From Patescibacteria group bacterium (GTDB lineage: Bacteria > Patescibacteriota > Doudnabacteria > UBA920): a stretch of 36,980 nt of DNA. The translations under genes and the position numbers were made by a program. The notes beneath the pieces are model-generated. The model was not told the DNA's origin, did not search any database, and worked only from the letters and a program-made list of their open reading frames with translations. The stretch spans positions 1 to 36,980 of the forward strand of contig WARV01000015.1 in NCBI GenBank assembly GCA_013387205.1. Reading direction: 5' to 3'. Shown here one piece after another: positions 1-36,980 of this stretch (positions are counted from its first letter, which is position 1; each line of letters opens with the position of its first letter).

Positions 1-3000
1 CCTGGGTTTGCTATACCAATACCGACGTTGCCGCTAATTATTACTCCATTTGACGGAGCCTGTGTTGCTCCTCCAGAATAAGCACCGAAAGCCATACCTC
101 CATTATTTAAAGTTAGGATTGGGGTGCCGCCAACTGTGAAGTTTGAAGAATTGTAAGCGCCTCCTTGGGCAGATATAGAAAGGTAAGCTGCCGGATTTCC
201 TTGCCGTGAAAGTCTAAAATCACCAGAACCGCCGGTTCCCGATACATTAAAAGTGCCATATACATCCAAATTCGCCCCAGGAGTAGTTGTCCCAATGCCG
301 ACGTTGCCGTACATAAACGCGGAAGCTGCCGGGTTCTTCATGAACGAGAGGAATGCTCCCCCGCCGTTTGCCATGTTTAAGTTGCCGCTGGAATCTGTAG
401 TGATGTCGTAATTAACTCCGGTTGCCGCTACTCTTAACCCCAGTGACGCAACTGAGTTATCGCCTATCTGTAATTTCTGTACAGGATTTGTCGTCCCAAT
501 GCCGACGTTTCCGGCAACTAATGTACCAGTCGCGTTTCCGGCAACTCCATTGCCAATTGCCAAAGTGCTTGTTGATATACGAGACAAGCTAACATCCATA
601 GAATTATACGATGGGCCTAGAAACAAATTAGATCCGGCAACGGGAACGCCATTATTACCGGAACTATCTTGCATAAATATCGAACCAGAACCATTAATTG
701 ACTTAACCCCAACCCATTGGCCGGTGCCAGAAGTGAATCCTATTACATTACCAACAATAACATCAGATCCTGCCTGGACGCTTCCCGTTACGCTTAAGTC
801 ATATTTTCCGGCTCCTCCCGGATACGCCATACTATATGTCGATCCAATTTGCACATGCCCTAAAACATTTAATGTTTGTCCGGGATTTGTTGTCCCAATT
901 CCAACATTACCACCAAAATATGACGTTCCACTTGTTACGTATAATGGGAAATAATTACCAGCTGTATAACCATTATTGTTTAGTGAATTTATGTTTATAC
1001 CATAAATATTTCCTGAAGTGGTAGCACCCAAAGCAGGATTAACATTTACCACACCATTACTGTTACCAGCTCCTGCACTAAAGGTTGGGCTAAAGTTTAC
1101 AACACTGTTACTACCACCCCAAGGATAACTTCCAGAGACACTTAATCCCACCGAACCCAAATAACCAGTAAGAGATATTGAAGAAGCGTCCGATGGCCCA
1201 GTACCATGAACTTGTAATTTTGCCGCCGGACTCGTTGTCCCAATTCCAACATTACCATTTTGCTGAACGTACATCCTAATCGTAGATGAAGCAGGATCAA
1301 GGCTTCCGGTGGTTAAGGCTAAATTGTAATAGCTGTTTAAATAAGTATCGAGTTGCCCAGGAGTAACAAAACTTCCTTTAGTACCGAACGTCTTGCCTGC
1401 GAAAGAATTGGTGAAATAGTAAGGTTCACTAAAGTTGACCTGGTTTACAATCGTCGAATTATAAGCAGGATTACCCGCCGCTCCCAAATAGATAGAACTA
1501 TTGCTAATACCTTGCGCAACAATTGACAAGTTACTGGCTGGCGTCGTCGTCCCAATCCCGACGTTGCCGTTTGTTACGATAACATTTCCAGCACCTTTTG
1601 GGGTCAAATTAATTCCAGCGTTAACATCTCCACCAGAAACAGTCAGGGTTGGATTATTACCAGCAGCCGCGTTATTCATAGTGAAGTAGTTATATCCACT
1701 GCCGCCGACATCATTAAAGGTGAGAATCTTACCGTTGTTATTGCCCACAAAACCAACACCTGATGTCGCAAACTGGAGACCCTGATTGCTAAATTGGAAC
1801 GAAGCACCCGCATCAATACGTAGCTGACTGCTGGCATTTTTGTAAATATTGACTGGATTTACCGAACCAAGAGTAACACCGCTTGCAGAAGTTCCTGCGT
1901 CAGAACCTAATTGGAGTAAACTGCTCGGACTCGTCGTCCCTATGCCGACGTTGCCGTTTGATAATGTTTGCAATAAAAGATTTTTGCCGTCCAGCTTCAA
2001 ATCATTGGTATACCCCCAGGTTCCAAGCCTAGCTTCGGCAAGAGCCGGGTTGGCATTATAAATCCATCCATAATTAATATTATGGGTTGAGTCTTGCCCA
2101 ACATAAAAATAACTATTTCCACTCGTATTACCTAATATTAATGAACGATTATTTGCTCCGGTTGGGTTAATATTATCGCCGAACAAGCCTGTACCTAAAA
2201 CTTGCAACGGATAGGCTGGACTTGTTGTCCCAATGCCAACACTACCACCTTCTAAAATAGTAACTCGTGTGGCACCGCCCGTTGCGAATGACAAGTTTCC
2301 ATTATTAGCTTGACTGATAGATGCATCAGTTCCACCCTGTAATTTCAACTGTCTGCCTGAAGCGCTAAAGATGGATAAAGACGAATCGGCTCCAACATTA
2401 TTTATTTCCACCGACGCATATGCGCCATTATAGCCAGCTGTCCCTACGCCAAGACCTCCCCTGATTTGAGCGTTACCATTTACATCCAGTTTGTACAAAG
2501 GGCTAGTTGTCCCAATACCAACGTTGCCGCTCTTTAATACTAATGTATTAGCCACAGCCCCTGTATGTACCATCTGGAAGACCCCCGCTGCTACATTATT
2601 AGAATCCCAATAAAAATCTCCTGCCGCGGTTGTGTAAATCGAATTGGTTGCACCGGCAGAGCTTAACTGCAAACCAGCAACACCGCTTGCCCCAGAGGTA
2701 ATATTTAAATTAGCAGTCCCCGTTGACTCTAATTTCATTAACGGATTAACCGTCCCACCGGCATCGTAAACATGCAACTTTGCTATTGGGCTTGTTGTTC
2801 CAATCCCGACGTTACCATCGACTATCATACTGTCATTCGTCCTTAAGACATTAGCGGCGTTCCTGAACAGGTTGGTATCAGCAGTTCCGTTTCCGGGACC
2901 GAAATTAATAGTCCTATTAACAACATCGAGCTGCAAAGCTGTATAAGCATCGCCGGATGTGTACAGGTCGATATTACCGTAATCATACATGTTTATCCTG

Positions 3001-6000
3001 TTCCCTGTGTCACTTGCCATAATACGGAACGAAGCCAAAGCCCCCTGATTAGCCCCTCCTCTTACGGTCAAATTAGTAACACCTGTTCCGGCAGTCTGAT
3101 CAAACACCCTGACATTTCCATTTACATCCAACTTCTGAGTTGGCGATGTAGTGCCAATTCCGACATTGCCATTTGCCAGCACTGTCATTAGATCAGACCC
3201 TCCGGCAGTTTTAATCGAAAGCAAGCTATTAGTCAATACTGGGGAACTTTGTGTATCCAAAATTAATCCACCGGTCGCAGGATTCCTATATATAAGAGGC
3301 CACACAGATCCGCCAACCAAGGCAATTCCATTACTACCACGAGCGACAACATTACCGGAGGCGTCTACTGTAAATTGATTGTTATTCCCTACTGTCAACA
3401 ATTGGGAAGGGGCTGTAGTCCCAATACCGACATTGCCGGAAGAATCAATTCTTATCCTTTCTGAACCGCCAGTAGACAATCTCAGCTGATTATTCGAGCT
3501 TATTTCAGAAATACCATTGTAAGCAGCGAGGCCCAAGGTTGACCCGCTGCCACTAGTATTTATAATTTGCGACAAGGTCCCGCCAGCAGCTGAATCAGAA
3601 ACAACCAGTTTTTGTCCAGGGTTCGTAGTCCCAATTCCGACGTTACCATCGTTCCTGACATACAGCAGGCTGGTGGAGGAAGCGTTGACCAAATTCATAG
3701 CGGACGCGGAACTATCCGTGGTGGAAGCCTGGACGTAGAGCATGGAGTTAAGGACTCCAGCAGGTACAGTTGGAGACGAGAAACCAACAGGAGCACCGAT
3801 AACCTGGCTGCCTCGAATGTAGGAATTACCCTTGTCCACGAACAAGCCCCAGTTCTGCTTGCCCTGGTCAGCCCAGACATACATGCCAATGTTGCTGTCT
3901 GCCCCAAGGCCGTTGGCCGTACCGTTAATGGAGATGTTAAAACCGGAAGTCCTGTCCACATAAGTCTTAATAGCTTGAGGCTCGGAATCTCCATCATGAG
4001 TTTCTACGTGGATTTTCCCCCCGCCGCTGGTTGCGGAATCCCGACCCACGTACAACCAACCGGTAATCTGCTGATTGCCGGAAACAGACAAAGTCTGGGT
4101 AGGAGTAGTCGTCCCAATCCCCACATTCGTCCCGTTATTGTAAAGATTAGATGTCGCAGTCCAAGAAGTACCATTATTATAGAGAGTCTGGCCGGTAGTT
4201 CCAGAAGGTAAAGCTCCCCCGCCAGTCAGATTTATTCCGTTCCAGTACAAGTTACCAGAAGTGTTATACAAACGATTGGCAGTAGCAGCCGGAGTAGTTG
4301 TAGCTTCTATATATATCCTACCATTGACATCCAAATCTTCAGCCGGGGTGGTGGTGCCAATACCGACGTTGCCATCTATTATAGCCGTACCTGTAACTCT
4401 TAAGATCCCCGGGCTTAAACGATACAAAGAGATATCTCCACTGCTTCCGAATGAGAACCCTCCATTAATACTATCTTGCACTCTAATGATTCCACCGCCC
4501 TGATTAAACATCTGCATGCTGCCGGATGAACCCAAAGCCAAAGTGCCATTAACATGCAAAGCAGCCTGCGGGCTTGTTGTCCCAATACCGACGTTGCCTG
4601 ATATAGGAAGTATAGTCAGACGTTCTGCGACTCCTGCCTCAGTAATAGAAAATCTAGATGGGCTATTATAGGCTTGTAAATCCCATCCAGCCGCAGAAGA
4701 TAATCGCAAATAATGGTTTGCACCTGCTCCATTACCAATTTGCAAATCTACTGCTGGATTCGTAGTTCCAATCCCCACATTACCATAATTGTCTATTGTC
4801 ATCCGAGGGCCAGGCCAACCTCCCCCATTAGATTTTGTATAAAAATTAAGTTTTGCTCCTGCAAAAGCGCCTGTGCCAACTTCCGTAGCCTGTATACCCG
4901 CCACGTTATAATGCGCATCAGCCTGACCGCCAGAGCGCGAGAACATAGTTGCGCCAAGAATAGCGCCGTCGGTGTTTGCATCGGAAACAAGGTTCAAAGC
5001 AGAGTTGTTCAGATCTCTAACTTGAATCGTTTTCGCAGAGGTCGGTACTATCTGATAAGTACTGTTCCCGTTAATATAATTCACTCCTCCTCCAATATCG
5101 AAAACAGTTTGCGGATTTGTTATCCCAATACCGACGTTGCCATTATCGAAAATCGAACTTGTACCTATGGTGTTGGCGTCGATCCATTTGGTGATGTAAT
5201 TCTGCGTTCCTGTCATGGCAGTAAACGCGCCGCTGCCGTTTCCTTTTACAACGCCGGTGATTGTGGAAGTCCCGCTGCCGCCCTTGCTGACAGGCAACGT
5301 GCCGGAGGTATCAGAAGAAAGATCAACTGTTCCCGAAGACAGCGTGCCGTCTGCGCCGACTTTAACTATCCCTGCACTGCCGATACCGGTAAGCTTAACC
5401 GTGCCACTGACCAACATCGAACCGTCAACTGTAAGCATTGACGACGGCGTAGTAGTATTTACGCCAACCTTGCCGCCTGCAGCCGGAATTAAGTTGATGT
5501 TTCCGCTGGTCAAGGTCTTCATCACCAAATCGCCATTTGTCTTTTGCACAGTGCCGGTTTCAACAGTCCCGATTGCGGCCGTATTAGTCACGGTCAAAGC
5601 AGTGCCGGCTGCGCTAAACGTTGAAGCGCCGGTAAAGGTGTTGGCACCGGCTCCCGATTGGATGTAAGAACCCGATGCATTGATGGTTCCGGTTGAAACC
5701 GAAGCGCTGGTAACAGATCCCGCCACGGTCAAATTGCCGGATGAAGTAATTTTATTCGATGCGCTGAAAAATTGGATGTCGCCGGAAGCGGCAGATTGCA
5801 AAGTTAAAGTGTTGGTGCTGGTAGCGGTTATTTGCGGATTAGTCCCTGACAAATTCAGGTTGCCGTTGGTGAGCACGGGAATCTGGTTTCCGGACGGAGA
5901 CTGCGACGGAGCAAACCCGCCTACAGTGCTGGAATTGACCGCGTAACCTGAAGACATAATTCTCTGCCTCGGCGATAAAGTTTCAAACGACACGCCAGAA

Positions 6001-6437
6001 CACGTGCCGGCATTTTGCGGTGCGACTTCAACGTTTAGGTAAACAGAATCGTTGTCGTTAAAATTATAGGTCAGCACGTCTCCTCCGGCAGCCGTATCCC
6101 CGATGCCGACATTGAACACACTGTTCTTAACCTGCACGGTCATGGTTGAAGGCGTACCAGCCGGCCAAAGCTTGTTGCCGGAACCTGTGGCTGACGAATC
6201 GTAAATGGAAAACCTAAAACAATAATTCGTGCCGCTGCCGCCCAAAATATTTCCCGCGCTGTCATACAGCCTGCCCTGGTGGTTCAAAACTTTCGGCACT
6301 CCGGTTGCAGCAGATGCAATTTGAGGAATGGATAAAAATTGCAAAAAAGAAATAACCTGGAATATCAAAACCGACCAGGATAAAATCCGCATCCCTGGTG
6401 TTTTGATGTTATTAATTTTTGTTTTTATCCAGTCCAT
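1..6437 (-). CDS. Giant secreted GNVGIGTT-repeat surface/fibre protein, 3' end beyond window
   Basis: One minus-strand frame stays open from the ATG at 6435-6437 to the window edge, giving at least 2145 codons with no stop. The N-terminus has a positively charged stretch, then a hydrophobic segment (about residues 20-40) ending in a signal-peptidase-like site (IASA-A), so export is likely. A short domain (about 45-160) follows, with NHQGRLYD and FNVGIGDTA. The rest is Gly/Ser/Thr/Asn-rich and built on roughly 20 copies of NVGIGTT-x-P spaced about 60-130 residues apart; I checked about ten copies from 18 to 5127 and all are in the same frame. This motif is typical of phage tail-fibre and adhesin-like proteins, often ending in an S74 autoprotease that would lie outside the window. 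The likely role is an extracellular fibre or adhesin; attachment to a host cell is inference. A second ATG at 6390-6392 is an alternative start. No strong Shine-Dalgarno was seen. Confidence 0.85.
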   Translation of the reverse strand, partial: MDWIKTKINNIKTPGMRILSWSVLIFQVISFLQFLSIPQIASAATGVPKVLNHQGRLYDSAGNILGGSGTNYCFRFSIYDSSATGSGNKLWPAGTPSTMTVQVKNSVFNVGIGDTAAGGDVLTYNFNDNDSVYLNVEVAPQNAGTCSGVSFETLSPRQRIMSSGYAVNSSTVGGFAPSQSPSGNQIPVLTNGNLNLSGTNPQITATSTNTLTLQSAASGDIQFFSASNKITSSGNLTVAGSVTSASVSTGTINASGSYIQSGAGANTFTGASTFSAAGTALTVTNTAAIGTVETGTVQKTNGDLVMKTLTSGNINLIPAAGGKVGVNTTTPSSMLTVDGSMLVSGTVKLTGIGSAGIVKVGADGTLSSGTVDLSSDTSGTLPVSKGGSGTSTITGVVKGNGSGAFTAMTGTQNYITKWIDANTIGTSSIFDNGNVGIGITNPQTVFDIGGGVNYINGNSTYQIVPTSAKTIQVRDLNNSALNLVSDANTDGAILGATMFSRSGGQADAHYNVAGIQATEVGTGAFAGAKLNFYTKSNGGGWPGPRMTIDNYGNVGIGTTNPAVDLQIGNGAGANHYLRLSSAAGWDLQAYNSPSRFSITEAGVAERLTILPISGNVGIGTTSPQAALHVNGTLALGSSGSMQMFNQGGGIIRVQDSINGGFSFGSSGDISLYRLSPGILRVTGTAIIDGNVGIGTTTPAEDLDVNGRIYIEATTTPAATANRLYNTSGNLYWNGINLTGGGALPSGTTGQTLYNNGTSWTATSNLYNNGTNVGIGTTTPTQTLSVSGNQQITGWLYVGRDSATSGGGKIHVETHDGDSEPQAIKTYVDRTSGFNISINGTANGLGADSNIGMYVWADQGKQNWGLFVDKGNSYIRGSQVIGAPVGFSSPTVPAGVLNSMLYVQASTTDSSASAMNLVNASSTSLLYVRNDGNVGIGTTNPGQKLVVSDSAAGGTLSQIINTSGSGSTLGLAAYNGISEISSNNQLRLSTGGSERIRIDSSGNVGIGTTAPSQLLTVGNNNQFTVDASGNVVARGSNGIALVGGSVWPLIYRNPATGGLILDTQSSPVLTNSLLSIKTAGGSDLMTVLANGNVGIGTTSPTQKLDVNGNVRVFDQTAGTGVTNLTVRGGANQGALASFRIMASDTGNRINMYDYGNIDLYTSGDAYTALQLDVVNRTINFGPGNGTADTNLFRNAANVLRTNDSMIVDGNVGIGTTSPIAKLHVYDAGGTVNPLMKLESTGTANLNITSGASGVAGLQLSSAGATNSIYTTAAGDFYWDSNNVAAGVFQMVHTGAVANTLVLKSGNVGIGTTSPLYKLDVNGNAQIRGGLGVGTAGYNGAYASVEINNVGADSSLSIFSASGRQLKLQGGTDASISQANNGNLSFATGGATRVTILEGGSVGIGTTSPAYPLQVLGTGLFGDNINPTGANNRSLILGNTSGNSYFYVGQDSTHNINYGWIYNANPALAEARLGTWGYTNDLKLDGKNLLLQTLSNGNVGIGTTSPSSLLQLGSDAGTSASGVTLGSVNPVNIYKNASSQLRIDAGASFQFSNQGLQFATSGVGFVGNNNGKILTFNDVGGSGYNYFTMNNAAAGNNPTLTVSGGDVNAGINLTPKGAGNVIVTNGNVGIGTTTPASNLSIVAQGISNSSIYLGAAGNPAYNSTIVNQVNFSEPYYFTNSFAGKTFGTKGSFVTPGQLDTYLNSYYNLALTTGSLDPASSTIRMYVQQNGNVGIGTTSPAAKLQVHGTGPSDASSISLTGYLGSVGLSVSGSYPWGGSNSVVNFSPTFSAGAGNSNGVVNVNPALGATTSGNIYGININSLNNNGYTAGNYFPLYVTSGTSYFGGNVGIGTTNPGQTLNVLGHVQIGSTYSMAYPGGAGKYDLSVTGSVQAGSDVIVGNVIGFTSGTGQWVGVKSINGSGSIFMQDSSGNNGVPVAGSNLFLGPSYNSMDVSLSRISTSTLAIGNGVAGNATGTLVAGNVGIGTTNPVQKLQIGDNSVASLGLRVAATGVNYDITTDSSGNLNMANGGGAFLSFMKNPAASAFMYGNVGIGTTTPGANLDVYGTFNVSGTGGSGDFRLSRQGNPAAYLSISAQGGAYNSSNFTVGGTPILTLNNGGMAFGAYSGGATQAPSNGVIISGNVGIGIANP

Positions 6438-6554
6438 TAAAATATTTTTGTCTTCAAGTTTTTTATGTAGCGGAGGCTATCAGCCTCCATGTTTTATCTG
6501 TAGGAAATCTGTAGATTCGAATTTAATCCGTAGATCTGTAGTTTAATTTGTAGT

Positions 6555-6989
6555 TTAAAACGTTGTTGAGTTAGTATTTTGAATTTGAATTTCAGGTGCT
6601 GATTGCTGGGCTTTACTCTCCGCTCTCTGCTCCAGCTTTTTCTCTAGCGTAACGGAAAAGATGTAAAACAGTAAAAGGCCAAAGAGGATACAGATTGTAA
6701 TGGAAAAATACAGCAGGATCTTGAAAAGTTTGGTCATTTGGCTTTCTAAAAACAGTCTGGCTTTAAACTCCACAATCTTGTCCCACAGGCTTTCTTTACC
6801 GCCCTTACCGCCGGCCTTTTTGTTCATGTAATTCTGCAAGTCTTCCCTTGTAGTCATCCAGGCTACGTTGAAATAAACTTGTTTGCCTGGCAGCTTGCCT
6901 TTACGGATTAGCTGGCCAATATAATCTGGGGCATAGCCTGAGATTTCGGCCGCTTCTTTGAGGGTTATATACTTGGAATTTGATTTCAT
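6555..6989 (-). CDS. Membrane-anchored helix-turn-helix (MerR/excisionase-like) protein
   Basis: About 144 residues. Residues 8-50 read as a small DNA-binding domain of the MerR/excisionase type (ITLKEAAEISGYAPDYIGQL, then KLPGKQV and a W-x-TTRED stretch). A lysine/glycine-rich linker follows, then one strongly hydrophobic segment (about 93-116) and a polar C-terminal tail. The predicted form is a cytoplasmic DNA-binding head tethered to the membrane. It lies 117 bp upstream of the giant fibre gene on the same strand, so it may belong to that transcript or regulate it; this is inference. The ATG at 6987-6989 is preferred. An upstream in-frame ATG at 7005-7007 lies inside the dispersed repeat at 7003-7084 and would add six residues encoded partly by that repeat. 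I know similar HTH heads in Parcubacteria, but no assigned function. Confidence 0.75.
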   Translation of the reverse strand: MKSNSKYITLKEAAEISGYAPDYIGQLIRKGKLPGKQVYFNVAWMTTREDLQNYMNKKAGGKGGKESLWDKIVEFKARLFLESQMTKLFKILLYFSITICILFGLLLFYIFSVTLEKKLEQRAESKAQQSAPEIQIQNTNSTTF

Positions 6990-7002
6990 ATATCGCTTGG
7001 AT

Positions 7003-7084
7003 GTCATTGCGAGCCTAAAAGGGCTCTAACTTTTAGGCGAAGCAATCTTTTTGAAAAGATTGCTTCGGCTGCACTCGCGATGAC
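7003..7084. repeat. Dispersed palindromic repeat, type A (unoccupied copy)
   Basis: Ends carry GTCATTGCGAG and its near inverse (CTCGCGATGAC). The centre is a perfect 13-bp stem, GAAGCAATCTTTT at 7039-7051 with its complement at 7054-7066. A second copy at 29377-29540 has the same ends and the same GCAATCT/AGATTGC centre, but with another repeat inserted there. It covers the region just upstream of the HTH gene and overlaps its alternative start. Confidence 0.8.
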
Positions 7085-7892
7085 AGTAAACGGGCTTATC
7101 TCGAGGGTCGAGATTTGGTCAATCACGGGTATCGATATATTAATTATATCAATAAAATAAGCCTATTTTAAGGCTTTAGTGTTTTTGACAAATTTGCTGT
7201 CTAGCAATGAAAACTTTATTATTTTTTTGTTAAAAATGCATCTAAAATCAGTTAATCAGTGAATCAAATATTCAGTTAATTAATTCTCCTGTTCCACATT
7301 CCCAACTTTCGATGTTTTTACTATATAATTGCAGTTTTATCCTTTTTAATTGTTTTGATAGATGATGATAAACAGTATTGTCAAATTTCTTTTATCTTAT
7401 CGCAGTATTATACTAATACAAATTTTCAAGAAAATTAAATACAAATGATACACACTTTCAAATTTTGACAGTTTTAAAAAGTATGGCCCTAAAGTTGCTG
7501 CCGTGAAAGTGCGTGCCTTGATTGTTTTTTTGCAATTCAGGTTCCACATTTTAATTACTCTCCTTACCAATCAACTTGAGGCTGTTTTGTAAGGCTGTTG
7601 CAATCTTTTTAAGTCCGCTATATTAAAATAATATTTTCCTGTTTCACTCCCCCATCAAAGTTCAATACCAGCAAAATCTTGTTTCATCCAGGTCAAAATT
7701 ACATATTTTAATACAAAAAATACTGCTCGATGCCTGTATCAAAGCATAAAAAATTAAGTCACAAATAATTGTTATGTGCAAATGTTCAAATTTTTTTCTC
7801 AAATTTTATCCACAGAAAATTATTAAAAAATACTCTCTCCAACATCTCTATCCGCCCAATACACACCCAACACTATCCCCGTACAAAATAAA
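7085..7892. other. AT-rich stretch without a supported gene
   Basis: About 800 bp of very AT-rich sequence. I see no convincing coding frame: a 63-codon plus-strand frame at 7774 has low-complexity composition and reads through the palindrome at 7893. A small hairpin, ATCTCGA with its complement, lies at 7098-7104 and 7108-7114. The TTCCACATT word occurs near 7293 and 7543. A promoter for the HTH gene or a small RNA could be here, but no recognised RNA family was identified by eye. Confidence 0.4.
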
Positions 7893-7932
7893 ACCATGCC
7901 ACTTTTTCACGGCCGTGAAAAAGTGGCATGGT
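7893..7932. repeat. Perfect 40-bp palindrome, copy 1 (downstream of PaaX/Cas2-like gene)
   Basis: Left half ACCATGCCACTTTTTCACGG, centred between 7912 and 7913, followed by its exact reverse complement. It begins 19 bp beyond the stop codon of the gene at 7952-8488. The same 40 bp recur without a mismatch at 8515-8554 on the gene's other side. No long T-run follows, so it is not a textbook terminator. Confidence 0.95.
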
Positions 7933-7951
7933 CTAAAATCATATTATATAA

Positions 7952-8488
7952 CTATATTAAATTAAACTTTTTCTTTAAATCTTCATCATCGTCCATTTCA
8001 TCTACTCTGAGTATTCGTATAAAACTTATAAGTTTGGTTTCTTTTAAATATTTTATTGCTTCCCTATTTAAAGGATAAGGACTTATAAAAACGCTTGCTT
8101 GCAATTTTACGAATCCGTTACGTTTTAGCAACCACCTTAGCTGATCACGTTTATCGCGAAAGTCTTCTGGTATATCAAAGATAATCAACCTCCATATCCC
8201 GTCCCACGCCTTCACTGCAATATTTTTCGCCTTACTGATTAAAATTAGCAACTGTCCCTCCTGAGTAAGCATCAAAGATTTATTATTCCCTTTTTTGACG
8301 ACCCTGAGCAGCTTTTGTTTTTGCATCCTCCAAACAGCCCTGGTAAAATCTGCTCTTTTGATTTGTTTTAATTTCTTTAAATATGTATATTGTGTTTCAA
8401 AAGAATTTACTAATCCAGTTTTCGACCTGGACAGAGTTTGCAAAATTATTTTGGTCAAAGGAACACTTGTTGTTTTTTGCTTGGACAT
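7952..8488 (-). CDS. PaaX-like regulator with Cas2-like C-terminal domain
   Basis: 178 residues. The N-terminal half (about 10-80) is predicted to be a winged helix, with TLSRSKTGLVNSF and a basic stretch through WRMQKQKLLRVVKK. The C-terminal half (about 95-165) resembles the ferredoxin-like Cas2/PaaX fold: WRLIIFDIPEDFRDKR places Asp105 where Cas2 has its conserved Asp, followed by WLLKRNGFVKLQASVFISPY. Such proteins are often auto-annotated as Cas2, but no cas1, effector or CRISPR array is present, so an adaptation role is unlikely. PaaX-family proteins are DNA-binding repressors. Start: ATG at 8486-8488 with AGAGAGG a few bases upstream. The gene is bounded by two identical perfect palindromes, 25 bp before the start and 19 bp after the stop, which makes them candidate binding or cleavage sites. 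DNA binding is likely; nuclease activity is uncertain. Confidence 0.75.
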   Translation of the reverse strand: MSKQKTTSVPLTKIILQTLSRSKTGLVNSFETQYTYLKKLKQIKRADFTRAVWRMQKQKLLRVVKKGNNKSLMLTQEGQLLILISKAKNIAVKAWDGIWRLIIFDIPEDFRDKRDQLRWLLKRNGFVKLQASVFISPYPLNREAIKYLKETKLISFIRILRVDEMDDDEDLKKKFNLI

Positions 8489-8513
8489 AAATGCCTCTCT
8501 TTTTAATTTTCTC

Positions 8514-8555
8514 TACCATGCCACTTTTTCACGGCCGTGAAAAAGTGGCATGGTA
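8514..8555. repeat. Perfect 42-bp palindrome, copy 2 (upstream of PaaX/Cas2-like gene)
   Basis: Identical to the 40 bp at 7893-7932, extended by one further base pair (T8514 with A8555). It sits 25 bp upstream of the start codon at 8488, a natural position for an operator of the PaaX/Cas2-like protein. It could equally be one boundary of a small element running from 7893 to 8555. Confidence 0.95.
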
Positions 8556-8577
8556 ATTTTTAACTTTTCTAAATAAC

Positions 8578-8599
8578 AAAACCCCAAAGGTGGGGTTTT
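8578..8599 (-). terminator. Intrinsic terminator of the His-tailed membrane protein gene
   Basis: AAAACCCC pairs with GGGGTTTT around a 6-nt loop, just after the stop codon at 8603. On the minus strand the stem runs into GTTATTT, a modest U-tract. It separates this gene from the PaaX/Cas2 module. Confidence 0.7.
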
Positions 8600-8602
8600 A
8601 AA

Positions 8603-9037
8603 TTAGTGGTGGTTATTTTTTTTGTTTTGGCCATGGACATCATGATGTCCATGGTGATGACTCTTATGCGCTGCGTGTTCTTTCCTAATTTCTACATGCC
8701 GCTTTTTGTGAAAGAAGAACACCCCTAATAGCAAAGCGAGGTAACCTGTCCAAAAATGCCATGACTTGAAAATGGATACAGAAGCCAGGTTAGATGTAAT
8801 TAAAAGGTCAAAAATTATATCAAGAAAAAACCACAACCCGGCAACGAACATGGCTTCCAAGAAATTTATCACGCCCAGCCTCCTTGCGCAGGCTATAACC
8901 ACAACCAAAGTCAAAAGTACATACAAAGCTTCAGAAAAAAATTCTGTCTCCCCCACCAACTTGAAAAACACCAGTTTCAGCAAAACCAGCAGCACGCATT
9001 GAATTAAAGATAATACTATCAATCTCTTAAAAGTCAT
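8603..9037 (-). CDS. Small four-helix membrane protein with His-rich tail
   Basis: 144 residues, family not recognised. Four hydrophobic segments are visible (about 5-27, 35-50, 58-80, 92-110). A cytoplasmic-looking polar tail follows (about 112-144) with around a dozen histidines, including HKSHHHGHHDVHG. A tail like this could bind divalent metal ions, but there is no catalytic motif, so no function is assigned. The start is ATG at 9035-9037. A good terminator follows at 8578-8599, so this gene probably ends a transcript. The upstream neighbour is the repeat-bounded four-helix-bundle gene. Confidence 0.7.
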   Translation of the reverse strand: MTFKRLIVLSLIQCVLLVLLKLVFFKLVGETEFFSEALYVLLTLVVVIACARRLGVINFLEAMFVAGLWFFLDIIFDLLITSNLASVSIFKSWHFWTGYLALLLGVFFFHKKRHVEIRKEHAAHKSHHHGHHDVHGQNKKNNHH

Positions 9038-9041
9038 AAGT

Positions 9042-9083
9042 TAATTGACAAAATTTAAATAATTTAAAAAATTGACATAATTA
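9042..9083. repeat. Left inverted repeat of the four-helix-bundle module
   Basis: AT-rich sequence with the words TTAATTGACAAAATTT and AAAAATTGACATAATTA. It covers the TAA stop of the gene at 9081. The same AATTGACATAATT word recurs in inverted orientation directly before the gene's start (9444-9456). Confidence 0.6.
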
Positions 9084-9443
9084 ATCTTTCTGATTTTTGA
9101 TTGCTGAAATTTTTGACGCAGTCATGATAGCGACCAATTCCCCTATTTCTTGCTGCAATCCTGATATTAATGATACTTGTACAACTCCCGATTCAACTAA
9201 TAGTTCTAACCAAAATTGAGTTTCATCTGCTTCCTCAACAACCGTGCCCATCTTTGATATAAAATCCTTCCTAGATTTGCATCTGCATGCTGCTCTATAG
9301 TTTGCAGCAACTGCTGTACCGCTTCTTAATAATTGATTATTGCCAATAACTCTGCCAATAGGATCTTTCAGTAAAAATCTAACCAACTTAATAATTCTTA
9401 TAGCAAATTCCTTGGTCCTTTTTTGCAGGTCTCTTGGTTCCAT
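9081..9443 (-). CDS. Four-helix bundle protein (23S rRNA intervening-sequence protein family)
   Basis: About 120 residues, the family's usual length. The diagnostic core is present: NNQLLRSGTAVAANYR near 35-50, KSRKDFISKM near 57-66, then EADETQFWLELL. These proteins form antiparallel helical bundles and were first met inside intervening sequences of 23S rRNA genes; their biochemical role is unclear. ATG at 9441-9443 is preferred over an upstream TTG at 9462-9464, since it gives the normal N-terminus (MEPRDLQKRTKEFA). Both ends touch inverted AATTGACATAATT-type repeats and the stop codon lies inside one of them, suggesting that gene and repeats arrived together. That origin is inference. Confidence 0.85.
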   Translation of the reverse strand: MEPRDLQKRTKEFAIRIIKLVRFLLKDPIGRVIGNNQLLRSGTAVAANYRAACRCKSRKDFISKMGTVVEEADETQFWLELLVESGVVQVSLISGLQQEIGELVAIMTASKISAIKNQKD

Positions 9444-9482
9444 AATTATGTCAATTTTGTTCAATTATGATCAATTATGTCA
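9444..9482. repeat. Right inverted repeat of the four-helix-bundle module
   Basis: Reading on the minus strand: AAATGACATAATTGATCATA, then a TTGAACAAAATTGACATAATT run that ends at the start codon at 9443. It is the inverted counterpart of 9042-9083. The TGA stop of the next gene (9480-9482) also falls within its TGACATAATT word. Confidence 0.6.
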
Positions 9483-9938
9483 TTTCTTAACTGTTCTTTT
9501 CCTTACTATTTTTCTTTTTACCGCAGCCGGTGCGCTTGCTGCCGGGATACTGTCTGCCAATTCTTCCAGTTCCCACAAATTTTCTTCAATCTTCTTTTTG
9601 GCTAAAGTCAGTTTTGACTCAAACTTTTCTTTGCCTTTTTGCGTCGGCCAATACCTGTTTGCCACATGGTCAACAAATCCAAAATGGCTCTGTTCCTCGT
9701 AAACCTTGCCATACCAATAAATTCCGACCCAAATTCCATACCAGGCTCCGAGAAGCAAGGTAATAAACAAGGTGAGATAATCTAATGCCAAAAACTTATA
9801 ATATGGCATAACCCCTATCGCCTGGTCGTAATTGTTTTTTAAAACCAGGAGTGATACGAATATTACCAAGCGATGGATCACCAAAAATAACAACATCCCC
9901 ATCATGGATGACAAAAACACATATAACGATTTTTTCAT
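9480..9938 (-). CDS. Two-helix membrane protein with basic C-terminal tail
   Basis: 152 residues, family not recognised. Two hydrophobic segments (about 8-32 and 50-75) are followed by a soluble region with YWPTQKGKEKFESKL, a predicted coiled coil (about 103-130), and a Pro/Ala then Lys/Arg-rich tail (VKRKIVRKRTVKK). The basic tail could bind nucleic acid or acidic lipid; this is speculation. The start ATG at 9936-9938 has AAGGAAAG seven bases upstream, one of the better Shine-Dalgarno sites here. A strongly structured palindrome (9987-10150) precedes it by about 50 bp and may form its leader. Confidence 0.7.
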   Translation of the reverse strand: MKKSLYVFLSSMMGMLLFLVIHRLVIFVSLLVLKNNYDQAIGVMPYYKFLALDYLTLFITLLLGAWYGIWVGIYWYGKVYEEQSHFGFVDHVANRYWPTQKGKEKFESKLTLAKKKIEENLWELEELADSIPAASAPAAVKRKIVRKRTVKK

Positions 9939-9986
9939 AGACTTTCCTTTATTGCTCTTTGGAGCTTGTTTTGGTTTCTTTTATAG

Positions 9987-10150
9987 GGAAATTATTTGAA
10001 AAGGTCCATTTCTGCTGTAATCTCAAAATTTCTGCTGCAAACCCCTCATCAAAACTCACCGTATCCTACGGATACGCCATCGTTTCTCTTCGGGGTTTTC
10101 GCTTGAAATTTTGAGATTTCGCGACGAAAGCGACTTTTCAAATAATTTCC
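9987..10150. repeat. Nested four-stem palindrome upstream of the membrane protein gene
   Basis: Four perfect stems are nested in order: 17 bp (9987-10003 with 10134-10150), 14 bp (10019-10032 with 10105-10118), 7 bp (AAACCCC at 10039-10045 with 10092-10098) and 7 bp (CGTATCC at 10060-10066 with 10070-10076). The intervening bases are unpaired bulges. It occupies most of the 9939-10297 gene-free spacer. It may be a MITE-like insertion or a structured 5' leader; no known riboswitch was recognised. Confidence 0.8.
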
Positions 10151-10202
10151 TGTCTTCCTTTCTTTAATAATACGATAAAAATGGGGTTTCGGCAAATACA
10201 AG

Positions 10203-10293
10203 CATAATGCGAAACTGCAAAATAAAAATGCGAATTATGCAAAAGATTTCTTTTTGCAGCATTCGCATACTATTTCGCGATTTTCGTATTATG
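10203..10293. repeat. TTCGCAT-family palindrome after mreB, copy 1
   Basis: CATAATGCGAAA at the left end pairs with TTTCGTATTATG at the right (11 of 12). A strong inner hairpin lies between TGCGAATTATGCAAAAGA and TCTTTTTGCAGCATTCGCA. It starts 5 bp after the mreB stop and may end its transcript. A second copy is at 12783-12872. Confidence 0.75.
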
Positions 10294-10297
10294 TTTT

Positions 10298-11305
10298 CTA
10301 TCTCACGCTCAAAACGCTCTTTTTATAGCTATCCAAGTTATCCAATGCTGCGCCCGTACCTTTGGCCACGCAAAGCAGCGGCTCTTCGGCTACAAAACAT
10401 GATACGCCAATGCTTTGGGCAATGTACTGGCCCAAATTCCTGAGCTGGGCGGTTCCCCCGGTCATAACCATGCCTTTGTCTATTATATCGCTAGCCAGTT
10501 CCGGCGGGGTTTCCTGAAGCACTGTCTTTACGGCTTTGACAATCTCCCTCAAATCGTCATCTATGGCCTGCACCACTTCATTAGTCGAAACGGTCACGGT
10601 CTTAGGCAGGCCGGTTATCATATCCCTGCCTTTAACTTCCATCAACTCCTCTTCCGGCATCAAAATAGCGCTGCCAATGGTGATTTTTATGTCTTCCGCG
10701 GTCCTGTCGCCAATGGCTATGCCGTGTTTTTTCCTGACAAAATCTATTATTGACTGATCCAGCTTATTTCCAGCTACGCGTACCGATGTGGAATTGACTA
10801 TACCGCCCAAAGACAAAATTGCCACATCAGTCGTCCCGCCGCCAATATCAATAACCAAATTCCCCGAAGGCGAAGAAATGGGAATGCCTGCTCCAATAGC
10901 CGCAGCCACGGTTTCTTTAATCACAAAGGCAGATTTGGCTCCTGCGGCCATAGCGGCATCAATCACGGCGCGCCGTTCAGTGGACGTAATTCCGCCTGGC
11001 ACGCTTATCATGACTTCCGGCCTGAAGAACCTAACGTTGCCCAAAGCTTTATTTATGAAATATCGCAACATAGCCTCAGTCACCCGGTAGTCGGCAATCA
11101 CCCCGTCCTTCATCGGCCTTTTAGCCACAATCGTTTCCGGTGTCCGGCCCAGCATTTCTTTGGCTTCCTGGCCTACTGCCAAAACTTTGTTATCCAAAAT
11201 GGAAATAGCTACCACAGTCGGCTCATTGATAATAATCCCCTGCTTGGGCAGGAATACCAAGGTGTTAGCTGTGCCTAAATCTATGCCAATTTTCGTCTCG
11301 AACAT
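10298..11305 (-). CDS. mreB: Rod-shape determining protein MreB
   Basis: 335 residues, the normal size for this bacterial actin. It polymerises under the membrane and guides lateral cell-wall synthesis. The actin-fold ATP sites are visible: phosphate 1 DLGTANTLV (about 9-17), phosphate 2 DIGGGTTDVAIL (about 155-166) and the adenosine motif VMTGGTAQLRNL (about 287-298). ATG at 11303-11305 gives the expected MFETKIGIDLG start. An in-frame TTG three codons upstream lies in a repeat and is not favoured. A likely minus-strand promoter is at 11412-11439, so the leader would consist almost entirely of the palindrome at 11313-11396. No mreC or mreD is next to it, which is unusual for this locus. Confidence 0.97.
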   Translation of the reverse strand: MFETKIGIDLGTANTLVFLPKQGIIINEPTVVAISILDNKVLAVGQEAKEMLGRTPETIVAKRPMKDGVIADYRVTEAMLRYFINKALGNVRFFRPEVMISVPGGITSTERRAVIDAAMAAGAKSAFVIKETVAAAIGAGIPISSPSGNLVIDIGGGTTDVAILSLGGIVNSTSVRVAGNKLDQSIIDFVRKKHGIAIGDRTAEDIKITIGSAILMPEEELMEVKGRDMITGLPKTVTVSTNEVVQAIDDDLREIVKAVKTVLQETPPELASDIIDKGMVMTGGTAQLRNLGQYIAQSIGVSCFVAEEPLLCVAKGTGAALDNLDSYKKSVLSVR

Positions 11306-11312
11306 GTAGTAC

Positions 11313-11396
11313 AATCCTAATGCCCCGAATTCTTATCCGAATGCCCCAAACAATTCCCTTTCGGGTCATTTGGATAGGATTCGGGTAATTCGGATT
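11313..11396. repeat. ATTCGGG-family palindrome, copy 1 (mreB leader)
   Basis: An imperfect palindrome of about 84 bp whose outer arms are AATCC and GGATT, with ATTCGGG/CCCGAAT words inside. Three more copies lie at 16959-17047, 24321-24406 and 27820-27908. On the minus strand its 3' foot supplies AGGA nine bases before the mreB ATG, and that AGGA pairs with the 5' foot. Confidence 0.9.
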
Positions 11397-11411
11397 ATGT
11401 TAACATCAGTA

Positions 11412-11439
11412 ATTATAGCAAAACCCTAGCAATTGTCAT
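11412..11439 (-). promoter_or_regulatory. Predicted sigma-70-type promoter for mreB
   Basis: Minus strand: ATGACA (-35, complement of 11434-11439), a 16-bp spacer, then a perfect TATAAT (complement of 11412-11417). The start would be near 11405, leading into the palindrome. Its -35 shares five bases with the -35 of the opposite promoter. Confidence 0.6.
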
Positions 11440-11462
11440 AGAGCCCGATTTTCAGCTATAAT
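11433..11462 (+). promoter_or_regulatory. Predicted sigma-70-type promoter for the PEGA-domain gene
   Basis: TTGTCA at 11433-11438, an 18-bp spacer, and TATAAT at 11457-11462. The expected start near 11468-11469 is only about three bases before the ATG at 11472, so the mRNA would be leaderless or nearly so. Confidence 0.7.
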
Positions 11463-11471
11463 ATAGGTATT

Positions 11472-12776
11472 ATGACCAAAAAAACCAGGTATCTTTTAAT
11501 CCTTGTCGGATTCATCGTATTTCTAATTTTAGCGCCTCTCATCGTATTATATGTCAGGGGCATAAGCTTTGATTTTACCGGGCGCAAGTTCGTCCAAACC
11601 GGTCTTATTGCCGTAAGGACAGAACCGAAGAACGTGGAAGTATATTTAGATGGCGGACTGGCAAGAAAAAACGCGGGAGACATAAAATTTTTAAGCCCCG
11701 CGGAATACGACCTAGTTGTTAAAAAACAGGGCTATCAGGACTGGCGGAAAATGCTGCAGGTAACTTCGGGCCAGGTAACCTGGGCAAACCCCATTGCAAA
11801 CAAAATTTATTTGTTTTACCAAAACCCGGAAACCGTTGATGCGGCCCAGGGCGTTTCGGATTTTTATACCGACGGTGTAAGCATTTTTTACCTTTCGGGA
11901 AACAGCGCGGTGGTATCTTCCGTGTCCCAGCCGCAAAAAAACGAAAACTTCCCCCTTCCCAAACCGGCTAACATGATTATTCCGTCCCAAAACGGAAAAC
12001 TGTTTGCCCTGACAAACTCCCTAACCGCTAACCCCGCCTTAGAGACGCTGCTGGTATTCAATTCAGACAATAAAACCTTTACGGACCTTTCTTCGCTTTT
12101 TTCCGGCCAGTTCACCGCAAAATTTTCACCCGACAACGAGCTTTATGTTTTAAACAACAACTCCCTTTACCGGGTTGATATCGAGCACATAAAAAAAACC
12201 CCGGTGCTTAGCCAGGTCAGGACTTTCGCTTTCCAAGAAAACAATATTTACTATATAAGGCAAAACCAAAACGGTTTATCGCTGATGGTTGCCCAGCCGC
12301 CATCCAACGAAGGAGTAGAGCTCTTAAAAAATCTGCCTGATTTCAAAAAAGCGGAAATCATCATTAATTTTGAAAAACAGGTTTTTGTCCTGCTCGACAC
12401 CAATATGTATAAAGTCACTTCCGCTTTGGAAAAAATCGCCAATGATGTGGAAGATTTCAGTTTTAACCAGCAGGATTCAACCATAATTTATATCCATTCC
12501 GGAGAACTGGATTTTTACAACCCGTTCGAACACACGACCAATTTCATCACCCGGTCAAGCCTGCCTTTAAGCAATCCCCGCTTAGAATACAACCTGGCCC
12601 ACGCTTTCTTTTTTAAAGACGGCAAGCTGGTGGCTTTAGAGCTGGATACCCGCGACAACCAGAACGAAAACGTGCTTTACGAAGCAAAAAACCCGAAAAA
12701 GTTTTTCATTGACCAAAACGCCAGGCAAGCCGTCATATTAGACGGCGACAAGCTGGTGCTGCAAAAAATAAGATAG
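11472..12776 (+). CDS. Anchored PEGA-domain protein with beta-propeller-like ectodomain
   Basis: 434 residues. A single N-terminal membrane segment (about 7-29) anchors a large outside region. Residues about 43-95 match the PEGA domain (IAVRTEPKNVEVYLDGGL, then SPAEYDLVVKKQGYQDW), a small beta fold common in surface proteins. The rest contains repeated short beta-type blocks (KLFALTNS, NELYVLNNNSLYRVD, QVFVLLDTNMYKV) suggesting a propeller, but no catalytic site. It is the only large plus-strand gene here, transcribed away from mreB through overlapping promoters. It converges on rnhA, with a palindrome at 12783-12872 between them. The role is unknown; envelope structure or sensing is plausible. 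Confidence 0.8.
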   Translation: MTKKTRYLLILVGFIVFLILAPLIVLYVRGISFDFTGRKFVQTGLIAVRTEPKNVEVYLDGGLARKNAGDIKFLSPAEYDLVVKKQGYQDWRKMLQVTSGQVTWANPIANKIYLFYQNPETVDAAQGVSDFYTDGVSIFYLSGNSAVVSSVSQPQKNENFPLPKPANMIIPSQNGKLFALTNSLTANPALETLLVFNSDNKTFTDLSSLFSGQFTAKFSPDNELYVLNNNSLYRVDIEHIKKTPVLSQVRTFAFQENNIYYIRQNQNGLSLMVAQPPSNEGVELLKNLPDFKKAEIIINFEKQVFVLLDTNMYKVTSALEKIANDVEDFSFNQQDSTIIYIHSGELDFYNPFEHTTNFITRSSLPLSNPRLEYNLAHAFFFKDGKLVALELDTRDNQNENVLYEAKNPKKFFIDQNARQAVILDGDKLVLQKIR

Positions 12777-12782
12777 AGCTAG

Positions 12783-12872
12783 TGCGAAAGGTGCGAAATA
12801 GCATGCGAATTATGCAAAAAAAATACCGCGATCAATTTCGCGGTATTCGCATATTATTTTGCAATTTTCGCA
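12783..12872. repeat. TTCGCAT-family palindrome, copy 2, with terminator hairpin
   Basis: The arms begin TGCGAAAGGTGCGAAATA and end TATTTTGCAATTTTCGCA in inverted orientation. At its heart is a perfect 10-bp GC-containing stem (AATACCGCGA at 12822-12831 with 12838-12847). On the minus strand this is followed by a run of T, a good rnhA terminator. It fills the gap between two convergent genes and abuts the rnhA stop codon. Confidence 0.85.
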
Positions 12873-13286
12873 TTATAACACGGCCAAGTCTATTGCCTCG
12901 TTGACCAACTTGTCAGCTTCTTTGTTTTGCTCGCGCGGAACGTGGCGGAAAGTTACGTTTTTGAAATTCTTGATGAGCTTAATCACTTCGGCTGCCAAAA
13001 GCTTAAGCGACGGCTCCTTGATTTTGTACTGCCCCTGCATCTGCCTGACAATAAGCTCGCTGTCCATCCTTATTTCCAAAACTGTCTCCTTGGAAATTTT
13101 AACTGTTTCCTGCAAAGCTAAAATCAAGGCTTTATACTCCGCGCAATTATTGGTCGCCTCGCCGATATACTGCTTAAAGTTTCCTAAAATTTGCCCGTTC
13201 TCGCTTTTTATTACAACGCCAATTCCGGCCGGCCCCGGATTTCCCCTAGCCCCGCCGTCAGTATTTATAATTATTTTTTTTTCCAT
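12873..13286 (-). CDS. rnhA: Ribonuclease HI family protein
   Basis: 137 residues. It cuts the RNA strand of RNA-DNA hybrids, for example at primers and R-loops. The four catalytic acidic residues are visible: Asp10 in NTDGGARGNPGP, Glu50 in NNCAEYKAL, Asp75 in RMDSELIV and Asp125 in NKEADKLVN. It is the short form without the basic protrusion of the E. coli enzyme, as is common for 'reverse transcriptase-like' RNase HI proteins. The start is ATG at 13284-13286, without an evident Shine-Dalgarno. It is downstream of recJ on the same strand but separated by a 205-bp repeat-filled spacer. Confidence 0.93.
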   Translation of the reverse strand: MEKKIIINTDGGARGNPGPAGIGVVIKSENGQILGNFKQYIGEATNNCAEYKALILALQETVKISKETVLEIRMDSELIVRQMQGQYKIKEPSLKLLAAEVIKLIKNFKNVTFRHVPREQNKEADKLVNEAIDLAVL

Positions 13287-13335
13287 GAAAAGATGATTAA
13301 TTTTATTTATTCACAGAATGAAATAATATGATATA

Positions 13336-13474
13336 AATTATTCTAATTGCTCTAATTAGTCTAATTTCCGCCAGCTGGCGGACTAAACAAATTCCAATTC
13401 CTAATTTCTAATATCCAAACATTAGACATTGGGTCATTAGATATTATTTAGGTTAATTAGAAATTAGAATAATT
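13336..13474. repeat. AATTAGA-word palindrome with inner 16-bp palindrome
   Basis: AATTATTCTAATT at 13336-13348 is perfectly complementary to 13462-13474, and CTAATT/AATTAG words recur between. A GC-rich perfect palindrome, TCCGCCAGCTGGCGGA (13367-13382), is embedded in the left part and looks like an insertion. It fills the spacer between recJ and rnhA. Confidence 0.7.
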
Positions 13475-13491
13475 AGGTTAATTCTTATAGG

Positions 13492-15243
13492 TCAATTTAT
13501 CTTTATATCAACTATCCTCAACTTCACGTCCTGCCTGCCGTTCCACCCGTCTTCAATAAGCTCTGCGGCTATATCAACATTATCCCCTATTTTTAAAGTT
13601 TTAGCCAGCCATCCAAAATTGAATGCTATGGCTGACACGAATTTTTTGCCCTTGCTAAGCTGCATTTGCAGATGCTTTTGTCCGTTGCCGACTGTCCTAA
13701 AGCCTGTCACTTTAAAATCACTGGCTAAAAATTTCGGCCTGGGATTGCCGACGCCAAAAGGTTCAAACTCAAAAATCGCATGATAAGTATCCAAAGCCAA
13801 ATCATCCTCAAAAATTTCCGCTTCCAGTTCCAATTTTTTCTGCAAATCACCTTCGGTCAAATTTTTATCCGCGTATTCCAAAATTTTCTGGTAAAATTCT
13901 TCGAACCTATCAGCAGCCAAAGTAAACCCGGCTGCCTGCTTGTGGCCGCCAAACCTTACCAGGTATTCGGAAGCGTGCTTTAAGGCTTCCACTATATTAA
14001 ATTCGCCCACGCTCCTGGCAGATCCGGTAGCTTCCCCACCCTGCCTTTCCATCACCAAAACAGGCTTATGATATTCTTCAGTAAGCCTTCCCGCGACCAG
14101 CCCCACCACGCCCTTTGGCCAATTCTCGCCCATCAAAACCAACACATTCCTATCCATCACCAAAGCTGCTTTTTCTTTGGCTTCGCTAAGTACCTGTTCA
14201 GTCAAATCCTGCCTATGCTTGTTCAAGCTTTCCAGTTGCAAAGCCAAATCCTGGGCTTTTTGCGGATCCTGCTCTATAAGCATGTCCAAAGCTAAATTGG
14301 CATGCTTAATCCTGCCCGCGGCATTAAGGCGCGGCGCAATGACAAAACCTAAAGTGTAAGTGTCGGCAAGTTTTTCCGAAAAATCCAAACCTGCAATGCG
14401 GCACAAAGCTTTAAGCCCTGTCCACTTGCTCTTTAACAAAACTTTCAAGCCGTATTTGACCAAAATCCTGTTCTCGCCGAGCAGGCTGTGGCAATCCGCC
14501 ACTGTGCCAATAGCCACCAAATCCAAAAGCCATTTTTCGTATCCTGGCGTGTATTTTTTTTCTGTAGCGGACGGTTTCAAACCATTCCCTGAGCCAAATA
14601 TCTTTTCAACTTTTTCGGTCTTGGATAAAATCCCTTGCGCCAGTTTAAAAGCAACACCAACGCCGGTAATATCCATAAAGGGATATTTGTCTTTGGGATT
14701 CTTCGGGTTGATTAAAGCAAAAGCCTTAGGTTCCTGCCCGATGATTTCGTGGTGGTCGGTTATTATCAAATCAATCCCGTTCCCCAAACAAAAATCCGCC
14801 GCGTCCGTAGAATTAGTGCCGCAGTCCACGGTAATAACCAGTTTCACTCCTTTATCTTTTATTTTTGATAATGCTTCAATGTTCACTCCGTATCCTTCAT
14901 TGAACCTGTCCGGGATGTAACTTCCCGTCTCAACTCCAAGGTAGCGAAAAGTCTGCTGCAAAACCGCATTGGCAGTCACAGCGTCGGCATCGTAGTCACT
15001 GTAGATGCAAATCTGCTCCTTGTCTTCAATTGCCTGCCATATTCTCTCCACTGCCTTTTCCATTCCCAAAAACAAAAAAGGGCTGTGTAAATCCCCGTAT
15101 TCTGGATTTAAAAATTTTTCCGCTTCCGCCTCGCCCAAAATCCCCCTGTTATTAAGCAGTTGGACAGAAATCCGGTCAAGCTCCGGGAAGCGTTCAAAAA
15201 GCTCTTTAGGAGCGTCTGGTTTTAATTTCCATATCTTGGACAT
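13492..15243 (-). CDS. recJ: Single-stranded-DNA-specific exonuclease RecJ
   Basis: About 583 residues, typical length. RecJ degrades single-stranded DNA 5' to 3' in recombination and mismatch or base-excision repair. Motifs in order: DYDADAVT (about 83-90), ITVDCGT (about 137-143), ITDHHE (about 161-166, the DHH motif), VADCHSLLGENR, then the DHHA1 region with WPKGVVGLVAGRL and FGGHKQAAGF, and an OB-fold after FGVGNPRPKF. ATG at 15241-15243 gives MSKIWKLKPDAP; an in-frame TTG four codons upstream lies in a repeat and is less likely. A TTTTGTCA-word palindrome (15250-15318) separates it from gpmI, so any shared transcript must cross that hairpin. Confidence 0.97.
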   Translation of the reverse strand: MSKIWKLKPDAPKELFERFPELDRISVQLLNNRGILGEAEAEKFLNPEYGDLHSPFLFLGMEKAVERIWQAIEDKEQICIYSDYDADAVTANAVLQQTFRYLGVETGSYIPDRFNEGYGVNIEALSKIKDKGVKLVITVDCGTNSTDAADFCLGNGIDLIITDHHEIIGQEPKAFALINPKNPKDKYPFMDITGVGVAFKLAQGILSKTEKVEKIFGSGNGLKPSATEKKYTPGYEKWLLDLVAIGTVADCHSLLGENRILVKYGLKVLLKSKWTGLKALCRIAGLDFSEKLADTYTLGFVIAPRLNAAGRIKHANLALDMLIEQDPQKAQDLALQLESLNKHRQDLTEQVLSEAKEKAALVMDRNVLVLMGENWPKGVVGLVAGRLTEEYHKPVLVMERQGGEATGSARSVGEFNIVEALKHASEYLVRFGGHKQAAGFTLAADRFEEFYQKILEYADKNLTEGDLQKKLELEAEIFEDDLALDTYHAIFEFEPFGVGNPRPKFLASDFKVTGFRTVGNGQKHLQMQLSKGKKFVSAIAFNFGWLAKTLKIGDNVDIAAELIEDGWNGRQDVKLRIVDIKIN

Positions 15244-15249
15244 AAATAT

Positions 15250-15336
15250 TGACAAAAATGAACAAAAGTTAAAAAAATGACAAAAATGCCTGCAATATAA
15301 TTTTGCTCATTTTTGTCATTTATGTCAATTTTGTCA
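15250..15336. repeat. TTTTGTCA-word palindrome between gpmI and recJ
   Basis: TGACAAAAATGAACAAAA (15250-15267) pairs with TTTTGCTCATTTTTGTCA (15301-15318) at 17 of 18 positions. More TTTTGTCA words follow up to 15336, where the TGA stop of gpmI (15334-15336) lies within one of them. Confidence 0.75.
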
Positions 15337-16953
15337 TTTCTTTATTGGCACTGCGTCTACAACCTCAATCAAGTTTATTCCGGTCATTTCCGCGGGCTTT
15401 TCCAACCCAAACAAATCCAAAATTGTCGGCGCCACATCGCCGATAACTCCGGCCGGGACCCTGGAAGACAAAGACAGGTATTTAAATTGCAGCAAAGGAG
15501 TTTTGAATTTCCATTCATTGGCTATAAGCAAAAGAGGTACCGGATTAGTCGTGTGGTCTTTGTCTATATCCCCTGTCTTGACGTTAATCATCTGTTCCAC
15601 ATTGCCATGGTCCGCGGTAATAAGCAGCGCCGCGTCGGCCAACAAAGCCGTATCAACGATTTTTTTTATGCAACCGTCAATAAACTCCACGGCCTGGATG
15701 GCGGATTTCAAATTGCCGGTATGCCCGACCATGTCAGGATTGGCAAAGTTAGCCACGAAAAAGTTCGTGTCGGTTTTGGCGATTTTTTCCACCAGGATAT
15801 CCGTAAGCTGGCCGGCTGACATTTCGGGGCGGTCGGAATAATTGCGGTTGTTGTCCGGGCTGGTGACAATCACCCTATCTTCTCCCGGATACTTTTCCGT
15901 GCGGCCGCAATTGAAAAACGCGGTGACGTGGGCATATTTTTCACTTTCCGCAATATGGAATTGGCTCATTTTAGCCGCAGACAAGAGCTCGGCCAGGTTG
16001 TTCTTTAAATCAATGGATTCAAACACCACGCGCACCGGCAAGCCAGGCATATATTCCGTCATGGTAGCGAAATACAAATTCTGCAAAGGCGCGCGCCTGA
16101 ATTGTTCCGGCACCAGTTCCGGCGCAGTGAACATTTCCGTCATCTGTACGGCCCTGTCTGACCGGAAATTAATGAAGATAATGGCGTCGTTGTCCGAAAT
16201 TTTTGCAACCGACTGGCCTTCCCCGTTTATGACCACTGTCGGTTTTATCATTTCATCAAATATCTGCTGCTGGTAGCTTTTCTGGACCGCCTCTTCCGCG
16301 GAGAGCGCTTTTTCCCCTTCCCCGTCAACCATGGCCTTATAAGTCATCTGCGTTTGTCCCCAATGCGCCCCGCGGTCCATGGCATAAAACCTGCCCGTTA
16401 CCGTGGCAATTTCTCCCACCCCGGACCTGACAATCCTCTCCCTCAATTTATTAATGGAATCAAGCGCAATTTTCGGTTCAGTATCGCGCCCATCGGTGAA
16501 CATGTGTATAAAGACGTCGCTCAACCCCTCTTCCGCAGCCATGCCTAAAAGCGCATACAAATGCTCGTCAAAACTATGCACGCCTCCGGGGCTGACCAGC
16601 CCGATTAAATGCAGGCGCGAGTTATTTTGTTTGGCGTGGTTGATAGCTTCAAGCAAAACCGGGTTTTTAAAAAATTCCCCGTTTTGGATAGAGTTGGTAA
16701 TCCTCGGCAAATCCTGGCCGACAATCCTGCCGGCGCCCAAATTCAAATGTCCGACTTCGGAGTTACCCATTTCCCCCCACGGCAAGCCGACCAATGGCCC
16801 GGAGGCCTGCAAGGTCAAGCTTGGAAAATTTTGCACGATATTTTGGAATGTCGGTATCTTAGCCCTCGATATGGCATTGCCATGGCCAACTGGCGCCACG
16901 CCAAAACCGTCAATGATGACTAAAACGACTTTCTTGTATACTCTATGCTTCAT
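15334..16953 (-). CDS. gpmI: 2,3-bisphosphoglycerate-independent phosphoglycerate mutase
   Basis: 539 residues, slightly longer than the usual 510-515. It interconverts 3- and 2-phosphoglycerate in lower glycolysis, in the cytoplasm, using two manganese ions and a phosphoserine intermediate. Asp15 in VIIDGFG and the nucleophile Ser65 in GEMGNSEVGHLNLGAG are visible, as are VHSFDEHL, FTDGRDTEP and the late metal site ITADHGNVEQM. The start is ATG at 16951-16953, with AGGA in the foot of the palindrome at 16959-17047 as its Shine-Dalgarno. It follows eno in transcription order; the two act in consecutive steps. Confidence 0.97.
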   Translation of the reverse strand: MKHRVYKKVVLVIIDGFGVAPVGHGNAISRAKIPTFQNIVQNFPSLTLQASGPLVGLPWGEMGNSEVGHLNLGAGRIVGQDLPRITNSIQNGEFFKNPVLLEAINHAKQNNSRLHLIGLVSPGGVHSFDEHLYALLGMAAEEGLSDVFIHMFTDGRDTEPKIALDSINKLRERIVRSGVGEIATVTGRFYAMDRGAHWGQTQMTYKAMVDGEGEKALSAEEAVQKSYQQQIFDEMIKPTVVINGEGQSVAKISDNDAIIFINFRSDRAVQMTEMFTAPELVPEQFRRAPLQNLYFATMTEYMPGLPVRVVFESIDLKNNLAELLSAAKMSQFHIAESEKYAHVTAFFNCGRTEKYPGEDRVIVTSPDNNRNYSDRPEMSAGQLTDILVEKIAKTDTNFFVANFANPDMVGHTGNLKSAIQAVEFIDGCIKKIVDTALLADAALLITADHGNVEQMINVKTGDIDKDHTTNPVPLLLIANEWKFKTPLLQFKYLSLSSRVPAGVIGDVAPTILDLFGLEKPAEMTGINLIEVVDAVPIKK

Positions 16954-16958
16954 TATAA

Positions 16959-17047
16959 AATCCTAATTCCCCGAATTACCATCCGAATGCCCCAAATGAG
17001 TCCTTCCCTTTTCGGGTCATTTGGATAGAATTCGGGTAATTCGGATT
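16959..17047. repeat. ATTCGGG-family palindrome, copy 2 (eno-gpmI junction)
   Basis: Fills the whole junction. Its right end GGATT overlaps the TAA stop of eno (17046-17048). Its left end holds AGGA seven bases before the gpmI ATG. On the minus strand the two feet (AATCC and GGATT) are complementary. Confidence 0.92.
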
Positions 17048-18287
17048 ATATCTGCTCCTCGATTTCCATTAACCGATTATACTTCGCCAATCTTTCTCCC
17101 CTGCTCGGTGCGCCGGTTTTTATATAATCAGCATTCGTCGCTACGGCCAAATCCGCAATAAAACTGTCGCAGGTCTCCCCGCTCCTGTGGGAAATGACAA
17201 TTTTATAATTATGGTCCTGCGCCAGCTTAATCGCCCTCATGGTTTCAGTTAAAGTGCCAATCTGGTTGACTTTAATAAGCACTGCATTGGCCATTTTTTT
17301 CGAGATGCCCAATTGGATGCGGTTTGGGTTGGTCACGAACAAATCGTCGCCGACAAGCAAAGCCTGCCTGCCCATTGCTTTGGTCATTTTTTGCCAGCCA
17401 ATGAAATCGTCCTCACTGCAGCCGTCTTCGATTATCGCTAAGTGATATTTTTTTGCCCATTTCTCGTAAAGCCCGTAGACGTTATCTGGGGTTAAAGATG
17501 CGCCCGATGCTTTAAGTTCATACTTGCCGGATTTCGAATTGAAAAATTCGCTGGCTGCGGCATCCATGCCTAATTTAAAATCAGTGCCCAATTTGTATTT
17601 GGCAGTTTTAAGGGCCTGCGACAACTGTTTTAAAGCTTCTTCATTTGAGCCAAGTTTTGGCGCGAACCCGCCTTCGTCGCCAACTGCTGTAGTCAGGCTT
17701 TGCTTGGCCAATTGCTGCTTTAAAATATGAAAAACTTCTGTACCTTTTCTAAGCTTTTCAGCAAAACTACCTTTTTGCGGGATAATGAAAAATTCCTGTA
17801 TATCTAAGCCTGAATCTGCATGTTTTCCCCCGTTTATGACGTTAAAAAGAGGTGTGGGAAGGGCTTTTACCTTGCGGTGGTACGATAAAGCCAGGTAAGA
17901 AAAAAGTTCTTTATCGGCCAATTTTGCAGCAACTCTGACACAAGCCAAAGATACGGCCAAAATGGCATTTGCCCCAAATTTTGACTTATTCGGCGTGCCG
18001 TCTAAATCTATCATTTTCTGGTCAATGTCCTGCTGGTGTGTGACATCCATACCGACCAATGCTTTGGCAATAATATTATTCACATTCTTGCAGGCTTTTA
18101 AAACCCCTTTGCCGCCATACCTTTTTTTGTCGCCATCCCTAAGCTCCAAGGCTTCGTGTATGCCGGTTGACGCGCCGCTCGGCACGCTTGCTTTTGCAAA
18201 TACATCTCCAGCCCAAACTGTTGCTTCCACAGTCGGATTTCCCCTGCTGTCTAATATTTCCCTCGCATGAATTTTGGTGATTTCCAT
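17046..18287 (-). CDS. eno: Enolase (phosphopyruvate hydratase)
   Basis: 413 residues, a little shorter than the usual 425-430. It converts 2-phosphoglycerate to phosphoenolpyruvate in the cytoplasm with magnesium. Recognisable parts: AREILDSRGNPTVEATV (N-terminus), SVPSGASTG (mobile loop), VGDEGGFAP, the metal ligands in AIIEDGCSEDDF and LLVGDDLFVTNP, the catalytic Lys region LIKVNQIGTLTE, and ISHRSGET near the end. The start is ATG at 18285-18287 with GGAAAG upstream. The stop codon is formed at the edge of a palindromic repeat, and a TrpR-like repeat-bounded gene separates it from pgk. Confidence 0.98.
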   Translation of the reverse strand: MEITKIHAREILDSRGNPTVEATVWAGDVFAKASVPSGASTGIHEALELRDGDKKRYGGKGVLKACKNVNNIIAKALVGMDVTHQQDIDQKMIDLDGTPNKSKFGANAILAVSLACVRVAAKLADKELFSYLALSYHRKVKALPTPLFNVINGGKHADSGLDIQEFFIIPQKGSFAEKLRKGTEVFHILKQQLAKQSLTTAVGDEGGFAPKLGSNEEALKQLSQALKTAKYKLGTDFKLGMDAAASEFFNSKSGKYELKASGASLTPDNVYGLYEKWAKKYHLAIIEDGCSEDDFIGWQKMTKAMGRQALLVGDDLFVTNPNRIQLGISKKMANAVLIKVNQIGTLTETMRAIKLAQDHNYKIVISHRSGETCDSFIADLAVATNADYIKTGAPSRGERLAKYNRLMEIEEQI

Positions 18288-18336
18288 TAGTTTCTTTCCG
18301 ATTAATTACAATATAATTATACCATAAAAAAACTCA

Positions 18337-18894
18337 TCAAACTCTCCCATACGCTGGAGCATGAGAGAGTTTATTTGATTGCAAAATTTTCATCAAGTCT
18401 TTGGTTAATCTGGTTTTTTCCCTTATATCAGCCACTACTTTCAATAACTTCTTTTTTTCTTTAATACTTGCGGATTTAACAATCTCTTTTAACAATAACT
18501 CCGGCCAAAAATACATTGGATATTTCTTTTTTACTTTTGACCAAGACAGAGGATCGGTTTCACCCCCTTCTTTTTCACGACTTGATTCCGTTCTTTTAAT
18601 AACTGTTCGAACACCATCACCATATGTATTCATCCAAAGCTGCACTCTAGCGATGGTGGAATTACCGACCTGCATTGCTTTGTGCATCTGTTCATATGTG
18701 TATCCATTATTAATCAATCTGGCAATTTGTAACCGTCTCGCTAAAATCACCACTTCTTGTTCAGTCAATAAATCTTTAATCAAATTAGCTGCTTCAATTG
18801 AATTTTTTATGCTTCCAATTGCTTCTGCAAAATCTATAAATAATTCGTCTATTTCTTTTTTTGATAAGCGCCTTGGGGCGTCAAATTTTCCCAT
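18337..18894 (-). CDS. TrpR-like (YerC/YecD-type) DNA-binding protein
   Basis: 185 residues. Residues about 40-95 match the Trp-repressor-like helix-turn-helix fold (LTEQEVVILARRLQIARLIN, then YEQMHKAM and STIARVQLWM). The remainder is longer than in TrpR or YerC and is mostly helical and basic (KKKYPMYFW, SIKEKKKLLKVV), so it is an unusual extended form. There are no tryptophan biosynthesis genes nearby and the ligand is unknown. The start is ATG at 18892-18894. Two closely related hairpins bracket the gene. The downstream one is inside the reading frame and encodes the last residues (LSHAPAYGRV), so the protein's end is made of repeat sequence. The upstream one is a likely binding site. Autoregulation or a mobile module is inference. 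Confidence 0.8.
   Translation of the reverse strand: MGKFDAPRRLSKKEIDELFIDFAEAIGSIKNSIEAANLIKDLLTEQEVVILARRLQIARLINNGYTYEQMHKAMQVGNSTIARVQLWMNTYGDGVRTVIKRTESSREKEGGETDPLSWSKVKKKYPMYFWPELLLKEIVKSASIKEKKKLLKVVADIREKTRLTKDLMKILQSNKLSHAPAYGRV
18339..18372. repeat. TrpR-module hairpin, 3' copy (overlaps the coding end)
   Basis: AAACTCTCCCAT at 18339-18350 pairs with 18361-18372. The single mismatch becomes a G-U pair in the minus-strand RNA. The loop ACGCTGGAGC contains a small GCT-GG-AGC dyad. It is closely related to 18911-18940 and codes for the C-terminus of the TrpR-like protein. Confidence 0.85.
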
Positions 18895-18910
18895 AATACA
18901 AATCTGTCAT

Positions 18911-18940
18911 TTTCTCCCATGCACTGGAGTATGGGAGAAA
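18911..18940. repeat. TrpR-module hairpin, 5' copy
   Basis: TTTCTCCCAT (18911-18920) pairs perfectly with 18931-18940; the loop is GCACTGGAGT. Compared with the other copy, the inner dyad has changed from GCT-AGC to ACT-AGT, a compensating pair of changes that keeps the symmetry. It ends 17 bp upstream of the TrpR-like start and 10 bp after the pgk stop. Confidence 0.85.
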
Positions 18941-18950
18941 TATTAATAAT

Positions 18951-20174
18951 TTATTTTAGCGCTTCAATTCCCGGCAGTTTTTCTCCGGCCAAGAATTCCA
19001 GCATTGCGCCGCCGCCGGTGGAGACATGGTCAATATGTTCGAATTGCCCGGCCAGTCTAACTGCGTCCACAGTCTCTCCCCCGCCCACCACGCCAAAAGC
19101 CTTGCGAGTGCTTACCCCGCCCACCACCCGGGCCAAAGCCATAGTCGCGGTGTTAAACGGCCTGACTTCAAACAGGCCCAAAGGCCCATTCCATACAATC
19201 GTCTTGGCAACTTTCAATTCATTGGCAAATTTCAAAATTGTTTTCGGACCAATGTCGTAAATGGTCTCGTCCTTGCGGATTTCGTGCGGAGTTGTAACGC
19301 GAATAGTATTTTTACCCATGTTTTTATCCGCTACAACAACATCAACCGGCAGAATAATTTTATCTTTAAAATTCTTTTCCAAATGCCAGGCTGTTTTTTT
19401 GGCTTCGGCTTCCACTTTGGAGCCGCCTATCTCGTAGCCTTTGGACAAAAAGAATAAATTGGCAATCCCGCCAGCCAGCAAAATCTTGTCAGCCTTTTTC
19501 CCCAAGTTTTCTATGGTTTTGACTTTGTCGGAAATCTTTATCCCGCCCATCATCAACACAAACGGCTGTTTGCTGTGCTTTAAAACTATTTCCAAAGACT
19601 TAATTTCTTTTTCGAGCAGCAACCCCGCAAAAGACGGCAAATATTTAGTAATTGCAGAAATTGAAGCAGCTTCGCGATGGCTCACCCCAAACGCATCATT
19701 TACAAACACATCGGCAAGTCCGGCCAGCTTCTTGGCAAACTGCGCGCTGTTTTCCTCTTCGCCTTTGTAAAACCTTAAATTCTCCAAAATTACCAAATCT
19801 TTAGCTGGGATATTTTTTATTTGTTTTTGATGCTTGTCCTGAGCAATATCTCCGGTATAAAAAATTAAGTGAGGAATGTGGTAGTCGGGAACTTTATGAT
19901 CGGTATGAATGAACTTCATGCCAAACATATCTGCTAATTTTTCCGCGACTGGCTTTAAAGAAAGCTGATTGGACTTTTTCCCTTTTGGCCTGCCCAAATG
20001 CCCGCATAAAATAATTTTATTGCCGCCTTTCTGCAGCAATTTAATAGTCGGCACTATTTGCTCAATTCGAAAACCGTCCGCCACTTTGCAGTTTTCTATC
20101 GGGACATTAACATCCACGCGCAAAAGCACGGTTTTATTTTTGATTGTGTTTGGTTTAAGATATTTTATAGACAT
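18951..20174 (-). CDS. pgk: Phosphoglycerate kinase
   Basis: 407 residues, normal length. It makes ATP from 1,3-bisphosphoglycerate in glycolysis. The N-terminal substrate site shows LLRVDVNVPIE and GHLGRPKGK, followed by ENLRFYKGEEEN and VNDAFGVSHREAAS. The hinge and nucleotide domain shows LMMGGIKISDKV, then the C-terminal GGVSTRKAFGVVGGGETVDA and STGGGAMLEFLAGEKLPGIEAL. The start is ATG at 20172-20174. Its natural partner gap is upstream in transcription order, but a repeat-bounded GxxExxY gene has come between them. Confidence 0.98.
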   Translation of the reverse strand: MSIKYLKPNTIKNKTVLLRVDVNVPIENCKVADGFRIEQIVPTIKLLQKGGNKIILCGHLGRPKGKKSNQLSLKPVAEKLADMFGMKFIHTDHKVPDYHIPHLIFYTGDIAQDKHQKQIKNIPAKDLVILENLRFYKGEEENSAQFAKKLAGLADVFVNDAFGVSHREAASISAITKYLPSFAGLLLEKEIKSLEIVLKHSKQPFVLMMGGIKISDKVKTIENLGKKADKILLAGGIANLFFLSKGYEIGGSKVEAEAKKTAWHLEKNFKDKIILPVDVVVADKNMGKNTIRVTTPHEIRKDETIYDIGPKTILKFANELKVAKTIVWNGPLGLFEVRPFNTATMALARVVGGVSTRKAFGVVGGGETVDAVRLAGQFEHIDHVSTGGGAMLEFLAGEKLPGIEALK

Positions 20175-20181
20175 TTTTATA

Positions 20182-20225
20182 AGATACTAATATACGAACT
20201 TATGCAAATGATACGAATAATACTA
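20182..20225. repeat. Left inverted repeat of the GxxExxY module
   Basis: Plus strand begins GATACTAATATACGAAC and ends GATACGAATAATACTAA. It covers the TAG stop of the GxxExxY gene (20223-20225) and most of the pgk leader. The same words recur in inverted orientation at 20604-20652. Confidence 0.75.
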
Positions 20226-20597
20226 ACTGTGTTTTTTCCAATTATCAATCCTTACAATACGCTTCGGTTTAATATATTTATCTCTAAAATTAACCAAAAA
20301 TGCAAGTTTTAAGCCTGTTTCTTGTAAATACCTTTGGGTTTGATAGTAGTCTTCTCGAGTTAAAATCCTTTTAGCTTTGAACTCAACCAGCACTTTATGC
20401 TCTACAATACCATCGACAATATTACCGGAATCTCCAATTTTAACCTCCCGATCAAAACCCATCCTTCTTTCCTTGAAAATTCTTGACGCAACATCCCCAT
20501 ATTGTTTTTCTTTGGCATAAGAGCCTAGTTCGTTATGGGTAGATAATAAAACCCCTACGATATCATATGATAATTCTTTATAAATTGGCTCGCTCAT
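20223..20597 (-). CDS. GxxExxY family protein (PD-(D/E)xK nuclease-like)
   Basis: 124 residues. It matches the GxxExxY family, which belongs to the PD-(D/E)xK nuclease superfamily: HNELGSYAKEKQYGDV (about 21-36), then an acidic/lysine core with Asp62 in VDGIV and Glu72-x-Lys74 in VLVEFKAKR, then YYQTQRYLQETGLKLAFLVNF. Those residues could form a metal-dependent nuclease site, but no activity is established for the family as far as I know. The start is ATG at 20595-20597. It sits between gap and pgk, enzymes of consecutive glycolytic steps, and is enclosed by inverted TTAGTATC-type repeats with its stop codon inside one, which suggests insertion into the cluster. Confidence 0.85.
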   Translation of the reverse strand: MSEPIYKELSYDIVGVLLSTHNELGSYAKEKQYGDVASRIFKERRMGFDREVKIGDSGNIVDGIVEHKVLVEFKAKRILTREDYYQTQRYLQETGLKLAFLVNFRDKYIKPKRIVRIDNWKKHS

Positions 20598-20603
20598 GGC
20601 GAT

Positions 20604-20652
20604 TTCGTATTATTAGTATCATTAGTATGTTTTGTACATTAGTATCACATTA
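20604..20652. repeat. Right inverted repeat of the GxxExxY module
   Basis: Begins TTTCGTATTATTAGTATCAT and continues with ATTAGTATG and CATTAGTATCACATTAG. It is the inverted counterpart of 20182-20225 with several matching words. Its end overlaps the TAA stop of gap (20650-20652). Confidence 0.75.
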
Positions 20653-21675
20653 GTTTTTTCCTACCATAATTACCTCTTCCACCAACCTATTGCTATACCC
20701 GAATTCATTGTCATACCACGCCACGACTTTGACGAAGTTGCCGTCTACGACTTGGGTTAAGGACAGGTCAATTATGCTCGAGGCCGGGTCAGCGACAATA
20801 TCTGCCAAAACCAAGGGCTCGTCCGAAGTTTCCAAAATGCCTTGGTATTTGGGTTGCTTGCTGGCATCAATGAAAGCCTGGTTAACTTCTTCCTTGGTCA
20901 CGTTTCTTTTCATCAAAATGACAAAATCAGAAAGGCTGCCGACTGGAGTCGGCACGCGGAATGACACGCCATCGAATTTCCCTTTTAGTTCCGGGATAGC
21001 CTGGGTCGCGGAAATAGCCGCGCCGGTCGTTGTCGGGATAATATTAACCGCGGCCGAACGCGCCCTTCGAAGATCACCGGACTTTCCTCCCGGCGGCGGC
21101 CCGTCCACCAAATTCTGTTCCGCGGTATAGCTGTGAATGGTCGACATCAAGGCTTTTTCCACGCCGAATTTTTCTTGGCATACCGCCAACACCGGCGCTA
21201 TGCAGTTGGTGGTGCATGACGCGTTGCTGATAATCGGCTGCCCTGTGTATGCATCCTGGTTTACGCCGAGAACTATTGTCGGGGTTACGCCTTCATCTTT
21301 GGCAGGCGCTGAGATTATGACTTTTTTCGCTCCGGCTTTCAAATGCGCCGAGGCTTTTTCGCTATCCGTAAACCTGCCAGTGGATTCAATTACCACATCA
21401 ACGTTAAGTTTGCCCCAAGGCAATTTTTCCGGTTCCTTTTCCGCAAATACAGGGTACTCAACCCCGTCAACCACAACTGCAGTTTCCGTATGCTTAACGC
21501 TCCGGCCATATCTTCCATAGTAACTGTCATATTTGAGCAGATGGGCCAACACAGCCGTGCTGGTTAAATCGTTAATTCCAACCACTTCAAGCTCCGGTTT
21601 TTCCAAAGCTATTTTAAACGCATGCCTGCCTATGCGGCCAAACCCGTTAATCGCTACTTTGATTTTTTTGCTCAT
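20650..21675 (-). CDS. gap: Glyceraldehyde-3-phosphate dehydrogenase
   Basis: 341 residues, normal length. It oxidises and phosphorylates glyceraldehyde 3-phosphate to 1,3-bisphosphoglycerate. The NAD site begins INGFGRIGRHAF (about 9-20), with Asp36 in GINDLTS suggesting NAD rather than NADP. The catalytic Cys154 lies in SNASCTTNCIAPV and the histidine in MSTIHSYTAEQ. The substrate loop TTTGAAISATQAIPEL and the terminal WYDNEFGYSNRLVE are intact. The start is ATG at 21673-21675. It is followed in transcription order by the inserted GxxExxY gene and then pgk. Confidence 0.98.
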   Translation of the reverse strand: MSKKIKVAINGFGRIGRHAFKIALEKPELEVVGINDLTSTAVLAHLLKYDSYYGRYGRSVKHTETAVVVDGVEYPVFAEKEPEKLPWGKLNVDVVIESTGRFTDSEKASAHLKAGAKKVIISAPAKDEGVTPTIVLGVNQDAYTGQPIISNASCTTNCIAPVLAVCQEKFGVEKALMSTIHSYTAEQNLVDGPPPGGKSGDLRRARSAAVNIIPTTTGAAISATQAIPELKGKFDGVSFRVPTPVGSLSDFVILMKRNVTKEEVNQAFIDASKQPKYQGILETSDEPLVLADIVADPASSIIDLSLTQVVDGNFVKVVAWYDNEFGYSNRLVEEVIMVGKN

Positions 21676-21714
21676 GATTGAATAATTAATTAGTTAGTTG
21701 ATTTAATTTTATTC

Positions 21715-22080
21715 TTACTGGCTTTGCTGTTCTTCCAATAACATTTTTTCCGCTTCCTTTTGCCGCAATATCTGGTTATGTTTTTTTGTCTGGACTTGCT
21801 TGGTTGTTGTTGGCATTTCCTGGTACTCAGCGCTTATAAATAGCTGGCTTCGCCAGAATAAAATTACGCCAAAGGCTGCAACTCCGGAAAAAATTATCAG
21901 GAAAAACCTTAATGAAAAATTCGGATCCTTAACGCCGTACCCGGACATTCCACCTTTGCCAACAAAGTTAATATCGTAAAAATTTTGGACCGGAGATTCC
22001 TCTTGGACCTCAAGGGGCAAACCGGTTCCACTTTCATCCCGTGGCTCGTTAGGCGTAAATTTTCTACCTAAAGTCAGCAT
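21715..22080 (-). CDS. Single-pass membrane protein, unknown
   Basis: 121 residues, not recognised. A polar, acidic N-terminal half (about 1-55) is followed by one hydrophobic segment (about 57-76, LRFFLIIFSGVAAFGVILFW) and a Gln/Lys/Glu-rich tail likely to form a coiled coil (about 95-121). The start is ATG at 22078-22080. It begins 8 bp after the PfkB-type kinase stop and ends 39 bp before the gap start, so it is probably co-transcribed with both. No catalytic motif is visible; its place among metabolic genes does not reveal a role. Confidence 0.65.
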   Translation of the reverse strand: MLTLGRKFTPNEPRDESGTGLPLEVQEESPVQNFYDINFVGKGGMSGYGVKDPNFSLRFFLIIFSGVAAFGVILFWRSQLFISAEYQEMPTTTKQVQTKKHNQILRQKEAEKMLLEEQQSQ

Positions 22081-22088
22081 GAATATTT

Positions 22089-23102
22089 TTATAAATTATT
22101 TTCTAATTTTAACAATATCTTATCTTTGGTTTTTTTGTCGTGGATTTTCGTTGCCCGGAACTTTTTCATTTTCCCCAAAGTTTTTTCCAGTTGCGCTTTG
22201 GTCAAAAGCCCGGCTTGCGGCCCGACATACTGGATAACGCTCCCGGCATTAACCGTGCCCCAACGTAAGCCTTCGGCGTGGCTTTTGCCGTGGGAGAGGG
22301 CCGCAATATACCCTGTAGTAAAAGCGTCGCCTGCTCCTGTCACTTCGAGCCTTGGCCCTGGAAATTCTTCTATATAATAAAATCCCTCTTCGCTAAAACT
22401 GTATGCACCGTTCCTCCCGTCAGTTAAGGCAATGGCTCTGGCTCCAAGTTTTGAAAGCCTGATGCAAAGCTCTTCGGCATCGCGGGTATCGTCCCCAACC
22501 CAGCTTTGGGCTTCTTCCACGTTAAGCGAAAGCAAGCTGGTCCTTTCAAGCATTAAAGCATTGGCTTTAGGCCCTGCCCTTAACTGGTACGTTCCTGGAT
22601 TAAACCCTAAACTTATCCCGTACTTATCCAAATGTTTTGCCAAGTCAGGATAAATTTTCTCGAACCCCTCGCCCATGCTGGTCAAATAAATCCATGAAGA
22701 ATGGATAAATTTTGGCAGTTCGTATTTGCGGTGCTCGTGGTAAACAAAAATCGTCCTCTCGCCGTTAAAGACCAAAACCGTAGAAGCGTTGGTGCCGTGC
22801 TTGTCGTTTTTAATAATATATCTCGGCGATACCCCTTCCTTTTCCATTTTATAAACTATTTCCCGCCCGCCCGTGTCATGCGCGACAACCGTATAAAACG
22901 CGGTTTTAAGCCCGAGCCTTGAAGAGCCCACTGCATTATTCGCGGCATTGCCTGCCACTGTCCTAAATAGCTTGTCCACCGGCAATTTATCACCCCAACT
23001 TAAAATAGCCTTCGATTTTCCGTCGATTTCTTTAACCTCAACATCATGCACGAATAAAAACGTGTCTATTGTCGAATCTCCTATTGATATTATGTCAAAC
23101 AT
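22089..23102 (-). CDS. PfkB-family carbohydrate kinase
   Basis: 337 residues. It belongs to the ribokinase/PfkB superfamily, which phosphorylates sugars or nucleosides with ATP. Visible parts: the N-terminal SIGDSTIDTF, the glycine-rich VAGNAANNAVGSSRLG (about 49-64), and the catalytic signature VTGAGDAFTTGYIAAL (about 259-274), whose Asp is the general base. The substrate cannot be fixed from sequence; ribokinase-, adenosine-kinase- and 2-keto-3-deoxygluconate-kinase-like proteins share these motifs. Being next to rpe and rpiB makes a pentose-related substrate reasonable. The start is ATG at 23100-23102. The downstream gene is 8 bp away. Confidence 0.88.
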   Translation of the reverse strand: MFDIISIGDSTIDTFLFVHDVEVKEIDGKSKAILSWGDKLPVDKLFRTVAGNAANNAVGSSRLGLKTAFYTVVAHDTGGREIVYKMEKEGVSPRYIIKNDKHGTNASTVLVFNGERTIFVYHEHRKYELPKFIHSSWIYLTSMGEGFEKIYPDLAKHLDKYGISLGFNPGTYQLRAGPKANALMLERTSLLSLNVEEAQSWVGDDTRDAEELCIRLSKLGARAIALTDGRNGAYSFSEEGFYYIEEFPGPRLEVTGAGDAFTTGYIAALSHGKSHAEGLRWGTVNAGSVIQYVGPQAGLLTKAQLEKTLGKMKKFRATKIHDKKTKDKILLKLENNL

Positions 23103-23174
23103 GGTTTGCTTTTTGATGTTTTTTTCATGGACGCCGCAGCACCCACATTTATTATTGTATCTTAAATATTTATT

Positions 23175-23819
23175 TTAGTATAATTCCTTATTCAATTGCT
23201 CGTAAGCTTCCTGTATGCTTGGAGCCTTAACCAAAGATGACCCGCACACTATTAAATCCGCTCCGGCATCGGCGATTTTCCTGATATTCTGCAAGTTCAC
23301 TCCCCCGTCCACTTCAATAATTGCTTTAGGAACGAGGCTTCTTAACTCTTTTATACGCTGGTATGTATTTTCTAAAAATTCGCTTCCCTGAAAACCGGGA
23401 TGCACTGACATTAACAGGAAATGATTGGTTAGGTCCTTAAATTCTTCCAATACTTCAACCGGCGTTTCGTTGTTAATGCAAATCCCCGGTTCAATTCCGG
23501 ATTGTTTTATAGTATTTATGGCATTTTTTATCGCGGCTAAATTCGGATAAGCTTCGTAATGCACAATGATTGTTTTAAATCCGGATATTTCGTAATCCAA
23601 AAAGTCCATAGGTTCTTTAACCATCAAATGGGCTTCCCAAATAAACGCCGGATTCAAAGGTTCAATTTCAGATGCGGGCAAAGTTGCGTTTGGCACAAAC
23701 TGGCCATCGCCAAAATCCACCTGGATGCGCTGCACCCCGGAAAGCTTGACCATCCTTAAAGCTTTCTCAGCAAAGCCTTCTTTGGTCTTTTCTAAAATTG
23801 CCGGAACAATTACTGCCAT
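23175..23819 (-). CDS. rpe: Ribulose-phosphate 3-epimerase
   Basis: About 214 residues, normal length for this TIM barrel. It interconverts ribulose 5-phosphate and xylulose 5-phosphate. Motifs: QVDFGDGQFVPN (metal and catalytic Asp region), EAHLMVKEP, LMSVHPGFQGS, IEVDGGVN (second catalytic Asp) and ADLIVCGSSLVK (phosphate site). Many relatives have D-x-MDG-x-F at the first site; here FGD replaces that, a common variant in CPR-like sequences as far as I recall. ATG at 23817-23819 is preferred over a TTG five codons upstream. It follows rpiB in transcription order, separated by a short AT-rich repeat. Confidence 0.94.
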   Translation of the reverse strand: MAVIVPAILEKTKEGFAEKALRMVKLSGVQRIQVDFGDGQFVPNATLPASEIEPLNPAFIWEAHLMVKEPMDFLDYEISGFKTIIVHYEAYPNLAAIKNAINTIKQSGIEPGICINNETPVEVLEEFKDLTNHFLLMSVHPGFQGSEFLENTYQRIKELRSLVPKAIIEVDGGVNLQNIRKIADAGADLIVCGSSLVKAPSIQEAYEQLNKELY

Positions 23820-23823
23820 AAGA

Positions 23824-23856
23824 TCAATGAACAAAAATTAAAAAATTGACAAAAAT
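23824..23856. repeat. Short TTGACAAAAAT-word spacer between rpiB and rpe
   Basis: Contains ATGAACAAAAATT and ATTGACAAAAATT, words shared with 15250-15336 and with the flanks of the four-helix-bundle gene. It is too short to show a full palindrome and may be a remnant. Confidence 0.4.
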
Positions 23857-24312
23857 TTATAACTTCTGACTCTTCTCGATTTTACTAATTTTATTAACCC
23901 GCCTGACATGTCTTTTTTCTGTGCCCATGCTTTCTTGAAGCCAGGCGTCAGCCAATTTTTTTGCCGTTTTCTCGCTTACATAATCGCTTGGGATAGACAA
24001 GACATTGGCTAAATCATCCCTTCTGCTGGCAATAGCTTCTTTAACGTTCCAAACTAAAGCCGCCCTGACATTTTTAAATTTATTGGCCGTAATATTCACT
24101 CCCTGTCCGCTGCGGCAAAGTAAAATCCCAACATCCTGTTTTGGCTTGCTTGATATTTTTTCCGCCACCTTTTTCGCAAAATCCGGGTAATCATCATCTG
24201 GATCAAAACTATGCGGCCCCAAATCCACAAAACTTAATTTACTTTTTGACAAATGGCCTTTAATTTTTTCTTTTAACTTAAATCCTCCGTGGTCAGACGC
24301 GATGTATATCAT
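23857..24312 (-). CDS. rpiB: Ribose-5-phosphate isomerase B
   Basis: 151 residues, the usual length of the RpiB/LacAB family. It interconverts ribose 5-phosphate and ribulose 5-phosphate. The N-terminus IASDHGGFKLKEKI is typical. The active-site segment ILLCRSGQGVNITANK keeps the family Cys, although CRSGQG replaces the more usual GTGIG-type loop. NVKEAIASRRDDLANVLSIP is also characteristic. The C-terminal tail is basic (KRHVRRVNKISKIEKSQK). The start is ATG at 24310-24312, close behind AGGA in the palindrome at 24321-24406. Confidence 0.93.
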   Translation of the reverse strand: MIYIASDHGGFKLKEKIKGHLSKSKLSFVDLGPHSFDPDDDYPDFAKKVAEKISSKPKQDVGILLCRSGQGVNITANKFKNVRAALVWNVKEAIASRRDDLANVLSIPSDYVSEKTAKKLADAWLQESMGTEKRHVRRVNKISKIEKSQKL

Positions 24313-24320
24313 ATTATTGT

Positions 24321-24406
24321 AATCCTAATGCCCCGAATTACCATCCGAATGCCCCAAATGAGTCCCTATTTCGGGTCATTTGGATAGAATTCGGGTAATT
24401 CGGATT
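24321..24406. repeat. ATTCGGG-family palindrome, copy 3 (tpiA-rpiB junction)
   Basis: Nearly identical to copy 2. The tpiA stop (24410-24412) is 3 bp from its right foot. The rpiB ATG (24312) lies 8 bp from its left foot, which supplies AGGA as Shine-Dalgarno. Confidence 0.92.
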
Positions 24407-24409
24407 ATA

Positions 24410-25093
24410 CTACATGTTGATTATCTGGTTAAAATGGCTTGGTATCAAGCTTTCCCCGCCGACAAGCAACCCGCCAATGTTTGGCTGGTCAAGGAACGGT
24501 TTAGCGTTATACAAATTCACGCTGCCGCCGTATAAAACTTTAGATGCGTTGTATTTGGTTTTCACAAAAAGCGATATCTTTTCCGCATGTTCCGGAGAAG
24601 CATTTTTGCCTGTGCCAATGGCCCAGACAGGCTCATAAGCCACTATGACTTTAGACGCATCAACACCCTTAAGGCCAATATCAAGCTGGTGCCTCAAAAT
24701 ATCCACCACTTCCAAATCATCCTGCTCGACTGTAGTTCCAAACCCCACGCACATGACGGGCGTGATTTTATTTTCAAGAAGGGATTTCACTTTGGCATTC
24801 ACCATCTCATCCGTATCCCCTGTTGCGCGCTTTTCGCTATGCCCGACAATGCAGTATTTTATTTTCAAAGATTTCAATTGCAGCGCGGAAGTCTGCCCTG
24901 TAAACGCGCCGCGCTCCTGCCAAAAACAATCCTGCGCGCCAAGATTTTTAAAACCGACTTGCGATAAAAATATCGTCGGCGGGCATAATACAACTGTGTT
25001 TTTAGCCTTAGATGAAATTGAACCAGCCAGCCTCTGCGCTTCCTTCAGAGTTGTTGGATTCAGCTTCCAATTGGCAATAATAAGTTTCTTCAT
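24410..25093 (-). CDS. tpiA: Triosephosphate isomerase
   Basis: 227 residues, about 20 shorter than the typical bacterial enzyme but with all active-site parts. It interconverts dihydroxyacetone phosphate and glyceraldehyde 3-phosphate. Asn8 and Lys10 lie in IIANWKLNP, His85 in CIVGHSEKR, Glu154 in VAYEPVWAIGTGK, and the phosphate loops in LYGGSVNLYNA and GGLLVGGESL. The start is ATG at 25091-25093. It leads, through a palindrome, into rpiB. A repeat-bounded GIY-YIG gene lies immediately upstream and separates it from galT. Confidence 0.97.
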   Translation of the reverse strand: MKKLIIANWKLNPTTLKEAQRLAGSISSKAKNTVVLCPPTIFLSQVGFKNLGAQDCFWQERGAFTGQTSALQLKSLKIKYCIVGHSEKRATGDTDEMVNAKVKSLLENKITPVMCVGFGTTVEQDDLEVVDILRHQLDIGLKGVDASKVIVAYEPVWAIGTGKNASPEHAEKISLFVKTKYNASKVLYGGSVNLYNAKPFLDQPNIGGLLVGGESLIPSHFNQIINM

Positions 25094-25108
25094 ATTTTAA
25101 TATTTTTT

Positions 25109-25145
25109 GGCGTCATCCTGAGGAGTGCAGCCGACGAAGGATCTC
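25109..25145. repeat. Dispersed repeat type B, left flank of GIY-YIG gene
   Basis: Begins GGCGTCATCCTGAGGAGTGC and ends GACGAAGGATCTC. Its right end overlaps the TGA stop of the GIY-YIG gene. The inverted counterpart is at 25436-25477. Confidence 0.8.
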
Positions 25146-25428
25146 AAAAATTTATTGATAAATCTCCCCATTCAGGATTAATGCTATTTATTAAATTAAT
25201 TTTCTTCAGCCTTGTCCATCCTTTTATTCTTTTCTCTTCAGTAATCGCTTCTAAGGCCGTACCAAATTCTTTGTAATATACTAATTTATTTATATTATAC
25301 TTCTTTGTAAAACCATCAACCAGCTTATTCTTGTGTTCAAAATTGCGCCTAATGATATTATTCGTAATTCCGATGTATAAAACTGTGTGAACCTTGTTTG
25401 TTAAAATATAAACAAAATAGGATTTCAT
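25144..25428 (-). CDS. GIY-YIG nuclease family protein
   Basis: 94 residues, a stand-alone GIY-YIG domain of the UPF0213/UvrC-N type. The signature is split as usual: YFVYILTN (about 4-11), LYIGITNNIIRR (about 17-28, with the catalytic Arg), then EHKNKLVDGFTKKYNINKLVYY and EEKRIKGWTRLKKINLI. DNA cleavage is the expected activity of the fold, though small stand-alone members are poorly characterised. ATG at 25426-25428 is preferred; a GTG ten codons upstream lies in the flanking repeat. Inverted type-B repeats sit on both sides, and its stop codon is the first part of the left one. Confidence 0.9.
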   Translation of the reverse strand: MKSYFVYILTNKVHTVLYIGITNNIIRRNFEHKNKLVDGFTKKYNINKLVYYKEFGTALEAITEEKRIKGWTRLKKINLINSINPEWGDLSINF

Positions 25429-25435
25429 ATTTTTT

Positions 25436-25477
25436 GGGATTCTTCGTCCTCGTTTCACTCGTCCTCAGAATGACGCC
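25436..25477. repeat. Dispersed repeat type B, right flank of GIY-YIG gene
   Basis: Reads GGGATTCTTCGTCCTCG at the left and CAGAATGACGCC at the right, the inverse orientation of 25109-25145. Only 11 bp separate it from the next type-B copy at 25489-25604. Confidence 0.8.
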
Positions 25478-25488
25478 GTTCTTGTTTT

Positions 25489-25604
25489 GGCGTCATCCCC
25501 GGATCAAGTCCGGGGCAAGCTCTGAACCCCTAATGCATCTGACCCATTCGATTTCGCTCAGAGTCAGCCTGAACTTGTCGAATGGCTGAGGGGTGAAGGA
25601 TCTC
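25489..25604. repeat. Composite dispersed repeat type B
   Basis: Has type-B ends (GGCGTCATCC and GAAGGATCTC). Inside are a perfect hairpin CCCCGGA-TCAAG-TCCGGGG and another pairing CCATTCGA with TCGAATGG. It supplies the last coding bases and the stop codon of the membrane-protein gene at 25530-25979. The GGATCAAGTCCGGGGCA piece recurs at 32025-32041. Confidence 0.8.
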
Positions 25605-25979
25605 TTTTTTCGCTTTGTTACTATTAACTGTCGCCCATAAAACAATATCGCCAATGGTGAAATATAAGACTTCTTCAACTGGAACTTCCAAATTAACTTT
25701 CAAAAGATGTGACGTGATAATGCTGTAAATCGAAACCACAACGAGCAAAATGCCATAGAGCCATCCCCATATTTTTTTGCCGGAATCCTGCGCGAACAAT
25801 CCGAAAATGACAGAAACTAACCCAACCACCAAGTGTGACCAATTCTCGGTTTTATCCAACCACCATAATTCGCCAAAAATGCTTTCCTGGCTTGTGGGGC
25901 CCAGCACCCTTACAAAGCCTAAAATACCCAATAAGATAAAAAATATTCCTGTAACAATTAAAACTGTTTTTAATTTCAT
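25530..25979 (-). CDS. Small multi-pass membrane protein with repeat-derived C-terminus
   Basis: 149 residues; it may be a DUF4383-like membrane protein, but this is not certain. Hydrophobic segments lie at about 5-25, 48-63, 70-90 and 103-117. The last 24 or so residues (from EILHPSAIRQ) are encoded by the composite repeat at 25489-25604 and are polar and charged, unlike the rest. The original C-terminus was probably replaced when the repeat inserted. The start ATG at 25977-25979 comes only 2 bp after the galT stop, so translation of the two is probably coupled. Confidence 0.7.
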   Translation of the reverse strand: MKLKTVLIVTGIFFILLGILGFVRVLGPTSQESIFGELWWLDKTENWSHLVVGLVSVIFGLFAQDSGKKIWGWLYGILLVVVSIYSIITSHLLKVNLEVPVEEVLYFTIGDIVLWATVNSNKAKKEILHPSAIRQVQADSERNRMGQMH

Positions 25980-25981
25980 AA

Positions 25982-26974
25982 TTAATTATCGCCTTTTAAA
26001 AATTTTGCCGTGACTTCCGGCGGAATGGGGTTTATTGGTATGCCTGTGGCATATTCAAATCCCGCCCACTTGGTGATTCTCGGGAAAATTGTCAGATGCC
26101 AATGGAAAGAACTTTCTTCATGCGCCAAAGAGCCATTGCTTTTAAGCGGCATGTTGTGAATATAAAAATTCACCGGCGGGTCGGACAACTTGGTATAAAG
26201 CTGCCCCAGCGTGACTTTAAGCACGAACGACAAATGCTTTAATTCATCCGCGGAAATATCTTCATACCTGGCTCCGTGCTTTTTGGGCAAGATCCAGGTT
26301 TCAAACGGCTTCCTGGAAGCGTAAGCCGACAAAACCACAAAATGCTCGCTTTCGTAAACCACGCGATCCTTGACCTCCAACTCCTCTTTAATGATATCAC
26401 AATAAATGCAGGAATGGTTTTTCTGGTAATAATGGTAACAACCCATTATTTCGTCGTGGATGTGCGGCGGAACGATTGGCGTGGCAATAAGCTGGTAATG
26501 CGGATGGATAATGCTCGCCCCCGCCTCCTTGCCGTGGTTATGGAAAATTTGGACATAAGCAAGTTCCGGATGGCGGGATAAAGCATTAATCCTTTCGACA
26601 AAAGTTTTTAAGGTCAGCTCCACCGTGGCAATAGATTGCAGCGCCACTGGCTCGTTGTGCTTGCGGGTGATAATCACTTCATGGTCGCCGTCGCCGGAAT
26701 GGGAAATATAAAAATGCTTATGCCTGTAAACAGCAGTGTGTTCAAGCGCGGAAAACTTATTTGGTATAATCCTAATTTCCCAATTTTTATTGTCGGGAAT
26801 CCTTAACAGTTCCGGATTCATCTGTTCATTACCGGGGCAAAACACGCATTTTGGGTCATATTCCGGCTCATCGCGCATGACCGAGACGGTTCTATATTCG
26901 TCCGGCCTCTTATTCCTGGCCGGAGCTATAAGCACCCAATGTTTGCTGATGGGGTTCTGTCTAAATTCGCTCAT
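25982..26974 (-). CDS. galT: Galactose-1-phosphate uridylyltransferase
   Basis: About 330 residues. It transfers UMP between UDP-glucose and galactose 1-phosphate in the Leloir pathway, with a histidine nucleophile. Two zinc-type cysteine pairs are present (Cys43/Cys46 in CVFCPGNE; Cys189/Cys192 in HSCIYCD). The active-site HPH is in IIHPHYQLIATP (about 155-166). The C-terminal half repeats the HIT-like fold and ends with FHWHLTIFPR. ATG at 26972-26974 gives MSEFRQNP; the frame is open upstream to a GTG at 27073, but that would cross a separate plus-strand gene. No galK or galE is nearby, so it may act as a general sugar-phosphate nucleotidyltransferase. Confidence 0.93.
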   Translation of the reverse strand: MSEFRQNPISKHWVLIAPARNKRPDEYRTVSVMRDEPEYDPKCVFCPGNEQMNPELLRIPDNKNWEIRIIPNKFSALEHTAVYRHKHFYISHSGDGDHEVIITRKHNEPVALQSIATVELTLKTFVERINALSRHPELAYVQIFHNHGKEAGASIIHPHYQLIATPIVPPHIHDEIMGCYHYYQKNHSCIYCDIIKEELEVKDRVVYESEHFVVLSAYASRKPFETWILPKKHGARYEDISADELKHLSFVLKVTLGQLYTKLSDPPVNFYIHNMPLKSNGSLAHEESSFHWHLTIFPRITKWAGFEYATGIPINPIPPEVTAKFLKGDN

Positions 26975-27003
26975 TGTATTATTTTTGTTTTTTTTCCTAT
27001 AAT
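26974..27003 (+). promoter_or_regulatory. Predicted promoter for the 28-residue gene
   Basis: TTGTAT at 26974-26979, an 18-bp spacer, and a perfect TATAAT at 26998-27003. The start would be near 27009, right at the GGAGG Shine-Dalgarno. It overlaps the leader of the divergent galT gene. Confidence 0.65.
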
Positions 27004-27019
27004 GTTCTTGGAGGATTTT

Positions 27020-27106
27020 ATGAAGACTTTGAAAGAATGGTTTGAGTTGCTGTTTTTCCTGTTTCTTTACCACACTCTGCTTTCTAAGGAAACCAAAGAA
27101 TCATGA
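27020..27106 (+). CDS. 28-residue hydrophobic small protein
   Basis: A 28-codon frame beginning MKTLKEWFELLFFLF and ending with a polar SKETKES tail. A perfect GGAGG Shine-Dalgarno (27010-27014) lies five bases before the ATG, the strongest in the window. A good promoter precedes it (26974-27003) and a strong terminator follows (27117-27148), so it forms a complete tiny transcription unit. The peptide looks like one short amphipathic or membrane-inserted helix. It could be a membrane-active peptide, a small regulator or a toxin-like peptide; nothing decides among these. No family was recognised. Confidence 0.7.
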   Translation: MKTLKEWFELLFFLFLYHTLLSKETKES

Positions 27107-27116
27107 CTTTTCTGCC

Positions 27117-27148
27117 AGGGCGCGCGCAAACGATGTCAGCCGCGCCCT
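27117..27148 (+). terminator. Intrinsic terminator of the 28-residue gene
   Basis: AGGGCGCG (27117-27124) pairs perfectly with CGCGCCCT (27141-27148) around a 16-nt loop, followed by TTTAT. It is one of the few GC-rich hairpins here. Confidence 0.8.
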
Positions 27149-27180
27149 TTTATCTTGCCAAATTTTAATAATTTTTGCTA

Positions 27181-27209
27181 TTGATTTTTACCTGCATTTG
27201 TTATATAAT
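27181..27209 (+). promoter_or_regulatory. Predicted promoter for the 55-residue membrane protein
   Basis: TTGATT at 27181-27186, a 17-bp spacer, and TATAAT at 27204-27209. The expected start is one or two bases before the ATG at 27217, implying a leaderless mRNA. Confidence 0.65.
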
Positions 27210-27216
27210 TCTGGCC

Positions 27217-27384
27217 ATGGACCTGATTAACAATCTGCTTCCGCTTGTCCTGCTCATGTTTGTAGTTGGATTCACCATCAGCATTATCCCAAAAAACGGG
27301 GTACTAAAAGTTTTAGGGGGAATACTTATGGCACCTTTGGTGTTTTCACTTATGGCTCTTTGGTTTTTTTCCAGCAAGAGTTAG
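27217..27384 (+). CDS. 55-residue two-helix membrane protein
   Basis: Begins MDLINNLLPLVLLMFVVGF. Two hydrophobic segments (about 5-22 and 30-50) are joined by the short loop PKNGVLK, and the end is SSKS. No family was recognised. ATG at 27217-27219 is chosen because a well-spaced promoter places the transcript start almost on it; an in-frame start at 27175 would lie before that promoter. It is read toward ruvX and the two converge on a shared hairpin at 27410-27440. Confidence 0.65.
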   Translation: MDLINNLLPLVLLMFVVGFTISIIPKNGVLKVLGGILMAPLVFSLMALWFFSSKS

Positions 27385-27409
27385 TGAAAACAAATGGACT
27401 TCCCTAACC

Positions 27410-27440
27410 AGGACGACGCACATGCTAGTTGCGCCGTCCT
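27410..27440. terminator. Hairpin terminator between convergent genes
   Basis: AGGACGACGCA pairs with TGCGCCGTCCT with one mismatch, loop 27421-27429, then TTTCTGTTT on the plus strand. It ends the 55-residue gene and overlaps the last codons of ruvX, whose TAG lies in the loop. Confidence 0.75.
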
Positions 27441-27814
27441 TTCTGTTTATCGAGATAATTCTGCAATATAATCTGCGCGGCCAGGCTGTCCACGTTTTTC
27501 TTTCCGCCTGGAAGATTTTGCGCCATTACGCTGGATAATCTTTCGTCGATTGTATTAATTTTTACATCCGTCAGTTTTTCCAATTTCTCCTTGAAAGTTT
27601 TGACTTCCAAAGTCTTTTTTGTTTCCTCACCGCTCATATTAAGCGGCAGGCCGATTACAATTTGGGTAATTTGATTTTCTTCTATAATCTGTCTTATCTT
27701 GCTAAAAAATTCCTTTGGCGGCAAAATATCCAATTCCCTGGCCAGGGTTTGCGATTCATCCGATATCGCCAACCCAACCCTCTTTTCGCCATAATCAATC
27801 CCTAAAATCTTCAT
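27425..27814 (-). CDS. ruvX: Holliday-junction resolvase-like / pre-16S rRNA nuclease YqgF
   Basis: 129 residues, typical for the RNase H-fold YqgF/RuvX family. E. coli YqgF matures the 5' end of 16S rRNA; a junction-resolvase role is proposed in other bacteria. The first catalytic Asp is in ILGIDYGEKRVGLAISD (Asp7), IVIGLPLNMSGEET follows, then INTIDERLSS with the acidic pair, and NVDSLAAQIILQNYL near the end. The start is ATG at 27812-27814, with AGGA seven bases upstream in the foot of the palindrome at 27820-27908. It follows the HtrA protease gene in transcription order. Confidence 0.94.
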   Translation of the reverse strand: MKILGIDYGEKRVGLAISDESQTLARELDILPPKEFFSKIRQIIEENQITQIVIGLPLNMSGEETKKTLEVKTFKEKLEKLTDVKINTIDERLSSVMAQNLPGGKKNVDSLAAQIILQNYLDKQKGRRN

Positions 27815-27819
27815 TATAT

Positions 27820-27908
27820 AATCCTAATGCCCCGAATTAGTATCCGAATGCCCCAAATGAGTCCTTCCCTTTTCGGGTCATTTGGATATTATTCGGGTAA
27901 TTCGGATT
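27820..27908. repeat. ATTCGGG-family palindrome, copy 4 (htrA-ruvX junction)
   Basis: Same sequence plan as copies 2 and 3. The htrA stop (27912-27914) is 3 bp from its right foot and the ruvX ATG (27814) is 5 bp from its left foot. AGGA for ruvX is inside that left foot. Confidence 0.92.
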
Positions 27909-27911
27909 ATA

Positions 27912-29189
27912 TTACTTCATTTCACTCAAAGTCACTTTAACTTCTTTCTCCTCGCCTTTGTGATAAACCTTCAAAGTCAGCATGTCGCCAGCCTGCGCGT
28001 TAGACATTAGCTTAACCAAACTGTTGTTTTCATCTATCTTAGTGCCGTTGACTTCCAAAATTATATCGTTTTCCACTAACCCAGCTTTGTCCGCGGGGCT
28101 GCCTGGAACCACTGCAAAATCTGTCATGTTTTGTCCGCGTATAATAAGCGCTCCATAACTTTTAGGCAGCTTTTCCTGGTCAGCCAAAGTCTTGTTTATA
28201 AGTACATATCTAACACCCAAAAATGGCCTGGTGATTTTCCCGTTTTTTTCGTAGCTTGCAAGCGCTCTGGCTGCGTCATTGGAAGGGATTGCAAACCCCA
28301 CCAATTGCCCCTGCTGGTCAATTGCCGTATTTATGCCAATAACCTGGCCCGATGAATTAAGCAGCGGCCCGCCGGAATTCCCTGGGTTAATTGCCGCATC
28401 TGTCTGGACCACGCCTTCGAGTTGTTCAGTACCATCGCTGCCCCCGGCAGTAATGCTCCTGCCTATGCCGGATACAATCCCGCTGGTTACGGTGTTCTGG
28501 TATTGCCCCAAAGAATTGCCAATTGCTATAGTCCTTTCCCCTATTTGGATTTTCGATGAATCCGCCAAAGTCAGCTTGGGAGCATTCTTAATGTCAATTT
28601 TTACAATTGCCAAATCATTCACCGGATCTTTGGTCAGCACTTTGGCATCGTAAGTCTTATTATCGCTGGTGATAACCTTATATGTCGCCTGGTCATCTGA
28701 AACCACATGCTTGTTGGTAAGTATTAGCCCGTCGACGGATATAAAAAATCCGCTGCCAGCGCCAACCTGCTGGACATTGGGAGAAGATGGCTGCTGCTGC
28801 GCCTGGTTGCCAAAAAATAAATTGAAAAATGGGTCCTGGCTGAAAGGATTTGCACCGTATCCCGGAATTTTATTCAAGTCTTTCGATATCACAATGGAGA
28901 CAACCGCGGGACTGGCTTTTTTTACCACATCAACAACAGCTGAATCTTCGGACAAAACTATTTTCTGATTAATTGAAGCCATGCCAGTGCGAGCCGGAAG
29001 ATATTTTTGCAGCGAAGGAGAAGTTAATAAATAATACGAGCCAATGCTTCCTCCTAAGATCCCAAACACCAAACTTAAAATTACGGAGATGATTAGTATT
29101 TTAGATGCTGGACTCATTGCGGCACCGTTGTTATTTATATTTTTTTGGTCTTGGTCTTTTTTAAAGTTTTGTTCGTTTAATGTATCCAT
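27912..29189 (-). CDS. HtrA/DegP-type serine protease with PDZ domain
   Basis: 425 residues. A cytoplasmic N-terminal stretch, one membrane segment (about 30-52) and an outside trypsin-like domain are followed by one PDZ domain (about 325-420). The catalytic triad is visible: His161 in LTNKHVVS, Asp192 in VNDLAIVKI and Ser272 in INPGNSGGPLL. It degrades or refolds damaged proteins outside the membrane. The Gln/Pro-rich segment before the protease domain (about 128-145) is a linker or regulatory loop. The start is ATG at 29187-29189 with AAGGAAA just upstream. A TATAAT at 29252-29257 on the minus strand could be its -10, with a weak -35. Confidence 0.95.
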   Translation of the reverse strand: MDTLNEQNFKKDQDQKNINNNGAAMSPASKILIISVILSLVFGILGGSIGSYYLLTSPSLQKYLPARTGMASINQKIVLSEDSAVVDVVKKASPAVVSIVISKDLNKIPGYGANPFSQDPFFNLFFGNQAQQQPSSPNVQQVGAGSGFFISVDGLILTNKHVVSDDQATYKVITSDNKTYDAKVLTKDPVNDLAIVKIDIKNAPKLTLADSSKIQIGERTIAIGNSLGQYQNTVTSGIVSGIGRSITAGGSDGTEQLEGVVQTDAAINPGNSGGPLLNSSGQVIGINTAIDQQGQLVGFAIPSNDAARALASYEKNGKITRPFLGVRYVLINKTLADQEKLPKSYGALIIRGQNMTDFAVVPGSPADKAGLVENDIILEVNGTKIDENNSLVKLMSNAQAGDMLTLKVYHKGEEKEVKVTLSEMK

Positions 29190-29351
29190 ATTTTTCCTTT
29201 CCTTGTGGATTAATTTTATACAGAAACCTTCGTATAGAGGAAAAAATATAACTATATTATATCATATTTTGCTGAAAAAATGAAATTATTATCAGTCGCA
29301 CGTAGCGCAGATCCTTGGTCTGCACTGCATTTCCCTGCAATATCAACACAC

Positions 29352-29574
29352 GGTCAAAGGTGCTCTTTGGCCATATGTCATTGCGAGCGAGTGCCTCAAA
29401 GAGGCCCCTTTGGGGCACCGAGCGTGGCAATCTTAACGCCTTTAGGCGTCATCCTGAACCCGAATGCATCTGAGGGTGAAGGATCCTTAAATAGATTGCT
29501 TCGTCATTCGTCGGATGCACTCCGAATTCCTCGCAATGACACGGTGTGACGTTGGTCAAAGAGCACCTTTGGCC
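29352..29574. repeat. Nested composite of dispersed repeats (A with B inside)
   Basis: Outermost are two 21-bp inverted arms (29352-29372 and 29554-29574, 19 of 21 matching). Inside lies a type-A repeat with perfect GTCATTGCGAG/CTCGCAATGAC ends (29377-29387, 29530-29540). Its centre, GGCAATCT...AGATTGCT, is split by a type-B repeat (about 29445-29486, GCGTCATCC to GAAGGATCC). The element lies in the 29190-29645 gene-free spacer. I saw no coding frame worth naming. Confidence 0.85.
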
Positions 29575-29584
29575 ACAAAAAAAT

Positions 29585-29621
29585 AACGGCTAAAACGTAG
29601 TATTTTTACGTTTTAGCCGTT
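29585..29621 (-). terminator. Strong intrinsic terminator of the 559-residue protein gene
   Basis: A perfect 15-bp stem (AACGGCTAAAACGTA at 29585-29599 with 29607-29621) and a 7-nt loop, followed on the minus strand by ATTTTTTTG. It starts 25 bp after the stop codon at 29646. Confidence 0.9.
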
Positions 29622-29645
29622 CTAGCTTCTATCCTCCAGATTCTA

Positions 29646-31325
29646 TTATTGCCCTGTCTGCTCTACGCTTGGCAATGGTGCCGGGGTCTGGCAGGCTCTG
29701 GGGAATTTTTGACACTCCTGGTTAATCAAATCATCCTGGTTGGGGGCAGCCGACGGTTCCTGGTAAAATGTACCGCTTGTCGGCAACACCACCTGCATTT
29801 GCGCGGCAGCCAAACAGGTTGATTGCTCTTTCAACACTCCGGGCGCTCCGGTGGACACACCCCTGAACACGAACTTGTTCATTAAAGTCTGGGTCATTTG
29901 GGACACGAACCTGCTGACAAAACTGCTGGCATTGCTAATACCCAGCTGGATCATTCCATCCATAGCCGCTTTTTCTCCGCTGACAATACTGTTAATGGAA
30001 GCGCTAATGCCGTTGTTTATGGAATCCCTTGGGGTCTTAAGCCCCGGGCTCGTTAATTCTTTTTCCGCGGCTTTTTCCGCTTCCGATTTAGCCTGGCTTG
30101 CTAAATCCTCGTAATATATTTGCCAGCCGTTTGGAGATGCCATAAAATTCCCGACCCTGGCCAATTTTTGATAGTAATCCGGATCTTTAGGATCCAGATT
30201 TTCCGGATTAAAACCTAAGTATTCCTGCGCTTTAGCTTTAAAGATGGGCCTTAAGTCAGCGCTTTGCCGTCCGCAATTTAACTGCGGAATAAATTTCTTG
30301 ATTATCTGCTGGTCTAAATTGTTGCTGACATACTTGTTTAGATAATCATCCAAATACTGCCCGCTGACTAACGCATCCGAATAATACAAAAAGTTAGCAA
30401 TCATATAGTTGCTTTCTATTTTGGCGACCATCTTGTCCAGGAAACTTCCCATGAATTGGGAAAAAGAAGAAACCAACCCTTCCTTTACCGCGTCCATAAT
30501 CAATCTTGGGATATCCCCTACGGTAATAGTCACATCGCCAAAGCCGAAAATCGCGTGCGCGGTCTTGATTAAATGGAATCCGGAGTCTTTTTCCGCATAA
30601 AACGGATAAATGGGAACTTCCGCGAGCTTATATTTATTAGAGAGCGATTGCAACTCGTCGTAATAATCTGACATTTGCTTGTTAATGACAGTATAGTCGT
30701 GGTAAACATCCGGCCATGGGTCTTTGCTTGTATCGCTGGCATATGATTTGGAATTTTCCAAAACCCTGCCGTAAGACACGTAAGCAGTCACCAAAGATTT
30801 TTGCAAAGGCAAAGCCTCTTTGGGTGTTTCAACCTTAGTCAACTTTTTTATCATTTCGTCATAATCTTTTGCCAAAGTATTCATTGAGTCCAAATCGCCG
30901 GCAAACATTTTCTGGTTAAATTCCTTGGTCTTATTGCTAAACTCCAGCATCAAACCCGACGTGGAAGACAGATAGCTGACAACCGCTTCCTGCCCCGAGT
31001 CTTTAGATACGACCAAAGACTCATCTTTTATTACAGGTGGGGTTATCGGCTGGTCGGTTTTTAAAGCGGCGTCAACTTCTTTTTCTATGTCTTTCTCGGT
31101 GATAATATCCTGAAACAGCTGCTGGCTAGCCTTTGGATCAACTTTTAAACTGTCTAAATATTTCAAATATGCCGCCGCGTCAAATTGCTGGGGTTGTTTT
31201 TTGCTGTAATCAACCGTATCAACATAGCGGAAGCTGGGTTTGCTTAAAAAAGACACCATTCCCAAAATCACGATAAAAACCAGAGCAACGATAAAGTATT
31301 GTTTTTGTTCCTTGGTTAAATACAT
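29646..31325 (-). CDS. Large anchored extracellular protein, unknown
   Basis: 559 residues, family not recognised. One N-terminal membrane segment (about 9-27) is followed by a long outside region with a helical, charged first half (about 60-240), a hydrophobic patch (about 258-275, KTAHAIFGFGDVTITVGD), and a long helical region. The C-terminal tail is Pro/Gln/Ala-rich. Five cysteines are spread in the second half (NCGRQ, STCLAAA, QECQKFPRACQ), possibly forming disulfides. I recall anchored proteins with this general layout near envelope or secretion genes in Parcubacteria, but cannot tie it to a system. The start is ATG at 31323-31325. It has its own strong terminator and repeats on both sides, so it is probably a single-gene transcript. 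Confidence 0.7.
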   Translation of the reverse strand: MYLTKEQKQYFIVALVFIVILGMVSFLSKPSFRYVDTVDYSKKQPQQFDAAAYLKYLDSLKVDPKASQQLFQDIITEKDIEKEVDAALKTDQPITPPVIKDESLVVSKDSGQEAVVSYLSSTSGLMLEFSNKTKEFNQKMFAGDLDSMNTLAKDYDEMIKKLTKVETPKEALPLQKSLVTAYVSYGRVLENSKSYASDTSKDPWPDVYHDYTVINKQMSDYYDELQSLSNKYKLAEVPIYPFYAEKDSGFHLIKTAHAIFGFGDVTITVGDIPRLIMDAVKEGLVSSFSQFMGSFLDKMVAKIESNYMIANFLYYSDALVSGQYLDDYLNKYVSNNLDQQIIKKFIPQLNCGRQSADLRPIFKAKAQEYLGFNPENLDPKDPDYYQKLARVGNFMASPNGWQIYYEDLASQAKSEAEKAAEKELTSPGLKTPRDSINNGISASINSIVSGEKAAMDGMIQLGISNASSFVSRFVSQMTQTLMNKFVFRGVSTGAPGVLKEQSTCLAAAQMQVVLPTSGTFYQEPSAAPNQDDLINQECQKFPRACQTPAPLPSVEQTGQ

Positions 31326-31340
31326 AGATTAATTTTGTTT

Positions 31341-31472
31341 CTCCTCTTCTCCTGCTTGTCCGCCATAGCTTTAGCGACGGCGGAGCAAGGAGAAGGTGGC
31401 TCGGAAGCGAGACGGGGTGGTGTTCTCCTCCTAATATAGGAGGAGTGTCCTGCAAAGCAGGACGAGGTGGTA
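31341..31472. repeat. Modular hairpin repeats, left flank of DUF559 gene
   Basis: Contains CTCCTCCTA-ATA-TAGGAGGAG (31425-31445), GTCCTGC-AAA-GCAGGAC just after it, a GGCTCGGAAGCGAGAC block and GGTGGT motifs. The 21-bp hairpin recurs at 31861-31881 with the same stem and a different loop. Confidence 0.85.
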
Positions 31473-31479
31473 TAAAAAA

Positions 31480-31830
31480 TTATAAATATTTCTTTATCTC
31501 TTCCACCACTCCATTTAAATTATTTAATATATCTTTATTTTGAAATCTGATTATTTTAATATTTTGTTTTGTTATGAAGTCTTCCCTATCTTTATCGTAT
31601 TTAAAGCTTTGATCGTTATCGTGGCTGCTTCCGTCCAGTTCGATTCCTAATCTTAATTCCGGACAATAAAAATCCAAAGAATATTTTCCAACCCCATGTT
31701 GGCGCCTAAATTTTACTCCTAACTTTGACCCTTTCATTTGCTGCCAAAGGATGATTTCTGGCAATTCTAGATTATTCCGCAGTTTCTTTCGTAAACCTTT
31801 ATAATTTTTATTGTTATACAAATAGTTCAC
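31480..31830 (-). CDS. DUF559 (Vsr-like endonuclease fold) protein
   Basis: 116 residues, the usual size. The DUF559 family has the fold of very-short-patch-repair (Vsr) endonucleases. Visible: RKKLRNNLELPEIILWQQMK, KFRRQHGVGKYSLDFYCPEL with an Asp of the nuclease core, LGIELDGSSHD with Glu and Asp, DREDFITKQNIKIIRFQNKDIL, and the end VVEEIKKYL. A metal-dependent DNA nuclease activity is plausible but unproven for these small members. The start appears to be GTG (31828-31830); no ATG fits the conserved N-terminus. It lies between two sets of the same hairpin repeats, an arrangement I recall for DUF559 genes in other genomes but cannot verify here. Confidence 0.85.
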   Translation of the reverse strand: MNYLYNNKNYKGLRKKLRNNLELPEIILWQQMKGSKLGVKFRRQHGVGKYSLDFYCPELRLGIELDGSSHDNDQSFKYDKDREDFITKQNIKIIRFQNKDILNNLNGVVEEIKKYL

Positions 31831-31834
31831 TTAC

Positions 31835-32062
31835 CACCTCCCTCCACTAATTGTGGAGTACTCCTCCTATTCTAGGAGGAGAATGGGCCCATTCCTTCCC
31901 TATAATAGGGAAGGCGGCTCGCGATAGCGAGACGGAAGGGTAAATATTAATTCATACCACCTCCCCCTTCGCTTCGTCCCGCTCTTGATGCAAGGGCGGG
32001 GCTTCGCTCAGGGTACTCCTCCACGGATCAAGTCCGGGGCAGGCTCTATACTAGGAGGAGAT
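31835..32062. repeat. Modular hairpin repeats, right flank of DUF559 gene
   Basis: Holds CTCCTCCTA-TTC-TAGGAGGAG (31861-31881), CTTCCCTA-TAA-TAGGGAAG (31895-31913) and a GGCTCGCGATAGCGAGAC block. It also holds a fourth hairpin (CTCCTCC at 32016-32022, GGAGGAG near 32054-32060) whose loop has been filled by a GGATCAAGTCCGGGGCA-containing piece. No gene was seen in this 243-bp spacer. Confidence 0.85.
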
Positions 32063-32073
32063 CTGCCCTAACC

Positions 32074-32394
32074 CTACTTTGCTACTACTTGTTGGTTTTT
32101 CTTTCTAAAATACCTAACCAAACTTAAAATAATTAAAACTAGTACAACCCAAAATATAAAATCTAAAACTAACAAAAAAGATAATTGAAGTATGTCAGTC
32201 AATGTAAAATTTAATGGGATTGGAAAACCTCTAATAACAAAATAACAATACGAGAGCCTATCAAAACAGCTGGCACCTATATCAATAAAGGTAGATTTTT
32301 TGTAAAAGATTATGCCCAATGTATTAACAATCATCCCCACCACTACACTCCACCCCACCAAATGTTTTTTTGTTTCCAAGCTAAAAATTTTCAT
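32074..32394 (-). CDS. Small membrane protein, unknown
   Basis: 106 residues, not recognised. Hydrophobic segments lie at about 12-30 and 68-92, with a short polar loop containing two cysteines (ASCFDRLSYC) between. The C-terminus is basic (YFRKKNQQ). It resembles small signal-peptidase- or CPR-type membrane proteins only in layout. The start is ATG at 32392-32394. It is separated from dnaX by 80 bp of AT-rich sequence and followed by the DUF559 repeat block. Confidence 0.6.
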   Translation of the reverse strand: MKIFSLETKKHLVGWSVVVGMIVNTLGIIFYKKSTFIDIGASCFDRLSYCYFVIRGFPIPLNFTLTDILQLSFLLVLDFIFWVVLVLIILSLVRYFRKKNQQVVAK

Positions 32395-32474
32395 TTTATT
32401 TCTTTATGAAATCTCACAATCAAATTATATCATGATTCAAAAATTAAGTCTTTATAGACCTGATATTTTTGTCA

Positions 32475-34043
32475 TTACTCTACCAGCTCGCCGCCAAAGA
32501 CGCTTAGGGCATCGGCCAAAGCTTCCGAGGTAGCCTGAAAAGCCGAAGCCTTCTCTTCTTTGGCCACTTCTGCCCTAATTACCAGCCTTTTGCCAGTAAT
32601 GTCTTTTAAAATTTTTCCAAGCATATCCTGATTTTTTTTGTTTTCTAAATTTTGCTTATTAAACAAAAATTTTACTCCCAAGACAATACTGTTGCTGTAA
32701 ACTTTCTGCACCGGGGAAGTTTTAATTAAATTTGCCAAAGGACCATTAACCTTTTTAAGCTCGTTGATCAATTTCGGCCAAACCTGTTCCGCTTCTTCTA
32801 AAGTTACAGTATCTTCTTGCTCTACAGATAAACTTGCCGCGCTAATAGGTTCCGGCTCCTGGCTTTTTTTTAAGCTTGGCGATGGTACAGTAACATCAAC
32901 AGATGGTTTTTTTGGAGACTGGTCTTTATTGGATTGGCTGATGTTATTTGAAACGGGAACCTTTTTATACGCCGCTTCCAAAGAAGCCAAAAGCAAAGGA
33001 ACTTCCGGGCTAGGTGCCGTGGCCATATCCTTATAAGATTTTAAGAACAACCGGATAATATAAATTAATTCCGTTGCATTGGTTTTTTTTGCCAGGCTTT
33101 CCGCTTCTGCCAAATGATTTCCATCCAAAGCCGGAGCCATTTTTCCGCTCGTTACCGTGTAAACTAAAATCTTCCTTAAGTATTCCAAAAAGTCGCGGTT
33201 GAGCGAGAAAAAATCAACGCCTTTTTCCAATAAATTATCAACCAAACCCGGCAATTCACCGGCCTGGCCGTTTAATAAATACCCAAGCAAAGTTTCGCAC
33301 ACAGCCACGTCAGTTATCCCCAAAAGCTGCTGGCATTCTTCCAATGTGGCGCCGCTGCCCAAAGTGGCAATTTTATCCAGCAGAGACAGAGAGTCGCGCA
33401 CGCTTCCTTCTGCGTTATGCGCAGCCAGCTCAACCGCCTCTTTCGGCAGCTTTATTTTTTCCGCTTTCAAAATATTCTGGAGATGCTGTTCCAAATCTTC
33501 CGCTGAAAGCCTCTTGAAATCGAACCTCTGGGTGCGGGAAATTATGGTCGGAGGGACTTTGTTTATTTCCGTAGTCGCTAAAATAAAAATCGCGTGCTTT
33601 GGCGGCTCTTCCAAAGTTTTGAGCAAAGCATTAAAAGCTCCTTTGGACAACATATGGACTTCGTCTATAATAAAAACTTTATACTTGGCCAAAGACGGGC
33701 TGAATTTAACATGCTCAATCAAATCGCGAATGTTATCTACCCCGGTATTGGACGCAGCATCAATTTCCACTAAGTCGATAAAATTTCCAGCTTCAATCTG
33801 CTTGCACGAATCGCATTTACCGCAGGCGTCGCCTGCCGATTTTGAAGATTTCGACGTGCAGTTAACGGCCTTGGCCAGTATCCTGGCTATAGACGTCTTC
33901 CCCACCCCGCGCGTTCCGGTAAACAAATAAGCATGCGCAACCTGCCCGGCTTCCACCTGGTTTTTTAAAGTCTGGACTATGAATTTTTGGCCCAAAACTT
34001 CGGAAAAAGTCTGCGGCCGATATTTACGATAAAGTACAGCCAT
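32475..34043 (-). CDS. dnaX: DNA polymerase III subunit gamma/tau
   Basis: 522 residues. It is the ATPase of the clamp loader that places the beta clamp on DNA and organises the replisome. The AAA+ domain shows Walker A GTRGVGKTS (43-51), a four-Cys zinc module (Cys62, 74, 77, 80), Walker B IIDEVH (125-130) and the arginine-finger motif in IISRTQRFDF (about 168-176). Domain III ends near 345. A Ser/Pro-rich linker (about 350-405) leads to a C-terminal tau-like domain. I saw no clear slippery heptamer for a gamma-producing frameshift, but did not examine this exhaustively. The start is ATG at 34041-34043. Confidence 0.96.
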   Translation of the reverse strand: MAVLYRKYRPQTFSEVLGQKFIVQTLKNQVEAGQVAHAYLFTGTRGVGKTSIARILAKAVNCTSKSSKSAGDACGKCDSCKQIEAGNFIDLVEIDAASNTGVDNIRDLIEHVKFSPSLAKYKVFIIDEVHMLSKGAFNALLKTLEEPPKHAIFILATTEINKVPPTIISRTQRFDFKRLSAEDLEQHLQNILKAEKIKLPKEAVELAAHNAEGSVRDSLSLLDKIATLGSGATLEECQQLLGITDVAVCETLLGYLLNGQAGELPGLVDNLLEKGVDFFSLNRDFLEYLRKILVYTVTSGKMAPALDGNHLAEAESLAKKTNATELIYIIRLFLKSYKDMATAPSPEVPLLLASLEAAYKKVPVSNNISQSNKDQSPKKPSVDVTVPSPSLKKSQEPEPISAASLSVEQEDTVTLEEAEQVWPKLINELKKVNGPLANLIKTSPVQKVYSNSIVLGVKFLFNKQNLENKKNQDMLGKILKDITGKRLVIRAEVAKEEKASAFQATSEALADALSVFGGELVE

Positions 34044-34135
34044 ATTTTAATTTATTTCGATAATACCTTGCTTAAATCTAATCTATTATATCATAAATCA
34101 GATGCAAATAACACTTTAACAACACCGCCGGCGAC

Positions 34136-34171
34136 CCCAGAAGATTCCCATCCTGATGGGAATCTTCTGGG
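34136..34171. repeat. Perfect 16-bp-stem hairpin upstream of dnaX
   Basis: CCCAGAAGATTCCCAT (34136-34151) pairs exactly with 34156-34171 around the loop CCTG. There is no T-run on either side, so it is not a standard terminator. It lies in the spacer between the GtrA gene and dnaX. Confidence 0.85.
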
Positions 34172-34220
34172 AATCTGAGAATCTGCTCCTCTTAAAAAGC
34201 TTGGAAAATGGGGGTATTTT

Positions 34221-34248
34221 AAATGGCTCAACCGGGGTTGAGCCATTT
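34221..34248. terminator. Perfect 13-bp-stem hairpin after the GtrA gene
   Basis: AAATGGCTCAACC (34221-34233) pairs exactly with 34236-34248 across a 2-nt centre. It is a candidate terminator for the GtrA-family gene. A smaller hairpin, GCGGAT-ATT-ATCCGC, lies nearby at 34274-34288. Confidence 0.6.
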
Positions 34249-34319
34249 ATCTTGTTTAGATGATAATGTAGGGGCGGATATTATCCGCACTACAATCTTA
34301 CCTCTTAACTCTCTTCTAC

Positions 34320-34988
34320 CTACTTCTTAAACACTATCAGCTTATAGCCAATAAAATTCCATACCATGGAAGCGCCGGTTGCAACGACCAAGGCGATATT
34401 CTTATTTAAATCATCATTCTTCAGCAAATGAAATATTTCAGAAAACTTGGAAGCTATAACAAAATTAATCAAAAATCCAATGAAGCTGACAATAAAAAAT
34501 GATAAAAACGTGTTATTGCTTTTCCCAAAATTATCCGATAAATGAAAGCTGTGCCACAGCGCCAACTGCGCGGCCATAAAAATTACCAATAGCGCAATGT
34601 AATAATAATAAGGAGCGGCGAATTGCGAGCCAAGATAAACCAGCAACAAACCCATAAAGCCAAACAAACCAACCCAAACCAGGCGCAGGAAATTTTGGAG
34701 CAAATTAGTGTTTTGTTGGCCAAAAGCCCAATGCTTATTCCAATAATAGCTTTGGATTGTTGCTACAAAAAACCCTACCGCACTTGACCAGCCAAGCTTG
34801 GTGCCCTGGCTGACATTGAAATATTTAGAGACCAAGTTGGCAATAATAAAACTAAGTCCGGTATTCAAAAGCCCGATTGCAATAAACCTTAAAAGCTGCA
34901 AGATTACCGGTTTTTTCTCCAGTAAGCTACTCAGCTTGCCAAAAAAACCATTCTGGGCCATTGCCTGGCCATTTATTGAAGTGTCCAT
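34320..34988 (-). CDS. GtrA-family membrane protein with an extra repeat unit
   Basis: 222 residues, longer than the usual 120-150 of GtrA proteins, which help move lipid-linked sugars or take part in polysaccharide synthesis. About six hydrophobic segments (27-50, 63-83, 99-125, 128-150, 163-182, 198-218). Two-helix units end in aromatic/Asn motifs: unit 1 from LLRFIAIGLLNTGLSFI to SYYWNKHWAFG, unit 3 from FFIVSFIGFLINFVIAS to MVWNFIGYKLIVF. Unit 2, between them (LRLVWVGLFGFMGLLLVYLG to ALWHSFHLSDNF), looks like a diverged third half-unit. The start is ATG at 34986-34988. Neighbours do not identify the sugar pathway. Confidence 0.85.
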   Translation of the reverse strand: MDTSINGQAMAQNGFFGKLSSLLEKKPVILQLLRFIAIGLLNTGLSFIIANLVSKYFNVSQGTKLGWSSAVGFFVATIQSYYWNKHWAFGQQNTNLLQNFLRLVWVGLFGFMGLLLVYLGSQFAAPYYYYIALLVIFMAAQLALWHSFHLSDNFGKSNNTFLSFFIVSFIGFLINFVIASKFSEIFHLLKNDDLNKNIALVVATGASMVWNFIGYKLIVFKK

Positions 34989-35017
34989 ATTTTTATTTTC
35001 TAAAATTCTTAATAATT

Positions 35018-35090
35018 AAAAATGACAATAACAGCTACGGTGATTATTTTTGTCACTTTCGTCGTTTTTGTCATTTTTGCTCATTTATTT
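35018..35090. repeat. TTTTGTCA-word spacer upstream of GtrA gene
   Basis: Plus strand carries AATGACAATAAC on the left and three phased words on the right (TTTTTGTCACTTTCGTC, TTTTTGTCATTTTTGCTC). It is related to 15250-15336. It separates the GtrA gene from the 211-residue gene upstream. Confidence 0.5.
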
Positions 35091-35725
35091 TATAGTTCTT
35101 CGTCCTCATCCAGAATAACCTTGCCGCCTTCGCTTTCATCTTTCTCGTCATCATCGCCAAGCTCTATGTCCGTATGCCCAGCACCCGCGCCTTTCTTTAT
35201 GACGTTTTCCACTGCGGCCCATTCTGAATCATGGTCTTTGGGAACGACAATCGTCACTTCATCGCCAACCTCTGCTTTAAAGTAAGTTAATGATGCGAGC
35301 AAGACTTTGAAAGTTTTCCCTTCGGCAATAACCCTAAAGTCACCCTTGTCGTCAACTGTCAAAACGCCAAGCATTTTCTTGCGCTCTACCGGGCCAATCT
35401 GCTTGTATATGAACGAGCCGTCATCCGCGATTGTCAGCTTTAAAACATCGCCTTCTATCAGTTTGGATTTGGAGGCATAGTTAGCGGGAACCGGATACTG
35501 TTTTTTGTCCGGGCCAATCATGTTCTGGCCATCAAAGACGCCTTCAATAATTTTACCGCCCTCGGAAACCGAAAGAGCCTGAGCTTTTTCTGAAAGCTGG
35601 GTCGTGGAAATTTTAGCGGCTGGTCCGCCCATCATTTCTCTTAAAAGCTGTTTTGCCGACTGGATATTCTTCTCAGCCGAATCTATCATTTGGGATATTA
35701 ACGCAAGATTAGATAATTTATCCAT
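35090..35725 (-). CDS. Conserved-looking cytoplasmic protein with acidic tail, unknown
   Basis: 211 residues, not recognised. Residues about 1-35 are helical and likely coiled coil (SQMIDSAEKNIQSAKQLLRE). A middle beta-rich domain (about 55-165) includes IEGVFDGQNMIGPDKKQYPV, GDVLKLTIADDGSFIYKQI and a second similar block, GDEVTIVVPKDHDSEWAAVE. The last 30 residues are strongly acidic (DIELGDDDEKDE). There are no membrane segments. The paired GD-x-x-x-L/V-x-x blocks suggest an OB-like or beta-barrel fold; nucleic-acid or protein binding is conjecture. The start is ATG at 35723-35725. Confidence 0.7.
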   Translation of the reverse strand: MDKLSNLALISQMIDSAEKNIQSAKQLLREMMGGPAAKISTTQLSEKAQALSVSEGGKIIEGVFDGQNMIGPDKKQYPVPANYASKSKLIEGDVLKLTIADDGSFIYKQIGPVERKKMLGVLTVDDKGDFRVIAEGKTFKVLLASLTYFKAEVGDEVTIVVPKDHDSEWAAVENVIKKGAGAGHTDIELGDDDEKDESEGGKVILDEDEEL

Positions 35726-35953
35726 AAATTTTTGTTTTCCCCCAATTCAAAAAATTGGCGGTTATTTTTTTAAGTTTTTGATGCTTTTTGTTTCAGTACA
35801 TCTGTTGTTACAGCTAAATTTTTAAAGCTGCCGCAAGAGAGTAATTATGCACTGTGTCAAGCATCTTAATTATATCACAAATAATTATTTTGGCAAATCC
35901 ATAAGATAATGACGGTAATATTTTATTTTACTTACCAAAAGGGCACAAAAAAA

Positions 35954-35967
35954 CAGGCCAAAACCTG
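35954..35967 (-). terminator. Intrinsic terminator of the 145-residue gene
   Basis: On the minus strand CAGG-TTTTGG-CCTG is followed by seven T. It starts 26 bp after the stop codon at 35994. The surrounding spacer (35726-35993) shows nothing else I can name. Confidence 0.8.
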
Positions 35968-35993
35968 CTTCTTTTTTTGATGGGGAAAATTTA

Positions 35994-36431
35994 TTACAAT
36001 TTCTGCAGAAATACGGGGTCGCAGCTGCCTGCTAAAGTATGGCAAAATTCCGGGTATTTTAAACAGAGTTTTTGGATTGTCATTTCCGGCGTTGCCGCGT
36101 CCTGAAGGAACCTTGCCGACAAAACCATGTCCTTAACGAAAATTTTGGAAGCGTAGTCTTTAATTTCTTTTTCATACACCCTGACGTCGGATTCTTCATA
36201 GCCGAAATGGAGAGCTTGCTTTAAAACAGCAATCTCTTCAAACTCTTTTTCCACATCTGTCAGCATAGACAGTATTCCTGTTTCCGAATCCACCTGCGGC
36301 AAAACGCTTATGACCTTATGGGCAATTTCCGCGGCGCGCTTTAAAGATGTCCGCCTGCTGCGAAGTATTTCCGCCAGAAAAAACGCTACTATTTGGCTTA
36401 AATTATTCCCTTGTAGGGTTGTTGCAATCAT
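35994..36431 (-). CDS. Helical soluble protein, unknown
   Basis: 145 residues, not recognised. Mostly predicted helix: an N-terminal stretch (LSQIVAFFLAEILRSRRTSLKRAAEIA), a central acidic helix (DVEKEFEEIAVLKQAL), and a C-terminal region with three cysteines (KLCLKYPEFCHTLAGSC). No membrane segment or catalytic motif. The start is ATG at 36429-36431. It begins 14 bp after the Gly/His-rich gene and has its own strong terminator, so the two probably form an operon. Confidence 0.65.
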   Translation of the reverse strand: MIATTLQGNNLSQIVAFFLAEILRSRRTSLKRAAEIAHKVISVLPQVDSETGILSMLTDVEKEFEEIAVLKQALHFGYEESDVRVYEKEIKDYASKIFVKDMVLSARFLQDAATPEMTIQKLCLKYPEFCHTLAGSCDPVFLQKL

Positions 36432-36445
36432 ATGCTAAAAATATT

Positions 36446-36703
36446 TTAATGATGCCCTCCGTGGCCACCGCCATGTCCGTGCCCTCCGCCATGGCCTCCT
36501 CCGTGGCCACCGCCGCCTGCTCCAAAAAATTCACTAAGGACATCCGGCAGTTCTAACGGAGCACCCAAACCGGATTCCCAACCAACTTCAAAACCGGCTT
36601 CAGTCAAACCTTTGACGGATTTTTCAAACATACTCTCCTCTCCGCCGCCATGGCCTCCTCCGTGTCCTCCGTGGCCACCATGACCTCCGTGTTCTGCTGA
36701 CAT
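36446..36703 (-). CDS. Gly/His-rich small protein
   Basis: 85 residues. Both ends are runs of GGH (residues about 5-21 and 63-85), with more than a dozen histidines in total. The centre (about 22-60) is ordinary and probably partly helical, with MFEKSVKGLTEAGFEVGW and LELPDVLSEFFGAG. The histidine arrays suggest binding of divalent metal ions, but there is no link to a transporter or enzyme here. The start is ATG at 36701-36703. It is first in a likely two-gene unit with the helical protein downstream. The simple-repeat ends are prone to slippage, so their length may vary among strains. Confidence 0.7.
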   Translation of the reverse strand: MSAEHGGHGGHGGHGGGHGGGEESMFEKSVKGLTEAGFEVGWESGLGAPLELPDVLSEFFGAGGGGHGGGHGGGHGHGGGHGGHH

Positions 36704-36731
36704 AAATATTTTTTCCTTAAAAATTAATATT

Positions 36732-36846
36732 CTCTACTAAATACTAAAGAATACGAAAGATACTAAATCTATTACCAATACTGATATCAATTAAGTATAC
36801 TTATATGATATTTAGTACAATTAGTATCAATTAGTATTTAGTAGAG
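36732..36846. repeat. TACTAA-word palindrome without a gene
   Basis: A perfect 16-bp outer stem (36732-36747 with 36831-36846) is followed by further GATACTAA / TTAGTATC words. These are the same words that flank the GxxExxY gene at 20182-20225 and 20604-20652, here with no gene between. Confidence 0.85.
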
Positions 36847-36859
36847 GGATTAGTAGAAG

Positions 36860-36980
36860 TTACAACCCCCGCTCCACCGACCCGACTCCAGCGCTTAAAG
36901 ACTCCGCCACCTGCCCGGCCTCTAACATTTCCTCTTCCACCTCTGCCCTGGGACGTCCGAATTTCAGGCGTGATAACTGC
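36860..36980 (-). CDS. C-terminal end of an unidentified protein (5' part beyond window)
   Basis: The minus-strand frame entering from the right edge stays open for about 40 codons to a TAA at 36860-36862. It includes LKFGRPRAEVEEEMLEAG and ends SVERGL. The composition is ordinary for a coding region and the stop lies just before the palindrome at 36732-36846. Too little is present to name it. Confidence 0.55.
   Translation of the reverse strand, partial: QLSRLKFGRPRAEVEEEMLEAGQVAESLSAGVGSVERGL

Follow-up and report, generated by a model that had tools for sequence, protein, structure and literature searches.

The closest described relatives of the system reported here are regulators of the TrpR family. 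HisR (YerC), which occurs in Firmicutes and other bacteria, is a validated member of this family that recognizes lineage-specific 20-bp palindromic operators and commonly regulates its own gene (PMC9413887). It is about 100 amino acids long and usually encoded by a single gene copy, with its sites located upstream of his genes (PMC9413887). TrpR of E. coli likewise combines a helix-turn-helix (HTH) fold with a 20-bp palindromic operator, with the core ATAC..GTAT, and autoregulation. A gene of this family lies in the window analyzed here, a stretch of 36,980 nucleotides from a Doudnabacteria genome of 1.3 Mb in 24 contigs, whose nearest named relatives are Candidatus Doudnabacteria. It occupies positions 18337..18894 on the minus strand and encodes a protein of 185 amino acids, in which a TrpR-type HTH domain is followed by a C-terminal extension of about 75 residues. 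The protein shares with HisR the domain matched by the PF01371 (E 5.6e-15, 55.6 bits, curated cut-off 27) and TIGR02531 (yecD_yerC; 47.5 bits, curated cut-off 42.2) profiles and also its nearest folds, since the solved structures closest to the AlphaFold2 model were 3frw, 3kor and 3g1c (Foldseek probability 1.00 and E about 2e-3 for 3kor and 3frw, with the C-terminal half of the model being poorly resolved). The extension (KKYPMYFWPELLLKEIVKSA..., 18361..18540, minus strand) is absent from HisR and TrpR in the alignment and has a low pLDDT and an uncertain fold; searches with Pfam and NCBIfam profiles matched the TrpR domain alone and nothing beyond it.

The gene is flanked upstream by pgk (18951..20174, minus strand), a neighbor also found in G012 and G020, and downstream by eno (17046..18287, minus strand), while no trp genes adjoin it; in general, the neighbors of such framed TrpR-like genes are glycolytic or unrelated genes and not amino-acid targets. 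A candidate eno promoter with an extended -10-like element, TGGTATAAT, can be read from the sequence just past the downstream palindrome (18316..18324, minus strand), and a similar TATAAT is present between pgk and eno in G012 and G004. Elsewhere in the window, many overlapping open reading frames rich in Pro and Val, with a repeated VPIPTLP, were seen on the plus strand at 113-5950 and are probably the antisense reading of a minus-strand gene that encodes a large repetitive protein, and an open reading frame at 36446-36703 (minus strand) encodes a His/Gly-rich protein of 85 amino acids (HGGHGGHGGG...).

The first-pass annotation had described two related palindromes bracketing the TrpR-like gene, and both are indeed present. 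The upstream palindrome (18908..18943) has its center about 31 bp ahead of the start codon and a counterpart in nearly all homologues, and the downstream palindrome (18338..18373), the best match of our model R1 in the genome (E 2.3e-7), covers the last codons and the stop codon. Their inner palindromes, TCTCCCATACGCTGGAGCATGAGAGA at 18343-18368 and TCTCCCATGCACTGGAGTATGGGAGA at 18913-18938, are related and imperfect. The same annotation had interpreted a difference between the two copies, GCT/AGC to ACT/AGT, as a paired change that implies selection on symmetry. In the register of the family, in which the dyad center falls between T and G of CTGG, the changed bases are found at position 3 in one arm and at position 5 in the other and are thus not partners; in the RNA fold, they belong to a 6-nt loop or adjoin it. 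Considered at position 5, both copies represent one and the same site with its half-sites exchanged (CATAC..GCATG and CATGC..GTATG). The downstream copy is translated as the end of the protein (...LSHAPAYGRV-stop), as had been noted, although this is incidental, because most relatives have this copy at the stop codon or beyond it. Exact matches to the core number just four in the 1.3 Mb genome, of which the two outside the unit are intergenic at C17:35645 and in frame within prmC at C23:171572; allowing up to three mismatches, the core had 12 genome matches compared to one for a reversed-pattern control.

Homologues collected from 60 related genomes and additional named genomes indicated that framing by palindromes is a property of the family. 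We compared approximately 55 distinct long-form relatives from across Patescibacteria: the start codon is preceded by a palindrome in nearly all of them, and a matching palindrome is found at the stop codon in most. At 24 Doudnabacteria loci the upstream palindrome is in most cases centered 23-60 bp ahead of the start codon, and a second palindrome usually sits at or just past the stop codon; the two palindromes of one locus are alike, while the words differ between loci. A second set of 32 loci, two of them already part of the first set, extended to Moranii-, Falkow-, Levyi-, Uhr-, Gottesman-, Davies-, Berkel- and Taylorbacteria, and most of its upstream and downstream regions contained a palindrome exceeding the level of shuffled sequence, except that a few palindromes were judged spurious from their sequence (L333) and no palindrome was present at a few ends. 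A diverged clade of 163-aa proteins (G044, G040, G041) is also framed. Most short YerC proteins are unframed; framing may nevertheless extend to short members, as judged from L350 in G009 (L350:1040-1440), where palindromes, GTGCTACTTTACTAGCAC and TTTTGCGCTATTGTGCTAGCACAGTAGCGCAAAA, lie close to either end of a TrpR-like gene of 95 amino acids. Across genera, related proteins share pgk, yvcK, cysS or a glycosyltransferase gene as syntenic neighbors, and these stable neighborhoods therefore favor long vertical descent.

The flanks of homologous TrpR-like genes, whose alignment the first-pass annotation had proposed, gave a strongly positive result, with matched palindromes that retain their symmetry through change. 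In 65 centered sequences, covariation across the 16-pair dyad was 0.450, compared to 0.149 (sd 0.012) with shuffled partners, and it was at most 0.115 when partners were slid by 1-3 columns. Standard pairs made up 84.1%, a value inflated by the fact that the centering of these sequences was searched for symmetry, and changes on both sides were found in 15 of the 16 pairs. A fairer measure is the score relative to partners shuffled inside fixed columns, although relatedness remains in the shuffle. Covariation between loci and genomes is thus real, even though the argument drawn from the two copies of the window was mis-registered. The arms remain complementary out to about position 18, and when the two copies of one locus were compared at positions 11-16, 18 of 30 two-sided differences were paired in both copies.

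The ten positions nearest the dyad on either side (1-10) form a 20-bp core with the layout of TrpR and HisR operators (geometry comparison; PMC9413887). In an alignment of 22 homologues the recognition helix, which comprises residues 78-91 in the AlphaFold2 model, reads KVxxxTIARVQ, and residues 77-79 at its start (Gly-Asn-Ser in the window, codons 18658..18666, minus strand) are highly variable within an otherwise conserved helix. A coevolution scan over 47 proteins ranked residues 77 and 76 at the top for half-site positions 4-10, and residues 77, 78 and 79 took 2nd, 4th and 8th place for positions 8-10, with no column exceeding the family-wide max-null threshold. A test directed at residues 77-79 was significant, with the qualification that these residues were picked after seeing the scan and that shared ancestry was not fully removed. 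In all 16 proteins with Gly at residue 77, position 8 of the half-site was C, compared to 14 of 31 proteins with other residues (p 1e-4). Among protein pairs less than 45% identical, those sharing 0, 1, 2 or 3 of residues 77-79 differed by 1.95, 1.71, 1.45 and 0.48 half-site mismatches of 3, respectively (with two or more residues shared, permutation p<2e-4). For instance, the protein of the window and that of Falkowbacteria L315 are only 40% identical, both carry GNS and have CTCCCATAC in common, while other alleles combine the helix start SSS with the site CTTCGATAC (L331) or SPA with CTATCATAC (L324). Residues 77-79 are therefore correlated with, and appear to predict, the bases of the half-site.

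A covariance model of the palindrome, searched across the 60 genomes, gave matches in 26 of them. Palindromes were found in all 15 genomes with a close long-form protein and in 11 of the 45 others (p 1.5e-7), several of these 11 holding a diverged long form. Dispersed copies differed from the framing allele of their own genome by 1.38 mismatches and from the alleles of other genomes by 2.49 (p<2e-4). In prmC, several genomes have different words with complementary arms at the same site, most of them resembling the framing allele of the respective genome, and a similar allele change at a shared site was observed between pyrC and carA in G014 and G018; the sites in prmC, in pyrC-carA and after hisS are old. 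With regard to placement, 49 dispersed sites lie between co-directional genes, 14 between convergent genes, 10 within open reading frames and one between divergent genes. All intergenic sites except one are thus downstream of at least one gene, and only one of 64 falls between divergent genes, where 15.6% (about 10) would be expected (p 4e-4, using a simple ORF caller).

Some palindromes lack a corresponding protein. G009 has about a dozen copies, with a short TrpR-like gene as its only one, CTTCACTAC copies in G000 have no matching long-form protein, and some copies in G018 match none of its framing alleles. A second word in G000, CTTCACTACTTCGAAGTAGTGAAG, occurs with variable complementary outer arms at seven places (C6:29512, C16:38375, C17:26214, C17:36320, C17:36854, C19:1450 and C20:87359), and no TrpR-like gene matching it was found in this 98%-complete genome; at two of the seven places a third related palindrome is located 50-70 bp away. 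Three genera also have palindromes, each of a different word, 19-24 bp past the hisS stop codon (G000:C20:87359, G009:C14:2552, G011:C25:5100), which is intriguing since HisR senses histidine, but may be due to chance. In addition, prmC of G010 (L116) contains an unrelated GC-rich repeat, PSPLPPNFAKATMGRRGRGIKGEG, at the position that holds the palindrome elsewhere, marking it as an insertion hot spot.

Taken together, we consider the palindromes to be extended double-stranded binding sites of the TrpR/HisR-type protein whose gene they frame, serving its autoregulation, with a probability of roughly 60%. This explanation builds on the observed framing, the symmetry retained through change, the correlation with recognition residues, the association across genomes and the match of dispersed copies to their own allele; from these we infer binding itself, repression and an effect of binding at the dispersed copies, which most likely consists of a roadblock or insulator at gene ends. 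The product of the framed gene would be a repressor of the TrpR/HisR type that carries an additional C-terminal domain and whose recognition helix, as at the operators of TrpR and HisR, reads half-sites at positions 4-10 to either side of the dyad. For autoregulation, the protein would use the upstream site as its operator; in some members of the family, this site coincides exactly with the -35/-10 spacer. As would be expected for autoregulation, TTGACA is positioned exactly 17 bp before the -10 slot of the right arm in 9 of 49 upstream framing copies. The upstream site of the window is not among these nine and has no recognizable promoter, so that the operator-like geometry, with half-sites at about positions 4-10, is accompanied by overlap with the gene's own promoter in part of the family and not in the window. 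At the downstream site, which fronts the next gene, the same protein might act on eno or stop read-through, and the dispersed copies would be further sites changing in step with the protein. Several observations stand against this explanation: dispersed copies shun divergent gene pairs and are in some cases intragenic, unlike ordinary operators, and the lack of divergent sites led us to reject a promoter-operator role for them; the arms, reaching to about position 18, exceed what an operator needs; and to these are added the palindromes without a matching long-form protein in G009 and G000, the absence of a scan column past the family-wide max-null and the missing promoter at the window's upstream site.

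The first-pass annotation had left open whether the symmetry reflects an RNA hairpin or a two-fold protein site, and the dependence of half-site bases on residues 77-79 and the 20-bp geometry favor the latter. A hairpin acting in the transcript as a terminator, as protection of mRNA ends or as a protein-bound RNA would be in agreement with well-folding stems, with the location of dispersed sites downstream of genes and with an excess of G.T over A.C mismatches in framing copies (62:35, p 0.008). In the 59 dispersed copies, however, G.T and A.C mismatches were balanced (26:23), indicating no strand bias, and a T-run, as expected for an intrinsic terminator, followed the stem in only four, which makes a role as RNA unlikely for these copies. 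Moreover, several alleles are symmetric through the very center (ACGT, AGCT), which cannot form in a hairpin loop, asymmetric centers have opposite orientations relative to the gene in different lineages, and a search of the window against Rfam 15 gave no match above the gathering score. We thus rejected a terminator or RNA hairpin and regard an action in the transcript as highly improbable. A paired change alone is also no proof of selection, because template-switch correction of quasi-palindromes likewise keeps arms complementary. It is conceivable, though on balance doubtful, that the inner site alone is selected as a protein site and the outer symmetry is of such mutational origin, an explanation that is compatible with binding sites and would leave the compensating outer changes without functional meaning. 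In line with it, outer arms vary freely among copies attributed to the same protein while staying paired, and five copies in G011 have a common 28-bp core and unrelated outer flanks; the outer words GCAAATA and ACATTT, which recur in many lineages, are left unexplained by it. Selection and correction are inseparable with these data, and correction may explain part of the outer symmetry.

Alternatively, the palindromes might belong to a mobile element of the REP or Rickettsia type, in which the framed gene is the full unit, the dispersed palindromes are its inserted offspring placed after stop codons or in frame, and the TrpR-like protein aids spread or controls copy number. Several features would fit such an element, namely the long self-complementary arms, the orphan copies, the placement after stop codons with avoidance of divergent promoters, and the in-frame insert in prmC (SHTPAYGRIG), which is limited to this one locus and missing from several relatives. 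Likewise, the framed unit is present between pgk and eno in G012 and absent from its genus mate G004; neighbors without the gene contained no left-over palindrome in this gap, with relatives being too diverged for an analysis of target duplications. On the other hand, no nuclease or recombinase motif was recognized, the syntenic neighbors of related proteins across genera indicate long vertical descent, several sites (after hisS, within prmC, between pyrC and carA) are old, and Y1 transposases do not track the palindromes, which occur without Y1 in G003, G011, G030, G034, G042, G046 and G047, while other genomes have Y1 without palindromes. We therefore find mobility rather unlikely. Were it true, these sequences would constitute a new dispersed palindromic element in Patescibacteria whose spread or number is kept by a non-catalytic palindrome reader, a proposal we regard with considerable reserve, and it is similarly questionable that protein, framing and dispersed palindromes turn over together as dialects, with insertion at gene ends and in frame.

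A search of the open-access literature revealed no earlier description of a TrpR-like gene framed by palindromes, and the sequence comparisons point to an undescribed protein-DNA partnership across the whole phylum. Its matched protein and palindrome alleles represent a natural series from which a DNA-reading code of the TrpR family could be derived from sequence, and likely binding sites can be assigned to regulators in unculturable bacteria; if the dispersed copies are mobile, they would represent a palindromic element whose partner protein has been identified. In contrast to HisR, the proteins described here have about 75 extra residues and several paralogues per genome in many relatives, and their sites are found at both ends of the gene, past stop codons and within genes, with arms of about 18-20 bp. 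Being a short single-domain protein that targets amino-acid genes is a feature of the characterized HisR and not of the fold family, and the protein described here departs from it in its length, its extension and its glycolytic or unrelated neighbors. Compared to E. coli TrpR, with which it shares the HTH fold, a 20-bp palindromic layout and probably autoregulation, the system differs in its core, TGTAcTnGTnnACnAgTACA, in the absence of adjoining trp genes and in the C-terminal extension. Short palindromes dispersed after genes and a palindrome-framed gene are also typical of REP/RAYT systems; here, the framed protein is TrpR-like and the unit is without a Y1 (HUH) transposase. We rejected a REP/RAYT origin because the distribution of Y1 genes does not follow that of the palindromes and because the genome's own RAYT is accompanied by different hairpins. 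The latter gene, a RAYT-like Y1 transposase at L196:800-1430, is flanked on both sides by GC-rich hairpins preceded by GTAG and constitutes a conventional REP system of its own, separate from the palindromes. In Rickettsia palindromic elements, a palindrome is inserted in frame within a protein gene, and the prmC insertion absent from relatives resembles this situation at one locus. Unlike those elements, the palindromes of Patescibacteria are tied to the gene of a predicted DNA-binding protein, form an element of about 40-56 bp, and occupy old sites that co-evolve with it.
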